This document shows, piece after piece, positions 1 through 64,000 of a stretch of DNA of 64,000 nucleotides. A model generated the notes under the pieces. It did not search any database and was not told where the DNA came from. It saw only the letters and a program-made list of their open reading frames with translations. Each line of letters begins with the position of its first letter. The stretch's first letter is position 1. Position numbers and translations under genes: made by a program. This DNA comes from Gluconacetobacter sacchari (GTDB lineage Bacteria; Pseudomonadota; Alphaproteobacteria; Acetobacterales; Acetobacteraceae): positions 62,001-126,000 of the forward strand of contig NZ_JABEQJ010000005.1 in assembly GCF_014174255.1 (NCBI RefSeq), given 5' to 3'.

Positions 1-1874
1 TGGCGCTGGCCCCCGCCCTGGCCATCGGGCAGTTGATGGCGCTGCTCTATTCGTTCGCCTGCCTGGTCGATGCCGCGATCCGCGACGATTTCTCGGTCCA
101 GAACGTCGCGGCCAACAGCGCGGCCGCCAAGCCGCTGCTGTACAAGATCACCGGCGTCTGGGGCAACCACGAGGGCTCGATCCTGCTCTGGGCCCTGATC
201 CTGGGCCTGTGCGGCGGCGCGGTGGCGCTGTTCGGCCGCACCCTGCCCTCCGCCCTGCGGGCGCGGGTGATCGCGGTGCTGGGCGGGGTCTCGGCGGGCT
301 TCCAGCTTTTCTGCCTCACCACCTCCAACCCGTTCGACCGGGTCTGGCCGGCGCCGATGGACGGCCAGGGCATGAACCCGCTGTTGCAGGATCCCGGCCT
401 CGCCTTCCATCCGCCCATTCTCTACACCGGCTATGTCGGTTTCGCGGTGCCGTTCGCCTTCGCCATCGCCGCCCTGATCGAGGGCCGGGTCGATGCCGCG
501 TGGGGCCGCTGGGTCCGTCCCTGGGCGGTCGCGGCCTGGTGCTTCCTCACCTGCGGCATCGCGCTGGGGTCCTGGTGGTCGTACTACGTGCTGGGCTGGG
601 GCGGCTACTGGTTCTGGGACCCGGTGGAAAACGCCTCCCTGATCCCGTGGCTGACCGGCACCGCCCTGGTCCATTCCGCCATCGTGGTGGAAAAACGCGA
701 GGCGCTGAAGATCTGGACCGTGCTGCTGGCCATCGGCACCTTCTCCTTCTCGCTGTCCGGCACCTTCCTGGTGCGCTCGGGCATCCTCAATTCCGTCCAC
801 GCCTTCGCCAACGACCCCGCGCGCGGGGTCTTCATCCTCGGCCTGCTGGGGCTGGTGATCGGCGGCTCGCTGCTGCTGTTCGCCCTCCGCGCCCCGCGCC
901 TCACCGCCGGCGGCGTGTTCGCCCCCGTCTCGCGCGAGGGGCTGCTGGTGCTCAACAACATCCTGCTGTGCTCGATCTGCGCGGTGGTGCTGACGGGCAC
1001 GATGTATCCGCCCTTCATGTCCCTGCTGTTCGGCCGCACGATCTCGGTCGGCAAGCCGTTCTTCGACGCCACGGCGGCACCGATGGCGATCCCGCTGATG
1101 GCCTTCATGGGGCTGGGCCCGATGATGCCGTGGAAGCGCGCGCAGCTCTGGCCAATCCTGCGCCGCCTGTGGTGGGCCGGCGCCGCGACCGTGCTGGCCT
1201 TCGCCGTCCTGGTCTGGCGGGTCCACGACCTGCTGCCGCTGCTGGCCGCCACCGGGGCCGTCTGGGTCATCGCCGGCAGCATCGCCGACATCGCCGAGCG
1301 CATCCGCCTGTTCCGCCTGCCCCTGGGCGCGAGCTGGCAGCGCGCCCGCATGCTGCCGCGCGCGGCGCTGGGCGCGGCGCTGGCCCATGCCGGCGTCGGC
1401 GTCGGCGTGCTGGGGCTGGCCGCGATGTCGCAGGCCCAGCACCGCATCGTCGAGGTCCATGTCGGCCAGACCGAAATGCTGGCCGGCGACGCCTGGACGC
1501 TCACCGGGGTCCGCGCCGCGCCGGGGCCCAACTACACCGCGCTGGTCGCCACGATCGAGGTCCGGCATCATGGCCGCCTGGTCACCGTGCTGCACCCCGC
1601 CAAGCGCACCTTCGCCAGCCAGAACCAGACGACGACCGAGGTCGCCATCCACACCAACCTGCTGTCCGACCTCTATGGCGTGCTGGGCGACCGGCATGAG
1701 AACGGCACCGACGTCACCTACGTGCTGCGCCTGCATTACAACCCGCTGGCGCCCTGGATGTGGCTGGGCGGGCTGATCATGGCGCTGGGCGGGGCCCTGT
1801 CCCTGTCCGACCGGCGGATGCGCGTGGGCGCTCCCCGCCGCGCCGCGACCGCCGGCCTGGCGGCCACGCCATGA
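1..1874 (+). CDS. ccmF: CcmF, cytochrome c-type biogenesis heme lyase subunit (5' end outside window)
   Basis: This inner-membrane protein works with CcmH/CcmI in system I cytochrome c maturation and attaches heme to apocytochrome CxxCH motifs on the periplasmic side. The reading frame is already open at position 3, and the first codons resemble the interior of CcmF, so about 40-50 N-terminal residues lie outside the window. The tryptophan-rich WWD heme-handling motif is visible as GWGGYWFWDPVENAS near 595-640. It is followed by many hydrophobic segments and a periplasmic C-terminal domain. The stop overlaps the ccmG start in an ATGA, as expected for a ccm operon. The family assignment is secure and only the start is missing. 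Confidence 0.96.
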   Translation, partial: ALAPALAIGQLMALLYSFACLVDAAIRDDFSVQNVAANSAAAKPLLYKITGVWGNHEGSILLWALILGLCGGAVALFGRTLPSALRARVIAVLGGVSAGFQLFCLTTSNPFDRVWPAPMDGQGMNPLLQDPGLAFHPPILYTGYVGFAVPFAFAIAALIEGRVDAAWGRWVRPWAVAAWCFLTCGIALGSWWSYYVLGWGGYWFWDPVENASLIPWLTGTALVHSAIVVEKREALKIWTVLLAIGTFSFSLSGTFLVRSGILNSVHAFANDPARGVFILGLLGLVIGGSLLLFALRAPRLTAGGVFAPVSREGLLVLNNILLCSICAVVLTGTMYPPFMSLLFGRTISVGKPFFDATAAPMAIPLMAFMGLGPMMPWKRAQLWPILRRLWWAGAATVLAFAVLVWRVHDLLPLLAATGAVWVIAGSIADIAERIRLFRLPLGASWQRARMLPRAALGAALAHAGVGVGVLGLAAMSQAQHRIVEVHVGQTEMLAGDAWTLTGVRAAPGPNYTALVATIEVRHHGRLVTVLHPAKRTFASQNQTTTEVAIHTNLLSDLYGVLGDRHENGTDVTYVLRLHYNPLAPWMWLGGLIMALGGALSLSDRRMRVGAPRRAATAGLAATP

Positions 1875-2449
1875 CCGAGGCCGCATCCCCCCCCAACCCG
1901 GCACGCCGGCGCCTGCTGATGGCCGCCCCCCTGGTCGTCGCGGGCGGTGCCGGTGTCGCGTTCTGGCGCATGCTGTCGGGCATGCGCCAGGGGTCGTTCG
2001 ACCCGCACGACATCCACGCGCCGGCGCTCGACCGCCCGGTGCCGGACTTCGCCCTGCCCGGCCTGCCGCCGGCCCAGGGTTTCGGCGCCGCCGACCTGCG
2101 GGCGCTCAAGGCGCCGGTGCTGGTCAATTTCTTCGCCTCCTGGTGCATTCCCTGCGTCGCCGAGATGCCGCAGCTCAACGCGCTGAAGGACCGGTTGCCG
2201 ATCTGGGGCATCGCCTACAAGGACAAGCCGGCCGAGGCACAGGGCTTCGTGCGGCGCGCCGGCAATCCCTACGCCCGCATCGCCAGCGACCTGTCGGGCA
2301 TGACCGCGATCGACTGGGGCGTGTCCGGCGTGCCGGAATCGTTCCTGATCGGCCCGGGCGGCATCATCCGCTGGCATTCCGCCGCCGCGCTGGACGAGGC
2401 CACGGCCCGGCGGACGCTGCTCCCCCTCGCCGCGAGCCTGCGCTCGTGA
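1871..2449 (+). CDS. ccmG: CcmG/DsbE, thiol:disulfide interchange protein for cytochrome c maturation
   Basis: A membrane-anchored periplasmic thioredoxin-fold protein of 192 residues that reduces the apocytochrome c CxxCH cysteines before heme ligation. The N-terminus has an arginine-rich start followed by a hydrophobic anchor at about residues 14-31. The redox motif WCIPC is at residues 91-95 after a VNFFAS strand. The later GVPESFLIGPGG segment carries the cis-proline loop typical of DsbE. The ATG overlaps the ccmF stop by 4 bases, and the downstream ccmH start overlaps this gene's stop. Both facts support translational coupling within ccmFGHI. Confidence 0.95.
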   Translation: MTEAASPPNPARRRLLMAAPLVVAGGAGVAFWRMLSGMRQGSFDPHDIHAPALDRPVPDFALPGLPPAQGFGAADLRALKAPVLVNFFASWCIPCVAEMPQLNALKDRLPIWGIAYKDKPAEAQGFVRRAGNPYARIASDLSGMTAIDWGVSGVPESFLIGPGGIIRWHSAAALDEATARRTLLPLAASLRS

Positions 2450-2931
2450 CCGCCGCCATGCGCCGGCTGGCCGCCATGCTGGCCACCGTCCTGGCCCTGG
2501 CCGTCGGTCTCGCCCCCCTGGCCGCGATCGCGGTCGACGACCCGTCGGAAATGCTGTCCGACCCCGCGCAGGAAGCCCGCGCCGAGGCCATCGGGGCGCA
2601 ACTGCGCTGCCTGGTCTGCCAGAACGAATCGATCGAGGACAGCAGCGCCGGCCTGGCCCGCGACCTGCGCCACGTGGTGCGCGAACATGTCGCCAGGGGC
2701 GAATCCAACCGCCAGATCATGGACTGGATGGTCGATCGCTACGGCAATTTCATCCGCCTGAAACCGCCTTTGACTATCGGCACGGTCCTGCTGTGGCTGA
2801 TGCCGGTCCTCGCCCTGCTGGTCGGCGGCGTCGTCGCCTTCCTGTCCTTCCGCCGCGCCCGCGGCACCGGCCCTGCGCCACTGAGCGACGACGAGCGCGC
2901 GCGCCTGACCGACCTGACCCGACCGCGCTGA
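2446..2931 (+). CDS. ccmH: CcmH, cytochrome c-type biogenesis thiol-disulfide protein
   Basis: A periplasmic-facing membrane protein that handles the apocytochrome thiols with CcmG and binds the CcmF/CcmI lyase complex. If translation starts at the GTG overlapping the ccmG stop (GTGA), the product has 161 residues; an ATG four codons later is an alternative. It has a signal peptide (about residues 6-30), the family motif LRCLVCQNESIEDS with redox cysteines at about 55 and 58, and a C-terminal membrane helix (about 108-130). This is the short CcmH form. The TPR part is encoded separately by the next gene, as in many alphaproteobacteria. Confidence 0.95.
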   Translation: MTAAMRRLAAMLATVLALAVGLAPLAAIAVDDPSEMLSDPAQEARAEAIGAQLRCLVCQNESIEDSSAGLARDLRHVVREHVARGESNRQIMDWMVDRYGNFIRLKPPLTIGTVLLWLMPVLALLVGGVVAFLSFRRARGTGPAPLSDDERARLTDLTRPR

Positions 2932-2935
2932 GATA

Positions 2936-3658
2936 ATGATGATCTGGATTGGCATTTTCCTGCTCAGCGCCGTGGTGCTGCTGCCTTCTCTCCTCGCCTT
3001 CCGCCGCACGACCCGCCTGCGGGACGAACGGGAATCGGCCATGCTGCTGCATCGGGCCCAGCTCGCCGAGCTGGACCGCGACCGCGAGAGCGGCCTGATC
3101 GCCGACGGCGAGCACGCGGGCGCGCGGCTGGAAATCCAGCGCCGCCTGCTCGCCTCCGACGCGGCGTCCGCGCGCGGCCTCGGCCGCTCCGTCACCACCC
3201 CGGTTGTCATGGCCTGCCTGCTGCTGCTGCCGCTCACCGCGACGGGCCTCTATCTGCTGTGCGGCCACCCGACGCTGCCGGCGCAGCCGCTCGCGCCCCG
3301 CCTGGCGGCCCAGAAGGCGCAGGACAGGCGCGACGACGCGCTGCTGGCGGAACTGCGCGCCGGCCTGGCCCGGATGTCGCCCGACGATCCCAATCGCTTC
3401 CAGGGCTTCCTGCTGCTGGGCCAGGCCGAGGCCGCGCGCGACCATTACGCGGCGGCGGCCGAGGCCTGGCGCCAGGCGATGACGATCCGCTTCATCCCCG
3501 AGATCGCGGTCCGCGCGGCCGAGGCCCAGACCCTGGCCGACGGCCGCGTCAGCCCCGAAAGCGCCGCCCTGTTCCGCCGCGCGCTGGACGCCGCCCCCGC
3601 CGACGCCCCGTGGCGCATGGCCGCCCAGCAGCGGATCGCCCAGTCCGAGCATCAATGA
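2936..3658 (+). CDS. ccmI: CcmI, apocytochrome c chaperone of the heme lyase complex
   Basis: A 240-residue membrane protein starting 4 bases after ccmH. The N-terminal helix followed by RRTTRLRDERESA and the LAELDRDRESGLI segment matches the CcmI N-terminal domain. A second hydrophobic helix lies at about residues 88-105. The rest is alanine-rich and helical, with one or two TPR-like units (LLGQAEAARDHYAAAAEAWRQAM is characteristic). In the family, the TPR part holds the C-terminal helix of apocytochrome c. It is shorter than many CcmI proteins (about 400 residues), so the periplasmic TPR domain is reduced. Confidence 0.88.
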   Translation: MMIWIGIFLLSAVVLLPSLLAFRRTTRLRDERESAMLLHRAQLAELDRDRESGLIADGEHAGARLEIQRRLLASDAASARGLGRSVTTPVVMACLLLLPLTATGLYLLCGHPTLPAQPLAPRLAAQKAQDRRDDALLAELRAGLARMSPDDPNRFQGFLLLGQAEAARDHYAAAAEAWRQAMTIRFIPEIAVRAAEAQTLADGRVSPESAALFRRALDAAPADAPWRMAAQQRIAQSEHQ

Positions 3659-3686
3659 CCACGGCGGCAGCCTCCAGGAAGCCCTC

Positions 3687-3983
3687 ATGATCGAACCCGT
3701 CGCCGGCACCGTCGAGCAATGTCCGTTCTGCCACCGCACGATTCGCGGCACGGCCGAAATCTGCCCCCATTGCGGCGCGGAACGGCGGTTCGGCCCCACC
3801 CTGCGCGAAAGCGTGCTGACCTTCGCGGTCGGCGTGACGGCCGGCCCGGTCTTCATGCTGCTGATCGGCGCGGGCACCACGCTGGCCGTCCTGGCGGCGG
3901 CGATCGGCGGCCTGCTCGGCTTCTTCGTGGCCCATTCCCGCCATGCCGGCGACCGCTGGATCAAGCCGCCCGGCAAGCCCTGA
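3687..3983 (+). CDS. Small zinc-ribbon membrane protein, function unknown
   Basis: A 98-residue protein with an N-terminal double-CxxC zinc ribbon (CPFCHRTIRGTAEICPHCG, residues about 12-30), then two predicted membrane helices (about residues 45-85) separated by a short turn. The architecture suggests a cytosolic zinc ribbon tethered to the inner membrane. It lies 28 bases after ccmI on the same strand and may be read with the ccm operon, but nothing in its sequence ties it to cytochrome assembly. I do not recognise a characterised family. Confidence 0.75.
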   Translation: MIEPVAGTVEQCPFCHRTIRGTAEICPHCGAERRFGPTLRESVLTFAVGVTAGPVFMLLIGAGTTLAVLAAAIGGLLGFFVAHSRHAGDRWIKPPGKP

Positions 3984-4042
3984 CCCGGCCGATCACACGC
4001 CCGTTCCTTGCCCGCCGCCGCGACTCCGGCCATTCTGGCGCC

Positions 4043-4195
4043 ATGACCAGCACCGATCGAAAAGAAGACGAAGCCCCCGCCACCCCGGCTCCGGACGCGC
4101 CCGCCTCCGAGGCCCGGGAATATGGCGGCCCCAAGGAGAAGCAGCCCACCCGCTACGGCGACTGGACGGTCAAGGGCCGCTGCATCGATTTCTGA
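4043..4195 (+). CDS. DUF1674 / SDHAF4-like succinate dehydrogenase assembly factor
   Basis: A 50-residue protein with an acidic, alanine/proline-rich N-terminal half. Its C-terminal signature, YGGPKEKQPTRYGDWTVKG ending in RCIDF, is the hallmark of DUF1674. In mitochondria and several alphaproteobacteria this family (SDHAF4, Sdh8) binds the flavinylated SdhA subunit and protects it before complex II assembly. Its length is normal for bacterial members. It is too short for many gene finders. The stop abuts the end of the convergent downstream gene at 4196. The role is inferred from the family. Confidence 0.85.
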   Translation: MTSTDRKEDEAPATPAPDAPASEAREYGGPKEKQPTRYGDWTVKGRCIDF

Positions 4196-4717
4196 CTACA
4201 GCCCGCCCTGTTCCTGCATCCGCCCGAAGCGCGCGCGGGCGGCCTGCCGATGGCCCGGCGGCCGCACCTCGCACGAGATCAGATAGATCCCGGCGACGAA
4301 GATGACATTGGCCAGCGAATTGAACCACAGCGCGATCTCGAAATGCGGCGGCGCGCTGGCGCCCTGATACAGCGCATAGATCGCGAACGGGATCGAAAGC
4401 GGCCGCATGCCCGACAGCATCACGCGCAGCGGGTTCATATGCCCGGGCCGCACCAGCGGCCGCACCCGGTTGATCCCGACATAGAATGCCAGCCCCAGGC
4501 ACCAGACCAGCACGTTGAACATCGCGTCGCTGATCGACATGTGCCCGACGACGATCATGGCGATGATCGACGCCGCCGACAGCATGATGGCGCCGAACTG
4601 AAAACTCATCCCCAGGGCCATCGCGGGCAGCCGCTCGGGCAGGCGGTCGGCGAAAGGCTGGAACACCCGGTCCAGCAGCCACACGTCGAACTGATTGATG
4701 CGATCACCAAAAGACAT
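4196..4717 (-). CDS. Conserved multi-pass membrane protein, function unknown
   Basis: A 173-residue protein starting at ATG 4717 behind an AAGG ribosome-binding site. A short amphipathic N-terminus (about 40 residues) precedes four hydrophobic segments at roughly 37-58, 66-84, 105-120 and 126-146, and an arginine-rich cytosolic tail. There is no catalytic motif or recognised domain. It ends back to back with the SDHAF4-like gene (positions 4195/4196), and the ferredoxin gene bfd lies upstream on the same strand, so the two minus-strand genes could share a transcript. No function is assigned. Confidence 0.75.
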   Translation of the reverse strand: MSFGDRINQFDVWLLDRVFQPFADRLPERLPAMALGMSFQFGAIMLSAASIIAMIVVGHMSISDAMFNVLVWCLGLAFYVGINRVRPLVRPGHMNPLRVMLSGMRPLSIPFAIYALYQGASAPPHFEIALWFNSLANVIFVAGIYLISCEVRPPGHRQAARARFGRMQEQGGL

Positions 4718-4775
4718 GCGGACCTTGTATCAAGCCGCCCCCGCCGCCGCATCCCCTTTTCGGAACCCGCCCGCC

Positions 4776-4982
4776 TCAAACGGCGGGCAGGGCCTCCGTC
4801 GCCGCCATGTCGGCCCGCGCCTGGAGCGCGCGGCGCAGCAGGCACAGCATGCCGGGCACGCAATTGCCGCACTGCGCCCGGCAGCCGCGCGACGCATAGA
4901 TCTCGCGCGGGCGGGTCGCCCCGCCCTCCACCGCGTGTTCCACATCATGATCGGTGAGCATATTGCAAGAACAGACAAACAT
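4776..4982 (-). CDS. bfd: Bacterioferritin-associated ferredoxin (BFD-like [2Fe-2S])
   Basis: A 68-residue protein with the BFD cysteine pattern: CxC at residues 4 and 6 (MFVCSCNMLTDHDV) and CxxxCxxC in GCRAQCGNCVPGM near residues 34-43. BFD proteins carry a [2Fe-2S] cluster and reduce the ferric core of bacterioferritin so that iron can be mobilised under starvation. Consistent with that, a Fur-box-like sequence lies 39-68 bases upstream of the ATG. No bacterioferritin gene is present in this window. Regulation by Fur or a related repressor is inferred from the site. Confidence 0.9.
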   Translation of the reverse strand: MFVCSCNMLTDHDVEHAVEGGATRPREIYASRGCRAQCGNCVPGMLCLLRRALQARADMAATEALPAV

Positions 4983-5020
4983 CAGGGCGTCTCATCTCCG
5001 TGCCCCTCCCTTCAAGCACG

Positions 5021-5050
5021 AATGATAATGGTTCGCAATAGCATTCTCAT
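5021..5050 (-). promoter_or_regulatory. Fur-box-like iron-responsive operator upstream of bfd
   Basis: The plus strand reads aatgataatggttcgcaata followed by gcattctcat. It contains GATAATG and GAATGC/ATTCTC hexamer-type half-sites arranged like the overlapping NATWAT-type repeats of Fur operators. It sits immediately upstream of the BFD ferredoxin start, where an iron-responsive repressor would act. It also lies just after the stop of the hydrolase gene at 5054. In alphaproteobacteria Irr or RirA could be the regulator instead of Fur. Confidence 0.6.
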
Positions 5051-5053
5051 CGC

Positions 5054-6226
5054 CTACCCGACGCCATAGACCGCGTCGCGGACCGCGTCGGGATACGCCC
5101 CCGCCATGCCGGCCAGCGCGGTATTGCTGATCATCACGATCGAAGCGCCACGCGCCGGATCGGCGATCCATTGATGGCCATAGACCCCGCCCCAGGTGAA
5201 TCCGCCGCGCGAAACCGGCGTCCGCGCCCGCGCCGGGTCATCGACGACCGCCGCCCCGACCGCGAAGCGCATGCCGTCGTTCAGCGGCCCCATCGACAGG
5301 TCCCCGATGGCGTTCCGCCCGAACAGCGCGACACTCTCCGCCGACAGGATCGGGCCGCCGCCCCGGCACAGCGCATCGACGAAGCGCAGGAATTCCTCGG
5401 CCGTCCCCACCATGCCGCCGCCGCCCGAGGGATAGGATCGCGGGTCCAGCACCCGCCCGGGCGCGAACACGATCTCGCTCACCTTGCCGCCACCCAACTG
5501 GCGCGGCATCACGTATCGCGCCCCCATCGCCACCGGCACCGGCCGCGCATCGGCATAGGCGGGGCACAGCGCCGCCGGATCGGGCACCGCGAAGCCGGTG
5601 CGCTCCCAGCCCAGCTTCGCGCCGACATGGCGCCGCACCAGTTCGGGCAGCGGCGCATCGCCCGCGCGCTCCAGCACCCCGCCCATCACATCCAGCGCCA
5701 GCGAATAGGCCCAGCCCGCCCCGGGCGCGAACAGCAGCGGCACCGTCGCCAGGCGGGCCAGGTTGTCGTCCAGCGCCATCCCCGGCTCGGCGATCCCGTC
5801 CGAGACTCCGGCGCGGACATAAGGGTTGTCGTCACGCGGGAACGAAAACCCGTAGGACAGGCCGGCCGTATGCGTCAGCAGGTGCCGCAGCGTGATCGCC
5901 GGCACCGAGCCGTCGGCACAGGCGGGGCGGAAATCGGGCAGGTAGCGCGTCACCGCGTCCTCCAGCGACAGCGCGCCCCGCTCGGCCAGCGCCAGCGCCA
6001 CCGCCGTCACCACCGGCTTGGTCAGCGACGCCAGGCGGACCAGCGTATCGGGCCGCATCGCCTCGTCCGCCTCGCGATTCGCCAGCCCGGCCGCGCGCCG
6101 CACCGTCACCCGTCCGTCCACCGACACCATCACCGCGGCGCCCACCAGCCGTCCGCGCGCCACCGCCGCTTCCATCACCCGGCCGACACGCTCGTCCATT
6201 CCCGCATCCGGCATGGCCTCGCTCAT
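5054..6226 (-). CDS. Serine hydrolase of the beta-lactamase class C / penicillin-binding fold
   Basis: A 390-residue protein with the nucleophile motif SLTK (SxxK, about residue 67) in RLASLTKPVVTAVA, and the HLLTHTAGLSYGF segment typical of this family. A tyrosine motif is visible as YSL, and the third motif near the C-terminus is GHQW in place of a KTG-type triad. These features fit esterase/peptidase members (EstB-like) better than true AmpC. There is no signal peptide, so it is probably cytosolic and not a secreted antibiotic-resistance enzyme. A second in-frame ATG lies four codons in. It diverges from the M16 peptidase gene. The substrate is unknown. Confidence 0.88.
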   Translation of the reverse strand: MSEAMPDAGMDERVGRVMEAAVARGRLVGAAVMVSVDGRVTVRRAAGLANREADEAMRPDTLVRLASLTKPVVTAVALALAERGALSLEDAVTRYLPDFRPACADGSVPAITLRHLLTHTAGLSYGFSFPRDDNPYVRAGVSDGIAEPGMALDDNLARLATVPLLFAPGAGWAYSLALDVMGGVLERAGDAPLPELVRRHVGAKLGWERTGFAVPDPAALCPAYADARPVPVAMGARYVMPRQLGGGKVSEIVFAPGRVLDPRSYPSGGGGMVGTAEEFLRFVDALCRGGGPILSAESVALFGRNAIGDLSMGPLNDGMRFAVGAAVVDDPARARTPVSRGGFTWGGVYGHQWIADPARGASIVMISNTALAGMAGAYPDAVRDAVYGVG

Positions 6227-6326
6227 CGCATCCTCCCTTGTCCGTTCCCTCGCATGCCTGCTTCCCGGTTTTCAGCCGGGCGCCCCGCGTCTACGCTGTC
6301 CGGGTCAGCAGGAGTCCCCGTTCATC

Positions 6327-9029
6327 ATGACAGCACGCCTGGCCACCACCGCATTAAGCCTTTCCCTGGCCCTCCTGGCCATGCCCCTGCCCGGGTCGGC
6401 CCGGGCCGACGCCCCGCCTCCCCGCCCCCTGGCCGCCGTCGCCGACACCGCCGTCCGCGCCACCCTGCCCAACGGGCTGCGCGTGGTGGTGGTGCGCGAC
6501 CGGCTGGCCCCGGTGGTCACGACCGAGGTCAATTACCTGGTCGGCTCCAGCGAGGCGCCGAAAGGCTTTCCCGGCACCGCCCACGCGCTGGAACATATGA
6601 TGTTCCGCGGCAGCGCCGGGCTGGACAAGGACCAGTTGGCGGCCATCGGCGCCCGCCTGGGCGGCAGCTACAACGCCGACACGACCGAGAACGTCACCCA
6701 GTATTTCTACACCGCCCCGGCCGAGGACCTCGACGTCATGCTGCGCATCGAGGCCCTGCGCATGCGCGGCCTCACCCTGGCCGACGCCGATTGGGAGAAG
6801 GAACGCGGCGCGATCGAGCAGGAAGTGGCGCGCGACCTCTCCAGCCCCAGCTACCAGTATCTCACTCGCCTGCAATCGATCCTGTTCGCCGGCACGCCCT
6901 ATGAGCATGACGCGCTGGGCACCCGCCCCTCCTTCGACAAGACCGACGCCGCCCTGCTGCGCCGCTTCTACGATTCCTGGTACGCGCCCAACAACGCCAT
7001 CCTGGTCATCGCCGGCGACGTGGACCCCGACCGCGCGATCGCCCGGGTCAGGGCCATCTTCGGCGACATCCCCCGCCGCGCGCTGCCCGCGCGCTCGCCC
7101 GTCCAGCCGGGCCCGATCACGGCGCAGACCCTGCATTTCCCCACCGACTATCCCGTGGGCCTGGCGACGGTCGCCTGGCGCATGCCCGGCCTGCAATCGA
7201 AGGATTACGCAACCGCACAGATCCTGGCCGACGTGCTGACCAGCCAGCGCGGCGCGCTCTACGACCTCGTGCCCTCCGGCAAGGCCCTGTTCGCCGGCTT
7301 CGAATTCGCGCCCAAGGCCGATGCCGGCATCGGCATCGCGGTGGCCGCCTATCCCCGCACCCAGGACCCGGCCCCCCTGCTGGCCGAAATCAACGGCATC
7401 ATCGCCGCCATCCGCGACAAGGGCGTGCCCCCCGACTTGGTCGAGGCCGCCCGCCGCAAGGAACTGGCGCAGATCGGCTTCTCGGCCAACAGCATCAGCG
7501 GCCTGGCCGAAACCTGGTCGCAGGCGCTGGCGGTGATGGGGCTGGACTCGCCCGACGCCCTCGGCACCGCGCTGAAGGCCGTCACGGTGGACGACGTCAA
7601 CCGCCTGGCCCGGCAGATCCTCGACCCGCGCCAGGCCGTCACCGCCCTGCTGACACCGGAGGATTCCGGCCACCCGGTCGCCGGCAAGGGCTTCGGCGGC
7701 TCCGAATCCTTCGCCACCCCGCCCGACCACCCGGTCCCCCTGCCCGACTGGGCGCACGAGGCCCTCTCGACGGTCAACCTGCCGCCGCCGGTCGGCCTGC
7801 CCGCCGTCTTCACCTACCCCAACGGGCTGCGGCTGATCGTCCACCCGGCGCATGTCAACCACACCGTGTCGGTCTATGGCCAGATCCGCCAGAACGCGAA
7901 CATGCAGGAGCCCAAGGGCCAGGACGGCATCGCCGCGATCACCGATGACCTGTTCAGCTACGGCAGCCAGTCGCTCGACCGGCTCGCCTTCCAGAAGGCG
8001 CTGGACGACATCGCGGCCACCGAAAGCGCCGGCCCCGGCTTCAGCGTCTCGGTCCTGACGCCCGATTTCGAAAAGGCCACGCAATTGCTGGCCGACAACG
8101 AACTGCATCCCGCCCTGCCCGACCGCGCGTTCCAGGTGGTCCGCATGCAGACGGCCCAGTCCTATGCCGGGCTGCTGACCTCGCCGAGCTACCTGTTCGG
8201 CCGCGCGGTCAGGGCCGCCGTCTCGCCGGCGGGCGACCCCACGCTGCGCCAGCCCGACCCACGGAAGATCATGGCGCTGAAGGCCGCCGACGTCCGCGCC
8301 TTCTACGCCAGCGCCTACCGGCCCGACCTGACGACCATCGTGGTGGTGGGCGACGTCACGCCCGAACAGGCGCACGCCGTCATCGGCCGCACCTTCGGCG
8401 CCTGGCCCCGGCCCGCCGGCCCCACCCCGGCCGTGGACCTGCCCCCCCGCCCCGACAGCCGCGCCTCGCGCACCCAGGTGCCCGACCGCACCAGCGTGCA
8501 GGATAGCGCGGTCCTGGCCGAAAGCCTGGGCCTGACCGCCCAGCACCCCGACCATTTCGCCCTCGCCGTGGGCAACGAGATCCTGGGCGACGGCTTCTCG
8601 TCCCGCCTCTACCGCGACCTGCGGGTGCGCACGGGCTATGTCTATTCCGTCAGCAGCAGCTTCTCCTGGTCGCGCCATCGCGGCGGCTACAGCATCAGCT
8701 TCGGCGCCGACCCCGACAAGGTCGCCCGCGCGCGCGACGCCGCCCTGCACGACCTCCAGACCATGCGGGACCACCCCGTGACCGACGCCGAACTGACCCT
8801 GGCCAAGGCGTCCCTGCTGCGCGGCCTGCCGCTGGCCCGCGCCAGCCTGGATTCCATCGCGTCGGAAGACCTGCACCTGATCGAACTCGGCCTGCCGCTC
8901 GACACCCCCGACCGCGCCGCCCACGCCTATTACGACATGACGGCCCCCGCCGTGCAGGCCGCCTTCCGCACCTGGGTCCGCCCGCGGGACATGGCCGAAA
9001 TCGTCAAGGGGCCGACACCCACGCCATGA
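6327..9029 (+). CDS. Two-domain M16 family zinc peptidase, secreted
   Basis: A 900-residue periplasmic peptidase starting at ATG 6327, with GGAG 12 bases upstream and a clear signal peptide ending in ARA near residue 27. The first M16 half has the inverted zinc motif HALEH (HxxEH) and the downstream glutamate in ERGAIEQEVAR. A second M16-like half begins near FTYPNGLRLIVHP and has no HxxEH, so it is the usual inactive, clam-shell partner. The family degrades peptides and small unfolded proteins. Its stop overlaps the start of the ureohydrolase-like gene by 4 bases. Confidence 0.93.
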   Translation: MTARLATTALSLSLALLAMPLPGSARADAPPPRPLAAVADTAVRATLPNGLRVVVVRDRLAPVVTTEVNYLVGSSEAPKGFPGTAHALEHMMFRGSAGLDKDQLAAIGARLGGSYNADTTENVTQYFYTAPAEDLDVMLRIEALRMRGLTLADADWEKERGAIEQEVARDLSSPSYQYLTRLQSILFAGTPYEHDALGTRPSFDKTDAALLRRFYDSWYAPNNAILVIAGDVDPDRAIARVRAIFGDIPRRALPARSPVQPGPITAQTLHFPTDYPVGLATVAWRMPGLQSKDYATAQILADVLTSQRGALYDLVPSGKALFAGFEFAPKADAGIGIAVAAYPRTQDPAPLLAEINGIIAAIRDKGVPPDLVEAARRKELAQIGFSANSISGLAETWSQALAVMGLDSPDALGTALKAVTVDDVNRLARQILDPRQAVTALLTPEDSGHPVAGKGFGGSESFATPPDHPVPLPDWAHEALSTVNLPPPVGLPAVFTYPNGLRLIVHPAHVNHTVSVYGQIRQNANMQEPKGQDGIAAITDDLFSYGSQSLDRLAFQKALDDIAATESAGPGFSVSVLTPDFEKATQLLADNELHPALPDRAFQVVRMQTAQSYAGLLTSPSYLFGRAVRAAVSPAGDPTLRQPDPRKIMALKAADVRAFYASAYRPDLTTIVVVGDVTPEQAHAVIGRTFGAWPRPAGPTPAVDLPPRPDSRASRTQVPDRTSVQDSAVLAESLGLTAQHPDHFALAVGNEILGDGFSSRLYRDLRVRTGYVYSVSSSFSWSRHRGGYSISFGADPDKVARARDAALHDLQTMRDHPVTDAELTLAKASLLRGLPLARASLDSIASEDLHLIELGLPLDTPDRAAHAYYDMTAPAVQAAFRTWVRPRDMAEIVKGPTPTP

Positions 9030-9976
9030 GGGCAGGAGCGATGAGCCGACGCGCCCCCCCGCATCCCGTCGCGCTCATCGCGGCACCGACGAATCTCGGC
9101 CTGCGCCCCGGCCCCGCCGGCAAGCTGGCCGGAACGACGCGCGCGCCCGCCGCTCTCGAACATGCGGGCCTCTCGCGGGCCCTGGGTGCCGCGTGGGCAC
9201 CCGGCCTCGCGGCAATGGAGTACAGCCGCGATGCCCAGGGCGGATCGCGGATCCGCAATGCCGATTCACTCCGCGCCTTCACTCTCAAGCTCGCATCCAT
9301 CGTGGAAAACAGCCTGAAAGCAGGACAATTTCCCCTCGTCGTCGGCGGGGATTGCAGCAACCTGCTGGGTTGCCTGCTGGGCCTGCGACGCCACGGCGGA
9401 CGGGGCCTGATCCATATCGACGGGCATAGCGACTTCTTCCACCCCGGCAATTACGACGACGCCTGTTCCCTCCGCTCCGCCGCCGGCATGGATCTCGCGC
9501 TCGCCACCGGCCGGGGCGAGCCCGTGCTGACCGAGTGGCCCAGCATCAACGGCCCGCTCGTAGCGGATGCCGACGCCTGCCAGATCGGCGAGCGCGAGAG
9601 CGAGGACACCGACTATCCGTTTTCCGAACTGGACCACCTCACCATCGGCAGGATCCTCATCCGCCGGTTTCACCAGCTCGGCCCCACGGCCGCCGCGCAT
9701 CAGGTCCAGGACTGGGCGGAGCGGCGCGGCATCACCCGGGCATGGATCCACCTCGATATCGACGTCATCGACCAGGCCCTGATGCCGGCCGTCGATTCTC
9801 CCGGTTCACCGGGCATGACGTTCCAGGAATTGGCCACGCTGCTCGGAATTCTTCTCGCGACGGGCCGCATCGCGGGCATGGACCTCGCCATCTATGATCC
9901 CGACATGGACCCGTCGGGGCACGACGCGGCATCCATCGTACACTGTCTCTCCGACGCCTTTCGCGGAAAACCATAG
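9026..9976 (+). CDS. Arginase/agmatinase (ureohydrolase) fold protein with a Cys in place of the first metal His
   Basis: A 316-residue protein of the ureohydrolase superfamily. The three motif blocks are present but modified: VVGGDCSNLLG (GGDH in classical enzymes), HIDGHSDF (DAHxD in classical enzymes) and HLDIDVIDQALMPAVDSP (SxDxDxxDPxxAP in classical enzymes). Five of the six usual Mn ligands are recognisable, and the first histidine is cysteine. A subgroup with GGDCS and DGHxDF exists within the family, so this is probably functional divergence and not decay. Arginase, agmatinase or guanidinase activity cannot be chosen from sequence. The ATG overlaps the M16 stop (ATGA); ATG 9041 is an alternative start. 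Confidence 0.85.
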   Translation: MRAGAMSRRAPPHPVALIAAPTNLGLRPGPAGKLAGTTRAPAALEHAGLSRALGAAWAPGLAAMEYSRDAQGGSRIRNADSLRAFTLKLASIVENSLKAGQFPLVVGGDCSNLLGCLLGLRRHGGRGLIHIDGHSDFFHPGNYDDACSLRSAAGMDLALATGRGEPVLTEWPSINGPLVADADACQIGERESEDTDYPFSELDHLTIGRILIRRFHQLGPTAAAHQVQDWAERRGITRAWIHLDIDVIDQALMPAVDSPGSPGMTFQELATLLGILLATGRIAGMDLAIYDPDMDPSGHDAASIVHCLSDAFRGKP

Positions 9977-10025
9977 AGCAACGGATGAAACCACGCGCGC
10001 CCGGACGAGCCGGACCGGTCCGGAC

Positions 10026-11225
10026 ATGACCGGCGGAAGGAATTTCACACTCTTTCTCGCGGGATCGTCCCTGTCCGCCATCGGTACCGGCGCGGCCCCG
10101 GTCGCCCTCACCTTCGCGCTCTTCGCGGGCGGATCGGGAACGGAGCGCGTGAGTCTGGTCATGGCGGCGGAGGCCCTGCCGCTGATCGGTCTGCTCCTGC
10201 TGGGCGGCGCGCTGGCCGATCGTTTCGCGCCGCGCCGCATGATGATCGCGGCCGACCTGCTGCGCGCCTGCACGCAAATGCTCCTCGCCGCCCTTCTGGC
10301 CTACATGTCTGTGCCCGGCAGCGGCGCCTTCTATGCCGTCCTGGCACTCGTCACGATGCTGGGCGCGGGAACGGCGCTGGAGGCCCCCGGCCGCAACCGC
10401 TTTCTGACGCAGATCGTCAGCGCGGACGGCCTCCCCGCCGCCAACGGCCGCCTGATGGCGGCCTCCTCCGCGTCCGGCCTGATCGGACCCGCCCTCGGCG
10501 GCGCGCTCGTCGCGTCGGCCGGGGCATCATGGGCGGTGGCGCTGGACGGGCTGACCTATCTCGCCAGCGCCTGTCTCCTGACCCTGATACGCCCACCCGG
10601 CGACGAGACCGCGACAGACGCGGCGGATCCCTCCCTGCTTCGCTCGCTGCGGGACGGCTGGAGCGCATTCATCGCCCGGTCGTGGGTCTGGCTCATGGTC
10701 TGCCTGTTCGGGGCCATGCACCTGCTGTCCTGGGCACCGACCGAGGTGCTGGGCGCGCTTCTCTATTCCCACCAGCCAGGCGGCGCCCTGCATTGGGGGG
10801 CCCTGCTGTCGCTGATGGGCGGCGGCGCAATCATCGGCGCGATCATGGCGACGCGCGCCCGGCCACAACGCGCCATCCGGGCGATCTTGCTGTGGCTCCT
10901 GCTCTATCCGCTGCTGCCGATCGGCCTGGCGGCCGCCGCTCCCTACTGGGTCCAGGGCATCTGCGCCATACTCGGCGGAATCGAAATGGCGCATGTCAAC
11001 GTCCTGTGGGAAAGCACGTTGCAACGCGCGATTCCGCCGGACCGCCTGTCGCGCGTCTCCGCCTACGACATGCTCGGCTCCTATTGCCTGATGCCGCTCG
11101 GCTACGTCCTGGCAGGCCCCCTGGCATCCGGACTGGGCGTTTCCGGCGCGCTGTGGTCCGGCGCCGCCCTGGTCCTGTTCGGCACGGCGTTTCTACTTTT
11201 CCGTCTTGGAACAGACGCGCCATAA
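10026..11225 (+). CDS. MFS exporter, EntS/MFS_3-like
   Basis: A 399-residue integral membrane protein with about 10-12 hydrophobic helices. The loop 2-3 region LGGALADRFAPRRMMI is the major facilitator signature (GxLaDRxxxRR). The sequence ASSASGLIGPALGGALV matches the antiporter-like motif of the enterobactin-exporter/MFS_3 group. The start at ATG 10026 gives a normal length for this group. It begins 49 bases after the ureohydrolase-like gene and is probably co-transcribed, so it may export a product or relative of that enzyme's substrate. This is inferred from position only. Confidence 0.85.
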   Translation: MTGGRNFTLFLAGSSLSAIGTGAAPVALTFALFAGGSGTERVSLVMAAEALPLIGLLLLGGALADRFAPRRMMIAADLLRACTQMLLAALLAYMSVPGSGAFYAVLALVTMLGAGTALEAPGRNRFLTQIVSADGLPAANGRLMAASSASGLIGPALGGALVASAGASWAVALDGLTYLASACLLTLIRPPGDETATDAADPSLLRSLRDGWSAFIARSWVWLMVCLFGAMHLLSWAPTEVLGALLYSHQPGGALHWGALLSLMGGGAIIGAIMATRARPQRAIRAILLWLLLYPLLPIGLAAAAPYWVQGICAILGGIEMAHVNVLWESTLQRAIPPDRLSRVSAYDMLGSYCLMPLGYVLAGPLASGLGVSGALWSGAALVLFGTAFLLFRLGTDAP

Positions 11226-11431
11226 GACAGCGGCGCAGATCCATGCCGCCATGCGATACGACTCATGGCGACGCCAGACCAATCACCCCGATCAGGTCAG
11301 GTCCAGCGCGGCTCACCAACATCGTACACGCGCAAGTCGCGATCTCCGACCATAGCTCCTTTGATGTGAATCCGCCCTGGCTCAAGGACATCCTCCGCGT
11401 CGCCATCCCCTCGCAAAAGACCGGAACCATC

Positions 11432-11462
11432 AAAAAGGGCGGTGCCGTTTCCGGCACCGCCC
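11432..11462 (-). terminator. Rho-independent terminator of rpsA
   Basis: A 10-bp perfect stem (gggcggtgcc at 11437-11446 and ggcaccgccc at 11453-11462) with a 6-base loop. On the minus strand a run of five T follows (the aaaaa at 11432-11436 on the plus strand). It lies 32 bases past the rpsA stop, so it is well placed to end the cmk-rpsA transcript. The rest of the 268-base gap 11226-11493 shows no gene. Confidence 0.88.
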
Positions 11463-11493
11463 CTTCTTCGTTCAGTCCGTCAGGCCGGACCGA

Positions 11494-13206
11494 TCAGGCG
11501 TCGGCGTTCCGACGACGGATCGCGGCGCTCAGGATGTCGCCCAGCGACGCACCGCTGTCCGACGAGCCATACTCGTTGATCGCCTGCTTGTCTTCCTCGA
11601 CCTCGCGGCCGCGGATGGTCAGGGCCAGCTTGCGGGCGGCACGATCGACCGACACGATCTTCGCATCGACCTTCTCGCCGACGGCGAAGCGTTCCGGACG
11701 CTGGTCGGCCTTGTCGCGCGCCAGTTCGGCGCGGCGGATGAAGCCGGTCAGCACGTCGTCCACCTTCACCTCGATGCCGTTCGACTGCACGGCGGTCACG
11801 ATGCAGGTGACGATGGCACCCTTCTGCACCTTGCCCAGCGCATCGGCGGCGGGGTCTTCATGCAGTTGCTTGATGCCCAGCGAGATACGCTCCTTCTCGA
11901 CATCGACATCCAGCACCTTCGCCTGGACGACCTGACCCTTCTCGTAGTGGGTCATGGCGACCTCGCCGGTCTCGTCCCACGACAGGTCGGACATATGGAC
12001 CATGCCATCGATGTCCGCCGACAGGCCGATGAACAGGCCGAACTCGGTGATGTTGCGGATCTCGCCCTCGACCGTGGAGCCGATCTTGTGCTCCTCGGCG
12101 AACTGCTCCCACGGGTTGCGCTGCACCTGCTTCAGGCCCAGCGAGATGCGGCGCTTGCCGCTGTCCACGTCCAGCACCATGACGTCGACTTCCTGCGAGG
12201 TCGCGACGATCTTGCCCGGATGGACGTTCTTCTTCGTCCAGGACATCTCGGAGACATGCACCAGCCCCTCGACCCCCGGCTCCAGCTCGACGAACGCGCC
12301 GTAGTCGGTGATGTTGGTGACGCGGCCGGAATAGCGGGCACCCGGCGGATACTTGATCGCCACGTTCTCCCACGGATCGGCCTCGAGCTGCTTCATGCCC
12401 AGCGAGATGCGCTGCGTATCCGGGTTGAAGCGGATGACCTGCACGCGCACCGGCTGGCCGATCTGCAACGCCTCGGACGGGTGGTTGATGCGCTTCCAGG
12501 CGATGTCGGTGACATGCAGCAGGCCGTCCACGCCGCCCAGGTCGACGAACGCACCATAGTCGGTGATGTTCTTGACCACGCCGTCCAGGATCATCCCTTC
12601 CTTCAGGCCCTGGATCAGCTCGCTGCGCTGCTCGGCGCGCGTCTCTTCCAGCACCGCGCGGCGCGAGACGACGATGTTGCCGCGCGCGCGGTCCATCTTC
12701 AGGATCTGGAACGGCTGCGGCACGCCCATCAGCGGGGTGACGTCGCGCACGGGGCGGATATCGACCTGGCTGCCGGGCAGGAACGCCATGGCGCCGCCCA
12801 GGTCGACGGTGAAGCCGCCCTTGACGCGGCCATAGATCGTGCCGTTGACGCGCTGGTTGTTCTCGAACGCCTTTTCCAGGTTCGTCCAGGCTTCCTCGCG
12901 CCGCGCCTTCTCGCGCGACAGGACGATCGAGCCGTCGCGGTCTTCATAACGCTCGACGAACAGTTCGATGACGTCACCCGGCTTCACGTCGGGCGACACG
13001 CCCGGCAGGCCGAATTCCTTGAGCGCGACGCGCCCTTCGCTCTTGAGGCCGACATCGACGATGGCGAATTCGTCGGTCAGGCGCACGACCCGGCCGGTGA
13101 CGACCGAACCGTCGAACGCGGTGTCGCGGCCGAGGGTCTCGTCCAGCAGGGTCGCGAAATCTTCGCCGCCGAAATGATCGGCGGACTGTAAGGTGGCTGA
13201 AGCCAT
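11494..13206 (-). CDS. rpsA: 30S ribosomal protein S1
   Basis: A 570-residue RNA-binding protein that helps the 30S subunit bind mRNA. The start MASATLQSADHFGGEDF at ATG 13206 matches alphaproteobacterial S1; the longer open frame upstream does not. Six S1/OB repeats are visible. The first two are divergent (30S-binding), and repeats three to six have the typical NITDYGAFVDL, NITEFGLFIGL and KRRISLGLKQ motifs. It lies downstream of cmk on the same strand, a conserved arrangement, with 236 bases between them that may hold a promoter. A strong terminator follows. Confidence 0.97.
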   Translation of the reverse strand: MASATLQSADHFGGEDFATLLDETLGRDTAFDGSVVTGRVVRLTDEFAIVDVGLKSEGRVALKEFGLPGVSPDVKPGDVIELFVERYEDRDGSIVLSREKARREEAWTNLEKAFENNQRVNGTIYGRVKGGFTVDLGGAMAFLPGSQVDIRPVRDVTPLMGVPQPFQILKMDRARGNIVVSRRAVLEETRAEQRSELIQGLKEGMILDGVVKNITDYGAFVDLGGVDGLLHVTDIAWKRINHPSEALQIGQPVRVQVIRFNPDTQRISLGMKQLEADPWENVAIKYPPGARYSGRVTNITDYGAFVELEPGVEGLVHVSEMSWTKKNVHPGKIVATSQEVDVMVLDVDSGKRRISLGLKQVQRNPWEQFAEEHKIGSTVEGEIRNITEFGLFIGLSADIDGMVHMSDLSWDETGEVAMTHYEKGQVVQAKVLDVDVEKERISLGIKQLHEDPAADALGKVQKGAIVTCIVTAVQSNGIEVKVDDVLTGFIRRAELARDKADQRPERFAVGEKVDAKIVSVDRAARKLALTIRGREVEEDKQAINEYGSSDSGASLGDILSAAIRRRNADA

Positions 13207-13442
13207 GAGGTACCTGTAAATCCTGTCTCCGGCACGGCGGGCGGACCGGATGTCTTGCGCACCGCCGGTCAGTGGCGGAACGACTTGCCCGGCTTGGTCC
13301 ACGACCCCTGTCGCGACATGCCTGACGGCCGATACATCAGCGCGCCCCCAGGGCGGAACCGCGCGTGGGAAGCACAGACACCCTCGACCCCCGCCCTGTC
13401 AACACAAACCCGCGCAAATCCGCCCCGCAAGGCGCGATCCGT

Positions 13443-14099
13443 CTACACGGTGCCGAGAGCCCCGGCTCGCGCCCGCACCAGCCGCAGCGCCTCCGCCAGC
13501 ACCTGCTCCGCGGTCAGGCGGTCGGTATCGATCACCACCGCGTCCTCGGCGGCCTTCAGCGGCGCCACGGCGCGGCCGGCATCGGCGGCGTCGCGCGCCA
13601 CCAGTTCCGCCTCCACCCGCGCGATCTCGGCCTCGCGGTCCGGCGCGTTCCGGTCGCGCGCCAACTGCTCCCAGCGCCGGCGGGCCCGCGCGGCGGGCGA
13701 GGCGGTGATGAACAGCTTCACCTGCGCCTCGGGGAAGATCACGGTGCCGATATCCCGCCCGTCCAGCACCCCGCCGGAAGCCCGCGCGAAATCGCGCTGC
13801 ACATCGACCAGGATCGCCCGCACCGCCTGCTGGGCGGCGACCAGGCTGGCCGCCCGATCGACCTCCGGCACCCGCAGGTCCCCGCGCGCCAAGTCCTCCG
13901 GCGTCACCCGCCGCGCCTGCTCGTCGGCCGGATGCGTCGCCGGGTCCAGCCCCGCATCCAGCATCCGCCGCCCCACCGCGCGATACAGCAGCCCGGTATC
14001 CAGGTACGGCAGCCCCAGCGCCTCGGCCAGCCGCCGGGCCAGCGTGCCCTTGCCGGCCGCCGCCGGCCCGTCGACCGCGATGACCAGCGCGCGGCTCAT
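13443..14099 (-). CDS. cmk: Cytidylate kinase
   Basis: A 218-residue kinase that phosphorylates CMP and dCMP with ATP. The P-loop is AVDGPAAAGKGT at residues 8-19. YLDTGLLYRAVGRR and VLDGRDIGTVIFPEAQVKLFITA are the CMP-binding and catalytic signatures. The LID arginines appear in ARARRRWEQL. The start overlaps the aroA stop by 4 bases (ATGA), so translation is coupled to aroA. rpsA follows. This cluster is standard for alphaproteobacteria. Confidence 0.97.
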   Translation of the reverse strand: MSRALVIAVDGPAAAGKGTLARRLAEALGLPYLDTGLLYRAVGRRMLDAGLDPATHPADEQARRVTPEDLARGDLRVPEVDRAASLVAAQQAVRAILVDVQRDFARASGGVLDGRDIGTVIFPEAQVKLFITASPAARARRRWEQLARDRNAPDREAEIARVEAELVARDAADAGRAVAPLKAAEDAVVIDTDRLTAEQVLAEALRLVRARAGALGTV

Positions 14100-15445
14100 G
14101 CCGCCAGCCCCGCGCCGATGCCGTTCATCAGGGCGATGAAGCCGGGAAAGCTGGTGTCGATGAAGGCGGTATCATCCACCGTCACCGGCGCGGCCGCGAC
14201 CAGGCCCAGCACGGTGGCGCTCATGGCCAGCCGGTGGTCCATCCGCGTCTCGACCAGCCCGCCGCCGGGCACCGCCCCGCCGGTGCCGGTCACCAGCATG
14301 TCGTCCCCGACCACCTCCACGGTCACGCCATTGCGCCGCAGCAGCGCCACGGTGGCCGACAGGCGGTCGCTCTCCTTCACCCGCAGCTCCTCCAGTCCGC
14401 GAAAACGCGACGGGCCGGCCGCATGGGCCGCGACCACGGCCAGAATCGGATATTCGTCGATCATCGACGGCGCGCGGTCGGCCGGAACGTCCACACCGCG
14501 CAGCGGCCCCGCCACCGCCGTCAGGTCGCCCACGGGCTCGCCGCCCTCCACCCGCTCGTTCGACAGGCGCAGGTCGGCGCCCATCTCGCGCAGGGTGGCG
14601 AACAGCCCGGTCCGCAGCGGGTTCAGCCCCACGCCCCGCACCGTCACCGACGATCCGGGCACCAGCAGCGCCGCCGCCAGCACGAACGCGGCCGATGACG
14701 GGTCGCCCGGCACGGCCACGTCCCGCGCCACCAGGTCCGGCCGCCCGGCCAGGGTAATCACCCGCCCGCCGGCCCCCAGCGGCGCGACCGACAGCTCGGC
14801 GCCGAAATGGCGCAGCATGTTTTCGGTATGGTCGCGCGTCGCCACCGGCTCCTCGACGCGCGTGGTGCCGGCGGCATTCAGCCCGGCCAGCAGCACGGCC
14901 GACTTCACCTGCGCCGACGCCACCGGCAGCCGATAGGACAGCGGCGCCGGCTCGGCCACCCCCTCGATCGCCAGCGGCAGGCGCCCGCCCGCCCGCGCGG
15001 TGAAGCGCGCCCCGGTGGCCGACAGCGGGTCGGTCACCCGCTTCATCGGCCGGCCGCGCAGGCTGCCGTCGCCGGTCATCACGGAAAAGATGCCGTGGCT
15101 GGCCAGGATGCCCGACAGCAGCCGCGCGGCGGTGCCGGAATTGCCCATGTCCAGCACGTCGTCGGGCTCCTGCAACGCGCCCAGCCCGCGCCCCGTCACC
15201 TGCCAGCGCCCGGGCGCCACGCGGGTGACGGTGGCGCCCAGCGCCCGCATGGCGGCGGCGGTGCGCAGCACGTCCTCGCCTTCCAGCAGGCCGGTGATCG
15301 CGGTCTCGCCACGCGCCAGCGCCGCGAACATCAGGGCGCGATGGCTGATCGACTTGTCGCCCGGCACCGCGACCGACCCGGAAAGCGGGGCGGTCGCCGA
15401 ACGGACGGTCAACGGGCGCGAGGCCGAGGCATGCATGGTTTCCAT
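14096..15445 (-). CDS. aroA: 3-phosphoshikimate 1-carboxyvinyltransferase (EPSP synthase)
   Basis: It transfers the enolpyruvyl group of PEP to shikimate-3-phosphate in aromatic amino acid synthesis. The start at ATG 15445 (METMHASAS) has a GGAAGGG site 9-10 bases upstream and gives 449 residues. Substrate motifs are PGDKSISHRALM, ASAQVKSAVLLAGLN, TRDHTENML and EELRVKESDRL. The overall sequence is of the class II type related to CP4-like enzymes. However, the PEP-site motif is GNSGTAARL (residues 101-109), so glycine occupies the position where the CP4 enzyme has its tolerance-associated alanine. It overlaps cmk by 4 bases. Confidence 0.96.
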   Translation of the reverse strand: METMHASASRPLTVRSATAPLSGSVAVPGDKSISHRALMFAALARGETAITGLLEGEDVLRTAAAMRALGATVTRVAPGRWQVTGRGLGALQEPDDVLDMGNSGTAARLLSGILASHGIFSVMTGDGSLRGRPMKRVTDPLSATGARFTARAGGRLPLAIEGVAEPAPLSYRLPVASAQVKSAVLLAGLNAAGTTRVEEPVATRDHTENMLRHFGAELSVAPLGAGGRVITLAGRPDLVARDVAVPGDPSSAAFVLAAALLVPGSSVTVRGVGLNPLRTGLFATLREMGADLRLSNERVEGGEPVGDLTAVAGPLRGVDVPADRAPSMIDEYPILAVVAAHAAGPSRFRGLEELRVKESDRLSATVALLRRNGVTVEVVGDDMLVTGTGGAVPGGGLVETRMDHRLAMSATVLGLVAAAPVTVDDTAFIDTSFPGFIALMNGIGAGLAA

Positions 15446-15641
15446 GGGAGCAATCCCTTCCGGATTGTCGGCGGCGAAGTCAATGACCGGCATGCGTCCC
15501 GCCGACAAAAAAACGACGAAATGTCCGCGCCGCAACGATCATGGTTTGACAGGCGCCGCGCAAGCTGGCATGGGGCTCCGCCCTGAGCAGCCTTCGCCGC
15601 GGCTTTCGTCCAACCCATTCCAGGATCGACAGGTTTCAAGC

Positions 15642-15968
15642 ATGGCCCAGCCCAATCTCGGCACCAAGCGCGTCTGTGTCTCCTGCGGCGCCCGCTTCTA
15701 CGATCTGGGCAAGAGCCCGGCCATCTGCCCGAAATGCGGCACCGAGCAGCCGGCGGACGTGCCCCGCCCGCGCCGCACCCCCGTGGATGTCATCCCCGAG
15801 AGCCCCAAGAAGGCCCAGGACGGCGACATCGACACCGCCGTCGATCTCGATACCGATGAAGACGCCGATGACGACGTGATGGAAGACACGTCCGACCTCG
15901 ACGATGACGACGACGAGATCAGCGCCGACATCGACGTCAGCACCGACTCCGACGAGCACGACAACTGA
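15642..15968 (+). CDS. TIGR02300 family zinc-ribbon protein with acidic tail
   Basis: A 108-residue protein conserved in alphaproteobacteria. Its N-terminal zinc ribbon has two CxxC pairs, CVSCGARFYDLGK and CPKCG, including the family's diagnostic FYDL. The C-terminal half is almost entirely Asp/Glu with Ser/Thr and is probably disordered. Divergent placement next to aroA is the usual context. The function is unknown; a role in nucleic-acid or ribosome-associated processes is only a guess from the zinc ribbon and acidic tail. Confidence 0.9.
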   Translation: MAQPNLGTKRVCVSCGARFYDLGKSPAICPKCGTEQPADVPRPRRTPVDVIPESPKKAQDGDIDTAVDLDTDEDADDDVMEDTSDLDDDDDEISADIDVSTDSDEHDN

Positions 15969-15976
15969 CCGCCGCA

Positions 15977-15998
15977 CCCCCTGCCTCAGGGCAGGGGG
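15977..15998. terminator. GC-rich hairpin between convergent genes, likely bidirectional terminator
   Basis: Nine-base perfect arms (ccccctgcc at 15977-15985 and ggcaggggg at 15990-15998) around a four-base loop, located in the 40-base gap between the convergent TIGR02300 gene and folB. No T-run follows on either side, so termination efficiency is uncertain. Confidence 0.55.
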
Positions 15999-16008
15999 AC
16001 GCCGTCCG

Positions 16009-16407
16009 TCAGCCGTCGCGCCAACGCTCGATCTCGACGCCCACGGCATCGAGATCGTCGAAGATATCCGGCTTCTCGACCCGCACCCGCACCACCCGCA
16101 CCCGCTCGTCGGCCAGCACGCCGACGGCGATCCGCTCGGCCAGCGTCTCGACCAGCCGCACATGGCCCTCGGCGATGATCCGCCGCACCATCAGCACGAT
16201 CCGCTCATAGGACACGGTGCGGCTCAGGTCGTCGCGGCCGATCGCCAGCCCCGGCTCGTCCGGCACCCCGAACGAGATATTGACCCGCACCCGCTGGGTC
16301 ACCCCCTGCTCGTGCGGATAGATGCCGATATGCGCCTGCAACACCATGTCCTTCAGGAACACGCGGCGCAGCGGCGGCTTGACCGGCCAGGCGGCGAAAA
16401 TGGACAT
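16009..16407 (-). CDS. folB: Dihydroneopterin aldolase
   Basis: A 132-residue enzyme of tetrahydrofolate synthesis that cleaves 7,8-dihydroneopterin to 6-hydroxymethyl-dihydropterin and glycolaldehyde. The start MSIFAAWPVKPP is at ATG 16407. Family motifs are VFLKDMVLQAHIGIYPHEQG (the entry strand and active-site Glu), SYERIV, HVRLVETLAERIA and VRVRVEKPDIF. It begins 11 bases after the stop of the upstream SDR gene, so the two are probably co-transcribed in a pterin-related unit. Confidence 0.93.
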   Translation of the reverse strand: MSIFAAWPVKPPLRRVFLKDMVLQAHIGIYPHEQGVTQRVRVNISFGVPDEPGLAIGRDDLSRTVSYERIVLMVRRIIAEGHVRLVETLAERIAVGVLADERVRVVRVRVEKPDIFDDLDAVGVEIERWRDG

Positions 16408-16418
16408 CGAACGGCCTC

Positions 16419-17210
16419 TTATTCTTCCGGTGTGTGGCCGGCCGGCGGCGCCGGCGACCATTGCAGATGCTGCCCGCCATCCAGCGCCAGCATCTGCCCG
16501 GTGACCGACGGCAGGCACAGCAGCGACAGCGCGGCCCGCGCGACCTCGTCCGGGCCGGTCCCGCGCCCCATCGGCACCGACGCGCATTGCCGCGCGAACT
16601 GCGCGGCGCTCTGGCGCGGGCTGGGCAGCGCCGGCCCGGGCCCGATGGCATTGACCCGGATGCGCCGGGGCGCCAGCGCCAGCGCCAGGGTCCGCGTCAG
16701 CGTCCACAGGGCGGATTTCGAGACGGTATAGCTGACGAAATGCGGCGTCAGCGACCAGACGCGCTCGTCGAGCATGTTCAGCACCATGCCCTCGGCCCCG
16801 TCGGGCACCTGGCGGGCGAAGGCCTGCGCCAGCACGAAGGGCGCGCGCAGGTTGGGCTCCAGATGCGCGTCCCAGCCGGCGCGGGTCGCGTCGTCCCATT
16901 CGTCGCGCTCGAACGTGCTGGCATTGTTCACCAGCACGCCGACCGGCCCCAGTTCCGCCCGCACGCGGTCGATCAGCGGCGCCACCTCGGCCTCGCGGGC
17001 CAGATCGGCGCCCAGCATGCAGGCGCGCCGCCCCCGCGCGACGATCTCCGCGACCGTGCGCCCGGCCTCCTCCTCGCCCGACCGATAATGAATGGCGACG
17101 GCGAAGCCCGCATCCGCCAGCGCCAGCGCAATGGCCCGCCCCAGCCGCGCCGCCCCGCCGGTCACGAACGCCACCCGGGGAATCGCCTCGCTGACCGGCC
17201 ACATGCTCAT
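16419..17210 (-). CDS. Short-chain dehydrogenase, probable pteridine reductase / FolM-like
   Basis: A 263-residue NADP-type SDR. The dinucleotide motif is VTGGAARLGRAIA, with arginine in the TGxxxRxG form seen in PTR1 and FolM. NNAST and the catalytic SYTVSKSAL (YxxxK) follow, and NAIGPGPALPSPRQS matches the pteridine reductase group's substrate loop. Its position immediately upstream of folB supports a role in dihydrofolate or dihydromonapterin reduction. The window contains no folA, but one may exist elsewhere. The SDR call is firm; the substrate is inferred from motif and context. Confidence 0.85.
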   Translation of the reverse strand: MSMWPVSEAIPRVAFVTGGAARLGRAIALALADAGFAVAIHYRSGEEEAGRTVAEIVARGRRACMLGADLAREAEVAPLIDRVRAELGPVGVLVNNASTFERDEWDDATRAGWDAHLEPNLRAPFVLAQAFARQVPDGAEGMVLNMLDERVWSLTPHFVSYTVSKSALWTLTRTLALALAPRRIRVNAIGPGPALPSPRQSAAQFARQCASVPMGRGTGPDEVARAALSLLCLPSVTGQMLALDGGQHLQWSPAPPAGHTPEE

Positions 17211-17265
17211 CCCCTCCCGCGGCCCCCTGTCCGCAAACGCCGTCCGGCGCCGATCCGATGCGCGC

Positions 17266-17862
17266 TTACGAATGGATTTTTCGCGCCGTCAGGGCGGCGG
17301 CCAGCGTCCCGTCATCCAGCACGTCCAGCGCGCCGCCCATCGGCAGTCCCTGCCCGACGCGGCTGACCGGCACGTCGAAGCCCACCAGACGATCCTGCAA
17401 CCAGTGCGTCGTCGCGGCCCCCTCGACCGTCGCCCCCAGCGCCAGGATCACCTCGCGCACCCCGCCCGCCTCCAGCCGCGCCAGCAGCGGCGCCAGGTTC
17501 AGGTCGTCGGGGCCGGTACCCGCCAGGGCCGACAGCGTGCCGCCCAGCACCTGGTAGACGCCGCGATGCACGCCGGCGCGCTCCAGCGCCCACAGGTCGC
17601 CCACCGTCTCGACCACGCAGACCACACCCCGGTCGCGCCCCGGATCGGTGCAGATCGCACACGGGTCACGGGTGTCCAGGTTGCCGCAGGTGGAACAGGT
17701 CCGCACCGATCGCGCCGCCTGCTCCATCGCCTGGGCCAGCGGCAGCATGCGCGCCTGCGGCTGGCGCAACAGCGCCAGCGCCGCGCGCCGGGCCGAACGC
17801 GGGCCCAGGCCCGGCAGGCGCGCCAGCAGCGCGATCAGCCGTTCGATATCCGCTCCGCCCAT
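17266..17862 (-). CDS. recR: Recombination protein RecR
   Basis: A 198-residue protein of the RecFOR pathway that loads RecA at single-strand gaps. It has an N-terminal helix-hairpin-helix (LIALLARLPGLGPRSARR), a C4 zinc finger (CSTCGNLDTRDPCAIC at about residues 56-71) and a TOPRIM domain with VCVVETVGDLWALE and the distal GGTLSALAGTGPDDLN. It lies 28 bases after ybaB in the classical dnaX-ybaB-recR operon. Confidence 0.96.
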   Translation of the reverse strand: MGGADIERLIALLARLPGLGPRSARRAALALLRQPQARMLPLAQAMEQAARSVRTCSTCGNLDTRDPCAICTDPGRDRGVVCVVETVGDLWALERAGVHRGVYQVLGGTLSALAGTGPDDLNLAPLLARLEAGGVREVILALGATVEGAATTHWLQDRLVGFDVPVSRVGQGLPMGGALDVLDDGTLAAALTARKIHS

Positions 17863-17890
17863 GCCGCCCCGACTCGATTCAGAACACGAT

Positions 17891-18214
17891 TCAGAACGGC
17901 AGCTTCAGGCCCGCCGGCAGGTTCAAACCGCCCGTGACCTTCTTCATTTCCTCGGACGCGCGCTCGTCCAGCAGCTTGCGCGCGTCGGCGCAGGCGGCGA
18001 CGATCAGGTCCTGCAACATTTCCATCTCGTTCGCATCGGCCAGCTTGGGGTCGATCCTGATGGCCTTCATGTCGCCTTTGCCGTTCAGCGTCACCTGCAC
18101 CATGCCGGCCCCGGCATGGCCCTCGATCGTCATGCCCTCCAGCTTGGACTGCATCTCCTCCATGCGCGCCTGCATCTGGGTGGCCTGCTTCATCAGCCCG
18201 GCAAGATTCTTCAT
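17891..18214 (-). CDS. ybaB: YbaB/EbfC nucleoid-associated protein
   Basis: A 107-residue DNA-binding protein. The pattern [28 protein letters not shown], then [24 protein letters not shown], is the YbaB/EbfC family fold of an N-terminal coiled helix and a beta-sheet core. It forms a homodimer that binds DNA and compacts it weakly. It sits 12 bases after dnaX and 28 bases before recR. Confidence 0.95.
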
Positions 18215-18226
18215 CGCTGTCTCTCC

Positions 18227-20263
18227 CTACCTCTCGTCGCCCGCGTCCAGATCGTCCTCGTCCACCAGCTCGGCATCGAGCGGAGCGAATTCCAGATCCG
18301 GCGCCAGCGTGACGGATGCCGCCTCTTCGGGCGGAAGCCCGTAATCGTCAAGCGAATGATCGGTCACCGCCCCCAGCGTGGCATCCGGAAACCGCGCGAA
18401 GATCGCGCGGACCAGCGGATGCGCCTCGGCCGACGCGCGATGGAACTGGATGATCTCGGCCCCCTGCTCCGCCAGGGTCGGCTGCCCTTCCCCGGCCGAG
18501 GCCCGGACCTCCCACTCCTGCCCGGTTTCCCGGCGCAGCAGGGTCTCCAGCCGGCGCACCAGCCCCGGCAAGCCGGCCCGCTGCACCCGAATCTCGATGC
18601 GCGGCGGCGCAAAGGCGACCAGATGGGTGGAATGGCGCAGATGCCCATGCAGCATGGCATCCCGCCCGGACACGAACGCCACGACCTCCCGCCAGGTCGT
18701 CAGCGGCGCCGGGGTCTCCGGCACCGGCTCCGGCTCCTGCACCGGCCCGGGCACCACCTCCGCGACCGAGTCGCCGGCCGGCTCCCGCTCCGGGTCGGCG
18801 ATCCGCACGCCGCCATTGGCCACCATCCGCAACCCGCCATGGGCCACCACCTGCCCGCCGCCCGGCCGCCCCGATCCCGTCACCCCCGAGGGCGGCGGCC
18901 CGCCATCCGACGCCCCGCCCGGCGCCGCCGGCGCGGCGGCGGCAGTCTCCCCCTCGGTCAGGCGCCGCACCAGGTCGCCGGGCGGCGGCAGGTCCGCGAC
19001 ATAGCACAGGCGGATCAGCACCATCTCCGCCGCCTGGCGCCGGTCGGCCGCCATCTCGACCTCCGACAATCCCTTCAGCAGCATCTGCCAGGTCCGCCCC
19101 AGCACCGGCACCGACAGCCGGTCGGCCAGCGCCCCGCCCCGCTCGCGCTCGGCCTCCGGCAGGTCGGCGGCCCGGCGCAGCACGGGCACGGCCTTCAGGC
19201 GCGACACGGTATGGATCAGTTCCAGCAGATCGCCCAGCATCACGCCCAGGTCGGCGCCCCGGGCATGGGCTTCGTCGGTAATCGTCAGCGCCTGGTCCGG
19301 CTGCCCGGCCAGCACCGCCTCCAGCAGGTCGAACACCCGGCCGCGATCGGCCAGCCCCAGCATGTCCGCCACGCGCGCGGCGCCGATCGGGCCGCCCCCC
19401 GCCGCGCCATCCGCCCCCGCCCCACCCTGGGCGATCGCCTGGTCCAGCAGCGACAGCCCGTCACGCACCGACCCGTCGGCGGCGCGGGCGATCAGCGCCA
19501 GGGCATCCTGCGTGCAGTCCGCGCCCTCGGCACGGGCGATGCGGCCGAAATGGGCCGCCAGCTCGGCCTGCGGCACGCGGCGCAGGTCGAATCGCTGGCA
19601 GCGCGACAGCACCGTCACCGGCACCTTGCGCAGTTCGGTGGTGGCGAAGATGAAGGTGACCTGCGCCGGCGGCTCCTCCAGCGTCTTGAGCAACGCGTTG
19701 AACGCGTTGCGCGACAGCATATGGACCTCGTCGATGATGAAGACCTTCATCCGTCCCTGCATCGGGCGGAAGCGCGTGGCCTCGATGATCTCGCGCACAT
19801 CGTCCACGCCGGTGCGCGAGGCCGCGTCCATTTCCAGCACGTCGGGATGGCGGTCGGCCAGGATCGCCACGCAATTGGCGCAGACCCCGCACGGATCGGC
19901 GGTCGGCCCGCCCGTGCCGTCCGGCCCGACGCAGTTCAGGGCCCGGGCGATGATGCGCGCGGTGGTCGTCTTGCCCACCCCGCGCACGCCCGTCAGCATG
20001 AAGGCATGGGCCACCCGCCCCAGCGCGAAGGCATTGCGCAGGATACGGACGGTGGATTCCTGGCCGATCAGGTCGTCGAGGGTCGTCGGGCGATATTTGC
20101 GCGCCAGCACGCGATAGGGCCCCTGCGCGGGCACGGCGACAGGCACGGAGGCGGCGACGGAGGCGGGTCCCGGCTCATCCCCGAACAGGCCCATGCCCGA
20201 ATCGGGCGGAAGCGGCAGGTCCGGGCCCCCGGACAGATCCTGGTCCGAAGACACGGTCATCAC
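18227..20263 (-). CDS. dnaX: DNA polymerase III subunit tau (and gamma)
   Basis: A 678-residue clamp-loader ATPase. An unusually long N-terminal lead of about 45 residues precedes YRVLARKYRPTTLDDLIGQE. The P-loop is GVRGVGKTTTA, the zinc-binding cysteines are in DPCGVCANC, and Walker B/DExx is VFIIDEVHML followed by the SRC sensor in LSRCQRF. The C-terminal third is proline/glycine-rich, then a tau-specific domain. No A6-type slippery site is visible in the coding strand, so a programmed gamma frameshift is not supported. The SRP RNA gene lies upstream. Confidence 0.95.
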   Translation of the reverse strand: MMTVSSDQDLSGGPDLPLPPDSGMGLFGDEPGPASVAASVPVAVPAQGPYRVLARKYRPTTLDDLIGQESTVRILRNAFALGRVAHAFMLTGVRGVGKTTTARIIARALNCVGPDGTGGPTADPCGVCANCVAILADRHPDVLEMDAASRTGVDDVREIIEATRFRPMQGRMKVFIIDEVHMLSRNAFNALLKTLEEPPAQVTFIFATTELRKVPVTVLSRCQRFDLRRVPQAELAAHFGRIARAEGADCTQDALALIARAADGSVRDGLSLLDQAIAQGGAGADGAAGGGPIGAARVADMLGLADRGRVFDLLEAVLAGQPDQALTITDEAHARGADLGVMLGDLLELIHTVSRLKAVPVLRRAADLPEAERERGGALADRLSVPVLGRTWQMLLKGLSEVEMAADRRQAAEMVLIRLCYVADLPPPGDLVRRLTEGETAAAAPAAPGGASDGGPPPSGVTGSGRPGGGQVVAHGGLRMVANGGVRIADPEREPAGDSVAEVVPGPVQEPEPVPETPAPLTTWREVVAFVSGRDAMLHGHLRHSTHLVAFAPPRIEIRVQRAGLPGLVRRLETLLRRETGQEWEVRASAGEGQPTLAEQGAEIIQFHRASAEAHPLVRAIFARFPDATLGAVTDHSLDDYGLPPEEAASVTLAPDLEFAPLDAELVDEDDLDAGDER

Positions 20264-20328
20264 GATTTCCGGCGGAAGGGCGGCACCGCACCCGGGGCGG
20301 CGGCATCATCGAAAACAGACATTCCGGG

Positions 20329-20433
20329 GTGGGAGACCGGACAGACGACCCGGACGAAACTCACTGCGGCTGCTTCCTTCCGGACCTGACCGGGTTGGCA
20401 AGGCGTCCGTCCGCCGCCGATCTCCCGGCGCCT
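20329..20433 (-). ncRNA. ffs: Small bacterial signal recognition particle RNA (4.5S type)
   Basis: The minus strand carries the universal SRP apical loop: ggtcaggtccggaaggaagc, then agccgcagtga (complement of 20361-20392). The flanks pair into a long stem: gggaga at 20331-20336 with tctccc at 20421-20426 (plus-strand coordinates), continuing irregularly inward. A span of about 100 bases fits the small bacterial SRP RNA that binds Ffh. The ends are approximate. It lies in the 336-base gap between dnaX and the thioredoxin-fold gene, a common location beside dnaX in alphaproteobacteria. Confidence 0.93.
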
Positions 20434-20599
20434 TCTTAGCACGCATAGGGGTGGCGGGCACAAGGGGGAGCATGAGGGCGCCCGGGCCGACAGGCCGCCG
20501 GCGACGGTCAACATGGCTCCCCCTGCCGCAACCAAGGCATCAACCTGTTGATTTCACGACCGGAACCCCAGCCGAATCGCCCGCTCCCGACGCATCGGA

Positions 20600-21214
20600 T
20601 CAGCAGGCCGCCGGCTCGCCGAACCGGAGGCCCCGGATTCGCCTGCGGACACAATCCAGCCGGTCCTGCCCCCAGAACAATTCTCCATCGACCACATAGG
20701 TCGGCGTGCCGAAGATCCCCATGCGCTCGGCATCCGCCAGATTGGCGTCCCACGCCGCGACGCATTCGGGGGCATCGGCCAGGTGGCGCAGATCGCCCGC
20801 CGTGGCACCCAGGGCCTCGCGCGCGAGGGCGGCGAGCGTCTCGTCGTCGGCGATATCCCGCTCTTCCGCCCACAGGGCACGCTGAATGGCCCAGGAGAGG
20901 GCGACATCGTCCATTCCCGCGCGCTGCGCCGCGATGACCATGCGCGCAGCGGGCTCGATCGTACGGCACGGGTAATATTTCGGCGCGACGTTGAGCGTCA
21001 TCCCGAGATAAGCGCGCCACCGTTTCAGTTCGACAACGTGATAGGCCTGCCGCGCGATCGGACGCGTCCGCAGGGGAATCCCGCCATTCGCCTCGATGAT
21101 GCGAATCGGCTTGAGCGCGAGGGCAACGCCCTCCTCCGCCGCGATCGCCCGCAGCCGGGGCATGCCCAGATAAGCCCAGGGCGACGAAATTCCGTAATAG
21201 ACCTCAATGGTCAT
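20600..21214 (-). CDS. DsbA-family / 2-hydroxychromene-2-carboxylate isomerase-like protein
   Basis: A 204-residue thioredoxin-fold protein related to kappa-class glutathione transferases. The N-terminus EVYYGISSPWAYLGMPRL has the SSPWAYLG segment in which the serine activates glutathione in HCCA isomerases. The C-terminus has GIFGTPTYVVDGELFWGQDRL with the cis-proline loop. There is no CxxC, so it is not an oxidoreductase of the DsbA type. It is divergent from the TonB-receptor operon and may act on the same compound, since such isomerases often sit in aromatic catabolic clusters. The start is ATG 21214. Confidence 0.85.
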   Translation of the reverse strand: MTIEVYYGISSPWAYLGMPRLRAIAAEEGVALALKPIRIIEANGGIPLRTRPIARQAYHVVELKRWRAYLGMTLNVAPKYYPCRTIEPAARMVIAAQRAGMDDVALSWAIQRALWAEERDIADDETLAALAREALGATAGDLRHLADAPECVAAWDANLADAERMGIFGTPTYVVDGELFWGQDRLDCVRRRIRGLRFGEPAAC

Positions 21215-21302
21215 CGACCGAGCCTCCCGCGACATTCCGGCATCCCTCCAGCGTGAACCGCTCGACGGCCCCGTAGCGCGCGTGCCCCGGGACCAATCGA
21301 TG

Positions 21303-21363
21303 TATGAGTTTTTCGCATCATGATTCTTGCGTCATATCATAAACTCATATATCTGTCATGACA
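21303..21363. promoter_or_regulatory. AT-rich divergent promoter region with inverted repeat and palindrome
   Basis: A 9-bp inverted repeat (tatgagttt at 21303-21311, aaactcata at 21341-21349, spacer 29) lies in a distinctly AT-rich stretch, followed by the perfect palindrome tgtcatgaca at 21354-21363. The stretch sits between the divergent isomerase-like gene and the TonB-receptor operon, about 95-150 bases before the receptor ATG. This is a plausible place for the operon's own LysR regulator to bind. The site identity is inferred. Confidence 0.5.
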
Positions 21364-21455
21364 TCACGCTACGCCGGCCGACATGTCATTCCGAATTTGG
21401 AACGGGTGGATCAGGGTCCCCGTCCTGTCCGCCGATCATTCCGCGAGGTACCGCC

Positions 21456-23834
21456 ATGCCGTCAGCCCGCTTCGTCCCGCTCGCCTTCGCGGTGATGTGC
21501 CAGACGGCGATGACAGGCCTGGCGTCCACCGCCCTGGCGGCGGTCGGGACCAGGCATGACGCCGCCGATGGACGGAAGGCGCCCGGCCCCGCCCCCCATC
21601 ACCCCGCCGCCGCCCCGGCCGCGCCCGAGGTCCTGGATGTCGTCGCCCGCACCCTGCCCGGCGACGTGACGAACACCACGCCGGGCGGCGGCCTCATGCC
21701 CGTCCAGACCGTCCCGCGCCTGCAAAGCGGCATCACCCGCGACTTCATCGCGAAACAGGCGCCCACGACGAACACCCTGAACCTGCTTCAGATGACGCCG
21801 GGCGCGGTCGTCGCGAATTCGGACCCGCTGGGCCTGGCCGACCACACCACCCTGAGCATCCGCGGCATGGACCAGACCGAAATCGGCATGGTCTTCGAAG
21901 GCATGCCGGCCGGCGACCCGATCTACGGCCTGGCCGACACGTCGGAATGGGCGGATTCGGAGAATATCGGCCACGTCAACCTCACCCAGGGCAGCAGCGA
22001 CATCAACGCGCCCACGTACAATGCCGTGGGCGGACAGATCACCGAAACCCTGCGCGACCCGTCGCGCGTGCGCGGCGGCGAGCTGGAACTCACCGGCGGC
22101 ACGCACGCCACGAACAAGGATTTCCTCCGTTTCGATACCGGCGAGATCGGGCATTCCGGCGTCGTCGCCTTCGTCTCCGGCTCCTATACGCGCAACAACA
22201 ACTGGCGCGGGCCGGGCACCAACCGGCGCTATCATGTCGACGCGAAACTGGTGAAGGAATGGGGGGAGGACAATCGCGCCGCCGCCATCTTCACATGGAA
22301 CAGCATCGACGAGGCGCCCAATCTCTACCTGACGCTCGGCCAGTGGGAGCAATATGGCCGCTCCTACAATTACGCGGGGTCCTACACGCCCGGCGCGACC
22401 AATTATTACCGTCTCTTCCAGTACGACCGCACATCCATGATGATCAGCGCGCCGGCGCATTTCCGCCTCGGCCGCCATCTCACGGCGGAACTGACCCCGT
22501 ATTACCAGTGGATGAGCGGCCTGGTCCCGTCAGGCGCGACGCTGACGCCCGGCAAGATCTATTATGGCGACAGCCCCGCCGGATCGATCGACTTCCCGAC
22601 GGTCTACAAGGGCAAGGCCGCCGTCGCGGCGAATGCGGGCTCCAACAGCTTCAATGCGGGTTTCAACGGCAGCCTGGCGCTGCATACCGGCGTCAACACG
22701 CTCAGGGTCGGCTACTGGTACGGCAACCTCACGAAGAACTCGCTCTATGACTATTCTCCGGTCAGTTCGTCCGGGGCCATCATGGACACGACGATCATGA
22801 CGCAGGGCGGACAGGTCCTGGCCTCGAAGAATTTCCACCTGATGCAGCAGGTCAACGCCTTTTCCATCGAGGATACGCTCTCGCTGCTGAACCACAGGCT
22901 GACCGTCACGGCCGGATTCCGCGAGGTCCTCCTGTCGCGCGCGGGCACCAACGCCCTGCCGGGGGCCGCGTATCACTGGGCGTCCGACACCGCCACCCCG
23001 TTGCCCCGCTTCTCGGTCAGCTACGCGATCGATCCACGGAATCAGGTTTTCATCAACGCCAACACGAGCTTTCACGCGCCGACCTCCGACGTGCCGTATT
23101 TCGACGCCTTCAACATGACGACCGGCAAGATCTCGACCGTGGGCAAGACCGACCTGAAGGACGAATACGCGATTTCCGAGGAAGTCGGATACCGCTACAC
23201 CGGACTGGTCACGGCGTCCGTCGGCTTCTTCAACTACAATTTCACCAACCGGCAGATTTCCAGTTCCGTCTATGTCGACGGCGCGCTGACCACGAACTTC
23301 ATCAACGCGGGCGGACAGACCACGCGCGGCGCGCAGGCCGAAATCGCGCTGCGTCCGTGGCACCATTTCTCGCCTTACGTCTCGGGGCAGTATCTGCACG
23401 CGACCATCGACAATGACGTCGCGGTCGGGAACGACCTGCTGCCGACCCGCGGCAGGACGGCGATCATGACCCCGAAATTCACCGCCTCGGCCGGCCTCTC
23501 GTACGATGACGGGCGTTTTTTCGGCAACGCGTCGTTCCACTATGTCGATGCCCAGTACTCCACCTTCATGAATGACGAGGGCATTCCGGCCTACAAGACC
23601 GGCAACGTCACCCTGGGCTATCGGATGCGGTCGGTCGGTTTTCTCCGCCATCCGCAGATTCAGGCCAATTTCATCAATATCGGCGATGCGAACTATCTCT
23701 CGGGGATCTATACGGTCAGGACCAACGCGCGCCCGACGCGTGGCGTGCGCGGGACGACCATCGCCGGCAGCGCCCCGTCCTACTATCTCGGCGGCGGGTT
23801 CGCGGCGGTCGTCAGCGTCAGCACCGGGTTCTGA
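21456..23834 (+). CDS. TonB-dependent outer membrane receptor
   Basis: A 792-residue outer membrane beta-barrel importer. ATG 21456 follows GAGG by 7 bases and starts a signal peptide (about residues 1-30, ending STALAA). A possible TonB box is EVLDVVA. The plug domain includes TTLSIRGMDQTEIGMVFEGM and GQITETLRDPSR. The rest is barrel strands, ending in a terminal aromatic (VSTGF). It is the first gene of a nine-gene unit. Placement with an ABC importer and catabolic enzymes, without siderophore synthesis or Fur-like sites, suggests uptake of an organic nutrient, not a ferric siderophore. The ligand is unknown. Confidence 0.92.
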   Translation: MPSARFVPLAFAVMCQTAMTGLASTALAAVGTRHDAADGRKAPGPAPHHPAAAPAAPEVLDVVARTLPGDVTNTTPGGGLMPVQTVPRLQSGITRDFIAKQAPTTNTLNLLQMTPGAVVANSDPLGLADHTTLSIRGMDQTEIGMVFEGMPAGDPIYGLADTSEWADSENIGHVNLTQGSSDINAPTYNAVGGQITETLRDPSRVRGGELELTGGTHATNKDFLRFDTGEIGHSGVVAFVSGSYTRNNNWRGPGTNRRYHVDAKLVKEWGEDNRAAAIFTWNSIDEAPNLYLTLGQWEQYGRSYNYAGSYTPGATNYYRLFQYDRTSMMISAPAHFRLGRHLTAELTPYYQWMSGLVPSGATLTPGKIYYGDSPAGSIDFPTVYKGKAAVAANAGSNSFNAGFNGSLALHTGVNTLRVGYWYGNLTKNSLYDYSPVSSSGAIMDTTIMTQGGQVLASKNFHLMQQVNAFSIEDTLSLLNHRLTVTAGFREVLLSRAGTNALPGAAYHWASDTATPLPRFSVSYAIDPRNQVFINANTSFHAPTSDVPYFDAFNMTTGKISTVGKTDLKDEYAISEEVGYRYTGLVTASVGFFNYNFTNRQISSSVYVDGALTTNFINAGGQTTRGAQAEIALRPWHHFSPYVSGQYLHATIDNDVAVGNDLLPTRGRTAIMTPKFTASAGLSYDDGRFFGNASFHYVDAQYSTFMNDEGIPAYKTGNVTLGYRMRSVGFLRHPQIQANFINIGDANYLSGIYTVRTNARPTRGVRGTTIAGSAPSYYLGGGFAAVVSVSTGF

Positions 23835-23841
23835 ACGGATC

Positions 23842-24822
23842 ATGATCACAGCGCGCCAGATCGAAGCCTTCCACGCGGTCGTCTCCGTCGGCAGCATGAC
23901 GGGCGCCGCCCGTCATCTCGGGCGCACGCAATCGGCGATCAGCCGCCTGATCCTGGACCTGGAAGAGGTCGTGGGCTTCGAGCTGTTCCACAGGGCGGGC
24001 GCGCGGCTGCAACCCACGGAAAACGCCATGCTCCTCCATGAGGAAGTCCGGCGCTCCTATGTCGGCCTGCGCAATATCGAGTCACGGGCGCGGCAGCTCG
24101 CCTCCGGCGATACCAGGCGCCGGATCGCCGTCGGCGCCACGCCGGCCCTGTCGGGCGGCCTCCTGCCGGAGGTCGTCGCGGGGTGCGGGCCCCTGGGGGC
24201 CGACATGCCGGCCTCCCTCACCAGCATGGCGTCCGAGAACGTCGTCAGCGCCGTGGCGGAGGGAACGCTCGATATCGGCCTCGCCACCCTGCCGATCGAT
24301 ATCGCGAACGTGCGCGTCCACTGGATCGGCGAGGCCCCCTGCGTCGCGGTCCTGTCCGAGAACGACCCGCTGGCGACGCAGGACGTGCTATCGCTCAAAC
24401 AGTTGCACAACCGCCACGTCATGACGGTCGGCAATCCCTTCCGTCTCAGGCGGTCGATCGACGCCGCCCTGAAAGCCGACGCCGTCAGTCCCCATACGAA
24501 GCTCGAAACCAACACCTCGCTGATCGCGATCATGGCGGCCCGCGCCGGGCTCGGCGTCGCGATCGTCGAGCCGGTGACGGCATACGGCATCCCCCTGCGC
24601 GGCACCGTGGTCCGGCCGCTCGCCGAGCAGATCCCGTCGGTATGGGGCGTTCTCACGCCGGAGTTCCGCCCGCCCCACCCGGAGGTCGAGCATCTCATCG
24701 AGCGGGTCGGCACCATGGCGTACGACCTGCTGCCCGGTTTCGTCCGCCATCCGCCAGAGGCCCTCGACCGGCTCCAGACACGCCTCTTCAAGACGGAGCC
24801 AGGTCCCGATGCCCGCGCCTGA
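23842..24822 (+). CDS. LysR-family transcriptional regulator
   Basis: A 326-residue regulator with an N-terminal winged helix-turn-helix (ARQIEAFHAVVSVGSMTGAA, then TQSAISRLILDLEE; residues about 4-48). A periplasmic-binding-protein-like effector domain ends in the conserved segment ARAGLGVAIVEPVTAYG. It starts 7 bases after the receptor gene and overlaps the next gene by 14 bases. It therefore sits inside the unit it presumably controls, an unusual location for LysR genes, which normally diverge from their targets. The effector is probably the imported compound or a product, by inference. Confidence 0.93.
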   Translation: MITARQIEAFHAVVSVGSMTGAARHLGRTQSAISRLILDLEEVVGFELFHRAGARLQPTENAMLLHEEVRRSYVGLRNIESRARQLASGDTRRRIAVGATPALSGGLLPEVVAGCGPLGADMPASLTSMASENVVSAVAEGTLDIGLATLPIDIANVRVHWIGEAPCVAVLSENDPLATQDVLSLKQLHNRHVMTVGNPFRLRRSIDAALKADAVSPHTKLETNTSLIAIMAARAGLGVAIVEPVTAYGIPLRGTVVRPLAEQIPSVWGVLTPEFRPPHPEVEHLIERVGTMAYDLLPGFVRHPPEALDRLQTRLFKTEPGPDARA

Positions 24823-26290
24823 ACAGCCCCGCCCCTGCGGCCTCGACGCCCTCGCCGACCGGGTCCGCGGCGACCTCGCCTTCCTCAACCTGCCCGCCCG
24901 CCCCTGGGTCCTGCCCGTGGCGGGGCAGGAGCGTCCCGATTACGACGTCGTCATCGTGGGCGCCGGCATGCTGGGGCTGGCCGCGGCGGCGGCGCTGCGC
25001 TTCCGGGGCATCGAGTCCGTCATCTGCCTGGACCGCGCGCCGAAGGGCCAGGAAGGGCCCTGGGTGACCTACGCCCGCATGAACACGCTGCGCACCGCGA
25101 AGGAGGCCACGGGCCCGGCGCTGGGCATCCCCAGCCTGACCTTCCGCGCCTGGTTCGAGGCGCAGTTCGGCGCCCCCGCCTGGCAGGATCTGGGCAGGAT
25201 CCCACGCGGGCAATGGATGGCGTATCTGCGCTGGTACCGCGATATCCTGGCCATTCCCGTCCGCAACGACTGCGCCGTGACCGACATCGCCCCGCGCGCC
25301 GACGGCATGACCGACATCGCGATCCAGGGCGATGCCCGGCCACTCCGCGCCCGACGCGTCGTCATCGCCACCGGCATCGACGGGCTGGGCGCTCCCTTCA
25401 TCCCGCCGGTGGTCCGCACCGTCAGCCGCCGCTTCTACGCCCATTCCGCCGAACTCCTGGACCATGAGGCGTTCCGCGGGAAGCGGGTCGGCGTCGTCGG
25501 CGCGGGCGCCTCGGCCATGGACAACGCGGCGACCGCGCTCGAATGCGGCGCCGCGTCGCTCGATCTCTTCGTCCGGCGCGACGCCCTGCCGTCCATCGAC
25601 AAGTTCAGCGGCATCAGCAGCGACGGGCTGGTGACGGGCTATGTCACCCTGCCCGACGCGCTGAAATGGCGCATGATGCGCTACGGGCTGGACTATCCCG
25701 TTCCGGCCCCGCGCGACAGCACGCGGCGGGTCTTCCGCCATCCCAACGCCCGCATGCACCTCTCCAGCCCGATCCTGTCCGTCGAGGAAGGCGAAGGCGG
25801 GATTCGCGTCACGACACCGCACGGCACGACCGGGCTGGACATCCTGATCTTCGCGACGGGCTTCGCCTGCGCGCCGGCGACGCGCCCCGAACTGGCAAGG
25901 ATCGCCCCCCTGATCCGGCTGTGGGCCGACCATTACGTCCCGGCGCCCGACGAGGAAAGCAGCCATCTGGGCATGGCCCCCTATCTCGGCCGGGATTTCT
26001 CGTTCCAGGCCAGGGACCCGGCCGATGACGAGGCGCTGTCGCGCCTCTACTGCTTCACCTTCGACGCGGTACTCAGCCACGGCAAGCTGACCAGCGGCGT
26101 GCCCGCCCTCACCGAGGCCGCCGGCAGGCTGGCGCGGGGCGTCGCCGCGTCCTTCCTGCGCGAGGACGGCAAGCGCCATCTCGATGCGTTCCGCGACTAC
26201 AGCCGGCCGGAACTGACCGGCGACGAATGGCACCCCACGCAGGTCGTGGCCCCCCTTCCTCCTGTCCAAGGAAAAACAGAGCATGACTGA
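24809..26290 (+). CDS. FAD/NAD(P)-binding oxidoreductase, flavin monooxygenase-like
   Basis: A 493-residue flavoprotein with two Rossmann motifs: VVIVGAGMLGLAAAAALR (FAD) and VGVVGAGASAMDNAATAL (NAD(P)H). Between and after them are VVIATGIDG and ILIFATGFA, the ATG motifs of group B flavin monooxygenases and related enzymes. The spacing resembles flavin-containing monooxygenases. RRFYAHSAELLDHEAF only loosely resembles the Baeyer-Villiger fingerprint, so oxygenation type is open (N-hydroxylation, Baeyer-Villiger or simple reduction). It overlaps its neighbours on both sides, indicating one transcript. Confidence 0.85.
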   Translation: MPAPEQPRPCGLDALADRVRGDLAFLNLPARPWVLPVAGQERPDYDVVIVGAGMLGLAAAAALRFRGIESVICLDRAPKGQEGPWVTYARMNTLRTAKEATGPALGIPSLTFRAWFEAQFGAPAWQDLGRIPRGQWMAYLRWYRDILAIPVRNDCAVTDIAPRADGMTDIAIQGDARPLRARRVVIATGIDGLGAPFIPPVVRTVSRRFYAHSAELLDHEAFRGKRVGVVGAGASAMDNAATALECGAASLDLFVRRDALPSIDKFSGISSDGLVTGYVTLPDALKWRMMRYGLDYPVPAPRDSTRRVFRHPNARMHLSSPILSVEEGEGGIRVTTPHGTTGLDILIFATGFACAPATRPELARIAPLIRLWADHYVPAPDEESSHLGMAPYLGRDFSFQARDPADDEALSRLYCFTFDAVLSHGKLTSGVPALTEAAGRLARGVAASFLREDGKRHLDAFRDYSRPELTGDEWHPTQVVAPLPPVQGKTEHD

Positions 26291-27287
26291 CACCGCGCGG
26301 CGGCTGCATGGGCAAAGCCTCGTGATCGACGGCTTGCAGACCTGCGCGTGGAGCCGGAGCGTCTTCGAGGAGATGCGCGCCGGCGGCCTGACGATGGTCA
26401 ACGCCGCCTCCCTGCTGTGGGAGAATTTCAGCGAGGGCATGGCCTATATCCGCCAGTGGGAACGGCTTTTCGCCGAAAACGCCGACCTGATCCTGCCGGT
26501 TCGCGGCATCGGCGACATCGAGACCGCGCGGGCGACCAACCGGACCGGCATCAGCATCGGCTGGCAGAACACCTCGCCGCTCGAAGACAGGCTGGACTAT
26601 GTGCGCCTGTTCAAGATGCTGGGCGTCAACATCATGCAGCTCACCTACAATACCCAGAACTATTCCGGGGCGGGCTACCTGGAACGGCGCGACAGCGGCC
26701 TGACGGGCTTCGGCCACGAGGTCGTCGAGGAAATGAACCGCCATGGCGTGCTGTGCGACCTCAGCCATGTCGGCGACCTCACGTCCGAGGAGGTCATCGC
26801 CCATTCCCGCAAGCCGGTCTGCATCTCGCACGTGCTGCCGCGCGCCCTGCGCGACGTGAAGCGGAACAAGCCCGACCACCTGTTCCGCGCCTGCGCCGAA
26901 AAGGGCGGCGTCATCGGCGTCAGCCTGTTCGCCCCGGGCCTCAAGGCCGGCAACGATGCGACGATCGAGGATTATCTCGACGCGATGAGCCACGTCCTGA
27001 ACGTGGTGGGCGAGGACCATGTGGCCCTCGGCACCGATTTCAGCACCGGCCACCCGCGCCCCGGCCCGTGGCAGGTCTGGGCGAATCGCGACAAGGGCTA
27101 CGCGCGGACGCTGACCGAATTCGGCAGCAGCGTGATCCGCAAGCCCGCCGGCTTCGCGCGGATCTCCGAGACCCCCAACGTCACCCGGGCCATGCTGCGC
27201 CGGGGCTGGAGCGAGAGCCGGGTCGAGAAGATCCTGGGCCTGAACTGGATGCGCGTATTCCGCGACAGTTGGGCCGCGGAGGTGTGA
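26283..27287 (+). CDS. M19 (membrane dipeptidase)-like protein without the canonical HxD metal site
   Basis: A 334-residue amidohydrolase-superfamily protein with clear M19 features: LGVNIMQLTYNTQN, EMNRHGVLCDLSHVGDLT, CISHVLPRALRD, VALGTDFSTG and the C-terminal ILGLNWMRVF. Classical M19 dipeptidases bind two zinc ions through an N-terminal DGHxD. Here the segment reads VIDGLQTCAW, so both ligands are absent. The bridging glutamate position appears to be glutamine (SIGWQNTSPLED). The other two histidines and the aspartate remain. The protein may hydrolyse a non-dipeptide amide with one metal, or have a different role. There is no signal peptide, so it is cytosolic. Confidence 0.85.
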   Translation: MTDTARRLHGQSLVIDGLQTCAWSRSVFEEMRAGGLTMVNAASLLWENFSEGMAYIRQWERLFAENADLILPVRGIGDIETARATNRTGISIGWQNTSPLEDRLDYVRLFKMLGVNIMQLTYNTQNYSGAGYLERRDSGLTGFGHEVVEEMNRHGVLCDLSHVGDLTSEEVIAHSRKPVCISHVLPRALRDVKRNKPDHLFRACAEKGGVIGVSLFAPGLKAGNDATIEDYLDAMSHVLNVVGEDHVALGTDFSTGHPRPGPWQVWANRDKGYARTLTEFGSSVIRKPAGFARISETPNVTRAMLRRGWSESRVEKILGLNWMRVFRDSWAAEV

Positions 27288-28342
27288 TGCGCGGACGCGC
27301 ATCCGCCCTGTCCCGGCGCGGCGCCCTGGCCGGCCTCGGCGCGGCGCCGTTCGTCCGCGCCCGCGCGGCGACGATGCCGACACTGACGGTCTGCGGATTC
27401 CACGGGCCGTTCCAGAAGGCCTTCCAGGCCGCCGTCATCGCCCCGTTCCTGCGGCTGCACCCGGGTGTCGCGGTCGTCTACCGGCCGATCATGAATTCCG
27501 CGCAGCTCCTGGCGCTGCTCCGGCTCGAACGGGCGGCCCCCCGGATCGACGTCGCGATCGCCGATATCTCGATCTCGATCCTGGCGACCGCCGAGCAGCT
27601 TCTCGCCCCCCTGTCGGACGGCGAGGTCCCGAACCGGGCCGCGATCCCGGACTGGGGCCGTGGCCGCAATTTCAACGGGCTCGCCTTCTCGCGCGACAAC
27701 CTGGCGCTGGTCTATGACAGCCGGGTCATCCCCGCCGCCCCGGAGAGCTGGATGGATCTCGGGCGTCCGGCGCTGGTGGACCAGGTCTGCATGCCGGTCG
27801 AGGACACGCGCGGCGTGGCGCTCCTGCCGGTGCTGACACGCATGGCGGGGGGCGACTATCGCGCGAGCATCGATCCGGGCCTGGCGCTGATGCGCCGGTT
27901 CGCGCCGAACGTGGCGAGCTGGAACGCCCAGCCCGATCTCTACACCCTCCTCCTCGCCCAGACGGCGGCCCTCGGCGTGGGATGGAACGGCCGGGGACAG
28001 ATGATCGGCCGGGCCAACCCGGGCACCATCCGGGCCGTCATCCCGCGAGAGGGCAGCGTGGCGCAGATCAACACCATCAACCTCGCGGCCGGCTCCGCCC
28101 ACGCCGCGCTGGGGGCGACCTTCATCGACCACGCCCTGTCGGTCGAAACGCAGGCCGCCTTCGCGCGCATGGCCTTCTACGGTCCGACCAACGCCCAGGT
28201 GGTCCTGCCGGAATCCCTGTCCGACGGCATCTTCGGCGGCCCCGCCGTCGCCGCGCGGGAAATGCACCTGGACTGGACCTTCATCAGTGCGCACTACGGC
28301 AACTGGATCCGCCGCATCCAGCGCGAGGTGATCAGTGCATAA
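27287..28342 (+). CDS. ABC transporter periplasmic binding protein, polyamine (PotD)-type
   Basis: A 351-residue binding protein of the iron/thiamine/polyamine type II fold. The N-terminus has a twin-arginine-like segment SRRGALAGLGAAP and cleavage near RARA. The ligand-binding core has GLAFSRDNLALVYDSRVIP and ALGVGWNGRGQM. The typical polyamine-binding acidic pairs are not obvious, so the ligand need not be putrescine or spermidine. The ATG overlaps the M19-like stop by one base (TGATG). The three following genes complete the transporter. Confidence 0.88.
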   Translation: MRGRASALSRRGALAGLGAAPFVRARAATMPTLTVCGFHGPFQKAFQAAVIAPFLRLHPGVAVVYRPIMNSAQLLALLRLERAAPRIDVAIADISISILATAEQLLAPLSDGEVPNRAAIPDWGRGRNFNGLAFSRDNLALVYDSRVIPAAPESWMDLGRPALVDQVCMPVEDTRGVALLPVLTRMAGGDYRASIDPGLALMRRFAPNVASWNAQPDLYTLLLAQTAALGVGWNGRGQMIGRANPGTIRAVIPREGSVAQINTINLAAGSAHAALGATFIDHALSVETQAAFARMAFYGPTNAQVVLPESLSDGIFGGPAVAAREMHLDWTFISAHYGNWIRRIQREVISA

Positions 28343-29420
28343 CCCCGACCACCCCGCCGCCTACCTGGCGGCGCGCGGCCTCAGCAAACGCTTCCCCGGC
28401 ACGGCCGCCCCATCGGTCGATCGCGTCGGCTTCACGCTCGAACGCGGCGGCATGCTGATGCTGCTCGGCCCCTCCGGCTGCGGCAAGACGACGCTGCTCC
28501 GCATGGTCGCGGGGCTGGTCGCGCCGGATGCCGGCAGCCTGCTGGTCGGCGGGCGCGACATGGCCGACGTGCCGCTCCACCGGCGCAACATGGGGATGGT
28601 CTTCCAGTCCTACGCGCTCTTTCCCCATCTCAGCGTCGCGCGCAACATCGCCTTCGGGCTGGAGGTCCGCGCCGTCGCGCGGGCGGCGCGCGACCGGCAG
28701 GTCGCCGAAATGATCGCGATGATGCATCTCGACGGGCTGGAAGACCGCCCGGTCACCAGCCTGTCCGGCGGCCAGCGCCAGCGCGTCGCGCTCGCCCGCG
28801 CGCTGGCGATAAAGCCCGACATCCTTCTCCTCGACGAACCGCTGGCCAATCTCGACGTCAAGCTGCGCGACGCCATGCGCGCCGAAATCCGCGCGCTCCA
28901 GCGCCGGCTGGGCGTCACGGCGATCTTCGTCACCCACGACCAGGAAGAAGCCCTGTCGATGGCCGACCAGGTCGCGGTGATGGCGGACGGACGGATCCGC
29001 CAGGCCGGCACGCCGGCCGACATCTACGAGCGCCCGGTCGACCGCTTCGTCGCCTCGTTCATCGGGCGCGGCAATTTCCTCGCCGCCCATTGGCAGGGCG
29101 GCGGCACCGCCCGCATCGACGGGCTGGGCACCCTCCCGATCCCCGCCCACGCCGCGCCGTGGCACGGCACCCGGACGCTCCTGCTGCGCCCCCATCACAT
29201 CCACGCGCGCCCGCCGGGCGACCGGGACGTCCGCTGCACCGGAACCGTCGAGGACGTGGTCTATACCGGCGAGCGCCACACCCTCTCCGTCAGGGTCGGG
29301 CCGCTCGGCCTGACGGTGGACCAGCCCGCCGGAACCGGCCGCGCCTTCGCGCCCGGCCAGGCGATCGCACTGTCCTGGAGCGCCGACGACATGGTCGTGC
29401 TGGACCCCGACCAGCCATGA
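28335..29420 (+). CDS. ABC transporter ATPase, PotA-type
   Basis: A 361-residue ATPase of the CUT1/polyamine type. Walker A is LLGPSGCGKTT (near residue 36), the signature is LSGGQRQRVALARAL, and Walker B is ILLLDEPLANLD with the VTHDQEEAL switch histidine. The C-terminal 100 residues form a TOBE_2 regulatory domain with RPHHIHARPPGD. Translation starts at GTG 28335, overlapping the binding-protein stop by 8 bases; no ATG is available nearby, so the GTG start is accepted. Confidence 0.93.
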   Translation: MHNPDHPAAYLAARGLSKRFPGTAAPSVDRVGFTLERGGMLMLLGPSGCGKTTLLRMVAGLVAPDAGSLLVGGRDMADVPLHRRNMGMVFQSYALFPHLSVARNIAFGLEVRAVARAARDRQVAEMIAMMHLDGLEDRPVTSLSGGQRQRVALARALAIKPDILLLDEPLANLDVKLRDAMRAEIRALQRRLGVTAIFVTHDQEEALSMADQVAVMADGRIRQAGTPADIYERPVDRFVASFIGRGNFLAAHWQGGGTARIDGLGTLPIPAHAAPWHGTRTLLLRPHHIHARPPGDRDVRCTGTVEDVVYTGERHTLSVRVGPLGLTVDQPAGTGRAFAPGQAIALSWSADDMVVLDPDQP

Positions 29421-30304
29421 ACGACCACGCCACCACGCCGCCCCGCTGGCTCCAGGCCGCGTTGCTGGCGCCCGGCCTGGCCGCGCTGCTCATCACCTTC
29501 GTGCTGCCGGTGGCGTGGCTGGCACGCGTGTCCCTCCTGCCGCAGGCCGTGTCTCTGCTGCCGCAGGCCGGGCCAAGCGTGCCGGCCACGGGCCTGTCGG
29601 CCGGCGCCTATGCCCGGGTGCTCGGCGATCCGTTCTACTGGTGGATCATCGGGCGCACGCTCGGCATCGGCGTGGTGACGGCCTGCCTCGCCGTGCCGAT
29701 GGCCTTCCCGATCGCGCTGTTCCTCGCCCGCTCCACCAGCGCCTGGCGCGGCGTGCTCGTGGTCCTGGCCATCGCGCCGCTGATGACGTCCACCGTCATC
29801 CGCACCTATGGCTGGATGGTCATCCTCGGCCGCCACGGGATCATCAACAGCCTGCTCCTGCAAACCGGCCTGCTGGCCATGCCGATCCGGCTGGACAACG
29901 GCCTCTTCGCGACCGTGGTGGCGCTGGTCGAAATCCTGATGCCCTACGCGGTGATCTCGATCCTGAGCACCCTGGGCCGCGTGAATGTCGAACTGGAACA
30001 GGCGGCGGCGCTGCTGGGCGCCCGCCTGCCCCAGATCGTTTTGCGGATCATCCTGCCGCTGGCGCTGCCCGGCCTGCTCACGGCGGCGCTGCTCGTCTTC
30101 GTCCTGGCCATCAGTTCCCTGGTGACCCCGCAACTCATGGGGGGCGGCCGGGTGTTCGTCCTGGCCACCGAGATCTTCAACGCCACGACCGTCACCCTCG
30201 ACTGGCCCTTCGCCGGCGCGCTGTCGGTCGTGCTGCTGATCCTGTTCGGACTCGTGATCTCGCTCTACCAGCGCGTCCTGGCCCGCATGGAGGCCCAGGC
30301 ATGA
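29417..30304 (+). CDS. ABC transporter permease, PotB-type
   Basis: A 295-residue inner membrane permease with six hydrophobic segments. The EAA loop is ELEQAAALLGARLPQIVLRIILPLALPG, where the ABC ATPase docks. The start ATG overlaps the ATPase stop (ATGA). An internal near-duplication of ten residues (SLLPQAV then SLLPQAG, near residues 41-52) lies in the first periplasmic loop. It pairs with the following PotC-type permease. Confidence 0.92.
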   Translation: MNDHATTPPRWLQAALLAPGLAALLITFVLPVAWLARVSLLPQAVSLLPQAGPSVPATGLSAGAYARVLGDPFYWWIIGRTLGIGVVTACLAVPMAFPIALFLARSTSAWRGVLVVLAIAPLMTSTVIRTYGWMVILGRHGIINSLLLQTGLLAMPIRLDNGLFATVVALVEILMPYAVISILSTLGRVNVELEQAAALLGARLPQIVLRIILPLALPGLLTAALLVFVLAISSLVTPQLMGGGRVFVLATEIFNATTVTLDWPFAGALSVVLLILFGLVISLYQRVLARMEAQA

Positions 30305-31095
30305 GCCCGCGCGCGGGCACGTTCTGCTGGCGCCTGCTGGTGGCGCTGCTCTACGCGTTCCTGCTGGCCCCGCTGGCCGTCGTCCTGGTCGTGTCGTTCG
30401 ACACCCGGCCGTATCTCAGCTTCCCCCCGGCCACGGTCTCGCTGCATTCCTACGCGGCGGTCCTGCGCAACCCCGCCTTCCGCCATGCCGGCCTGACCAG
30501 CCTCACGGTCGGGGCGGCCGCCGCCAGCCTGTCGCTGGTCCTCGGCACCGCGGCGGCGTTCGCCCTGGCACGCGGCACGTTTCGCGGCCGGGCCTATGTC
30601 CAGTGGCTGTTCCTCTCGCCCATGCTGGTACCGCATATCGTGCTCGCGGTCGGGCTGATGATGACGCTCCAGCCGCTGGGCCTGCTGGATACGCTGGGCG
30701 GCCTGGTCCTCGCCCATATCGGCATCACCGTGCCCTATACGACGCGGATCGTCTCATCGAGCCTGGCGGCGCTCGACCGCTCCTGCGAGGAAGCCGCGCG
30801 CCTCCACGGCGCGACGCCGTGGCAGACCTTCGCGCGGGTCATCCTGCCCGGCCTCCGGCCCGGCCTGGTCGCCGCCGGCCTGATCGCCTTCCTGTTCTCC
30901 TTCGACGAATCGGTCATCGCCCTCTTCATCGCCGGCAACGACGCGACCACGCTGCCCCTCGCCATCTACCAGTACATCCAGTTCCGGACCGACCCGCAGG
31001 TGGCGGCGCTCTCGGTGCTGGTGGTGGCGCTCACGATGATTCCGGTGGCGATCGTCGAACGCGGCATCAGCCTGCGCCGCGCGGTCGGCGGCTGA
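30301..31095 (+). CDS. ABC transporter permease, PotC-type
   Basis: A 264-residue permease with about six membrane helices and the EAA motif SCEEAARLHGATPWQTFARVILPGLRPG. The segment ARGTFRGRAYVQWLFLSPMLVP is typical of the PotC group. The start ATG overlaps the PotB-type stop by 4 bases. The esterase gene begins 10 bases after its stop, so transport and hydrolysis genes are physically linked. Confidence 0.92.
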   Translation: MSPRAGTFCWRLLVALLYAFLLAPLAVVLVVSFDTRPYLSFPPATVSLHSYAAVLRNPAFRHAGLTSLTVGAAAASLSLVLGTAAAFALARGTFRGRAYVQWLFLSPMLVPHIVLAVGLMMTLQPLGLLDTLGGLVLAHIGITVPYTTRIVSSSLAALDRSCEEAARLHGATPWQTFARVILPGLRPGLVAAGLIAFLFSFDESVIALFIAGNDATTLPLAIYQYIQFRTDPQVAALSVLVVALTMIPVAIVERGISLRRAVGG

Positions 31096-31105
31096 AGGAA
31101 CCCCC

Positions 31106-32650
31106 ATGACGATCATCACGCTCGACAGCGGCCGGATCGACGGCCGGTCCGAAAACGGCATCGACGTCTTTCTCGGCGTTCCCTATGCGGCGCCCGTCAC
31201 GCCCGGACACCGTTTCGGCGCCCCCCGCGACGTCCCGCCCTGGCAGGGCGTCCGCCCGGCCAGGGCGCTCGGCGCCATCTGCCCGCAGGTCGCGACCTAT
31301 GGCCCCGTCGGCCGTGGCGCGACATCGCGGCACGAGGCGGGCGAGGATTTCCTGACCCTGAACATCCGCAGCCCGGACCTGCGCGGGCAGGCGCCGGTCC
31401 TGGTCTGGCTGCATGGCGGCGGCTACGCCGTCGGCTCGGGCAACGAGCCGATTCTCCAGACGGGCGCCTTCGCGGCCAGCGGCATCGTCGAGGTCACGCC
31501 GAACTACCGGCTCGGCGCCCTCGGCTTCCTCAGCCTCGACGGACAGCCGGAAAATCGCGGCCTGCTCGACGTCATCAAGGCCCTGGAATGGGTGCGGCGG
31601 CATATCGCGCGCTTCGGCGGCGACCCCGCGCGCGTCACGCTGGCCGGGCGCTCGGCGGGCGGCTTCGCCGTCGCCACGCTGCTCGCCATGCCGGCGGCGC
31701 GGGGCCTGTTCTCCCGGGCGATGATCCAGTCGGGCGCGACGCCCGCCATCCTGCCGATGGCCGACGCCCGCGCCGTCACGCGCCGCTTCCTCGACCGGCT
31801 GGGCGCGGACGCCGCCGCGCTGGAAACCCTGCCCATGTCCCGGCTTCTCGAAGCCCAGCGCGACCTCTGCGACCAATGCTACGAGCACCACGATCCGGTC
31901 CGCGACGGCACCGTCACGATGGTCGGAATCCCGTTTCAGCCGGTGATCGATCCCCCGACCCTGCCGATGCACCCCGAACAGGCCGCGATCACGGGCCGCG
32001 TCATGCCCGTTCCGGTGATGATCGGCACGACATCGGCCGAATATCTCACCCATTCGACCGCCCACCCCCACCTGTCGCTGGACGACACCATCCGGCTTCT
32101 CGATCCCCGCGTGCGGCCCGCCGGGACGACGGGCGCCGAGATCGTCGCCCGCTACCGCGCGGCACTCCCCGACCATGACGCAACCGGATTATGGCGCGCC
32201 ATCGCCGGCGATCTGGTCTTCCAGAACCCGACGACACGCTACGCCGCCCTCCTGAGCGACTGGCAGCCGGTCCATAAATATCTCTTCGGCGCCATCGGGC
32301 CGAACGAAACCGGCGCCGCCCACGGCGACGAACTCGGCTGCGTATGGTGGAACGACGCGACCGGCCGCGCCACGCTGCCGGAGCGCTACCGAAATCTCGA
32401 CCCGGCCCTCAGCCGCCGCGTCCACGATATCTGGCGCCGTTTCATCATCGGCGAGACGGCCCTGTGCGCCGAAGGACCGTGGCCGCGCCACGCGCGCGCG
32501 GCACCGGCCGTTCTCTGGATCCGTCCATCCGGCACCATCGTCACGCCCGATCCGTTCGGGTACCGGCCGGGCCTCTGGCCGGCCGAAGGGGCCACCTACT
32601 CCCCGACGGCCGCCCCACCCGGATGGCGCCGGTCGAACCCGCCGAAATAA
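31106..32650 (+). CDS. Type B carboxylesterase / cholinesterase-family hydrolase
   Basis: A 514-residue alpha/beta hydrolase. The oxyanion hole is VLVWLHGGGYAVGSG. The nucleophile elbow is LAGRSAGGFAVA, where arginine replaces the usual Glu of GESAGG. The acid residue lies near GTTSAEYLT, and the histidine is in AAHGDELGCVW, the HGDEL motif of the family. No signal peptide is seen, so ester cleavage is probably cytosolic, after import by the adjacent ABC system. Its last 55 bases overlap the 3' end of the convergent gamma-glutamyltranspeptidase gene. Confidence 0.92.
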   Translation: MTIITLDSGRIDGRSENGIDVFLGVPYAAPVTPGHRFGAPRDVPPWQGVRPARALGAICPQVATYGPVGRGATSRHEAGEDFLTLNIRSPDLRGQAPVLVWLHGGGYAVGSGNEPILQTGAFAASGIVEVTPNYRLGALGFLSLDGQPENRGLLDVIKALEWVRRHIARFGGDPARVTLAGRSAGGFAVATLLAMPAARGLFSRAMIQSGATPAILPMADARAVTRRFLDRLGADAAALETLPMSRLLEAQRDLCDQCYEHHDPVRDGTVTMVGIPFQPVIDPPTLPMHPEQAAITGRVMPVPVMIGTTSAEYLTHSTAHPHLSLDDTIRLLDPRVRPAGTTGAEIVARYRAALPDHDATGLWRAIAGDLVFQNPTTRYAALLSDWQPVHKYLFGAIGPNETGAAHGDELGCVWWNDATGRATLPERYRNLDPALSRRVHDIWRRFIIGETALCAEGPWPRHARAAPAVLWIRPSGTIVTPDPFGYRPGLWPAEGATYSPTAAPPGWRRSNPPK

Positions 32651-34389
32651 CGCGCCGTGCCGACATGCCGCGCCCCCAGGCGCGGCCCACCCACCAGGAT
32701 GCCTTCCGCCACGCCCCACGGCGCATGCGGAGCCAGCGTGTATCCTTCCCGCTCCAGCGTCGCGGCAACCGCGTCGGTCAGCGCCCCCTGCTCGATCTCG
32801 ACCGGCTCGGGCTGCCATTGCTCGTGGATGCGCGGCAGGTCCACCGCCTGCTGGATATCCAGCCCGTAATCCACGACGCCCAGGATCGCCGACAGCACGA
32901 TGGTCGGAATGCGCGACCCGCCCGGGCTGCCGATCACCATGACCGGCTTGCCGTTGCGCGACAGGATGGTGGGCGACATCGACGACAGCGGCGTCTTGCC
33001 GGGCGCGATGGCATTGGCGGCGCTGCCGACGATGCCGAACATGTTGGGCACGCCGGGACGCGACGAGAAATCGTCCATCTCGTCATTCAGGAAGATGCCG
33101 GTATGCCCGCCGATCACCTTCGCGCCGAACCAGCCATTCAACGTATAGGTGACCGAAATCGCCATGCCCTTGTCGTCGGCGACCGAAAACTGGGTCGTCT
33201 CGTGCTTCTCGGGCTCGACCTGCCCGGGCTTCAGCGAGGCCGACGGCACGGCGTGGTCGGTCGGGATCGTCGCGCGCACCTCCCGCGCATAGGTGGGGTC
33301 GATCAGATGCGTCACCGGGTTCCGCACGAAGGCCGGGTCGCCCAGGTCCTGCCGGTCGGCATAGGCCCGGCGCATCGCCTCGACCTCGCGCTGCACGGCG
33401 GGCGCGGTATGCAGCCCGAGCCGGTGCATGTCATAGCCCGAGAGAATGTTCAGCATCTCGCACAGCGCCACGCCGCCGCCGCTGGGCGGCGGCGCGGTGT
33501 CGACCCGATAGCCGCGATAGGAACAGGTCAGGGTCGGCAGCACGCGGGGCGCGTAGCGGCGGAAATCCTCGGATTGCAGAATCCCGCCCCCCACCTTGCT
33601 GGCCTGCACGATCGCATCGGCGATCGGCCCGCGATAGAAGGCCGCCGCCCCATCCCGCGCGATCAGCGACAGGCTGTCGGCCAGGTCGGCCTGCACCAGC
33701 CGGTCGCCGACCCGCAGCGGCGTGCCGTCCGGCCGCAGGAAGATCCGCCGCGCCTCCGGATCGCGGGCGAAATCGGCGGTCGAGGTGTTCAGCAACTGCA
33801 CATCGCCCTCGGCCAGCACGAAGCCGTCGCGCGCCAGGGCGATCGCGGGCGCCATCACCTGCTGGCGCGTCATATGCCCCCAGCGATGCAGGATCATGTC
33901 CATGCCCGCCACCGTCCCCGGCACCGCGACGGCCTTCCAGCCCACGATCGACAGGTTCGGGATCACGCCGCCCCTGGCGTCCTGATACATGGTCGGCGTC
34001 GCGGCCAGCGGCGCATGCTCGCGAAAATCGATGAAAACCGTCTGCCCGTCGGGGGCACGCAGCGTCATGAAGCCGCCACCGCCGATATTGCCGGCCGCCG
34101 GATAGACGACGGCCAGCGCATAGGCCACCGCCACCGCCGCGTCCGCCGCGTTGCCGCCCTGCGCCAGGATGCGCGCGCCGACCTCCGAGGCCAGATGCTG
34201 CGCCGACACCACCATGCCGTGCGCCCCTTCCGCCGGAGCCAGGGGCGGCAGGGCCGTCTGCGCCGCGCCGAAGGTCAGCGCATCCCCCTGCACCGCCGGC
34301 ACCGCCATGGCCGGCATCGCCAGGCCCGCCAGCATCGAGCCCGCCAGCACGAGCGGGGTCCACCGGCACCGAAGCAGGGAAAAACGCAT
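32596..34389 (-). CDS. ggt: Gamma-glutamyltranspeptidase
   Basis: A 597-residue periplasmic N-terminal nucleophile hydrolase that cleaves gamma-glutamyl bonds of glutathione and related peptides. A signal peptide spans about residues 1-29 (ending AMA). The precursor autoprocesses before the catalytic threonine at about residue 398 in HETTQFSVAD; the usual TTHYSV is here TTQFSV. The glycine pair of the oxyanion site is in SSMSPTILS and IGSPGGSRIPT. It lies 31 bases after map. Its tail overlaps the carboxylesterase gene on the other strand. Confidence 0.94.
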   Translation of the reverse strand: MRFSLLRCRWTPLVLAGSMLAGLAMPAMAVPAVQGDALTFGAAQTALPPLAPAEGAHGMVVSAQHLASEVGARILAQGGNAADAAVAVAYALAVVYPAAGNIGGGGFMTLRAPDGQTVFIDFREHAPLAATPTMYQDARGGVIPNLSIVGWKAVAVPGTVAGMDMILHRWGHMTRQQVMAPAIALARDGFVLAEGDVQLLNTSTADFARDPEARRIFLRPDGTPLRVGDRLVQADLADSLSLIARDGAAAFYRGPIADAIVQASKVGGGILQSEDFRRYAPRVLPTLTCSYRGYRVDTAPPPSGGGVALCEMLNILSGYDMHRLGLHTAPAVQREVEAMRRAYADRQDLGDPAFVRNPVTHLIDPTYAREVRATIPTDHAVPSASLKPGQVEPEKHETTQFSVADDKGMAISVTYTLNGWFGAKVIGGHTGIFLNDEMDDFSSRPGVPNMFGIVGSAANAIAPGKTPLSSMSPTILSRNGKPVMVIGSPGGSRIPTIVLSAILGVVDYGLDIQQAVDLPRIHEQWQPEPVEIEQGALTDAVAATLEREGYTLAPHAPWGVAEGILVGGPRLGARHVGTARYFGGFDRRHPGGAAVGE

Positions 34390-34420
34390 CACGAACCTTT
34401 CAACGACAGGGGGCCGGCAC

Positions 34421-35233
34421 TCAGGCGGCGGTGGCATAGGGCGGGCGGTCCAGGCCGGCGGGCGACAGCGTGAAGATCTCGCACCCGTCCTCGGTCACGC
34501 CCAGCATATGTTCGAACTGCGCCGAAAGCGACCGGTCGCGCGTCACCGCCGTCCAGCCGTCATCCAGCACCTTCACGTCCGGCCGGCCGCCATTGAGCAT
34601 CGGCTCGATGGTGAAGAACATGCCCGGGCGCAGCACCAGCCCCTCGGCGGGGCGGCCATAGTGCAGCACGTTCGGCGCGGCGTGGAAGGTACGGCCGATC
34701 CCATGGCCGCAGAAATCGCGCACCACCGAAAAACGGTGCGATTCGGCAAAGGTCTGGATCGCATGGCCGATATCGCCCAGCGTGCTGCCCGGCCGCACCT
34801 GGCCGATTCCGAGCATCAGCGCCTCATAGGTCGCCTCGATCAGCTTCTCGGCCTTTCGCGACACGGCGCCGACGGTGTACATGCGGCTGGTATCGCCGAA
34901 CCAGCCATCCAGGATCACGGTCACGTCGATATTCAGGATATCGCCGTCCAGAAGCTGCCTGTCGCCGGGAATGCCATGGCACACCACATGGTTCAGCGAG
35001 ATGCAGCTCGATTTCGGATAGCCGCGATAGCCCAGCGTCGCCGGGGTGGCCCCGTGCGCGATCATGAAGTCATGGATCAACTGGTCCAGTTCGCCGGTCG
35101 TCACACCCGCGCGCACATGCGGCACGATCATGTCCAGCGTCCGCGCCGCCAGTTGCCCCGCCGCGCGCATGCCGGCGAAATCCTCCGGCGTATGCAGGAT
35201 CACCCGCCGCGCGTCCGTGTCACCGTCCATCAC
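34421..35233 (-). CDS. map: Methionine aminopeptidase, type I
   Basis: A 270-residue metalloenzyme that removes the initiator methionine from nascent proteins. Metal ligands are in LNIDVTVILDGWFGDTSRMY (two aspartates), the histidine of GHGIGRTFH, the glutamate of FFTIEPML and the glutamate of SAQFEHMLGV. The NHVVCHGIPG loop carries the substrate histidine. Length and motif order are normal for bacterial type Ia. It precedes ggt on the same strand. Confidence 0.97.
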   Translation of the reverse strand: MMDGDTDARRVILHTPEDFAGMRAAGQLAARTLDMIVPHVRAGVTTGELDQLIHDFMIAHGATPATLGYRGYPKSSCISLNHVVCHGIPGDRQLLDGDILNIDVTVILDGWFGDTSRMYTVGAVSRKAEKLIEATYEALMLGIGQVRPGSTLGDIGHAIQTFAESHRFSVVRDFCGHGIGRTFHAAPNVLHYGRPAEGLVLRPGMFFTIEPMLNGGRPDVKVLDDGWTAVTRDRSLSAQFEHMLGVTEDGCEIFTLSPAGLDRPPYATAA

Positions 35234-35363
35234 GATGCCCCTCGCTTGTTCATCCGCCGCAAATCGGCATCATCAACTCTCGGGGATAAATGCGCGGGAC
35301 ACGGCCACAAGGCAAGGGCAACCACCCGATCGACCCGCATCCGCAAGCCCGCCAGGCCGGGCT

Positions 35364-36494
35364 TCAGCCATGGCTGCGCCGATGGCGGCGCGCGGCCGCA
35401 TGGCCGGCATGGCCGGCCGCCACCATATGAACGGGCGCATGAACGGGCGCATGGGCATGCCCATGGCGCGCCGCGCCGCGGTGGCGGGGCGCCGGCAGTT
35501 CGGCCACCTGCTCCGGCCCGGCGCTGCCGCGCGCCGCGGCGGCCAGCATGATCGCGGCCCGGCGGCGGCTGCCGCGCGCCAGCACCAGCGGCCGGCGCAC
35601 GTCGGCCACACCCTCCTGGCGGAATCCGTCATCCAGCAGCCCGGCCATCAGCGCGCTGCGCTGCGGGTTGCTGCGCGCGCCCAGCACCACGCCGATCAGC
35701 CGCACATTGTCGCGCATGGCCGAGGTCACGAGGTTGCGCCCGGCCAGCGCGGTATAGCCCGTCTTCAACCCGTCCGCGCCGGGATAGATCCGCAGCATCG
35801 GGTCATGGTTGGGCACCTGCCGGCCATGGAAATAGAAGGCCGGAACCGAGAAATAATGATAATATTCAGGGAATTCGGTGATGATCTGCCGGGTCAGCAC
35901 CGCCAGGTCGCGCGCCGAGGTCACCTGTTCCTCGTTCGGCAGGCCCGAGGCATTGCGAAACGAGGTATTGACCATGCCCAGCGCCCGCGCCTGGCGGGTC
36001 ATCAGCTCCGCGAAACGGGCTTCGTCGCCGCCGCCCATCAGCTCGCCCAGCGCGCAGGCCGCGTCATTGGCCGATTTGGTCACCAGCCCCAGCACCGCCT
36101 GTTCCACCGTCAGATAGCTGCCCGGCACCAGCCCCAGCTTCGACGGCTCCATGGAAGCGGCATGGGCCGAGACCGGCACCGACTGGTCCAGCGTGATCTG
36201 CCCGGCCCGCATGGCCTTGAATGCCAGGTACAGGGTCATCAATTTGGTCAGGCTGGCCGGATAGCGCTGAAGGTCGGGGTTGCTCTGCGACAGCACGGCG
36301 CCGGTGCGGGCATCCATCACGATGGAGCTGATCTGCCCCACATATTGCGCGTGGGCGCGCGGCACGGCGACGACGCTCGTCGCCAGATATCCGGCGGCGA
36401 GGCCGAGCGACACGCGCACGGTTCGGCCGCCGCCGGGGGCCAGAAAGGCCACGGCGCGACGCAGCCGGGCGAGCCATCCCTGTTTCCCGTCCAT
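35364..36494 (-). CDS. D-alanyl-D-alanine carboxypeptidase (S11 family) with His/Ala-rich tail
   Basis: A 376-residue penicillin-binding protein that trims peptidoglycan stem peptides. ATG 36494 has GGAG 6 bases upstream; an open frame extends to 36563 without a good site. A signal peptide ends AHA near residue 50. The active-site motifs are SLTK, SAN (in VTKSANDAA) and KTG (in DGLKTGYT). After the catalytic domain the C-terminus is unusual: a roughly 50-residue stretch of His, Ala, Arg and Pro with repeats (HAPVHAPVH, AGHAGHAAARR) in place of a normal membrane-anchoring helix. The tail could bind metal or cell-wall polymer; this is unproven. Confidence 0.92.
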   Translation of the reverse strand: MDGKQGWLARLRRAVAFLAPGGGRTVRVSLGLAAGYLATSVVAVPRAHAQYVGQISSIVMDARTGAVLSQSNPDLQRYPASLTKLMTLYLAFKAMRAGQITLDQSVPVSAHAASMEPSKLGLVPGSYLTVEQAVLGLVTKSANDAACALGELMGGGDEARFAELMTRQARALGMVNTSFRNASGLPNEEQVTSARDLAVLTRQIITEFPEYYHYFSVPAFYFHGRQVPNHDPMLRIYPGADGLKTGYTALAGRNLVTSAMRDNVRLIGVVLGARSNPQRSALMAGLLDDGFRQEGVADVRRPLVLARGSRRRAAIMLAAAARGSAGPEQVAELPAPRHRGAARHGHAHAPVHAPVHMVAAGHAGHAAARRHRRSHG

Positions 36495-36733
36495 CCATGC
36501 TCCGTCGGCCACCGCCTGTCCCCTCGTCACAGGATCCGCGTCATCCGGCAACCTTATGGCCATTTTCCGCGACCCGTCCAGAGAAAACCACGATAAGCAA
36601 AAGAAAATACTGTCTTTTCACCCCAGGCCGCCCGCGCCCGGCCGGCCGGCCGTCCCGCCGCGGGGCCAGCCATGCTTAAAATTCCCCCGCTTCGCTCTTC
36701 CAACACCCGACATCGATCCAATATGGTGTGACC

Positions 36734-37174
36734 ATGACAGCAGCATTCACCCCTGTCCGTGCCATGACCGGCCCGCCCGTCGCAGCGGTGGACCGGGCGC
36801 GGGCGCATGGCGGCAACAACCCCACCCGGCGCGACGGCAGCGGCAACGGACAGAATTCCGATCCGGACAACCCCGATTCCCCGACCATCGGCGTCGTCGT
36901 CAGGACCCGGCCGCAGACGCGCAAGCCGGCGATGTACAAGGTCCTGATGCTCAACGACGACTACACGCCGATGGAATTCGTCGTCCATGTGCTCGAACGC
37001 TTCTTCCAGAAATCGCGCGAGGAGGCGACGGACATCATGCTGCATGTCCACAAGCGCGGCGTGGGCGTCTGCGGCGTCTTCACGTACGAGGTCGCCGAGA
37101 CCAAGGTGACCCAGGTGATGGATCTGGCGCGGCAGAACCAGCACCCGCTGCAATGCACGATCGAAAAAGACTAG
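36734..37174 (+). CDS. clpS: ATP-dependent Clp protease adaptor ClpS
   Basis: A 146-residue adaptor that delivers N-degron substrates to ClpAP. The core is [28 protein letters not shown], then [21 protein letters not shown]. The Asn/Asp pair and the His of the N-degron pocket are present. About 60 extra N-terminal residues rich in Gly, Asn and Pro precede the core; they could be a flexible ClpA-regulating extension or the true start may be further in. clpA follows after 241 bases. Confidence 0.94.
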
Positions 37175-37254
37175 CCTCCGTCACCGGCAACGCCCGCGCC
37201 AGGCCGTTGTTTTTAAAGTTCATATCGCGCCACCACGATCGTCCGGCTCCTACC

Positions 37255-37283
37255 GGCGCCCGCGCGCGCGGCGCGCGGGCGCC
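37255..37283 (+). terminator. Perfect 13-bp GC hairpin between clpS and clpA
   Basis: Arms ggcgcccgcgcgc (37255-37267) and gcgcgcgggcgcc (37271-37283) pair perfectly around a three-base gcg loop. The stem is entirely G and C. No T-run follows, so it may pause or attenuate, or protect the clpS mRNA 3' end, instead of fully terminating. clpA starts 132 bases beyond. Confidence 0.55.
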
Positions 37284-37415
37284 CTGCCCCCCGCACCCGC
37301 CGGAACTTTATCGTTCTTTCCACTGGCTTTCCGTCCAAAACACACCAAATATGTTTCTGTTCGACCGGCCCGACCCGTCGGGTTCGTGTCCGGCCCAGGA
37401 AAAGGAGCGTCACGG

Positions 37416-39749
<2,334 letters not shown>

Positions 39750-39768
39750 CCTCCCTGGTCACGGCAAG

Positions 39769-39796
39769 GGGCCGCGCGGCATCCCCCGCGCGGCCC
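39769..39796. terminator. Hairpin terminator after clpA
   Basis: Eleven-base perfect arms gggccgcgcgg (39769-39779) and ccgcgcggccc (39786-39796) lie 20 bases after the clpA stop and are followed by ttccttcc. It sits between the convergent clpA and the DUF3465 gene, so it could serve both strands. Confidence 0.7.
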
Positions 39797-39827
39797 TTCC
39801 TTCCCCCATCCGGGACCCACCGCTTCT

Positions 39828-40286
39828 CTACTGGTAGCGGGTCCCGTTTACGGTGACATACCCCGGCATTCCCCACGTCCGCCCCGTACCATGATGGGTC
39901 CAGTCGATGCCCTGGCTGCGCGGATTGTCGTAGTAATATCGGCCGACAACGTCCACGCTGTCTCCCTTGGCAACCCAGGGCCACCCCGGCGCCGCCATCC
40001 GGTCCAGGTCCGACACGACGCGGATCGACACCCCCTGCCCGACATCGACATAGAAATAGCCATGCCAACCGCTGCGCGTCCGCCGCTCGCGCGACACCGC
40101 GATCACGCGGCCACAGACATGCACCGGCTGGTCCCCGCGCAGCGACCCGGCTTCAAACCCTTGCTGTAGCGCCAGAAAATGCCCGTCGTCGCAGGCCGGC
40201 CCGATCGCCTCCTGCGCCCGGGCGCGCGCCAGCCCCGTCGCCAGCAGGATACAGGCAGCGCCTGCCGCCATCCGCTTCATTCTCAT
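39828..40286 (-). CDS. DUF3465 family secreted protein
   Basis: A 152-residue protein with a signal peptide (residues about 1-23, ending ARA) and a small beta-rich domain. The pattern HVCGRVIAVSRER, HGYFYVDVGQGVSIRVVSDLD and WTHHGTG...GYVTVNGTRYQ matches DUF3465, whose C-terminal Trp-Thr-His region and final residues are conserved. It resembles an OB-type nucleic-acid or sugar-binding fold but the function is unknown. The start ATG overlaps the PPK2 stop by 4 bases, so it ends a three-gene unit SDR - PPK2 - DUF3465. Confidence 0.85.
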   Translation of the reverse strand: MRMKRMAAGAACILLATGLARARAQEAIGPACDDGHFLALQQGFEAGSLRGDQPVHVCGRVIAVSRERRTRSGWHGYFYVDVGQGVSIRVVSDLDRMAAPGWPWVAKGDSVDVVGRYYYDNPRSQGIDWTHHGTGRTWGMPGYVTVNGTRYQ

Positions 40287-41197
40287 GCGTGCCGCCCTTT
40301 CGGCGCCTCTGCTTCCAGTTCCCGGCGCACCACCGCCATGTCGCGGACGATCTCGGGCGCCGGATCGGGCACGGTCAGCTTCAGCCCCTCCAGCGCCTTG
40401 ATGATCGTCTCCATCACCAGCAGCCGCGCCATCCATTTCCGATCGGCGGGAATCGCAAACCACGGGGCTGCGGCCTGGGCCGTGTTCTGGATCGCATCGT
40501 GATAGGCGACGCGATAGGCATCCCAATGCGCGCGCTCCCGCGCGTCCGAGACCGAGAATTTCCAGTGTTTCTCGTCCTGGTCGATCCGCTTGAGAAAGCG
40601 CTTGCGTTGTTCTTCCTTCGACAGGTTCAGGAAGAATTTCAGCACCACCGTCCCCTGCCTCGACAGGTACTGTTCGAAATGCCGGATGTCGCGATACCGC
40701 TCCTCCCAGATCGCGCCATCGCGCAACGGCAGCGGGATCTTCTGCCGCTCCAGCAGTTCGGGATGAACCCGCGTGACCAGCACTTCCTCATAATGGCTGC
40801 GATTGAAGATCCCGATCCGCCCGCTGGCCGGCGCCACCAGATGCTCGCGCCACAGATAATCATGCGCCAGTTCGACCGGCCCCGGCTGCTTGAAAGAGGT
40901 CACGGTCACGCCCTGGGGGTTCACCCCGGACATCACATGCTTGATCATCCCGTCCTTGCCGGCGGCATCCATCGCCTGGAACACCACCAGCAGCGACCAG
41001 GTACCATTGGCGTACAGCAGCTCCTGCAATGCCGCCAGGCGCTTGACCCCCTGGCGCAGCAGATGCTTGCCCGCCGCCTTGTCGATCCCCGCGATCGCCC
41101 CGATCCGGGTCGGATGAGCCGCCAGGTCGAAATGCGCGCCGTCCTCGATCCGGCAACGATCGAGCAGAGTCTTCAGATCAATCGCGTCTTCCGTCAT
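40283..41197 (-). CDS. Polyphosphate kinase 2 family protein
   Basis: A 304-residue P-loop kinase that uses polyphosphate to phosphorylate nucleotides. Walker A is VVFQAMDAAGKDG, and the family motifs GVTVTSFKQPGPVELAHDYLWR and FNRSHYEEVLVTRVHPE follow. The lid segment is FFLNLSKEEQRKRFLKRIDQDEKHWKFS. It is a single-domain PPK2; which nucleotide class (NMP or NDP) it prefers cannot be settled from sequence. The start overlaps the SDR stop by 4 bases. Confidence 0.93.
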   Translation of the reverse strand: MTEDAIDLKTLLDRCRIEDGAHFDLAAHPTRIGAIAGIDKAAGKHLLRQGVKRLAALQELLYANGTWSLLVVFQAMDAAGKDGMIKHVMSGVNPQGVTVTSFKQPGPVELAHDYLWREHLVAPASGRIGIFNRSHYEEVLVTRVHPELLERQKIPLPLRDGAIWEERYRDIRHFEQYLSRQGTVVLKFFLNLSKEEQRKRFLKRIDQDEKHWKFSVSDARERAHWDAYRVAYHDAIQNTAQAAAPWFAIPADRKWMARLLVMETIIKALEGLKLTVPDPAPEIVRDMAVVRRELEAEAPKGRHA

Positions 41198-41952
41198 ACG
41201 TCCAGCCCCCGTGCCACGGCCAGCCCGCCAGCCGCCTGGCAGGTCGGCATCATCTCGATGCGGTTGATGTTGACATGCCCCGGCAGGCCCAGCACCCAGG
41301 CCACGGTCTCGGCGATGTCCTCGGGCTGGATCGGATGCGTATCCTGATACACCGCCGCCGCCTTGTCATCGTCGCGCAGGCGGACATTGCTGAACTCGCT
41401 GCCGCCGCACAGGCCCGGCTCCAGGTTCGTCGCCCGCACCCTGCTCCCCAGCAGATCGCAGCGCAAATTTCGCATGAACTGCGCCACGAACGCCTTGGTC
41501 CCGCCATAGACATTCCCGCCCAGATACGGATAAGTCCCCGCGGTGCTGCCGATCGAGACGATATGACCGCGGTCGCGCGCCACCATGCCGGGCAGCAGGG
41601 CATGGGTGATCTCGACCAGCCCCGCGATATTGGTCTCGATCATCTGCCGCCAGTCCGCGACCGCGCTGTCCTGCGCCTTGCCGATACCCAGCGCCAGCCC
41701 CGCGTTATTGACCAGGACATCCACCTCCCGCCATCCTTCCGGCAGGCTGCCGGGCAGCGCGCGCAGGGCGGCGGTATCGTCCATGTCCAATGCCACCGGC
41801 AGCAACGCCGGCCCCAGCGATCCGGCCAGCGCCTCCAGCCGCTCCCGACGGCGCCCGGTCGCGATTACCCGATAGCCATCGCCCACCAGCCGTTCCGCGA
41901 TCGCCTTGCCGAACCCGGCGGTCGCCCCTGTCACCAAAACAATTCTCGTCAC
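41194..41952 (-). CDS. Short-chain dehydrogenase, YdfG-like (NADP-dependent hydroxy-acid/serine type)
   Basis: A 252-residue SDR if begun at GTG 41952, which has GGAGGG 8 bases upstream; ATG 41967 and ATG 41985 are in-frame alternatives. The cofactor motif is VLVTGATAGFGKAIAERL with ATGRRRERLEAL for NADP preference. NNAGLALG, the catalytic SIGSTAG and YGGTKAFV (YxxxK) follow. RATNLEPGLCGGSEFSNVRL is diagnostic for the YdfG/serine 3-dehydrogenase group. It is the first gene of the SDR - PPK2 - DUF3465 unit. The substrate is a 3-hydroxy acid by family. Confidence 0.9.
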   Translation of the reverse strand: MTRIVLVTGATAGFGKAIAERLVGDGYRVIATGRRRERLEALAGSLGPALLPVALDMDDTAALRALPGSLPEGWREVDVLVNNAGLALGIGKAQDSAVADWRQMIETNIAGLVEITHALLPGMVARDRGHIVSIGSTAGTYPYLGGNVYGGTKAFVAQFMRNLRCDLLGSRVRATNLEPGLCGGSEFSNVRLRDDDKAAAVYQDTHPIQPEDIAETVAWVLGLPGHVNINRIEMMPTCQAAGGLAVARGLDV

Positions 41953-42057
41953 TGTGGCACCCTCCATGCGTTCTTCTGTCGCCAATCTTTAAGCGCCAAT
42001 CCCCCCGGGACCGCAAATCGGCACGGCGCGGTTGCAATGACCGACGGTTCTTGTTCT

Positions 42058-42654
42058 ATGTACACGGTCATGTTTCCTGTCTCCCCCACCTCGGCCGACT
42101 CCCTCACGGGTTCCCTGCTTGTCGCCTCTCCGGCCCTCGCGGACACTCCCTTCGCCCGTACCGTGATCTTCCTGTGCGCCCATGTGCCCGGAGAGGGCGC
42201 GATGGGCCTGATCGTCAATCGCCGGCTGCCGCAACCGGGGCTGGACGATGTATTGGAACGGCTGGGGATCGATCCGGTGCCGCCGCGTCGGCGGATCGCG
42301 CTCTGCGCCGGCGGCCCGGTGGATGGCGGCAGAGGCTTCGTGCTGCACTCCTCCGACTGGGCCGGCGACAGCAGCCTGACGGTCGATGACGGCACCACGC
42401 TGACCGCCAGTCTCGATGTGCTGCGCGACATCGCCGACGGCGCTGGCCCCCGCAACGCCCTGCTGGCACTGGGCCATGCAAGCTGGCGCGACGATCAACT
42501 GGAAGACGAAATCATCCGCCGCAATGCGTGGCTACCGGCCCCGCCCAGCGACGAAATCCTGTTCGGCCTGGACCACAGCACCAAATGGCGCCAGGCCCTG
42601 GCGACCATCAACATGGATCCGCTGCATCTCAGCCATCACGTCGGCCACGCGTAA
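42058..42654 (+). CDS. YqgE/AlgH family protein (DUF179)
   Basis: A 198-residue protein with the YqgE fold. Landmarks are LTGSLLVASPALADTPFARTVIFLCAH, GAMGLIVNRRL, CAGGPVDGGRGFVLHS and LGHASWRDDQLEDEI ending in an RNAWL block. In enterics the family neighbours the yqgF resolvase gene, but here it is alone. Function is unsettled. ATG 42058 is chosen; ATG 42070 is a second possibility. It is convergent with the HAD phosphatase, with stops adjacent at 42654/42655. Confidence 0.92.
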   Translation: MYTVMFPVSPTSADSLTGSLLVASPALADTPFARTVIFLCAHVPGEGAMGLIVNRRLPQPGLDDVLERLGIDPVPPRRRIALCAGGPVDGGRGFVLHSSDWAGDSSLTVDDGTTLTASLDVLRDIADGAGPRNALLALGHASWRDDQLEDEIIRRNAWLPAPPSDEILFGLDHSTKWRQALATINMDPLHLSHHVGHA

Positions 42655-43515
42655 TCAGTCTGCCCAGCGAAAAGATGGCACGCACGCCACCGGCTCCAGC
42701 CCCGCCGACCTAGCTTCCGCCTCTGCCAACGCCCTATCGTCGCCGATCATTTCCTGATGGATGCCACCCATCACCCAGCACCCATCCACGCCCACCGCCT
42801 TGGCCCCACGCATATCGGTAGCCAGCGCGTCGCCCACCGCCAGCACGCGCGCCAGCGGCACGCCAAGCATGCGAAGGACAGGGCCATAAACCTCCGGATA
42901 CGGCTTGCCGATCCAGCGGACCGAACATCCTTTCTGCTCGTACAGGCTGGCCAGCAGCCCCGCACAGATCAGGCGCCGACCGGCACGGATCACCTCCAGG
43001 TCCGGATTGGCGCACACCATCTTCAGTCCGCGCCCGGCACAGGCCTCCAGCAACGGCAGATAAGGGGCAGGGTCGCTCTCGCCCTGCTCCGGGTTTGGTC
43101 CGGTATTCAGGACGAAATCCGCCTCGGCAGGGTCTTCGACCCGCTCCAGATCCAGCCCTTCGAACAGATTATAATCCTTCGGCGCTCCCAGATGCAGCAT
43201 CCGTTTCCCCAGCCCCGCGAACCAGGGATCCGTGCGATCGGACAGCAGCCCGCGCGTATATTCGCCGCTGGTCATCACGCCGTCATACAGATCGTCCGCA
43301 ACGCCCATGCCACGCAGCCCCTCGCGCACCACCGCAACCCGCCGAGGCGCGTTGGATAGCAGCACGACCCGCCGACCCGCCGCACGCAACGCCGCCAGAC
43401 AGTCCCGCGCCCCCGGATAAGGGCTGACACCGTCATGGATGACCCCCCAGAGATCGACGATAAACCCGTCATACCGTACAGCCAGAGGCGCCATGCCATC
43501 GAGGAAATGCATCAC
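42655..43515 (-). CDS. HAD-superfamily class IIA phosphatase, TIGR01459 family
   Basis: A 286-residue HAD hydrolase. Motif I is the family-specific FIVDLWGVIHDG (the nucleophile Asp is the first D, with Trp in place of the usual DxD). Motif II is LLSNAPRR, and motif III/IV is VLAVGDALATDMRGAKAVG. This NagD-like type IIA cap family is common in alphaproteobacteria and resembles sugar or nucleotide phosphatases. The start overlaps the pyrD stop by 4 bases, so it is coupled to pyrimidine synthesis genetically. Confidence 0.9.
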   Translation of the reverse strand: MMHFLDGMAPLAVRYDGFIVDLWGVIHDGVSPYPGARDCLAALRAAGRRVVLLSNAPRRVAVVREGLRGMGVADDLYDGVMTSGEYTRGLLSDRTDPWFAGLGKRMLHLGAPKDYNLFEGLDLERVEDPAEADFVLNTGPNPEQGESDPAPYLPLLEACAGRGLKMVCANPDLEVIRAGRRLICAGLLASLYEQKGCSVRWIGKPYPEVYGPVLRMLGVPLARVLAVGDALATDMRGAKAVGVDGCWVMGGIHQEMIGDDRALAEAEARSAGLEPVACVPSFRWAD

Positions 43516-44579
43516 GCGCTCCCCTTTGCATCGGCCAATGTCTCGAACCCTTCGGCGTTCAGAGCCCGAACGGTCTCGCGTTTCAGGCGCCGCACGATTC
43601 CCGGTCCTTCATAGGCGAAAGCACTGTAGATCTGCACCAGATCGGCCCCGGCGCGCACCCGGTCCACGATATCGGCGCCGGTCTCAATCCCGCCGCAGGC
43701 CACCAGGGTCAATCGACCGGCGGCGATCTGCGCCACGTCGCGCAACACCGCCGTCGCCAGCGGACGTAGCGGGCGTCCCGACAATCCTCCTGCCTCGGCA
43801 GCATGGGGGCTGCGCAACCCGTCGGGCCGCGAAATCGTGGTGTTGGTCACCGTGACACCCTGCGCGCCGCCGGCGATCACGGCCTCGATCACCGGTTCGA
43901 GATCATCGCGGGCCAGATCAGGCGCCAGCTTGACCAGTAGCGGCGGCCGATCGGGATGCGCCTCGCCGATCGCCTCAAGGATGGCCTTCAAGCGATCGGC
44001 CTGCTGCAAGTCGCGCAGGCCGGGCGTGTTCGGCGACGACAGGTTCAGTACGATATAATCGACATAATGCTTCACTCGCCCGACCAACCGGGGATAGTCG
44101 CGCTCGGGGTCGGCACCGTTCTTGTTGATACCCAGATTAGCTCCCACGGGTACGCGCGCGCCGGTACCATTTCCCTTTGCCGGCAGGCGATGCAGCCGTG
44201 CCATCCGGACCGTAAACCGGTCAATGCCCTGGTTGTTGAAGCCCATCCGGTTAATGATGGCCCGGTCCTCGGTCAGTCGGAACAGGCGCGGACGCGGATT
44301 GCCTTCCTGCGCCAACGGCGTCACCGTCCCGGCTTCGACAAAACCAAACCCGATCCGCGCCAGGGGGCGGATCACCTGGGCATTCTTGTCGAACCCTGCG
44401 GCAATGCCGATCGGATTGGGAAAGCGCAACCCCATCGTCCGCACCGACAACGCCGGATCGTCCTGACCAGCCCCACTCCCCAGACCGAGCATCAGAGCAT
44501 TCAGGGCAAGACGATGCGCGTCCTCGGGGTCCAGCCGCCGTACCAGCTTCATCAGCATTTTCGACACGATATCCATCAT
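43512..44579 (-). CDS. pyrD: Dihydroorotate dehydrogenase (quinone), class 2
   Basis: A 355-residue membrane-associated flavoenzyme that oxidises dihydroorotate with quinone. ATG 44579 starts MMDIVSKMLMKLVRRLDPEDAH, the short N-terminal membrane helix pair of class 2. FMN and substrate motifs are NPIGIAAGFDKN, NRMGFNNQG, NLSSPNTPGLRDLQ (catalytic Ser) and ACGGIETGAD. Length is normal. The downstream HAD phosphatase overlaps by 4 bases. The 157 bases to the fumC stop contain no gene. Confidence 0.96.
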   Translation of the reverse strand: MMDIVSKMLMKLVRRLDPEDAHRLALNALMLGLGSGAGQDDPALSVRTMGLRFPNPIGIAAGFDKNAQVIRPLARIGFGFVEAGTVTPLAQEGNPRPRLFRLTEDRAIINRMGFNNQGIDRFTVRMARLHRLPAKGNGTGARVPVGANLGINKNGADPERDYPRLVGRVKHYVDYIVLNLSSPNTPGLRDLQQADRLKAILEAIGEAHPDRPPLLVKLAPDLARDDLEPVIEAVIAGGAQGVTVTNTTISRPDGLRSPHAAEAGGLSGRPLRPLATAVLRDVAQIAAGRLTLVACGGIETGADIVDRVRAGADLVQIYSAFAYEGPGIVRRLKRETVRALNAEGFETLADAKGSA

Positions 44580-44736
44580 GGTCCGATTTTCTGCCGTACA
44601 TCCCCCTGCGTTAAAAGGGTCTTGCGGCAAAAACCCGCCTGACTCCCCAATCCACGCCAAGACAAGAGCCCGATCGAAGATGCCGCATGGGAAAGGGCCG
44701 CCGGATCGCCACCAGCACATATGCGCAACCAGGCTC

Positions 44737-46185
44737 TCACGCGCCGGCTTCGCCGCGCCCTACCATATCCATCGGCCGAACCGAACGGTCGAAGGTTTCC
44801 GCGTCCACCAGCCCGGACCGCAAGGCTGCCTCGCGCAGCGAAAGATCATGCTCCATCGCATCATGCGCGATCGCCGACGCGCGATCATAGCCGATGGCGG
44901 GCGTCAGGGCCGTCACCAGCATCACCGATTCCTCGACATAACGGCGAATCCGCTCAAGATTCAGCCGCGTCCCCTCAACCGAGAAGACCCTGAACGTGCG
45001 GGCTCCGTCCGCCAGTATCCGCAACGAATGCAACAGGTTCGCGATCACCACCGGCCGCATCACATTCAGCTCGAACTGCCCCTGACTGCCTGCGAAGGCA
45101 ATGGCGGCGTCATTACCCAAAATCTGGGTACAAATCATGACCATGGCCTCGCACTGGGTCGGATTGACCTTCCCCGGCATGATCGACGATCCCGGTTCGT
45201 TCGCCGGCAAGCACAGTTCCGCCAACCCGCAACGCGGACCGGAGCCCAGCCAGCGCATATCATTGGCGATCTTCATCATCACCACCGCACAGCCGCGAAT
45301 GGCGGACGATACGCGCACCATCGCATCCAACCCTGCGAGGACCGCGAATTTATTGGGTGCTGTGACAAAAGCGGCCCCAGTCAACTCCGCCAACCGGGCC
45401 GCGATGGCGCGCCCGAAACCCGCCGGCGCATTCAAGCCGGTTCCCACCGCCGTCCCGCCGGCAGCTAATTCCAATACGCTTCCCCGCGCGTCCCGCACGG
45501 CACGCATGGCATCGCGAATCTGGTGCGCCCACCCCGACCATTCCTGGCCGACCGTCAGCGGCACGGCATCCTGTAAGTGCGTGCGGCCGATTTTCACGAC
45601 ATGCTGCCACTCTCGCGACCGGGTCTCGATCAATGCAGCCAGCGCATCCAGTTCCGGCAGCAGGCGCGTATCGATCTCATGCACGGTCGCCACATGCATG
45701 GCGGTGGGAAAGGTATCGTTGCTGGATTGCCCCATATTGACGTCGTCATTGGGGTGGATCGGCGTCTGGCTCCCAACCGTGCCGCCCAGCAACTGGATGG
45801 CGCGATTGGCGATGACCTCATTGACATTCATGTTGGTCTGGGTTCCCGACCCGGTCTGCCAGACGAATAATGGAAAATGCGCGTCCAGCCGTCCATCGGC
45901 GACCTCGTTCGCCGCCTGTATGATGGCGGCAGCCTTCCACTCGGGCAGGCGCCCGGCCTCCCGGTTCACCTGCGCCGCCGCTTTCTTCACCAAAGCATAG
46001 GCCCGACACAGTTCCAGCGGCATCCGGTCGGTGCCGATCGAAAAATGGATCAGGCTGCGCTGAGTCTGCGCGCCCCAATAACGGTCGGCCGCTACCGCCA
46101 CCATACCCAGCGCGTCATGCTCCTGCCGTTCGCCCCGCACGTTCAGACCAACCGGCAGATCGGAATGCAATTGGTATTCGGACAT
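44737..46185 (-). CDS. fumC: Fumarate hydratase class II
   Basis: A 482-residue iron-free fumarase of the TCA cycle. Family motifs are QTGSGTQTNMNVNEVIANRA, NDDVNMGQSSNDTFPTAMH, GRTHLQDAVPLT (catalytic His) and the signature GSSIMPGKVNPTQCEA with the catalytic serine loop. Length and order are normal for FumC. It follows the terminator of the H1-like gene, so it probably has its own promoter in the 46186-46342 gap. Confidence 0.97.
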   Translation of the reverse strand: MSEYQLHSDLPVGLNVRGERQEHDALGMVAVAADRYWGAQTQRSLIHFSIGTDRMPLELCRAYALVKKAAAQVNREAGRLPEWKAAAIIQAANEVADGRLDAHFPLFVWQTGSGTQTNMNVNEVIANRAIQLLGGTVGSQTPIHPNDDVNMGQSSNDTFPTAMHVATVHEIDTRLLPELDALAALIETRSREWQHVVKIGRTHLQDAVPLTVGQEWSGWAHQIRDAMRAVRDARGSVLELAAGGTAVGTGLNAPAGFGRAIAARLAELTGAAFVTAPNKFAVLAGLDAMVRVSSAIRGCAVVMMKIANDMRWLGSGPRCGLAELCLPANEPGSSIMPGKVNPTQCEAMVMICTQILGNDAAIAFAGSQGQFELNVMRPVVIANLLHSLRILADGARTFRVFSVEGTRLNLERIRRYVEESVMLVTALTPAIGYDRASAIAHDAMEHDLSLREAALRSGLVDAETFDRSVRPMDMVGRGEAGA

Positions 46186-46342
46186 GTCGTCCCCCCGTCA
46201 CGTCAGAGTCCACCATCGCGACGTGCCTGCGCCGTCACGAGCCGCCTGCGGCACGGTGCCATCCTGTGCCATGCATCGTCTACCAAATCCCCATCACCAA
46301 TTCGGCACGCGTCCGCCCCACACGTCTCCAGTCAGGCTCAAA

Positions 46343-46381
46343 GAAAAAAGGGCGACACGTCCAAGACGTGCCGCCCCTTTT
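46343..46381. terminator. Hairpin with flanking A and T runs after the H1-like gene
   Basis: Stem gggcg-a-cacgt (46350-46360) pairs with acgtg-c-cgccc (46366-46376) around loop ccaag, with one internal mismatch. An A-rich run at 46343-46349 supplies a T-tract on the minus strand, and cttttc follows on the plus strand. It is placed 37 bases after the stop of the H1-like gene, separating it from fumC. Confidence 0.85.
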
Positions 46382-46417
46382 CAAACGGAACAGTCCAGCG
46401 GCGCAATGCGCCGGACG

Positions 46418-47323
46418 TTATTGGCCGCGTGCCGCCGCAAGACGGGCCAGACGCACCTGCTTGCGCGCCTCGCGCGCCTCGCGCCAGGAATCGACTGCAG
46501 TACGATCTCCTTTTGCCAGACGACGGCTGGTTCCACGCGGGGAAACCGGCGCGACCTTCGCAACAGCCGCCTTTTTGGCGGGCGCCGGCACCTTCGAACC
46601 CTTTGCCGGAACCTTGCCAGCCTTCGCGACGCTCTTCACTGGCTCTTTCGTCACGACCTTCTGCGGCGCGGCCTTGCGGCCGGCGGGTAACTTCGCCTTC
46701 GCGACCGGCTCCTTCACGACGGGCGCCTTCACTTCGAGCTTCGGCGCCACCTTAGCCGACTTCGTCGAGGTTTTAGGCGCCTTTACCGACGCCGGCTTCG
46801 CCTCGGCAACAACGGCGGCACGGGGCTTCACACTCCGTTTCGGTACCTCGACCGGTGCCACGGCAACTTTTCGACGCGGCGGGGCACTCGCCGGCACGAC
46901 CGGCGCCGCCACAGCGGCAACCTTACGCGCCGGAGCCGCCTTGACCGCTATCTTCTTTGCCGGTTTGGCGGGCTTGCGCGCCGACGTCACGGCTTCTTCC
47001 GCGACCGGCCCGACTTTCAATGCCGCGCGCGCCGTTCCGCGTCGCCGCACGGGTGCCGGCACGACAGGCGCGGCAACCGGCTCAGCCGTCACTTTGGTCG
47101 CCTTCGCGGCACGGGGACGACGAACCGGCTTTTCCTCAGCCTTGACCGCGACGGGCGCTGCCACGACAGGGGCCGTTTCAATCTTGGAGGCGATTGCTTT
47201 GGCCTTTCCGCGCCCGCGCTTCACCGGCGGAACATCAGGCGCCACAGGGGCAGGGACCGGCACCACCACCGTCTCGACGTTTTTGCGGGATTTGCGCCGG
47301 GTAGCGTTCGTTTCGTCACTCAT
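46418..47323 (-). CDS. Lysine/alanine/proline-rich histone H1-like protein
   Basis: A 301-residue low-complexity protein. From ATG 47323 (MSDETNATRRKSRKNVETV), nearly the whole length alternates Lys/Arg clusters with Ala, Val and Pro (for example KPAKPAKKIAVKAAPARKV), the composition of H1-like and AlgP-type proteins. The final 40 residues are different: SPRGTSRRLAKGDRTAVDSW, then a helical REAREARKQVRLARL. It is strongly basic and expected to bind DNA non-specifically and compact the nucleoid. No folded domain is recognisable except possibly the C-terminus. A terminator follows, and an AT-rich island lies upstream. Confidence 0.85.
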   Translation of the reverse strand: MSDETNATRRKSRKNVETVVVPVPAPVAPDVPPVKRGRGKAKAIASKIETAPVVAAPVAVKAEEKPVRRPRAAKATKVTAEPVAAPVVPAPVRRRGTARAALKVGPVAEEAVTSARKPAKPAKKIAVKAAPARKVAAVAAPVVPASAPPRRKVAVAPVEVPKRSVKPRAAVVAEAKPASVKAPKTSTKSAKVAPKLEVKAPVVKEPVAKAKLPAGRKAAPQKVVTKEPVKSVAKAGKVPAKGSKVPAPAKKAAVAKVAPVSPRGTSRRLAKGDRTAVDSWREAREARKQVRLARLAAARGQ

Positions 47324-47335
47324 TACTATATGCAA

Positions 47336-48868
47336 CCTTTCATTGTCTTAATGGTCTTGCTGATCGACAATCCGTCCAGGACGATGCGCCAAAGTGACGT
47401 GATCGGAACCCAAAATCGTTAAAGACCGTTTCCATTCCCGGCCATGGCCCACTCGGGTGTCGGGCAAAAATATCTCTGTTCTTTGGCATCATCTCGGCGT
47501 TGTGGCGGCCGCTGTCAAGTCAAAGCACGAACCAGACGTCTTTTTTTCTTGAACGACATCACGGACCGACATCGCCGACCCACATGACAAAAGAGATAAA
47601 TTACAATTTTTCTTTATTATTTATAGTATTTTTCAAATTATATAGCGGATGGCGCTTCGCGCGTCGTCCACCTCAAAACTGCCGACACGCGAGGTCGCGA
47701 CTGTCTGGCTCTTCGATATGGCACTGATGCCCCGCGTCGACCGGGAATCGCAGCGACGGGAAATCGTCCATGCAGTCCGGCTATTTTCTCTCTCCACCGC
47801 CCCATGAGATACGTTGAAGGTCTGTCCGTCCGGCTGGGTTTCGAAGCCCATCGAACAAGCGATTCATGAACGATATCGCATGGCCGGCGAAGCATGCGTT
47901 GGAGCACTCTCCGCCATACGGCCATCGAATGCAGGACGAAGACCGCGATCTCCCTACCACATAAAGCACCGATCACCGCGTTTCACGATCGTTGCTCATG
48001 CGATCGACCACCCTTCACTGGCATGGGTAATCCAGCGACCACAAAGATGGACGATAGCACTACGCGAGAACGATCATACAAGCCGCGCCTGCACCGTTAC
48101 TTTTTTCCAGCATCGCCCGACTGTGCGTCGCCTGTTTCGACTTGCTGCGGTCGAATGACGCAGTCCGACGGACCATTACGGCACACGAAGCTACATTGAC
48201 GAAGCCGGCCGCCAGGCAGAGCCCGTCTTGAAGAATGCACTGTACATGACGGGATGCCGATATTTTTTCACGGGCGGCACCCACGATCAATCAGATCGCA
48301 CACGTCGCCGACACCACCCCGACCGTCTGGCCAATCTCGGATCTGGTGCCGGCATTCCTGAATATGGTCACAACTGGTTACGCGATGATCGAATCCGGTA
48401 ACGATCTGCTTCGCCCGGAGAAAAGGGGGATCGGCGACACCACCATCGCGGCCTGCCGGCAGCGCGGATTCCGGGCGGATATGAACGTGCGACGGGGCAT
48501 CAACGCATCCCCGTTCCACTCGATGGCACCGGTTGCCACTCCGTTGGGCCCACCGAACCCGGTGAAGCTCATCCACGCTCGGTGTCTACCTGTTTGCCGG
48601 TGGGGCTTGCTGGCGACCGCCGGCCTGGATCGTCGCGTCGGGGCGATCATCCGGCGGCTCCGGTGACCGCAGCCGCGGCGGCCATTCAGCTTGACTGTCT
48701 GGCCTTGCAACAAGTCGGCCAACCATGCTGCAGGGCAGACCCATCACATACGCATGATCGCCTCCGCAATCACGCATTCTCCGACTTGTGCCGGCCTCAC
48801 GCCGTCCCAGATCCCTTCCAGGCGCACAGGATTCTCGCGCCGGAAAGAGCTGGAAGGAAAAGCAGGTC
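47336..48868. other. 1.5-kb stretch without a convincing gene
   Basis: Open frames here reach about 115 codons on both strands, but none has a convincing ribosome-binding site plus coding-like third-position bias, and none resembles a known family to me. Base composition is visibly less GC-rich than the neighbours. The stretch holds the AT-rich island at 47584-47645. It may be an eroded insertion or an untranslated regulatory or RNA region. No tRNA-like cloverleaf was noticed. Confidence 0.6.
47584..47645. other. Highly AT-rich island
   Basis: About 60 bases are almost pure A and T (including tttttctttattatttatag and neighbours) in DNA that is otherwise high in GC. It lies roughly 260-320 bases upstream of the H1-like gene start. 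It could be an UP-element/promoter, a curved DNA or nucleoid-protein site, or a relic of transfer. Confidence 0.6.
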
Positions 48869-49021
48869 ATGGACGACAAACGTCTGGCCGGAATACCCGG
48901 CGATCATGGATTATCGAATACGACCCGGCAGGTGATCGGCGGCATCGCGGTGGTAGCAGTGCTGGTCGTGGCGATCATCGCCAGCATCATGCTGTCGCCG
49001 ACGATCATACCCGGGCACTAA
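48869..49021 (+). CDS. Small single-pass membrane protein, function unknown
   Basis: A 50-residue protein: a polar N-terminus of about 20 residues (MDDKRLAGIPGDHGLSNTTR), one strong membrane helix (QVIGGIAVVAVLVVAIIASI) and a short LSPTIIPGH tail. A purine-rich stretch ggaaggaaaagcagg precedes the ATG. Length and layout suit a small membrane regulator or assembly peptide. It is followed after about 110 bases by the SMR pump on the same strand. Confidence 0.6.
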   Translation: MDDKRLAGIPGDHGLSNTTRQVIGGIAVVAVLVVAIIASIMLSPTIIPGH

Positions 49022-49135
49022 GCCACCCGAGCAGGCGGCAGGAATAGCGACGCGGCTTCCCAAGCGGGTTCCGGTTCAGGCATGATTGGTCGAACCGGAA
49101 CCCGCCGGAACTCCGACCGAGGATTCGTTCGACCC

Positions 49136-49468
49136 GTGACGGCTTATCTGTGTCTTGCCATGGCCATCATTGCCGAGGTTTTTGCGACGTCGTTCCTGAA
49201 ATATACTGACCAATTTACCCGGCTCGTGCCGACGCTGCTGACGTTTGGCGGGTACGGAGTCGCGTTCTTCTTCCTGTCTCTGGTCCTGCGGGCCATGCCC
49301 ACGGGCGTCGCCTACGCCATATGGTCTGGGGCGGGCATCGTCCTGATTTCCGCGATCAACTGGATGTGGCTGAAACAGCGGCTTGACGCCGCCGCACTCG
49401 TGGGCATCGCCCTCATCCTGCTCGGTGTCGTCATCATCAATCTGTTTTCCCGCACGGCCGGGCATTAA
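49136..49468 (+). CDS. Small multidrug resistance (SMR) efflux protein, EmrE-like
   Basis: A four-helix inner membrane transporter that exchanges protons for cationic compounds. The membrane-embedded glutamate lies in AMAIIAEVFATSFLK. The later motifs GVAYAIWSGAGIVLISAINW and GIALILLGVVIINLFSR are diagnostic for the family. Starting at GTG 49136 (VTAYLCLAM) gives 110 residues, exactly the EmrE length. An in-frame ATG at 49082 would add 18 residues with no family counterpart. GAGG lies 13 bases before the GTG, a bit far, so the start is moderately certain. Confidence 0.92.
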   Translation: MTAYLCLAMAIIAEVFATSFLKYTDQFTRLVPTLLTFGGYGVAFFFLSLVLRAMPTGVAYAIWSGAGIVLISAINWMWLKQRLDAAALVGIALILLGVVIINLFSRTAGH

Positions 49469-49543
49469 AGGCTGCCTGAAAAGTCAGCCTGCTACACCTC
49501 AAGTGGCGTGCGACTTTGCATGCAGTCTCCGAGTTCTTGCTGA

Positions 49544-49966
49544 TCATTGAATCTGGAGTTGGGCCCGTGCCTCCCCGTCTGGATAAGCGGACGTATGCAG
49601 GTTGATATAGACCCGCCCCGCCCGCAGGGCCGCGACCTGCTCGGGCGTCATGATCACCGCGCCATGTAACGGGCTGGAATAGGGTCCCTTGATCGGCACC
49701 ATGACCCCTGCATCCTGACCCGGGGCGGCGGGCCCATGAAAGTGAGCCGCCATGACCGGACCGCTGAGGCCGCTCCAACTCATGCTGAAGAGCACGAGGT
49801 TCCGCTTTTCATTCAACGTGCCTGTCACAGTACCAGCCGGCTTGGTGGTCACACCCGCGCCGGGCACGAAATGACCGACTATCTGGACGGTGCGGGCCAC
49901 GGCCGGAGGCATGGCGGCAAGCGGCGCAGCCGTCAGCAGGCTGAAGAACAGCAAGGAACGGCGCAT
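49544..49966 (-). CDS. Secreted CHRD-domain protein
   Basis: A 140-residue protein with a signal peptide (about residues 1-23, ending AVA after MRRSLLFFSLLTAAPLAAMPP) and one CHRD domain: the strand pattern TGTLNEKRNLVLFSMSWSGL, AAHFHGPAAPGQDAGVMVPI and YINLHTSAYPDGEARAQL is characteristic. CHRD was named from chordin, but in bacteria these are extracytoplasmic proteins of unknown function. ATG 49966 has AAAGGA 9 bases upstream. It is convergent with the SMR gene; the 75-base gap between them has a weak ggctg/cagcc hairpin. Confidence 0.88.
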   Translation of the reverse strand: MRRSLLFFSLLTAAPLAAMPPAVARTVQIVGHFVPGAGVTTKPAGTVTGTLNEKRNLVLFSMSWSGLSGPVMAAHFHGPAAPGQDAGVMVPIKGPYSSPLHGAVIMTPEQVAALRAGRVYINLHTSAYPDGEARAQLQIQ

Positions 49967-50003
49967 GCTCGGGGTCCTTTGTGAAACAGGGTGGCGCTGA
50001 GCG

Positions 50004-50138
50004 TCAGATATCCAGACCAGCCGAACGGTTAAGCGCCGACAGGTCCGGATCGATCCGCGTATCAACAAATCGCGCGAGATGGATGCCACAGGCAATCAAC
50101 AGACCCGACGCCAGGCTTATCATTCCCAGATAGACCAT
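50004..50138 (-). CDS. Small membrane protein of 44 residues, function unknown
   Basis: The start ATG 50138 is preceded at optimal distance by AGGAGG (minus strand), which is a strong reason to accept a gene this short. The product has one helix (MVYLGMISLASGLLIACGIHLAR) and a soluble tail (FVDTRIDPDLSALNRSAGLDI). It lies upstream of the CHRD gene on the same strand. No family is recognised. Confidence 0.65.
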   Translation of the reverse strand: MVYLGMISLASGLLIACGIHLARFVDTRIDPDLSALNRSAGLDI

Positions 50139-50439
50139 TATGCCCTCCTGATGGAAACCAATCCGATCGTGTCTGCAATGACCGCCCCTTGTGCCCGAAT
50201 CATGGCAGGAGGCAGGCTTTTTTTCAGCATCGTTTCCCGCCCGCACGGACCGAACTGCGTCCTCGCATACGTCTATACGCAGGCGAACAGGTAATCCCGT
50301 TAACTTAATAAGACGCGAACGTCCGCCAAGGGTGAAAGGTTGCGCCGCTCTTCCGCGCCTTGTTCCATCCGCGGGCGACTGGACAGAGGCCTACCCCCAT
50401 CCCACTGTTGAAGGCAGCCATATCAAGGAAACCCCAGCC

Positions 50440-50667
50440 ATGTCCCGTTTTGTCTATGATGATGATCGTCCAGCCGACACCGACGCCGGCAAGCATGAAC
50501 AGGCACGCCGCTTGGCCGAAGCCGCCCTGAAGGCGGAGAATGAGGGCGATCAGGCCCGTGCCGACGACCTGTTCGCCGAAGCCGACCGCACCGACCCGCA
50601 GGCGGTGGAAAATGTCCTGAGGGAGTGGCCCGACCATCCCCGCACGCGCCGCCGCGCACGCGGCTGA
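50440..50667 (+). CDS. Small charged hypothetical protein
   Basis: A 75-residue soluble protein from ATG 50440, with AAGGA 9 bases upstream. It is rich in Asp, Glu, Ala and Arg and mostly helical (ADTDAGKHEQARRLAEAAL, DDLFAEADRTDPQAVENVL). The arrangement resembles a TPR-like or coiled helical hairpin but no family is recognised. Its stop is 16 bases from the end of the convergent acyltransferase gene. Confidence 0.6.
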   Translation: MSRFVYDDDRPADTDAGKHEQARRLAEAALKAENEGDQARADDLFAEADRTDPQAVENVLREWPDHPRTRRRARG

Positions 50668-50683
50668 GCATAATCCCGAACTG

Positions 50684-51658
50684 TCAGGCTTTCGGACCGA
50701 CGGTCTCGGCATTCCGACGCAGCTGCGCCGCGCCCTCCGCCACCGCGGTCCATGCCGCCTGAGCCAGCGCCTTCCGGCTGGGGAACGCATCGGGGTCGAG
50801 CGGCGGATGCAGGATCACGCTGGCACGCATCGAACGCCATTGCGCCAGTTTCCAGACATGCGGGGCCAGGTCCATGTCGCCGTACCAGGAAAAGACGGGC
50901 CGGCGGTGGCGATTGACGTTCAACCCGTCCAGTTGGTCATAGACCAGCGACACCGGCTGGATCAGCGGCGTCATGCCGGGCGCATAAGTCAGCATCGGCG
51001 GATCGGTTTCAGCGCCCTTGCGCACAGGCGGCATCTTGGCGATCGCAAAGAAGGCCGACATGAAGGGCAGTACACGCATCCCGTCCGACGACGTTCCTTC
51101 GGGGAACAGGACCAGATTGTCGCCTCCGATCAGGCGGCTGACCATTTCGTCACGCTCGCGGCCGGTGGTGCTGCGCTGCCGGCTGACAAAGATCGTCCGT
51201 CCGATGCGCGAGACGGTGCCCATGACCGGCCACGCGCTGATATCGCCCTTCGCGACGAAAACTGACGGCAGCACTGTGCCCAAGACTGGAACATCCAGCC
51301 AGGAACAATGGTTTGACACATAAATCACCGGACGTTCGCCCCGCGCGCGCGCGCGCGCGCCACCCACCGTCCCCGCCCGGGTGCCGATCAACCGGATCTT
51401 CATCGACAGCAGGCGGCACAACACGCCCCAGATCACGCGGGTCCAACGGATCTTCGCCGTGCCGGGTACCAGAAGCAGCAGCGCCTCGAACGAGACCGAC
51501 GACGGCACCCAGAACGCGATCGCGATCAGGCGCACCGTCGCCCGCAACAGCGCCGACAGGCGGCTTCCCGACGGAAGAGGAAGTTTTTCCTCCGCGTCGG
51601 CGCGGGATAGATCGAGCCGTGTGAAGCCCTGGGACGGCGCTGTCCGGCGCGCGCTCAT
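50684..51658 (-). CDS. 1-acyl-glycerol/lyso-lipid acyltransferase (PlsC/OlsA-like)
   Basis: A 324-residue membrane-associated acyltransferase. The catalytic motif NHCSWLD (NHxxxxD) and the glycerol-phosphate-binding FPEGTSSDG motif are clear, with WPVMGTVSRIGRTIFVSR between. The long N-terminal segment and the late NVNRHRRPVFSWYGDM make it more like ornithine-lipid (OlsA) acyltransferases than PlsC of E. coli. ATG 51658 is the chosen start. A 19-base alternating CG tract at 51342-51360 encodes an Ala/Arg-rich bridge (GGARARARGE) and might slip in replication. Confidence 0.9.
   Translation of the reverse strand: MSARRTAPSQGFTRLDLSRADAEEKLPLPSGSRLSALLRATVRLIAIAFWVPSSVSFEALLLLVPGTAKIRWTRVIWGVLCRLLSMKIRLIGTRAGTVGGARARARGERPVIYVSNHCSWLDVPVLGTVLPSVFVAKGDISAWPVMGTVSRIGRTIFVSRQRSTTGRERDEMVSRLIGGDNLVLFPEGTSSDGMRVLPFMSAFFAIAKMPPVRKGAETDPPMLTYAPGMTPLIQPVSLVYDQLDGLNVNRHRRPVFSWYGDMDLAPHVWKLAQWRSMRASVILHPPLDPDAFPSRKALAQAAWTAVAEGAAQLRRNAETVGPKA
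51342..51360. repeat. CG dinucleotide microsatellite in the acyltransferase gene
   Basis: Nine uninterrupted cg units plus one base (51342-51360) inside the coding frame. A gain or loss of one unit would shift the frame about one third into the protein. Long alternating purine-pyrimidine CG tracts also favour Z-form DNA. Confidence 0.8.
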
Positions 51659-51926
51659 GGACCACCCGCCCCGTCGGGAACAAGGCAGCACCGGATACAG
51701 CGAGAAGCAAACGTCATGTGCCGATCATAACCCGGTTGGGAGTCTGTACCAAAAGTCGCGCGCGGCGGGTCCGGATGGCCGCCATCCGCAGGGGTCATGC
51801 ATCACCAATCGGCCAGCATGTCAATGAAGGCCGGCCGTTCCCGTCGTCATCACATGGCCGACAGGCCGCAAACAGCCGGCCGATCGCGCGTTACGGATTC
51901 ACACGCACCGTTATCGGAGGGTCATC

Positions 51927-52079
51927 ATGTCGAACGGCACGAAACCGACACCGCCAAAGCCGGACGAAAAGAAACCGGATCCGGTCACCGAGCATGAGGA
52001 CGCCAACCTGGACGAAGATCTGCGAGACAGCTTCCCGGCCAGCGACCCGTCGTCCTCCGGCCGCACCGCTTCGAACTGA
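51927..52079 (+). CDS. Small conserved protein with SFPASDP motif
   Basis: A 50-residue, proline- and lysine-rich protein starting 5-6 bases after CGGAGGG. Its second half, EHEDANLDEDLRDSFPASDP, carries the LDExLxxSFPASDP motif seen in many small alphaproteobacterial proteins of unknown function, often with stress-related neighbours. It is probably disordered except around this motif. It falls between the acyltransferase and the next hypothetical gene on the plus strand. Confidence 0.75.
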   Translation: MSNGTKPTPPKPDEKKPDPVTEHEDANLDEDLRDSFPASDPSSSGRTASN

Positions 52080-52297
52080 AAGGCCGGCAGGAGCGAACCA
52101 GGACGGGGCCCCTCGGAATATCCCCTGTTCGTGATGTCACACCCCCTGCGCCTGGACCGTCCCGATCCCCATGTCATGGACAGGATCCCGCCCGCCCTTC
52201 TGGTCTCCGTCATCTCGCGCAGCCAGCGGTCAACCCGCGTTGAGGGCGACCTCACAGGTCGCCCCGGATGAAAAGATGGAAAAAAGGCAGAGTCACC

Positions 52298-52705
52298 ATG
52301 ATGACAGTACAATCCGGCCTCCCCCCCGGTCCAGGGGTCACCTCTCCAGTACCGGATAGCACGCCCGAGTGGGCAGCCTCCCTTGCCGCGTTCCTCGCTG
52401 GAGGCGAGCCGCGTTCCGGCTACGAAATCCTGCTGCATCGCGCGGCCGATATCGGGCTGTACGACGTGGTACGCACCTGGAGCATGACCGACAACCCGAT
52501 GCCGATCGATCGGATGACGGTACGTCTCCTGCTCCCGCCAGACATACTGGCGGCCGTCACCGCCGAGATGGCGTCATCCGAGGATGAGGTCCTGGCGGCC
52601 CTGACGACCGAACTGCCCCTCGCCGTGCGGCGGTACAGCACGCGGCAGCGATTCAACCGTTTCGGTCATACGGGCTGCCATGGCGAGGATCCGGTCCGCC
52701 GATAG
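52298..52705 (+). CDS. Hypothetical protein
   Basis: A 135-residue protein if translated from ATG 52298 (MMTVQSGL); an ATG at 52268 is also open. The central region is a mixed alpha/beta segment (GYEILLHRAADIGLYDVVRT, then LLLPPDILAAVTAEMAS). No motif, signal peptide or recognised family is present. It lies 97 bases before the convergent dinB end. Confidence in it being a gene is moderate, based on length and coding-like composition. Confidence 0.5.
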   Translation: MMTVQSGLPPGPGVTSPVPDSTPEWAASLAAFLAGGEPRSGYEILLHRAADIGLYDVVRTWSMTDNPMPIDRMTVRLLLPPDILAAVTAEMASSEDEVLAALTTELPLAVRRYSTRQRFNRFGHTGCHGEDPVRR

Positions 52706-52802
52706 GCAACCGCCTGACCTGATGAAATTCGGCGACACAAAGCCATGGCATTCCATCCCGCGACCGACCCTGCCGGGGCATTCGCGTCGAATACCCACCC
52801 CA

Positions 52803-53915
52803 TCAGGACGCGTCCAGTTCCAGGGTGAACTGCGTGCCGGAAGCCCGCATGTCGGCATTATCGAGATTGGACACAGTCAGTCCAAGCAGGCGCACTCCCA
52901 TGTCAGGCGGGAAGAAGGGGCGCATCAGGCTCACCGCCATCTCCCGCAACGCAGCCCGAGAAGGCACCGGCACGAGCACCGAGCGCGCCCGGCCGGTATG
53001 CCGAAAATCGGCATACCGGATTTTCACCCTCACCGTGCGTCCACCGAGCCCACGCTTGCTACAGGCCTCCCACACCTGGTCGACCAGCATCTCCAGCACC
53101 GCCTGCGCCTGATGCCAATGGTGGATATCCTGCTCCAGGGTGCGTTCGGCACCGATGGATTTGCGTTTCCGGTCAGGCTCGACCGGCCGACCGTCCAATC
53201 CGCGCGCAATGCCGTGATAGAAAACCGCGGCCCGGCCGAAATGGCACGCCAACCGGTCCATCTCCCACCCACGCAGATCCAAACCGGTGCGGATGCCCAG
53301 CGCATGCATGCGCTGGGCCGTCGCGGGGCCGATGCCGTGAAAACGCTCGACCGGCAAGGTTTCGACAAAGCGCGGCCCCATGCGGGGCGTGATGACATAC
53401 AGCCCATCGGGTTTGCGATAATCCGACGCCAACTTGGCCAGGAATTTGTTGTATGACACTCCGGCCGACGCCGTCAGCCCGGTTTCGGCCCTGATCGCGG
53501 AGCGGATCTCCTGCGCGATCGCGGTAGCGGATGGATGCTCGATCAGCGGTTCGGTCACGTCCAGATAGGCTTCGTCAAGCGAAAGCGGCTGAATCAGCGT
53601 TGTATAGCGAGCAAAAATGGCATGGATCTGAGCCGAAACCGCCCGATAAACCTCAAAACGCGGCGGCACGAACACCAGGTCCGGACATTTTCGCCGCGCG
53701 GTGACCGACGGCATGGCAGAACGCACGCCATGTCGCCGAGCTTCGTAACTTGCGGCTGCGACCACCCCGCGCTGCCGGCTGCCGCCGACGGCCACCGGGC
53801 GCCCCCTCAAAGCCAGATTGTCTCGCTGCTCGACCGATGCATAGAAAGCATCCATATCGACATGAATAATCCGCCGGATAACAGCTTCACCGGCTTCCTG
53901 CCGCGCCAAGGCCAT
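52803..53915 (-). CDS. dinB: DNA polymerase IV (Y-family)
   Basis: A 370-residue translesion polymerase. Catalytic carboxylates are in HVDMDAFYASVEQ and in SLDEAYLDV; the YEARRHGVRSAMP block and the helix-hairpin-helix GIGPATAQRMHALGIRTG are standard. The little-finger domain follows from RKSIGAERTLEQD. An extra dozen N-terminal residues (MALARQEAGEAVI) precede the usual RRIIHVDMD, so the real start may be slightly later. Upstream on the same strand is a 39-residue membrane protein gene. Confidence 0.95.
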   Translation of the reverse strand: MALARQEAGEAVIRRIIHVDMDAFYASVEQRDNLALRGRPVAVGGSRQRGVVAAASYEARRHGVRSAMPSVTARRKCPDLVFVPPRFEVYRAVSAQIHAIFARYTTLIQPLSLDEAYLDVTEPLIEHPSATAIAQEIRSAIRAETGLTASAGVSYNKFLAKLASDYRKPDGLYVITPRMGPRFVETLPVERFHGIGPATAQRMHALGIRTGLDLRGWEMDRLACHFGRAAVFYHGIARGLDGRPVEPDRKRKSIGAERTLEQDIHHWHQAQAVLEMLVDQVWEACSKRGLGGRTVRVKIRYADFRHTGRARSVLVPVPSRAALREMAVSLMRPFFPPDMGVRLLGLTVSNLDNADMRASGTQFTLELDAS

Positions 53916-53983
53916 TCACCCCTGCGCGCCCGAGATTGCCCAAGGGACCGTCCCGGCACGCGGCCAGGACGGAATCCCCATGT

Positions 53984-54103
53984 CTAGTTCTTGTTGCAAA
54001 ACACTTTTTTGACCACAAAGGCCAGCGCGGCAATCAATCCAATCGTCACGATACCCTTCACACAGGGGGATTTGATCTTACATTTCGTCGGACATTCAGC
54101 CAT
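53984..54103 (-). CDS. Small cysteine-containing membrane protein, 39 residues
   Basis: ATG 54103 is preceded by AGGAAGTGAG at normal distance. The product MAECPTKCKIKSPCVKGIVT begins with three spaced cysteines and lysines, followed by a membrane helix (IGLIAALAFVVKKVFCNKN). The CxxxCxxxxxC pattern could bind a metal or form a disulfide. No family is recognised. It lies upstream of dinB and downstream of the alpha/beta hydrolase, all on the minus strand. Confidence 0.6.
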   Translation of the reverse strand: MAECPTKCKIKSPCVKGIVTIGLIAALAFVVKKVFCNKN

Positions 54104-54189
54104 CGGTCTCACTTCCTTGCATGCGACATCCGGAGCGCGCATGCCTCCCGGGTGCCCAAAGCATTTTATCCGCTTCCTCTCCCTGCTGG

Positions 54190-55230
54190 CTAGCCCGCGA
54201 GCGGACGCACTGTGTCGCACACCGCCGGATCGCCATCGGGCGCGTAGGCCAGCCCCAGCACGTCATGCAGGAAATCGCGGGTGGCCCGGCACACGGCATC
54301 GGGAGTGCGCGAGCGCAGCGGCGAGGCAATGACATGGCTGTCCGCCTGCGGAAAATCCACCTGCCGCCGCAAGGAGGCCGGCGTGCTCAACTGCCCGAAC
54401 ATCCACATCATCGCCGGCACCTCGACCGTCGGGTCGGTATGCGCCGGATCGCGGTCGTAATACCCCAGAAAGACCGGTGCCACGACCTGGCGAAAGACCG
54501 GCGCGACCATTCGCCCACGCGTCAGTTCGGCCAGGGCGACATAACCGTCGACATGCACATCCCCTGTCCACACCGGCCCCAGCGCAGCCTCATGCGTGAC
54601 GTCATGGGCATGATTATGGATCAGCCACATCATTTGCAGCCCCCACGGCCAGAACAGCGGATCAAGCTGGTTGCCCCGTTCGCGCACCAGCGGCGACCAT
54701 AGGACCAGCCCCGCGACCGCTCGCGGAAAGCGGGCCGCCAGGTCCAGCGCCAGGGCACCGCCGGTCGAAGTGCCGATCACCACCACCCGGTCGCCGATCG
54801 CGTTGCCGATTGCCAGCGCCCGGGCCGCCCCCTGCGCCAGACGCTCCGCGGTCAGGCCGCGCATCGCGTCGGGCGCCTGTAGGCCATGGCCCGGCAGGCG
54901 CGCCAGATAGAGATTGCACCCGAACAAACGCGCCAGATCCGCATGGACCGGCGCCCCCTCGCCCTGGCTGGCAGTAAAGCCATGCAGATAAACGATAGCG
55001 CAGGCGGTACGCGCGGGATGCGCCGGATCAGCCCATACAATCCTGGCCCTGGTTCCGGGCCGCAGCGGACCAGCGGCCGCTTCGCCGGCCGCGATTCCGG
55101 CCTCCAGAGCGGCGGGCGAGGCTGGTACGTCCGGCAGGGCCAAGGTGCCGTTCCATGGGCGCACGCGCGGCCCCAGCATCACACCCAACGCCAGCATTCC
55201 CGCCAACAAACCAAGGCGTCGCCACATCAT
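54190..55230 (-). CDS. Alpha/beta hydrolase with N-terminal signal/anchor
   Basis: A 346-residue protein with a hydrophobic N-terminal segment (about residues 5-22), so it is probably exported or anchored. The oxyanion strand is IVYLHGFTASQGEG, the nucleophile elbow GTSTGGALALDL, and the acid and histidine are likely in YYDRDPAHTD and the ADSHVIAS segment. The order fits esterase/lipase-type hydrolases. There is no substrate clue. It sits 221 bases from the divergent sensor gene. Confidence 0.88.
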   Translation of the reverse strand: MMWRRLGLLAGMLALGVMLGPRVRPWNGTLALPDVPASPAALEAGIAAGEAAAGPLRPGTRARIVWADPAHPARTACAIVYLHGFTASQGEGAPVHADLARLFGCNLYLARLPGHGLQAPDAMRGLTAERLAQGAARALAIGNAIGDRVVVIGTSTGGALALDLAARFPRAVAGLVLWSPLVRERGNQLDPLFWPWGLQMMWLIHNHAHDVTHEAALGPVWTGDVHVDGYVALAELTRGRMVAPVFRQVVAPVFLGYYDRDPAHTDPTVEVPAMMWMFGQLSTPASLRRQVDFPQADSHVIASPLRSRTPDAVCRATRDFLHDVLGLAYAPDGDPAVCDTVRPLAG

Positions 55231-55451
55231 CGCCGCCTTCCTGCCCGATATCCCAACGTACGTACCCTATACCCCTATACCGAATTATGTTTGAGAAAAT
55301 AGATCCTCGTTCTTATAATCACAAATATTGCCCAACTTTCTCTCCATCACCCCGCATGCCGCAGAACGGCAACACGGGGTCGTTAGCTGGCCAGGATCTC
55401 GATATTTTGTTCATCACGCATGGTCCACCGGGAAAGACGCGTCGCCCGTTC

Positions 55452-58316
55452 GTGCGCTACCGCAAGATCCTGACCCGGCTAACCTGTCTTCCCTGCTTTT
55501 TTGCGCTCATGACGGATGCCTTTTCCGCGCAAGGTCAGACGGTGCCCGCCACGCTCTACGATAGCACAAGCGGTCTTGCGAATATTTCAGTCATATCGGT
55601 GCTCCAATTGCCGACAAGGCAGATCGTGGTAGCGACCCAGCACGGATTTTTCCTTTTCGACGGGCGGCACTTCACCCCCTTCGGGCCGCGACAGGGCCTG
55701 CCGACCGGCGGCGTCGGCGTCAGCGCCGCGCTGACCAGCCATGGGAACCTGATCCTGGTCTATGCCGACATGATCTATGTCGCGCACGATCCGGCAGGCG
55801 CCGCCTCGCCCGACCGGCTCTATTTCCAGCCTGTCGATAGCGGACACGCGCTGGGGCATGACGGCCATCGCAAGATCACGCCCTGGCGCGGCGGCCTCGT
55901 CGTGACCGACCGTGATCGCCTGCTGTTCGTCCATGACGACGGCACTGGCGAACACATCACCCTTCTGGCCCGGATGCTGGCCATGCACGGCGATCCGCTG
56001 ACCGACGTGTCGGCCCTGCGCGCGGATGGCGATACGTTATGGATCGGCACCAGCGACGGTCGCCTGTGCGCCGTATCCGGCCCCACCCTACGCTGCCCGT
56101 CCCTGCCACCCATGGCCGAGCCACGCCGCATCGATGCCATCATCCAGGACCATGACGGCACGCTGTTTATCCGTACCCTGCATGAACTCCTCGTCGTTCC
56201 CCGCGATCCCGTAGCCGCGCATGTCGAAACGATTCCCCATGCCGGCTCCCAATATGATAATTACCAGCATCTGCTGACCCTTTCCTGGTCTCCGCAAGGC
56301 GCCCTGATCACCCAGACCGACGACAGCGAACTGGCGATCCGGACCAGGGAGAACTGGACGACCGTCACCCTGGCCGGCGAACAATCCAACTCGCCGCTGA
56401 GCGCCCTGCTATTCGACCAGCAGGGGGCCCTATGGATCGGCAAGATGGGCTACGGCCTCCTGCGCGCCGGGGGATTCGGCATCTTCGAGACATTCGGACG
56501 ACGCGACGGTCTGGCCAGCGACGTCATATGGCAGATGGCCCGCCAGCCCGCGGGCCCGATCTGGGTCGATACCGACACCGGCATCAGCGCATTGGACACC
56601 CGCACCAATCGCGTCGTCCGCACCATCGGCCAGGCCGGCTTCCATATCGCGGCCGACCGCCACAACGGCATCTGGCAGGCAGGATCGGAAGGTGTGAGCG
56701 TCCACGACGCGCAATCGGAGTGGCAGCGCGACTATGCGATCAAGCGGGTCAACCATGTCCTGATCGGCACGGGCGACGATATCTGGCTGCTGTCCGATCA
56801 CGGAGCATGGCTGGCCGATGCCGCCCGGCGCGACCAGGACCCCGTCGCCATTCCCGGCCTGGACCATTCCTATGTCACGGGGCAGATCGATGCGGCCGGA
56901 ACGGCCTGGCTGCTCGAAAGAGGGCGGCTGGTCGCCCGGCACCCCGACGGCACCATCAGCGTCGTGCTGGCCAAATGGCCCCTGGCGACCTTCGCCCCCT
57001 ACGCGATCGCCATTCAGGACGAGCACCGCCTGTGGTTCAGTGGCCAGGGTGGCGTCTATCGGCTGACGCATGACGGCGACCGGGTCGACGATCTGACATT
57101 CTACGACCCGATGACGGTCGGCAACGACATCCTGTACAGCCTGCTGGTTGACCGCGATGGCCGCATCTGGGCCGGGTCGGATCGCGGCGTGAACGTCTTC
57201 GACGGCCGACGCTGGGTCACCATCACCGAGGCGGACGGACTGGCCTCCAACGACCTCGACCAGGACAGCCTGCTGGAGGACGCGGACGGATCGATCTGGC
57301 TGGGTACCAGCCGCGGCCTGTCTCATCTTCTCCGGCCGGAGGCGCTGCTGACCGACATCTCCCCGCAACCGGTCATCACCGGCATGGAACTCGGCCAGAA
57401 CCCGTATCATGGCGAGCATGCGGCCTTCAGCCGCGCGCCCCTGCGCGTGACATTCGGCACCTTGGATTACCGCGACGCACCGCGCCTGCGGTTCCGCTAC
57501 CGGCTGGAAGGCGCGGACGAAGGTTGGAACGAGACCACCGAAGGATCAGTCCGCTATCCCTCGATGCCGCCCGGTACCCACCGCTTCATGCTGGTGGCCC
57601 TCGATCCGGACCGCCATCGGCAATCCGCGCTCGTGACCGCCACCGTCACCATGGCCTATCCCTGGTGGGATCGCTGGCCCGTACGATGCCTGGAGGCAGC
57701 GTGCCTGTTGCTGGCCCTCTACATGGCCTGGCGGATCCGGGTCGGGCTGCTGCTCAATCAACGCCGTAAACTCCAGGAGATCGTTGACAGCCAGACCGAC
57801 CAGATCCGCACCGCCCATCAGGCCCTGATTGAACAATCGCGTCTGGACAGCCTGACCGGATTGCTCAACCGGGGCGCGATCCAGTCCCTGCTGCAATCCA
57901 GCCTGGCCGACCGGCCAGCCGACACCGTCCTGATGGCGGTCTTGATCGACGTCGATCATTTCAAACGGATCAATGACGGCTGGGGTCACCTGACCGGCGA
58001 TGAAGTCCTGGTCGAAATCGGCAGCCGCCTGCGGCAGGGGCTGAACGTCGGTGACGCGGCGGGCCGCTATGGCGGCGAGGAATTCCTGATCGTACTGACC
58101 GGTGAGACCGCGACGGCGTCCCGCGTCCAGGCCCTCTGCCGCTCGCTGGGCGGGATGCCGGCCCCGGTCGGCAAGCCGGACCTTGTGGTCACGGTCAGCG
58201 CCGGCATCGCCATGGCACGCCGGGAAGAGACATGGCAGAGTCTGATCGCCCGCGCCGACGCCGCACTCTATCGCGCCAAGGCCGAGGGACGGAACCGGGT
58301 GATCGAGGCCCCCTGA
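55452..58316 (+). CDS. Beta-propeller (Reg_prop) sensor diguanylate cyclase
   Basis: An inner-membrane sensor of 954 residues from GTG 55452, which begins a good signal peptide (RYRKILTRLTCLPCFFALM). The frame is open further upstream to ATG 55287, but that part has low third-position GC. Repeats of the form LWIGTS and IWAGSDRGV mark the two-component-regulator propeller. A Y_Y_Y-type domain (RFRYRLEGADEGWNE) and one membrane helix near 742-765 follow, then a GGDEF domain with RYGGEEF (GGEEF at about 874-878), which makes cyclic di-GMP. The RxxD inhibitory site is degenerate (NVGD). The ligand is unknown, perhaps a polysaccharide. Confidence 0.93.
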   Translation: MRYRKILTRLTCLPCFFALMTDAFSAQGQTVPATLYDSTSGLANISVISVLQLPTRQIVVATQHGFFLFDGRHFTPFGPRQGLPTGGVGVSAALTSHGNLILVYADMIYVAHDPAGAASPDRLYFQPVDSGHALGHDGHRKITPWRGGLVVTDRDRLLFVHDDGTGEHITLLARMLAMHGDPLTDVSALRADGDTLWIGTSDGRLCAVSGPTLRCPSLPPMAEPRRIDAIIQDHDGTLFIRTLHELLVVPRDPVAAHVETIPHAGSQYDNYQHLLTLSWSPQGALITQTDDSELAIRTRENWTTVTLAGEQSNSPLSALLFDQQGALWIGKMGYGLLRAGGFGIFETFGRRDGLASDVIWQMARQPAGPIWVDTDTGISALDTRTNRVVRTIGQAGFHIAADRHNGIWQAGSEGVSVHDAQSEWQRDYAIKRVNHVLIGTGDDIWLLSDHGAWLADAARRDQDPVAIPGLDHSYVTGQIDAAGTAWLLERGRLVARHPDGTISVVLAKWPLATFAPYAIAIQDEHRLWFSGQGGVYRLTHDGDRVDDLTFYDPMTVGNDILYSLLVDRDGRIWAGSDRGVNVFDGRRWVTITEADGLASNDLDQDSLLEDADGSIWLGTSRGLSHLLRPEALLTDISPQPVITGMELGQNPYHGEHAAFSRAPLRVTFGTLDYRDAPRLRFRYRLEGADEGWNETTEGSVRYPSMPPGTHRFMLVALDPDRHRQSALVTATVTMAYPWWDRWPVRCLEAACLLLALYMAWRIRVGLLLNQRRKLQEIVDSQTDQIRTAHQALIEQSRLDSLTGLLNRGAIQSLLQSSLADRPADTVLMAVLIDVDHFKRINDGWGHLTGDEVLVEIGSRLRQGLNVGDAAGRYGGEEFLIVLTGETATASRVQALCRSLGGMPAPVGKPDLVVTVSAGIAMARREETWQSLIARADAALYRAKAEGRNRVIEAP

Positions 58317-58375
58317 CGCTGCCCCCTGGACCCTGGCCCCTGATCCTGGCCCATGGCGCAGTCCCGCGTCGCCAT

Positions 58376-58957
58376 TCAGCCTGCTGTCCGACCGTCCACC
58401 CGCGCCAATGCCTCCGCCAGCCAGGGTCCGGCCGCAGCCGTGCTGCCCGGACAGGCCATTTCCAGCAGCGTCACCCCCTCGACGATCGACAGCAGAGCCG
58501 CGGGCGGACAGGGATGATCCGGGTCCGGGATCAGCCGTGTGCCGATCCACGCCGTCCAATCCGCGACCACCGCCTTCGCGACCGTGTCGTACGGCGCTTC
58601 GCCGGCGGCGGCGCGGGCGATCACGTCGGTCCATACCCGCATGAACGGCATCATCACCGGATCCCGCCCCAGCGCCAGGACCTCGCCCAGGAATGCGCCC
58701 GGCGAAACCGGCGGCCCCACGCTGTAGGCCTGGAGCAGCACGGACAGCTTCTCGCCGATCCGGGCCAGGATTCCGGTAACCAGCGCGTCCTTGCTCCCGA
58801 AATAATAGATCAGCATCCGATCGCTGGTACCCAGCCGCCGGGCCAGTCCGCGCAAACCCATCGTGCCCAGTCCCTCGCGCAGCACGAGTTCGGCCGCCGC
58901 GTCCGCCAGGGCGTTGCGCCGCCCCAGCCGATCCGGCGCCGCGGAATCATCGCTCAT
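58376..58957 (-). CDS. TetR-family transcriptional regulator
   Basis: A 193-residue repressor-type protein. The N-terminal helix-turn-helix is GLRGLARRLGTSDRMLIYYFGSKDAL (the LIYYFGSKD turn is typical). The C-terminal ligand domain is variable. It diverges from the DUF5367-type gene across an 88-base gap that contains a tgaagcg/cgcttca inverted repeat, so it probably controls that gene and itself. The effector is unknown. Confidence 0.92.
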   Translation of the reverse strand: MSDDSAAPDRLGRRNALADAAAELVLREGLGTMGLRGLARRLGTSDRMLIYYFGSKDALVTGILARIGEKLSVLLQAYSVGPPVSPGAFLGEVLALGRDPVMMPFMRVWTDVIARAAAGEAPYDTVAKAVVADWTAWIGTRLIPDPDHPCPPAALLSIVEGVTLLEMACPGSTAAAGPWLAEALARVDGRTAG

Positions 58958-58987
58958 GAAATTCTCTCAAAAAATGCGATTCCGTAT

Positions 58988-59028
58988 TGAAGCGGCCGCT
59001 ACAGAACGATAGTGTAACAGGCGCTTCA
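58988..59028. promoter_or_regulatory. Inverted repeat in the TetR/DUF5367 divergent promoter
   Basis: Seven-base arms tgaagcg (58988-58994) and cgcttca (59022-59028) separated by 27 bases, which also contain the palindrome gcggccgc. The location between divergent starts (58957 minus, 59046 plus) is where a TetR repressor would bind. The arms are far apart for a single TetR dimer, so two sites or coincidence are possible. Confidence 0.4.
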
Positions 59029-59045
59029 TAGAAGGTGAGACACCA

Positions 59046-59441
59046 ATGCTCCGCTTGAATCAGATCATCATTTGCTCCGTCGTGGCATTCCTTTTCTGGG
59101 CTCTGGCCACCCTGTTCGTCCATACCGCGCCCGGTAGCCTGTATGGCATGCGCGGCGATATCGGCTTCTTGACCAGCATCCCGGTCGCACTGCTCAGTGT
59201 CTGGCTTGTTTGCCGCCTGGCACGGCTGGAAGGCAACCAGATCCTGTCCGGCTGCCTGTTCATCATGGCCGACGCCATGCTGTACGATGCCGTCGCCCTA
59301 CGCTGGTTCCCGGCGCTCTACGCAGCCGACGACCACACCTGCCGCCTGGCCTCCGCGTGGCTGCTTTGGGGCTACGGCATCAGTGCCTGGGGCGCCCTGC
59401 TGCTGGGCCTGTGGCGAGAAAGGCAGGCAGCCCGGGCATGA
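59046..59441 (+). CDS. Small four-helix membrane protein, DUF5367-type
   Basis: A 131-residue protein with four membrane segments (about residues 7-27, 40-60, 67-83, 102-122). The order LFVHTAPGSLYG, SIPVALLSVWLV and DAVALRWFPALYAADD fits the DUF5367 family, whose function is not known. The start ATG 59046 lies 11 bases after a GGTGAG. It is probably regulated by the divergent TetR. Its last 62 bases overlap the end of the convergent ABC ATPase gene. Confidence 0.8.
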   Translation: MLRLNQIIICSVVAFLFWALATLFVHTAPGSLYGMRGDIGFLTSIPVALLSVWLVCRLARLEGNQILSGCLFIMADAMLYDAVALRWFPALYAADDHTCRLASAWLLWGYGISAWGALLLGLWRERQAARA

Positions 59442-60450
59442 GGTCGGGCTCCGCCCCCAGCACCGGGTAATGACACGCCACCTCACGTCCATCCGGCAGG
59501 CGCCGCAACACTGGAGGATCGACACTGCAACGGTCGCGCATCGCAGGACATCGAGGATGAAACCGGCAGCCGGGCGGCGGCGCGATCGGGCTGGGCACGT
59601 CGCCACGCAACGGCGGCGGCAACCCATCCGTGCGCGCCACCGGCTCCGGCACCGCGGCGATCAGGGCGGCGGTATAGGGGTGGGCCGGGTGATGCAGCAC
59701 GGCGTCGGCTTCGCCCAGTTCGACGATCGCACCCAGATACATCACCGCGACCCGGGTCGAAATCTGCCGCACCACCGCCAGATCATGGGCAACGAAGACA
59801 TAGGTCAGCCCCATCCGGTCACGCAGATCCATGAACAGATTCACGATCTGCGCCTGGATCGACACGTCCAGCGCCGCCACCGGTTCGTCGGCCACCACCA
59901 GACGAGGCGACAACGCCAGGGCACGGGCAATATTGATCCGTTGCCGCTGGCCGCCCGAAAATTCATGCGGATAGCGCGCCAGCGCCGCCTGCGGCAGACC
60001 CACCAGATCCATCAGTTCCACCAGCCGACGCGCGATCTCCACGCCGTTGCGCCGCCCGCCGCCGGGGGCGGAATGCACGCGCAACGGCTCGGCCACCAGA
60101 TCGCCGACCGGCCGACGCGGGTTCAACGCGGCATAGGAATCCTGGAATACCATCTGCATGTCTTGCCGCAACGGGCGCAACCGCCTCTCCGGCATCGCGG
60201 TGATATCGATGCCATCGAAGACCACCCTCCCCCCACTCGGCCTGACCAGCCGCAGCATGCATCGGCCCAGGGTCGATTTGCCACAGCCGGATTCGCCGAC
60301 CAGGCCCAGCACCTCACCGGCCTGCACCGCAAGCGACACGCCATCCAGCGCACGCAGCACCCGCCCGCGCCCCACGCGATAGGTCATACGCAAATCATGC
60401 GTCTCGATCAGCGGAGATGACGTTTCGACCGGCAGAGGGGTCACGCGCAA
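59380..60450 (-). CDS. Peptide/nickel-type ABC transporter ATPase (OppF/DppF-like)
   Basis: A 356-residue ATPase with Walker A LVGESGCGKSTLGR, signature FSGGQRQRINIARAL and Walker B LVVADEPVAALDVS. The C-terminal cysteine-rich oligopeptide-type tail GCRFHPRCPAMRDRCS is diagnostic for the peptide subfamily. The start overlaps the preceding ATPase stop by 10 bases. Its 3' end extends into the convergent DUF5367-type gene. It is the second ATPase of the transporter. Confidence 0.93.
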   Translation of the reverse strand: MRVTPLPVETSSPLIETHDLRMTYRVGRGRVLRALDGVSLAVQAGEVLGLVGESGCGKSTLGRCMLRLVRPSGGRVVFDGIDITAMPERRLRPLRQDMQMVFQDSYAALNPRRPVGDLVAEPLRVHSAPGGGRRNGVEIARRLVELMDLVGLPQAALARYPHEFSGGQRQRINIARALALSPRLVVADEPVAALDVSIQAQIVNLFMDLRDRMGLTYVFVAHDLAVVRQISTRVAVMYLGAIVELGEADAVLHHPAHPYTAALIAAVPEPVARTDGLPPPLRGDVPSPIAPPPGCRFHPRCPAMRDRCSVDPPVLRRLPDGREVACHYPVLGAEPDLMPGLPAFLATGPAAGRPRH

Positions 60451-61451
60451 AACTCCGGAACGAAACGTGGCGGCAAAGGGCGCCCTTCGGTCGGCAGAAC
60501 ACAGGCAACGTCCTGTTCTCCGCAGGCAACCAGCGGCGGCCGCACGGCACAGGCCTCATGGACATGGGTACAGCGTAGCGCAAAAGGGCAGCCAGCGGGC
60601 CGCTCGTCCGGCGTCGGCGGACTGCCCGAAATGGACGGCAGACGCTTCGGGCGCGGACCATGCAGCGGCGGAATCGAATCCAGCAGCGCCGCGGTGTAAG
60701 GATGCCCCGGCCGCGCGAACAGCGCCCCGGTCGGCCCGCGTTCGGCCACCAGCCCGCTATACAGCACCAGCGTCCGATCGCAGGTCTCGGCCACCACGCC
60801 CATATCATGGGTGATCAGCAGCACCGAGGAGCCGTAATCCCGCCGCAGCCCGCGCAACAGGTCCAGGATCTGCGCCTGCACCGTCACATCCAGCGCCGTC
60901 GTCGGTTCGTCGGCGATCAGCAGCGCCGGATTGCACGATAGCGCCATCGCGATCATCGCCCGCTGGCGCAGACCACCGGATAATTGATGCGGATATCGTC
61001 CAGCCACCTGCTCCGGGTCGGGCACTCCCATGTCACCCAGCAGGCGCACCGTGCGCGACCGTGCCTCCTTTCGAGAAATTTTTTGATGCGCGCGGATCTG
61101 TTCGTCAATCTGCCACCCTACCGTATAGACTGGGGTAAAGGCGGTCATCGGGTCCTGGAAGATCATCGCGATCTCGCGACCGCGCAGGGCGCGATAGGTC
61201 CGTGGCGCCAGCCCCACCAGTTCGCGCCCGCGAAAACGCACCGACCCGCTGACGCGCGCACCCGGCACATCGATCAACCCCATGATCGCCAGCGAGGTCA
61301 CACTCTTGCCCGATCCGGACTCGCCCACGATGCCCAAGATTTCCCGAGCGCCCAGCGTAAAGGATACGGATTCGACGATCGGCACCAACCGCCCGCCGAT
61401 GGGCAGCGCCACCGTCAGGTCACGCACCGCCAGCAGCGTGTCACCCTCCAT
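60441..61451 (-). CDS. Peptide-type ABC transporter ATPase (OppD/DppD-like)
   Basis: A 336-residue ATPase starting at ATG 61451 ([17 protein letters not shown]); an upstream open frame is not family-like. Walker A is [15 protein letters not shown], signature [15 protein letters not shown], Walker [15 protein letters not shown]. The C-terminal [14 protein letters not shown] segment is the oligopeptide-family cysteine tail. The signature has GGL in place of GGQ, a tolerated variant in the family. It overlaps the permease gene by 11 bases. Confidence 0.93.
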
Positions 61452-62415
61452 CGCGCACTCTCGGGTCAAGCACCGCATACACCATGTCGACCGCCGCATT
61501 GGCGACCACGACGAACACCGCCGAATACATCACCGTGGCCATGATCAGCGGCAGGTCCAGATTCGACAGCCCCTGGTAGGTCAACCGTCCCACCCCCTGC
61601 AAACCGAACACCACCTCGGTCAGCAATGCACCGCCCCCGACCAGTTGCGCGAAATCCAGACCGAACAGCGATACGAAGGTGATCATCGAGGTGCGCAGCC
61701 CGTGAACCAGCAGCACCCGCACCGGCGACAAGCCCTTGGCACGGGCGGTACGCATGAAATCCTCGCTCTGTACCGCGACCAGATCGGCACGCAGCACACG
61801 GCTGTAGATACCCACGAACAGCACCGCCAACGTCAGCCACGGCAGCAGCAGCACGCGAAACCAGCCCAGCGGATCCTCGGTCAGCGGCACGTATCCCAGC
61901 CCCGGAACCCAGGAAAACAGCCAGCTTTCGTGATAACGGCTCTGCGTCACCAGATTGACCACCTGTCCCAGCCAGAAGACCGGCGTGGAAATCCCGACCA
62001 GCCCCAGCATCATCAGGCCGCGATCCACCCAACTGCCGCGCAGCGCCGCCGCGATCACGCCCATGACCACCGACAGCACCACCCAGATCACGGCGGCCCC
62101 CGAGACCAGAGACACCGTGACCGGCGCCGCCTCCAGGATCTCGGGCACCACTTTCTGTCCACGATTGACGTAGGATGTCAGATCCCGCGTGACGAACAGC
62201 TTTTCCATCATCCGCGCATATTGCACCGGCAAGGGCCGGTCGAACCCGTATTCCACACGCACCCGTGCCATCGTCTCGGGCGAGGCATTGCGCCCGGCAA
62301 TGCGCGCCGTCGGGTCCGCCCCCGGCGTGGCGAAGAAGACCAGAAACACCAGTACCGAAATCCCGACGAGCACGAACAGCATCTGGCCCAGACGCCACAG
62401 GACACTCGTCACCAT
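61441..62415 (-). CDS. Peptide-type ABC transporter permease (DppB-like)
   Basis: A 324-residue permease with about six membrane helices. The N-terminal LGQMLFVLVGISVLVFLVFF and the large periplasmic loop with ATPGADPTARIAGRNASPETM fit the DppB/OppB group, and the EAA-type loop is EDFMRTARAKGLSPVRVLLVHGLR. The start ATG 62415 overlaps the DppC-like stop by 1 base. Confidence 0.92.
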   Translation of the reverse strand: MVTSVLWRLGQMLFVLVGISVLVFLVFFATPGADPTARIAGRNASPETMARVRVEYGFDRPLPVQYARMMEKLFVTRDLTSYVNRGQKVVPEILEAAPVTVSLVSGAAVIWVVLSVVMGVIAAALRGSWVDRGLMMLGLVGISTPVFWLGQVVNLVTQSRYHESWLFSWVPGLGYVPLTEDPLGWFRVLLLPWLTLAVLFVGIYSRVLRADLVAVQSEDFMRTARAKGLSPVRVLLVHGLRTSMITFVSLFGLDFAQLVGGGALLTEVVFGLQGVGRLTYQGLSNLDLPLIMATVMYSAVFVVVANAAVDMVYAVLDPRVRDGG

Positions 62416-63437
62416 CACACGCGCTCCCGTCCGCTGTCGCGCACGTCCAGCGCGTCGCGCATCCCGTCCCCCAGCACGTTCAACGACAGTACCACGATGA
62501 CGATCGCCAACCCCGGCGCAACAGCCACCATCGGGCGGGTATAGATCAGTCCCTCGCCATCCTGGATAATCGTGCCCCATGACGCGCCCGGTGCCTGCAC
62601 CCCGATCGACAGGAACGACAACGCCGATTCCACCATCATCGCCAGCGCCATCATCAGCGGCGCCAGCACGACCAGCGTCCCGGTAACATTGGGCAGGATG
62701 TCTCGCAGCACGATGCGATATCCCGGCACGCCCAGCGCCCGCGCCGCGGTGACGAATTCCGCCCGCCGCAGCGTCATCACCCGCCCGCGCACCGGCCGCG
62801 CCGCATAAGGCACATAGACCAGTGCGATGATGCAGATCGGGATCAGCAGATTGTCGCTGCCGATCGTGATCGGCCCCAGCGTCAATCCCTGGCTGACTGT
62901 GACGATGGAAAGCGAGATCGCGAACAGATAGACCGGCACCGCCCACATGATGTCCATGACGCGCGACAGCACCGCATCGACCACACCTCCGACATAGCCC
63001 GCGACGATCCCCACCATCCCCGCCAGCACGATGCATAGCGCGGCGGCGCAGAAGGAAATCATCAGCGACGTCCGCCCGCCATACAGCAGGCGTGCCGCCA
63101 GATCGCGCCCCTGGCTGTCCGCCCCGAGAAGATCCGCCGAAGCGCGCCAGGTCGGCCCGATCGGCGACAGGCCCAGATGCAGCGGATTGTCGTTGGGCTG
63201 CATGATGTCGACAGGGCGCCCGTCGATCATCACCGATCCCGCGACGTTGGAAGTGAACGGATCGGTATGCGCCACATCGCGCGCATAAAGCGGCGCCAGC
63301 AGGCAACCAACCGTCACCACCAGCAACACCAGCAGCGCCGTCATCGCCGCGCGGTCGCGCGCCAGCCTGCGCCCCGCACGCCGCCATGGCCCGACAGGCT
63401 TGGACGCAAAAGGGGAGGTCGCGGTCGGCGCGGTCAT
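62415..63437 (-). CDS. Peptide-type ABC transporter permease (DppC-like)
   Basis: A 340-residue permease. After an N-terminal OppC_N region (RDRAAMTALLVLLVVTVGCL) comes LLGADSQGRDLAARLLYGGRTSL, a hallmark of the DppC/OppC group, then the EAA loop in FVTAARALGVPGYRIVLRDILPN. The C-terminus has SIGVQAPGASWGTIIQDGE. It follows the binding-protein gene by 13 bases on the minus strand. Confidence 0.93.
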   Translation of the reverse strand: MTAPTATSPFASKPVGPWRRAGRRLARDRAAMTALLVLLVVTVGCLLAPLYARDVAHTDPFTSNVAGSVMIDGRPVDIMQPNDNPLHLGLSPIGPTWRASADLLGADSQGRDLAARLLYGGRTSLMISFCAAALCIVLAGMVGIVAGYVGGVVDAVLSRVMDIMWAVPVYLFAISLSIVTVSQGLTLGPITIGSDNLLIPICIIALVYVPYAARPVRGRVMTLRRAEFVTAARALGVPGYRIVLRDILPNVTGTLVVLAPLMMALAMMVESALSFLSIGVQAPGASWGTIIQDGEGLIYTRPMVAVAPGLAIVIVVLSLNVLGDGMRDALDVRDSGRERV

Positions 63438-63450
63438 GAAGGGAATCTCC

Positions 63451-64000
63451 TCAACGGACCCAAACCTGCGAGAAGGTCATGTGATACAGGTCCGTATAGA
63501 AATAATTCCCCAGCCTGGACGATACCAGATCGATATAATTGATCCGAATGGCCGGCGCGGCCGGGGAATCACGGGTGACGATCCGCCCTGCCCGTGCCCA
63601 AAGCTCGGCGGCCCGCGCCGGATCGGTCGCCTGCTTGGCCGCGTCCATCGCCGCCTGAGCGTCCTTGTCGCAATAGCCGGCGATATTGATTGAATTGTCA
63701 CTGCCGGGATGAAAATTCTCGCATCCGAACAGAGCATCCAGAAAATTGGAGGCCGAGGGATAATCGGCGAACCAGTCTGTTACGCTGATCTGCACGTGGT
63801 TCGACGTATTCTGTATGTAGTTGAACTGCACCGCATGCGCCAATGGCTTGACGCTGGCGTCATAGCCGATGGCCTGGAGCATGTTGCGCAGCCACACGCC
63901 CATGCTCATCTCGACGGCGGTGTTCTGCACCACCACCGTCACCTTCTGCCCGGCGGTGCCGCTGGCGGCCACCATCCGGCGCGCTCCCTCCAGATCGGGC
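63451..64000 (-). CDS. Peptide-type ABC transporter substrate-binding protein, C-terminal part (runs off window)
   Basis: Only the last 183 residues lie in the window; the frame continues past 64000. The visible part has VTDWFADYPSASNFLDALFGC and a C-terminal Ile-Asn-rich block (INYIDLVSSRLGNYFYTDLY) typical of the SBP_bac_5 family. The phrase QFNYIQNTSNHVQISVTDW fits the ligand pocket side. It is the first gene of the transporter operon (binding protein, DppC, DppB, DppD, DppF order on the minus strand). The substrate is a peptide or similar, by family. Confidence 0.88.
   Translation of the reverse strand, partial: PDLEGARRMVAASGTAGQKVTVVVQNTAVEMSMGVWLRNMLQAIGYDASVKPLAHAVQFNYIQNTSNHVQISVTDWFADYPSASNFLDALFGCENFHPGSDNSINIAGYCDKDAQAAMDAAKQATDPARAAELWARAGRIVTRDSPAAPAIRINYIDLVSSRLGNYFYTDLYHMTFSQVWVR

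Follow-up and report, generated by a model that had tools for sequence, protein, structure and literature searches.

The window analyzed here is a stretch of 64,000 nucleotides from Gluconacetobacter sacchari (contig NZ_JABEQJ010000005.1, positions 62,001 to 126,000 of the forward strand), and all coordinates below refer to it. On the + strand, a frame without an inner stop (55452-58316) translates to a protein of 954 aa in which a beta-propeller sensor is fused to a GGDEF domain (hereafter, the propeller cyclase). This gene had been predicted with a GTG start at 55452; the open frame stands, the start codon probably does not. When the gene is aligned with four same-genus orthologues, the GTG position is occupied by TTT in all four, whereas a TTG codon at 55407, together with an upstream AGGA, is present in all five sequences, with a one-base indel just upstream of the TTG in one of the orthologues. 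Given this conservation pattern, GTG 55452 was rejected as the start, and the gene probably extends from TTG 55407 to the stop (55407-58316, + strand), encoding a protein of 969 aa. Residues are numbered below from codon 55452.

A candidate sigma-70-like promoter (TTGAGA-17 nt-TATAAT, 11/12 matches) is located at 55291-55319 on the + strand; shuffles of the region scanned contain 0.7 +/- 0.8 such sites. Conservation of this site is partial: both hexamers are kept in one of the four orthologues (L103), where the spacer is one base shorter, and CTGATA and TGTAAT stand in their place in the other three. The gene is probably transcribed alone because the neighbours on both sides, encoding an alpha/beta hydrolase (54190-55230) and a TetR family protein (58376-58957), are on the - strand. 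The G+C content of 2-kb blocks is 0.63-0.73 in positions 1-36000 of the window vs 0.61-0.68 in positions 36001-64000.

Three Pfam domains exceed their curated cut-offs in this protein, namely Reg_prop (55.5 bits, cut-off 20.4), Y_Y_Y (31.2 bits, cut-off 26.6) and GGDEF (132.5 bits, cut-off 23.8). The protein begins with a hydrophobic segment (55452-55532, + strand) that may be a signal peptide or an anchor; it corresponds to a helix at residues 4-24, a stretch where the structural model has low confidence, and its hydropathy window from residue 6 (1.42) barely exceeds the windows at residues 502-503 within the propeller (1.37). The beta-propeller region with Reg_prop repeats follows (residues ~35-640, 55554-57371) and then the Y_Y_Y domain (residues 673-722, 57468-57617), a transmembrane helix that continues into a coiled-coil-like linker as a single helix in the model (residues 742-797, 57675-57842), and the GGDEF diguanylate cyclase domain (residues 798-949, 57843-58298), all on the + strand. 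The top 19-residue hydropathy windows of the whole protein begin at residues 749-751, i.e., in the transmembrane helix, so that both sensor domains precede one hydrophobic helix, the arrangement of a Reg_prop/Y_Y_Y periplasmic sensor. There is no Pfam match in this protein to histidine kinase, receiver or HTCS output domains up to E = 1, and accordingly it is not an HTCS. A search of the own genome with the 24-residue Reg_prop model yielded no match, not even to the propeller cyclase gene itself, and is therefore uninformative on other propeller proteins.

The AlphaFold2 model, built from 13 sequences (the window protein plus 12 homologues that are 22-26% identical), has a mean pLDDT of 75.1 and a pTM of 0.57 and consists of strands over most of residues 29-734, which hold the propeller and Y_Y_Y parts, a continuous helix at 742-797 and a GGDEF fold. 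The pLDDT is below 50 at residues 1-28, 81-87, 115-175, 254-257 and 262-274. The first propeller is partly of poor quality. The ten best Foldseek matches in the PDB are all chains of BT4663 (4a2l and 4a2m, E 1e-37 to 1e-35), with TM by target of 0.66-0.68 for 4a2l and 0.57-0.60 for 4a2m, followed by BT3049 and BT4673. Further down, amid unrelated propellers, GGDEF structures are found, e.g., 3ign (TM by target 0.89). The PDB sequence search agrees with the fold search in placing 4a2l at the top. Sensors with the BT4663-like fold consist of two seven-bladed propellers and a Y_Y_Y domain. With Pfam scores above the cut-offs and BT4663 as the best fold match, the proposed likeness to the sensors of polysaccharide-sensing hybrid kinases is supported. 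BT4663, however, is a heparin/heparan sulphate-sensing hybrid two-component system, whereas the window protein ends in a GGDEF domain, and the identity in the structural alignments is 17-18%, which says nothing certain on the ligand.

Of the 14 genomes of the genus, 9, its own included, contain a long relative of the propeller cyclase with at least 52% identity (the one in genome G013 is cut by a contig end). Four of these orthologues match it along their whole length with 76-78% identity. The remaining 5/14 genomes have no close full-length relative, and hence the gene is dispensable there. The dN/dS values against the four orthologues are 0.17-0.38 by domain from residue 35 on and 0.22-0.39, from few sites, for the first 34 residues. 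With L104, which is more distant, they are 0.29-0.34, and 0.54 for the first 34 residues. These values indicate that the propeller cyclase is under purifying selection. Among the seven same-genus genomes compared, dinB and the alpha/beta hydrolase gene flank it in six, opp genes in five and the TetR gene in four; none of the tested neighbours is found in the stretch fetched from G008. The orthologues, the dN/dS values and the same neighbours in most of the same-genus genomes compared argue that the open frame is not due to chance. In a genome of the same genus (G006:C5:50887-56791, L168), the propeller cyclase occurs twice in tandem: the intact copy is 64% identical to that of the window, and the closer one (70-77%) is broken near residue 281, giving two frames that overlap.

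Beyond the genus, the architecture is already known. GdpX2 and GdpX3 of Xanthomonas oryzae have been described as GGDEF proteins that carry such a Reg_prop/Y_Y_Y sensor, and the function of their periplasmic sensor is called unknown by the authors in the part of that article available to us (PMC6637768). The same part lists their I-sites as conserved and does not name these proteins among those with conserved GGDEF motifs (PMC6637768); the window protein, with NVGD and GGEEF, is the reverse, a distinction drawn from this description alone. Three other Xanthomonas propeller cyclases (L024, L027, L029) are 26-27% identical to the window protein and lie outside its clade. Of the 20 matches listed for plasmids, 9 are named 'ligand-binding sensor domain-containing diguanylate cyclase', and five plasmid records have one place covering at least 80% of the query, led by the Acetobacteraceae Lichenicola cladoniae (two) and Kozakia baliensis (one). 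The plasmid-borne Lichenicola proteins (WP_172443539.1 and WP_172443570.1) are whole-length relatives with 38% identity that also lack RxxD (KPGE) but have GGEEI instead of the GGEEF of the window protein; an Acetobacteraceae genome (G283) contains a copy equal in length, identity and score to one of them. The match on the Kozakia plasmid pKB16680_2 (L133) consists of two parts separated by an annotated IS5-family transposase gene, and this copy thus looks interrupted. No paper on a propeller cyclase of acetic acid bacteria was found in the literature searched. The main text of PMC8846402 and PMC9756655, as searched, contains neither 'propeller' nor 'Y_Y_Y', and PMC8463545, as far as its available text goes, deals with Reg_prop/Y_Y_Y histidine kinases. 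In Stenotrophomonas maltophilia, BtsD is described as joining GGDEF to an FN3 domain and a signal peptide (PMC11404848, in part); we weighed it by this domain description alone and claim no relation to the window protein.

To place the active site and the inhibitory site in a family context, 53 propeller cyclases were compared, 37 from Acetobacteraceae, including the window protein, and 16 others. Left out of this count were duplicate entries for places already represented (L099, L134-L137, L150, L152, L160, L162), L161, to which no GGDEF domain was mapped, the second, broken copy of G006 and the GGDEF-only matches L115-L128; from one set of 80 loci, only 13 were used, the rest being matched mainly in the GGDEF domain or excluded individually (L023, L036 and L079, with apparent stops in the matched span, and L026). 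Some of the 37 clade members are near-copies (L131/L132, L105/L107, L100-L102). The GGEEF motif of the window protein (residues 874-878, 58071-58085, + strand) was identified by motif reading. Fourteen positions, which we take to be catalytic or structural (metal- and GTP-binding), namely D833, D835, K838, N841, D842, D850, R872, G874, G875, E876, E877, D936, K943 and R947, do not vary among the 37 clade members and the 16 other propeller cyclases; one clade row, cut by a contig end, is gapped at the last three. With the GGDEF score of 132.5 bits, the GGEEF motif and all 14 positions in place, the domain is intact, as originally predicted, and the protein classifies by sequence as a putative diguanylate cyclase.

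In the canonical I-site, five residues separate RxxD from GG(D/E)EF. Motif reading and alignment place NVGD at this position in the window protein (residues 865-868, 58044-58055, + strand), nine to six residues ahead of GGEEF, so that the canonical RxxD is missing, again as predicted. This degeneration is not special to the window enzyme but common to its genome and clade, as the comparison indicates, because RxxD is missing in 13/18 GGDEF domains of the own genome (present in 5/18) and in 35 of the 37 Acetobacteraceae relatives. If only the domains of the own genome with an intact GG(D/E)EF motif are considered, RxxD is present in 5/14 and missing in 9/14. Within the clade, RxxD is found in 2 proteins and RxxE in 10, giving an arginine at the first I-site position in 12/37, with the arginine missing in 25, whereas the fourth position is acidic in 36/37 (E in 28, D in 8). 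Among the 16 other propeller cyclases, RxxD is present in 12 and absent in 4.

The tree comprises the 44 of these 53 proteins that are at least 800 aa long and has only a midpoint root. It unites the Acetobacteraceae propeller cyclases of the window protein's kind with good support (30 rows, 99/97), and an RxxD protein of Duganella radicis adjoins them (31 rows, 100/100). The RxxD label requires 7 changes on this tree vs a shuffled mean of 10.9, and clustering as strong occurs in 1/500 shuffles for the proteins without RxxD and in 4/500 for those with it. The two clade members that keep RxxD, L159 and L108, are separate in the tree, and therefore there was not one clean loss; several losses or regains of RxxD in the Acetobacteraceae clade are possible. 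The genus also has another kind of propeller cyclase (L112-L114), with an intact RxxD; its grouping with the Xanthomonas proteins suggests a separate origin or transfer. Given the scarcity of RxxD in the supported clade compared with the proteins outside it and the near-invariant acid at the fourth position, it is tempting to speculate that the Acetobacteraceae propeller cyclases are an external-signal-driven family devoid of allosteric product feedback, with the I-site perhaps rewired for another partner, but we consider this a tentative proposal that is rather more likely to be wrong than right.

What the missing RxxD implies for the enzyme depends on whether the domain is active and on which inhibitory routes are left. 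Instead of the F that ends GGEEF in the window protein, 13 of the 37 clade members (L131, L132, L138-L143, L147, L109, L110, L133 and L159) have I, Y, M, V or L, which could be taken as a sign that the domain serves for binding or as a scaffold and is not an active cyclase. We regard this as very improbable given that every checked position is intact and conserved and that dN/dS against the four orthologues is 0.23-0.37 in the GGDEF domain. A more serious alternative is that feedback is kept by another route, with cyclic di-GMP competing with GTP at the active site. XCC4471 of Xanthomonas campestris lacks the typical RxxD, and yet its complex with cyclic di-GMP indicates competitive inhibition via the active site; the kinetics of Dcsbis are interpreted along similar lines (PMC4937426, from the part of the article available). 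The text of that part describes dimerization of XCC4471 as needing the HAMP and TM domains and does not mention a propeller (PMC4937426). Conversely, YfiN of P. aeruginosa, with RxxD present and the secondary site degenerate, was concluded to be without product feedback, according to the available part of PMC3838380. Neither the presence nor the absence of RxxD simply predicts whether there is feedback. The acid retained at the fourth I-site position would be compatible with competitive feedback in the window enzyme, but may be purely structural, and by analogy with XCC4471, we consider this alternative possible, albeit the less favoured one. The loss of RxxD removes only the non-competitive route, so that weak feedback of the window enzyme, though plausible, is a prediction.

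The original prediction also linked the enzyme to activation of cellulose synthase. The genome does belong to an acetic acid bacterium with a PilZ-bearing cellulose synthase: there is one CelA match over the cut-off, along with one weak match below it, and the former (L173, G000:C1:94000-113000) has BcsB and PilZ domains. Its gene is accompanied by those for BcsC, an acyltransferase, a protein with GDSL as its C-terminal domain and a PAS-GGDEF-EAL protein. This locus is similar to the bcsII operon, which includes BcsY and BcsZ, as described in the available part of PMC9318390, and is not evidently a bcsI pellicle operon. The propeller cyclase is encoded on another contig (C5) than the bcs locus (C1), with no bcs gene among its identified neighbours. 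Co-occurrence was assessed in a sample of 299 Acetobacteraceae genomes, including 7 of the 14 of the genus, using the sensor part alone as the query for propeller relatives (E up to 1e-12; for one of these, L161 of G116, no cyclase domain was found) and E up to 1e-100 for CelA. A propeller relative is present in 28 genomes, a CelA match in 124 (105 over the cut-off) and both in 12, so that CelA is found in 12/28 genomes with a propeller relative vs 112/271 without one (Fisher p = 1.0, relatedness ignored).

It could be argued that the propeller cyclase is a dedicated cellulose activator, i.e., that a feedback-free enzyme makes cyclic di-GMP mainly for the cellulose synthase and its PilZ domain. 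Apart from the presence of this single synthase, such a role would fit the non-significant tendency within the 14 genomes of the genus, where CelA occurs in 8/9 carriers of the orthologue vs 2/5 others (Fisher p = 0.09, relatedness ignored), the sole carrier without it, G013, being 87% complete and in 1310 contigs. The lack of association across the family, the bcs locus on another contig with its own PAS-GGDEF-EAL protein and the bcsII-like character of that locus all argue against it, and we consider it unlikely. A special cellulose function was rejected on the basis of the family co-occurrence and the location. A cellulose link as such is possible but has no specific support, given the other contig, the probable own promoter, the absence of a bcs neighbour and of family co-occurrence, and the PAS-GGDEF-EAL protein by the bcs genes.

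Taken together, we propose, with a probability of roughly 75%, that the window protein is a one-component transmembrane sensor cyclase. Under this scheme, the periplasmic propeller part and Y_Y_Y would bind an external ligand, possibly a saccharide by analogy with BT4663, and binding would alter the packing of the dimer, a change that the single membrane helix and the coiled coil would relay. The two cytosolic GGDEF domains would then meet to make cyclic di-GMP from 2 GTP. Without RxxD, the enzyme would probably be free of the usual non-competitive feedback, so that its activity would be set mainly by the ligand, by expression and perhaps by the product competing at the active site. The cyclic di-GMP would enter the general pool that serves adhesion, motility and exopolysaccharide, with cellulose synthase as one possible target among several.

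In this sense, the propeller cyclase is a well-preserved but ordinary representative of an already known architecture. The family comparison corrects a misreading that a single sequence easily invites: the missing RxxD is the rule here and not the mark of an unleashed enzyme. If the proposed mechanism is correct, an external, possibly sugar-derived, signal would be tied directly to cyclic di-GMP in acetic acid bacteria, with no phosphorelay.
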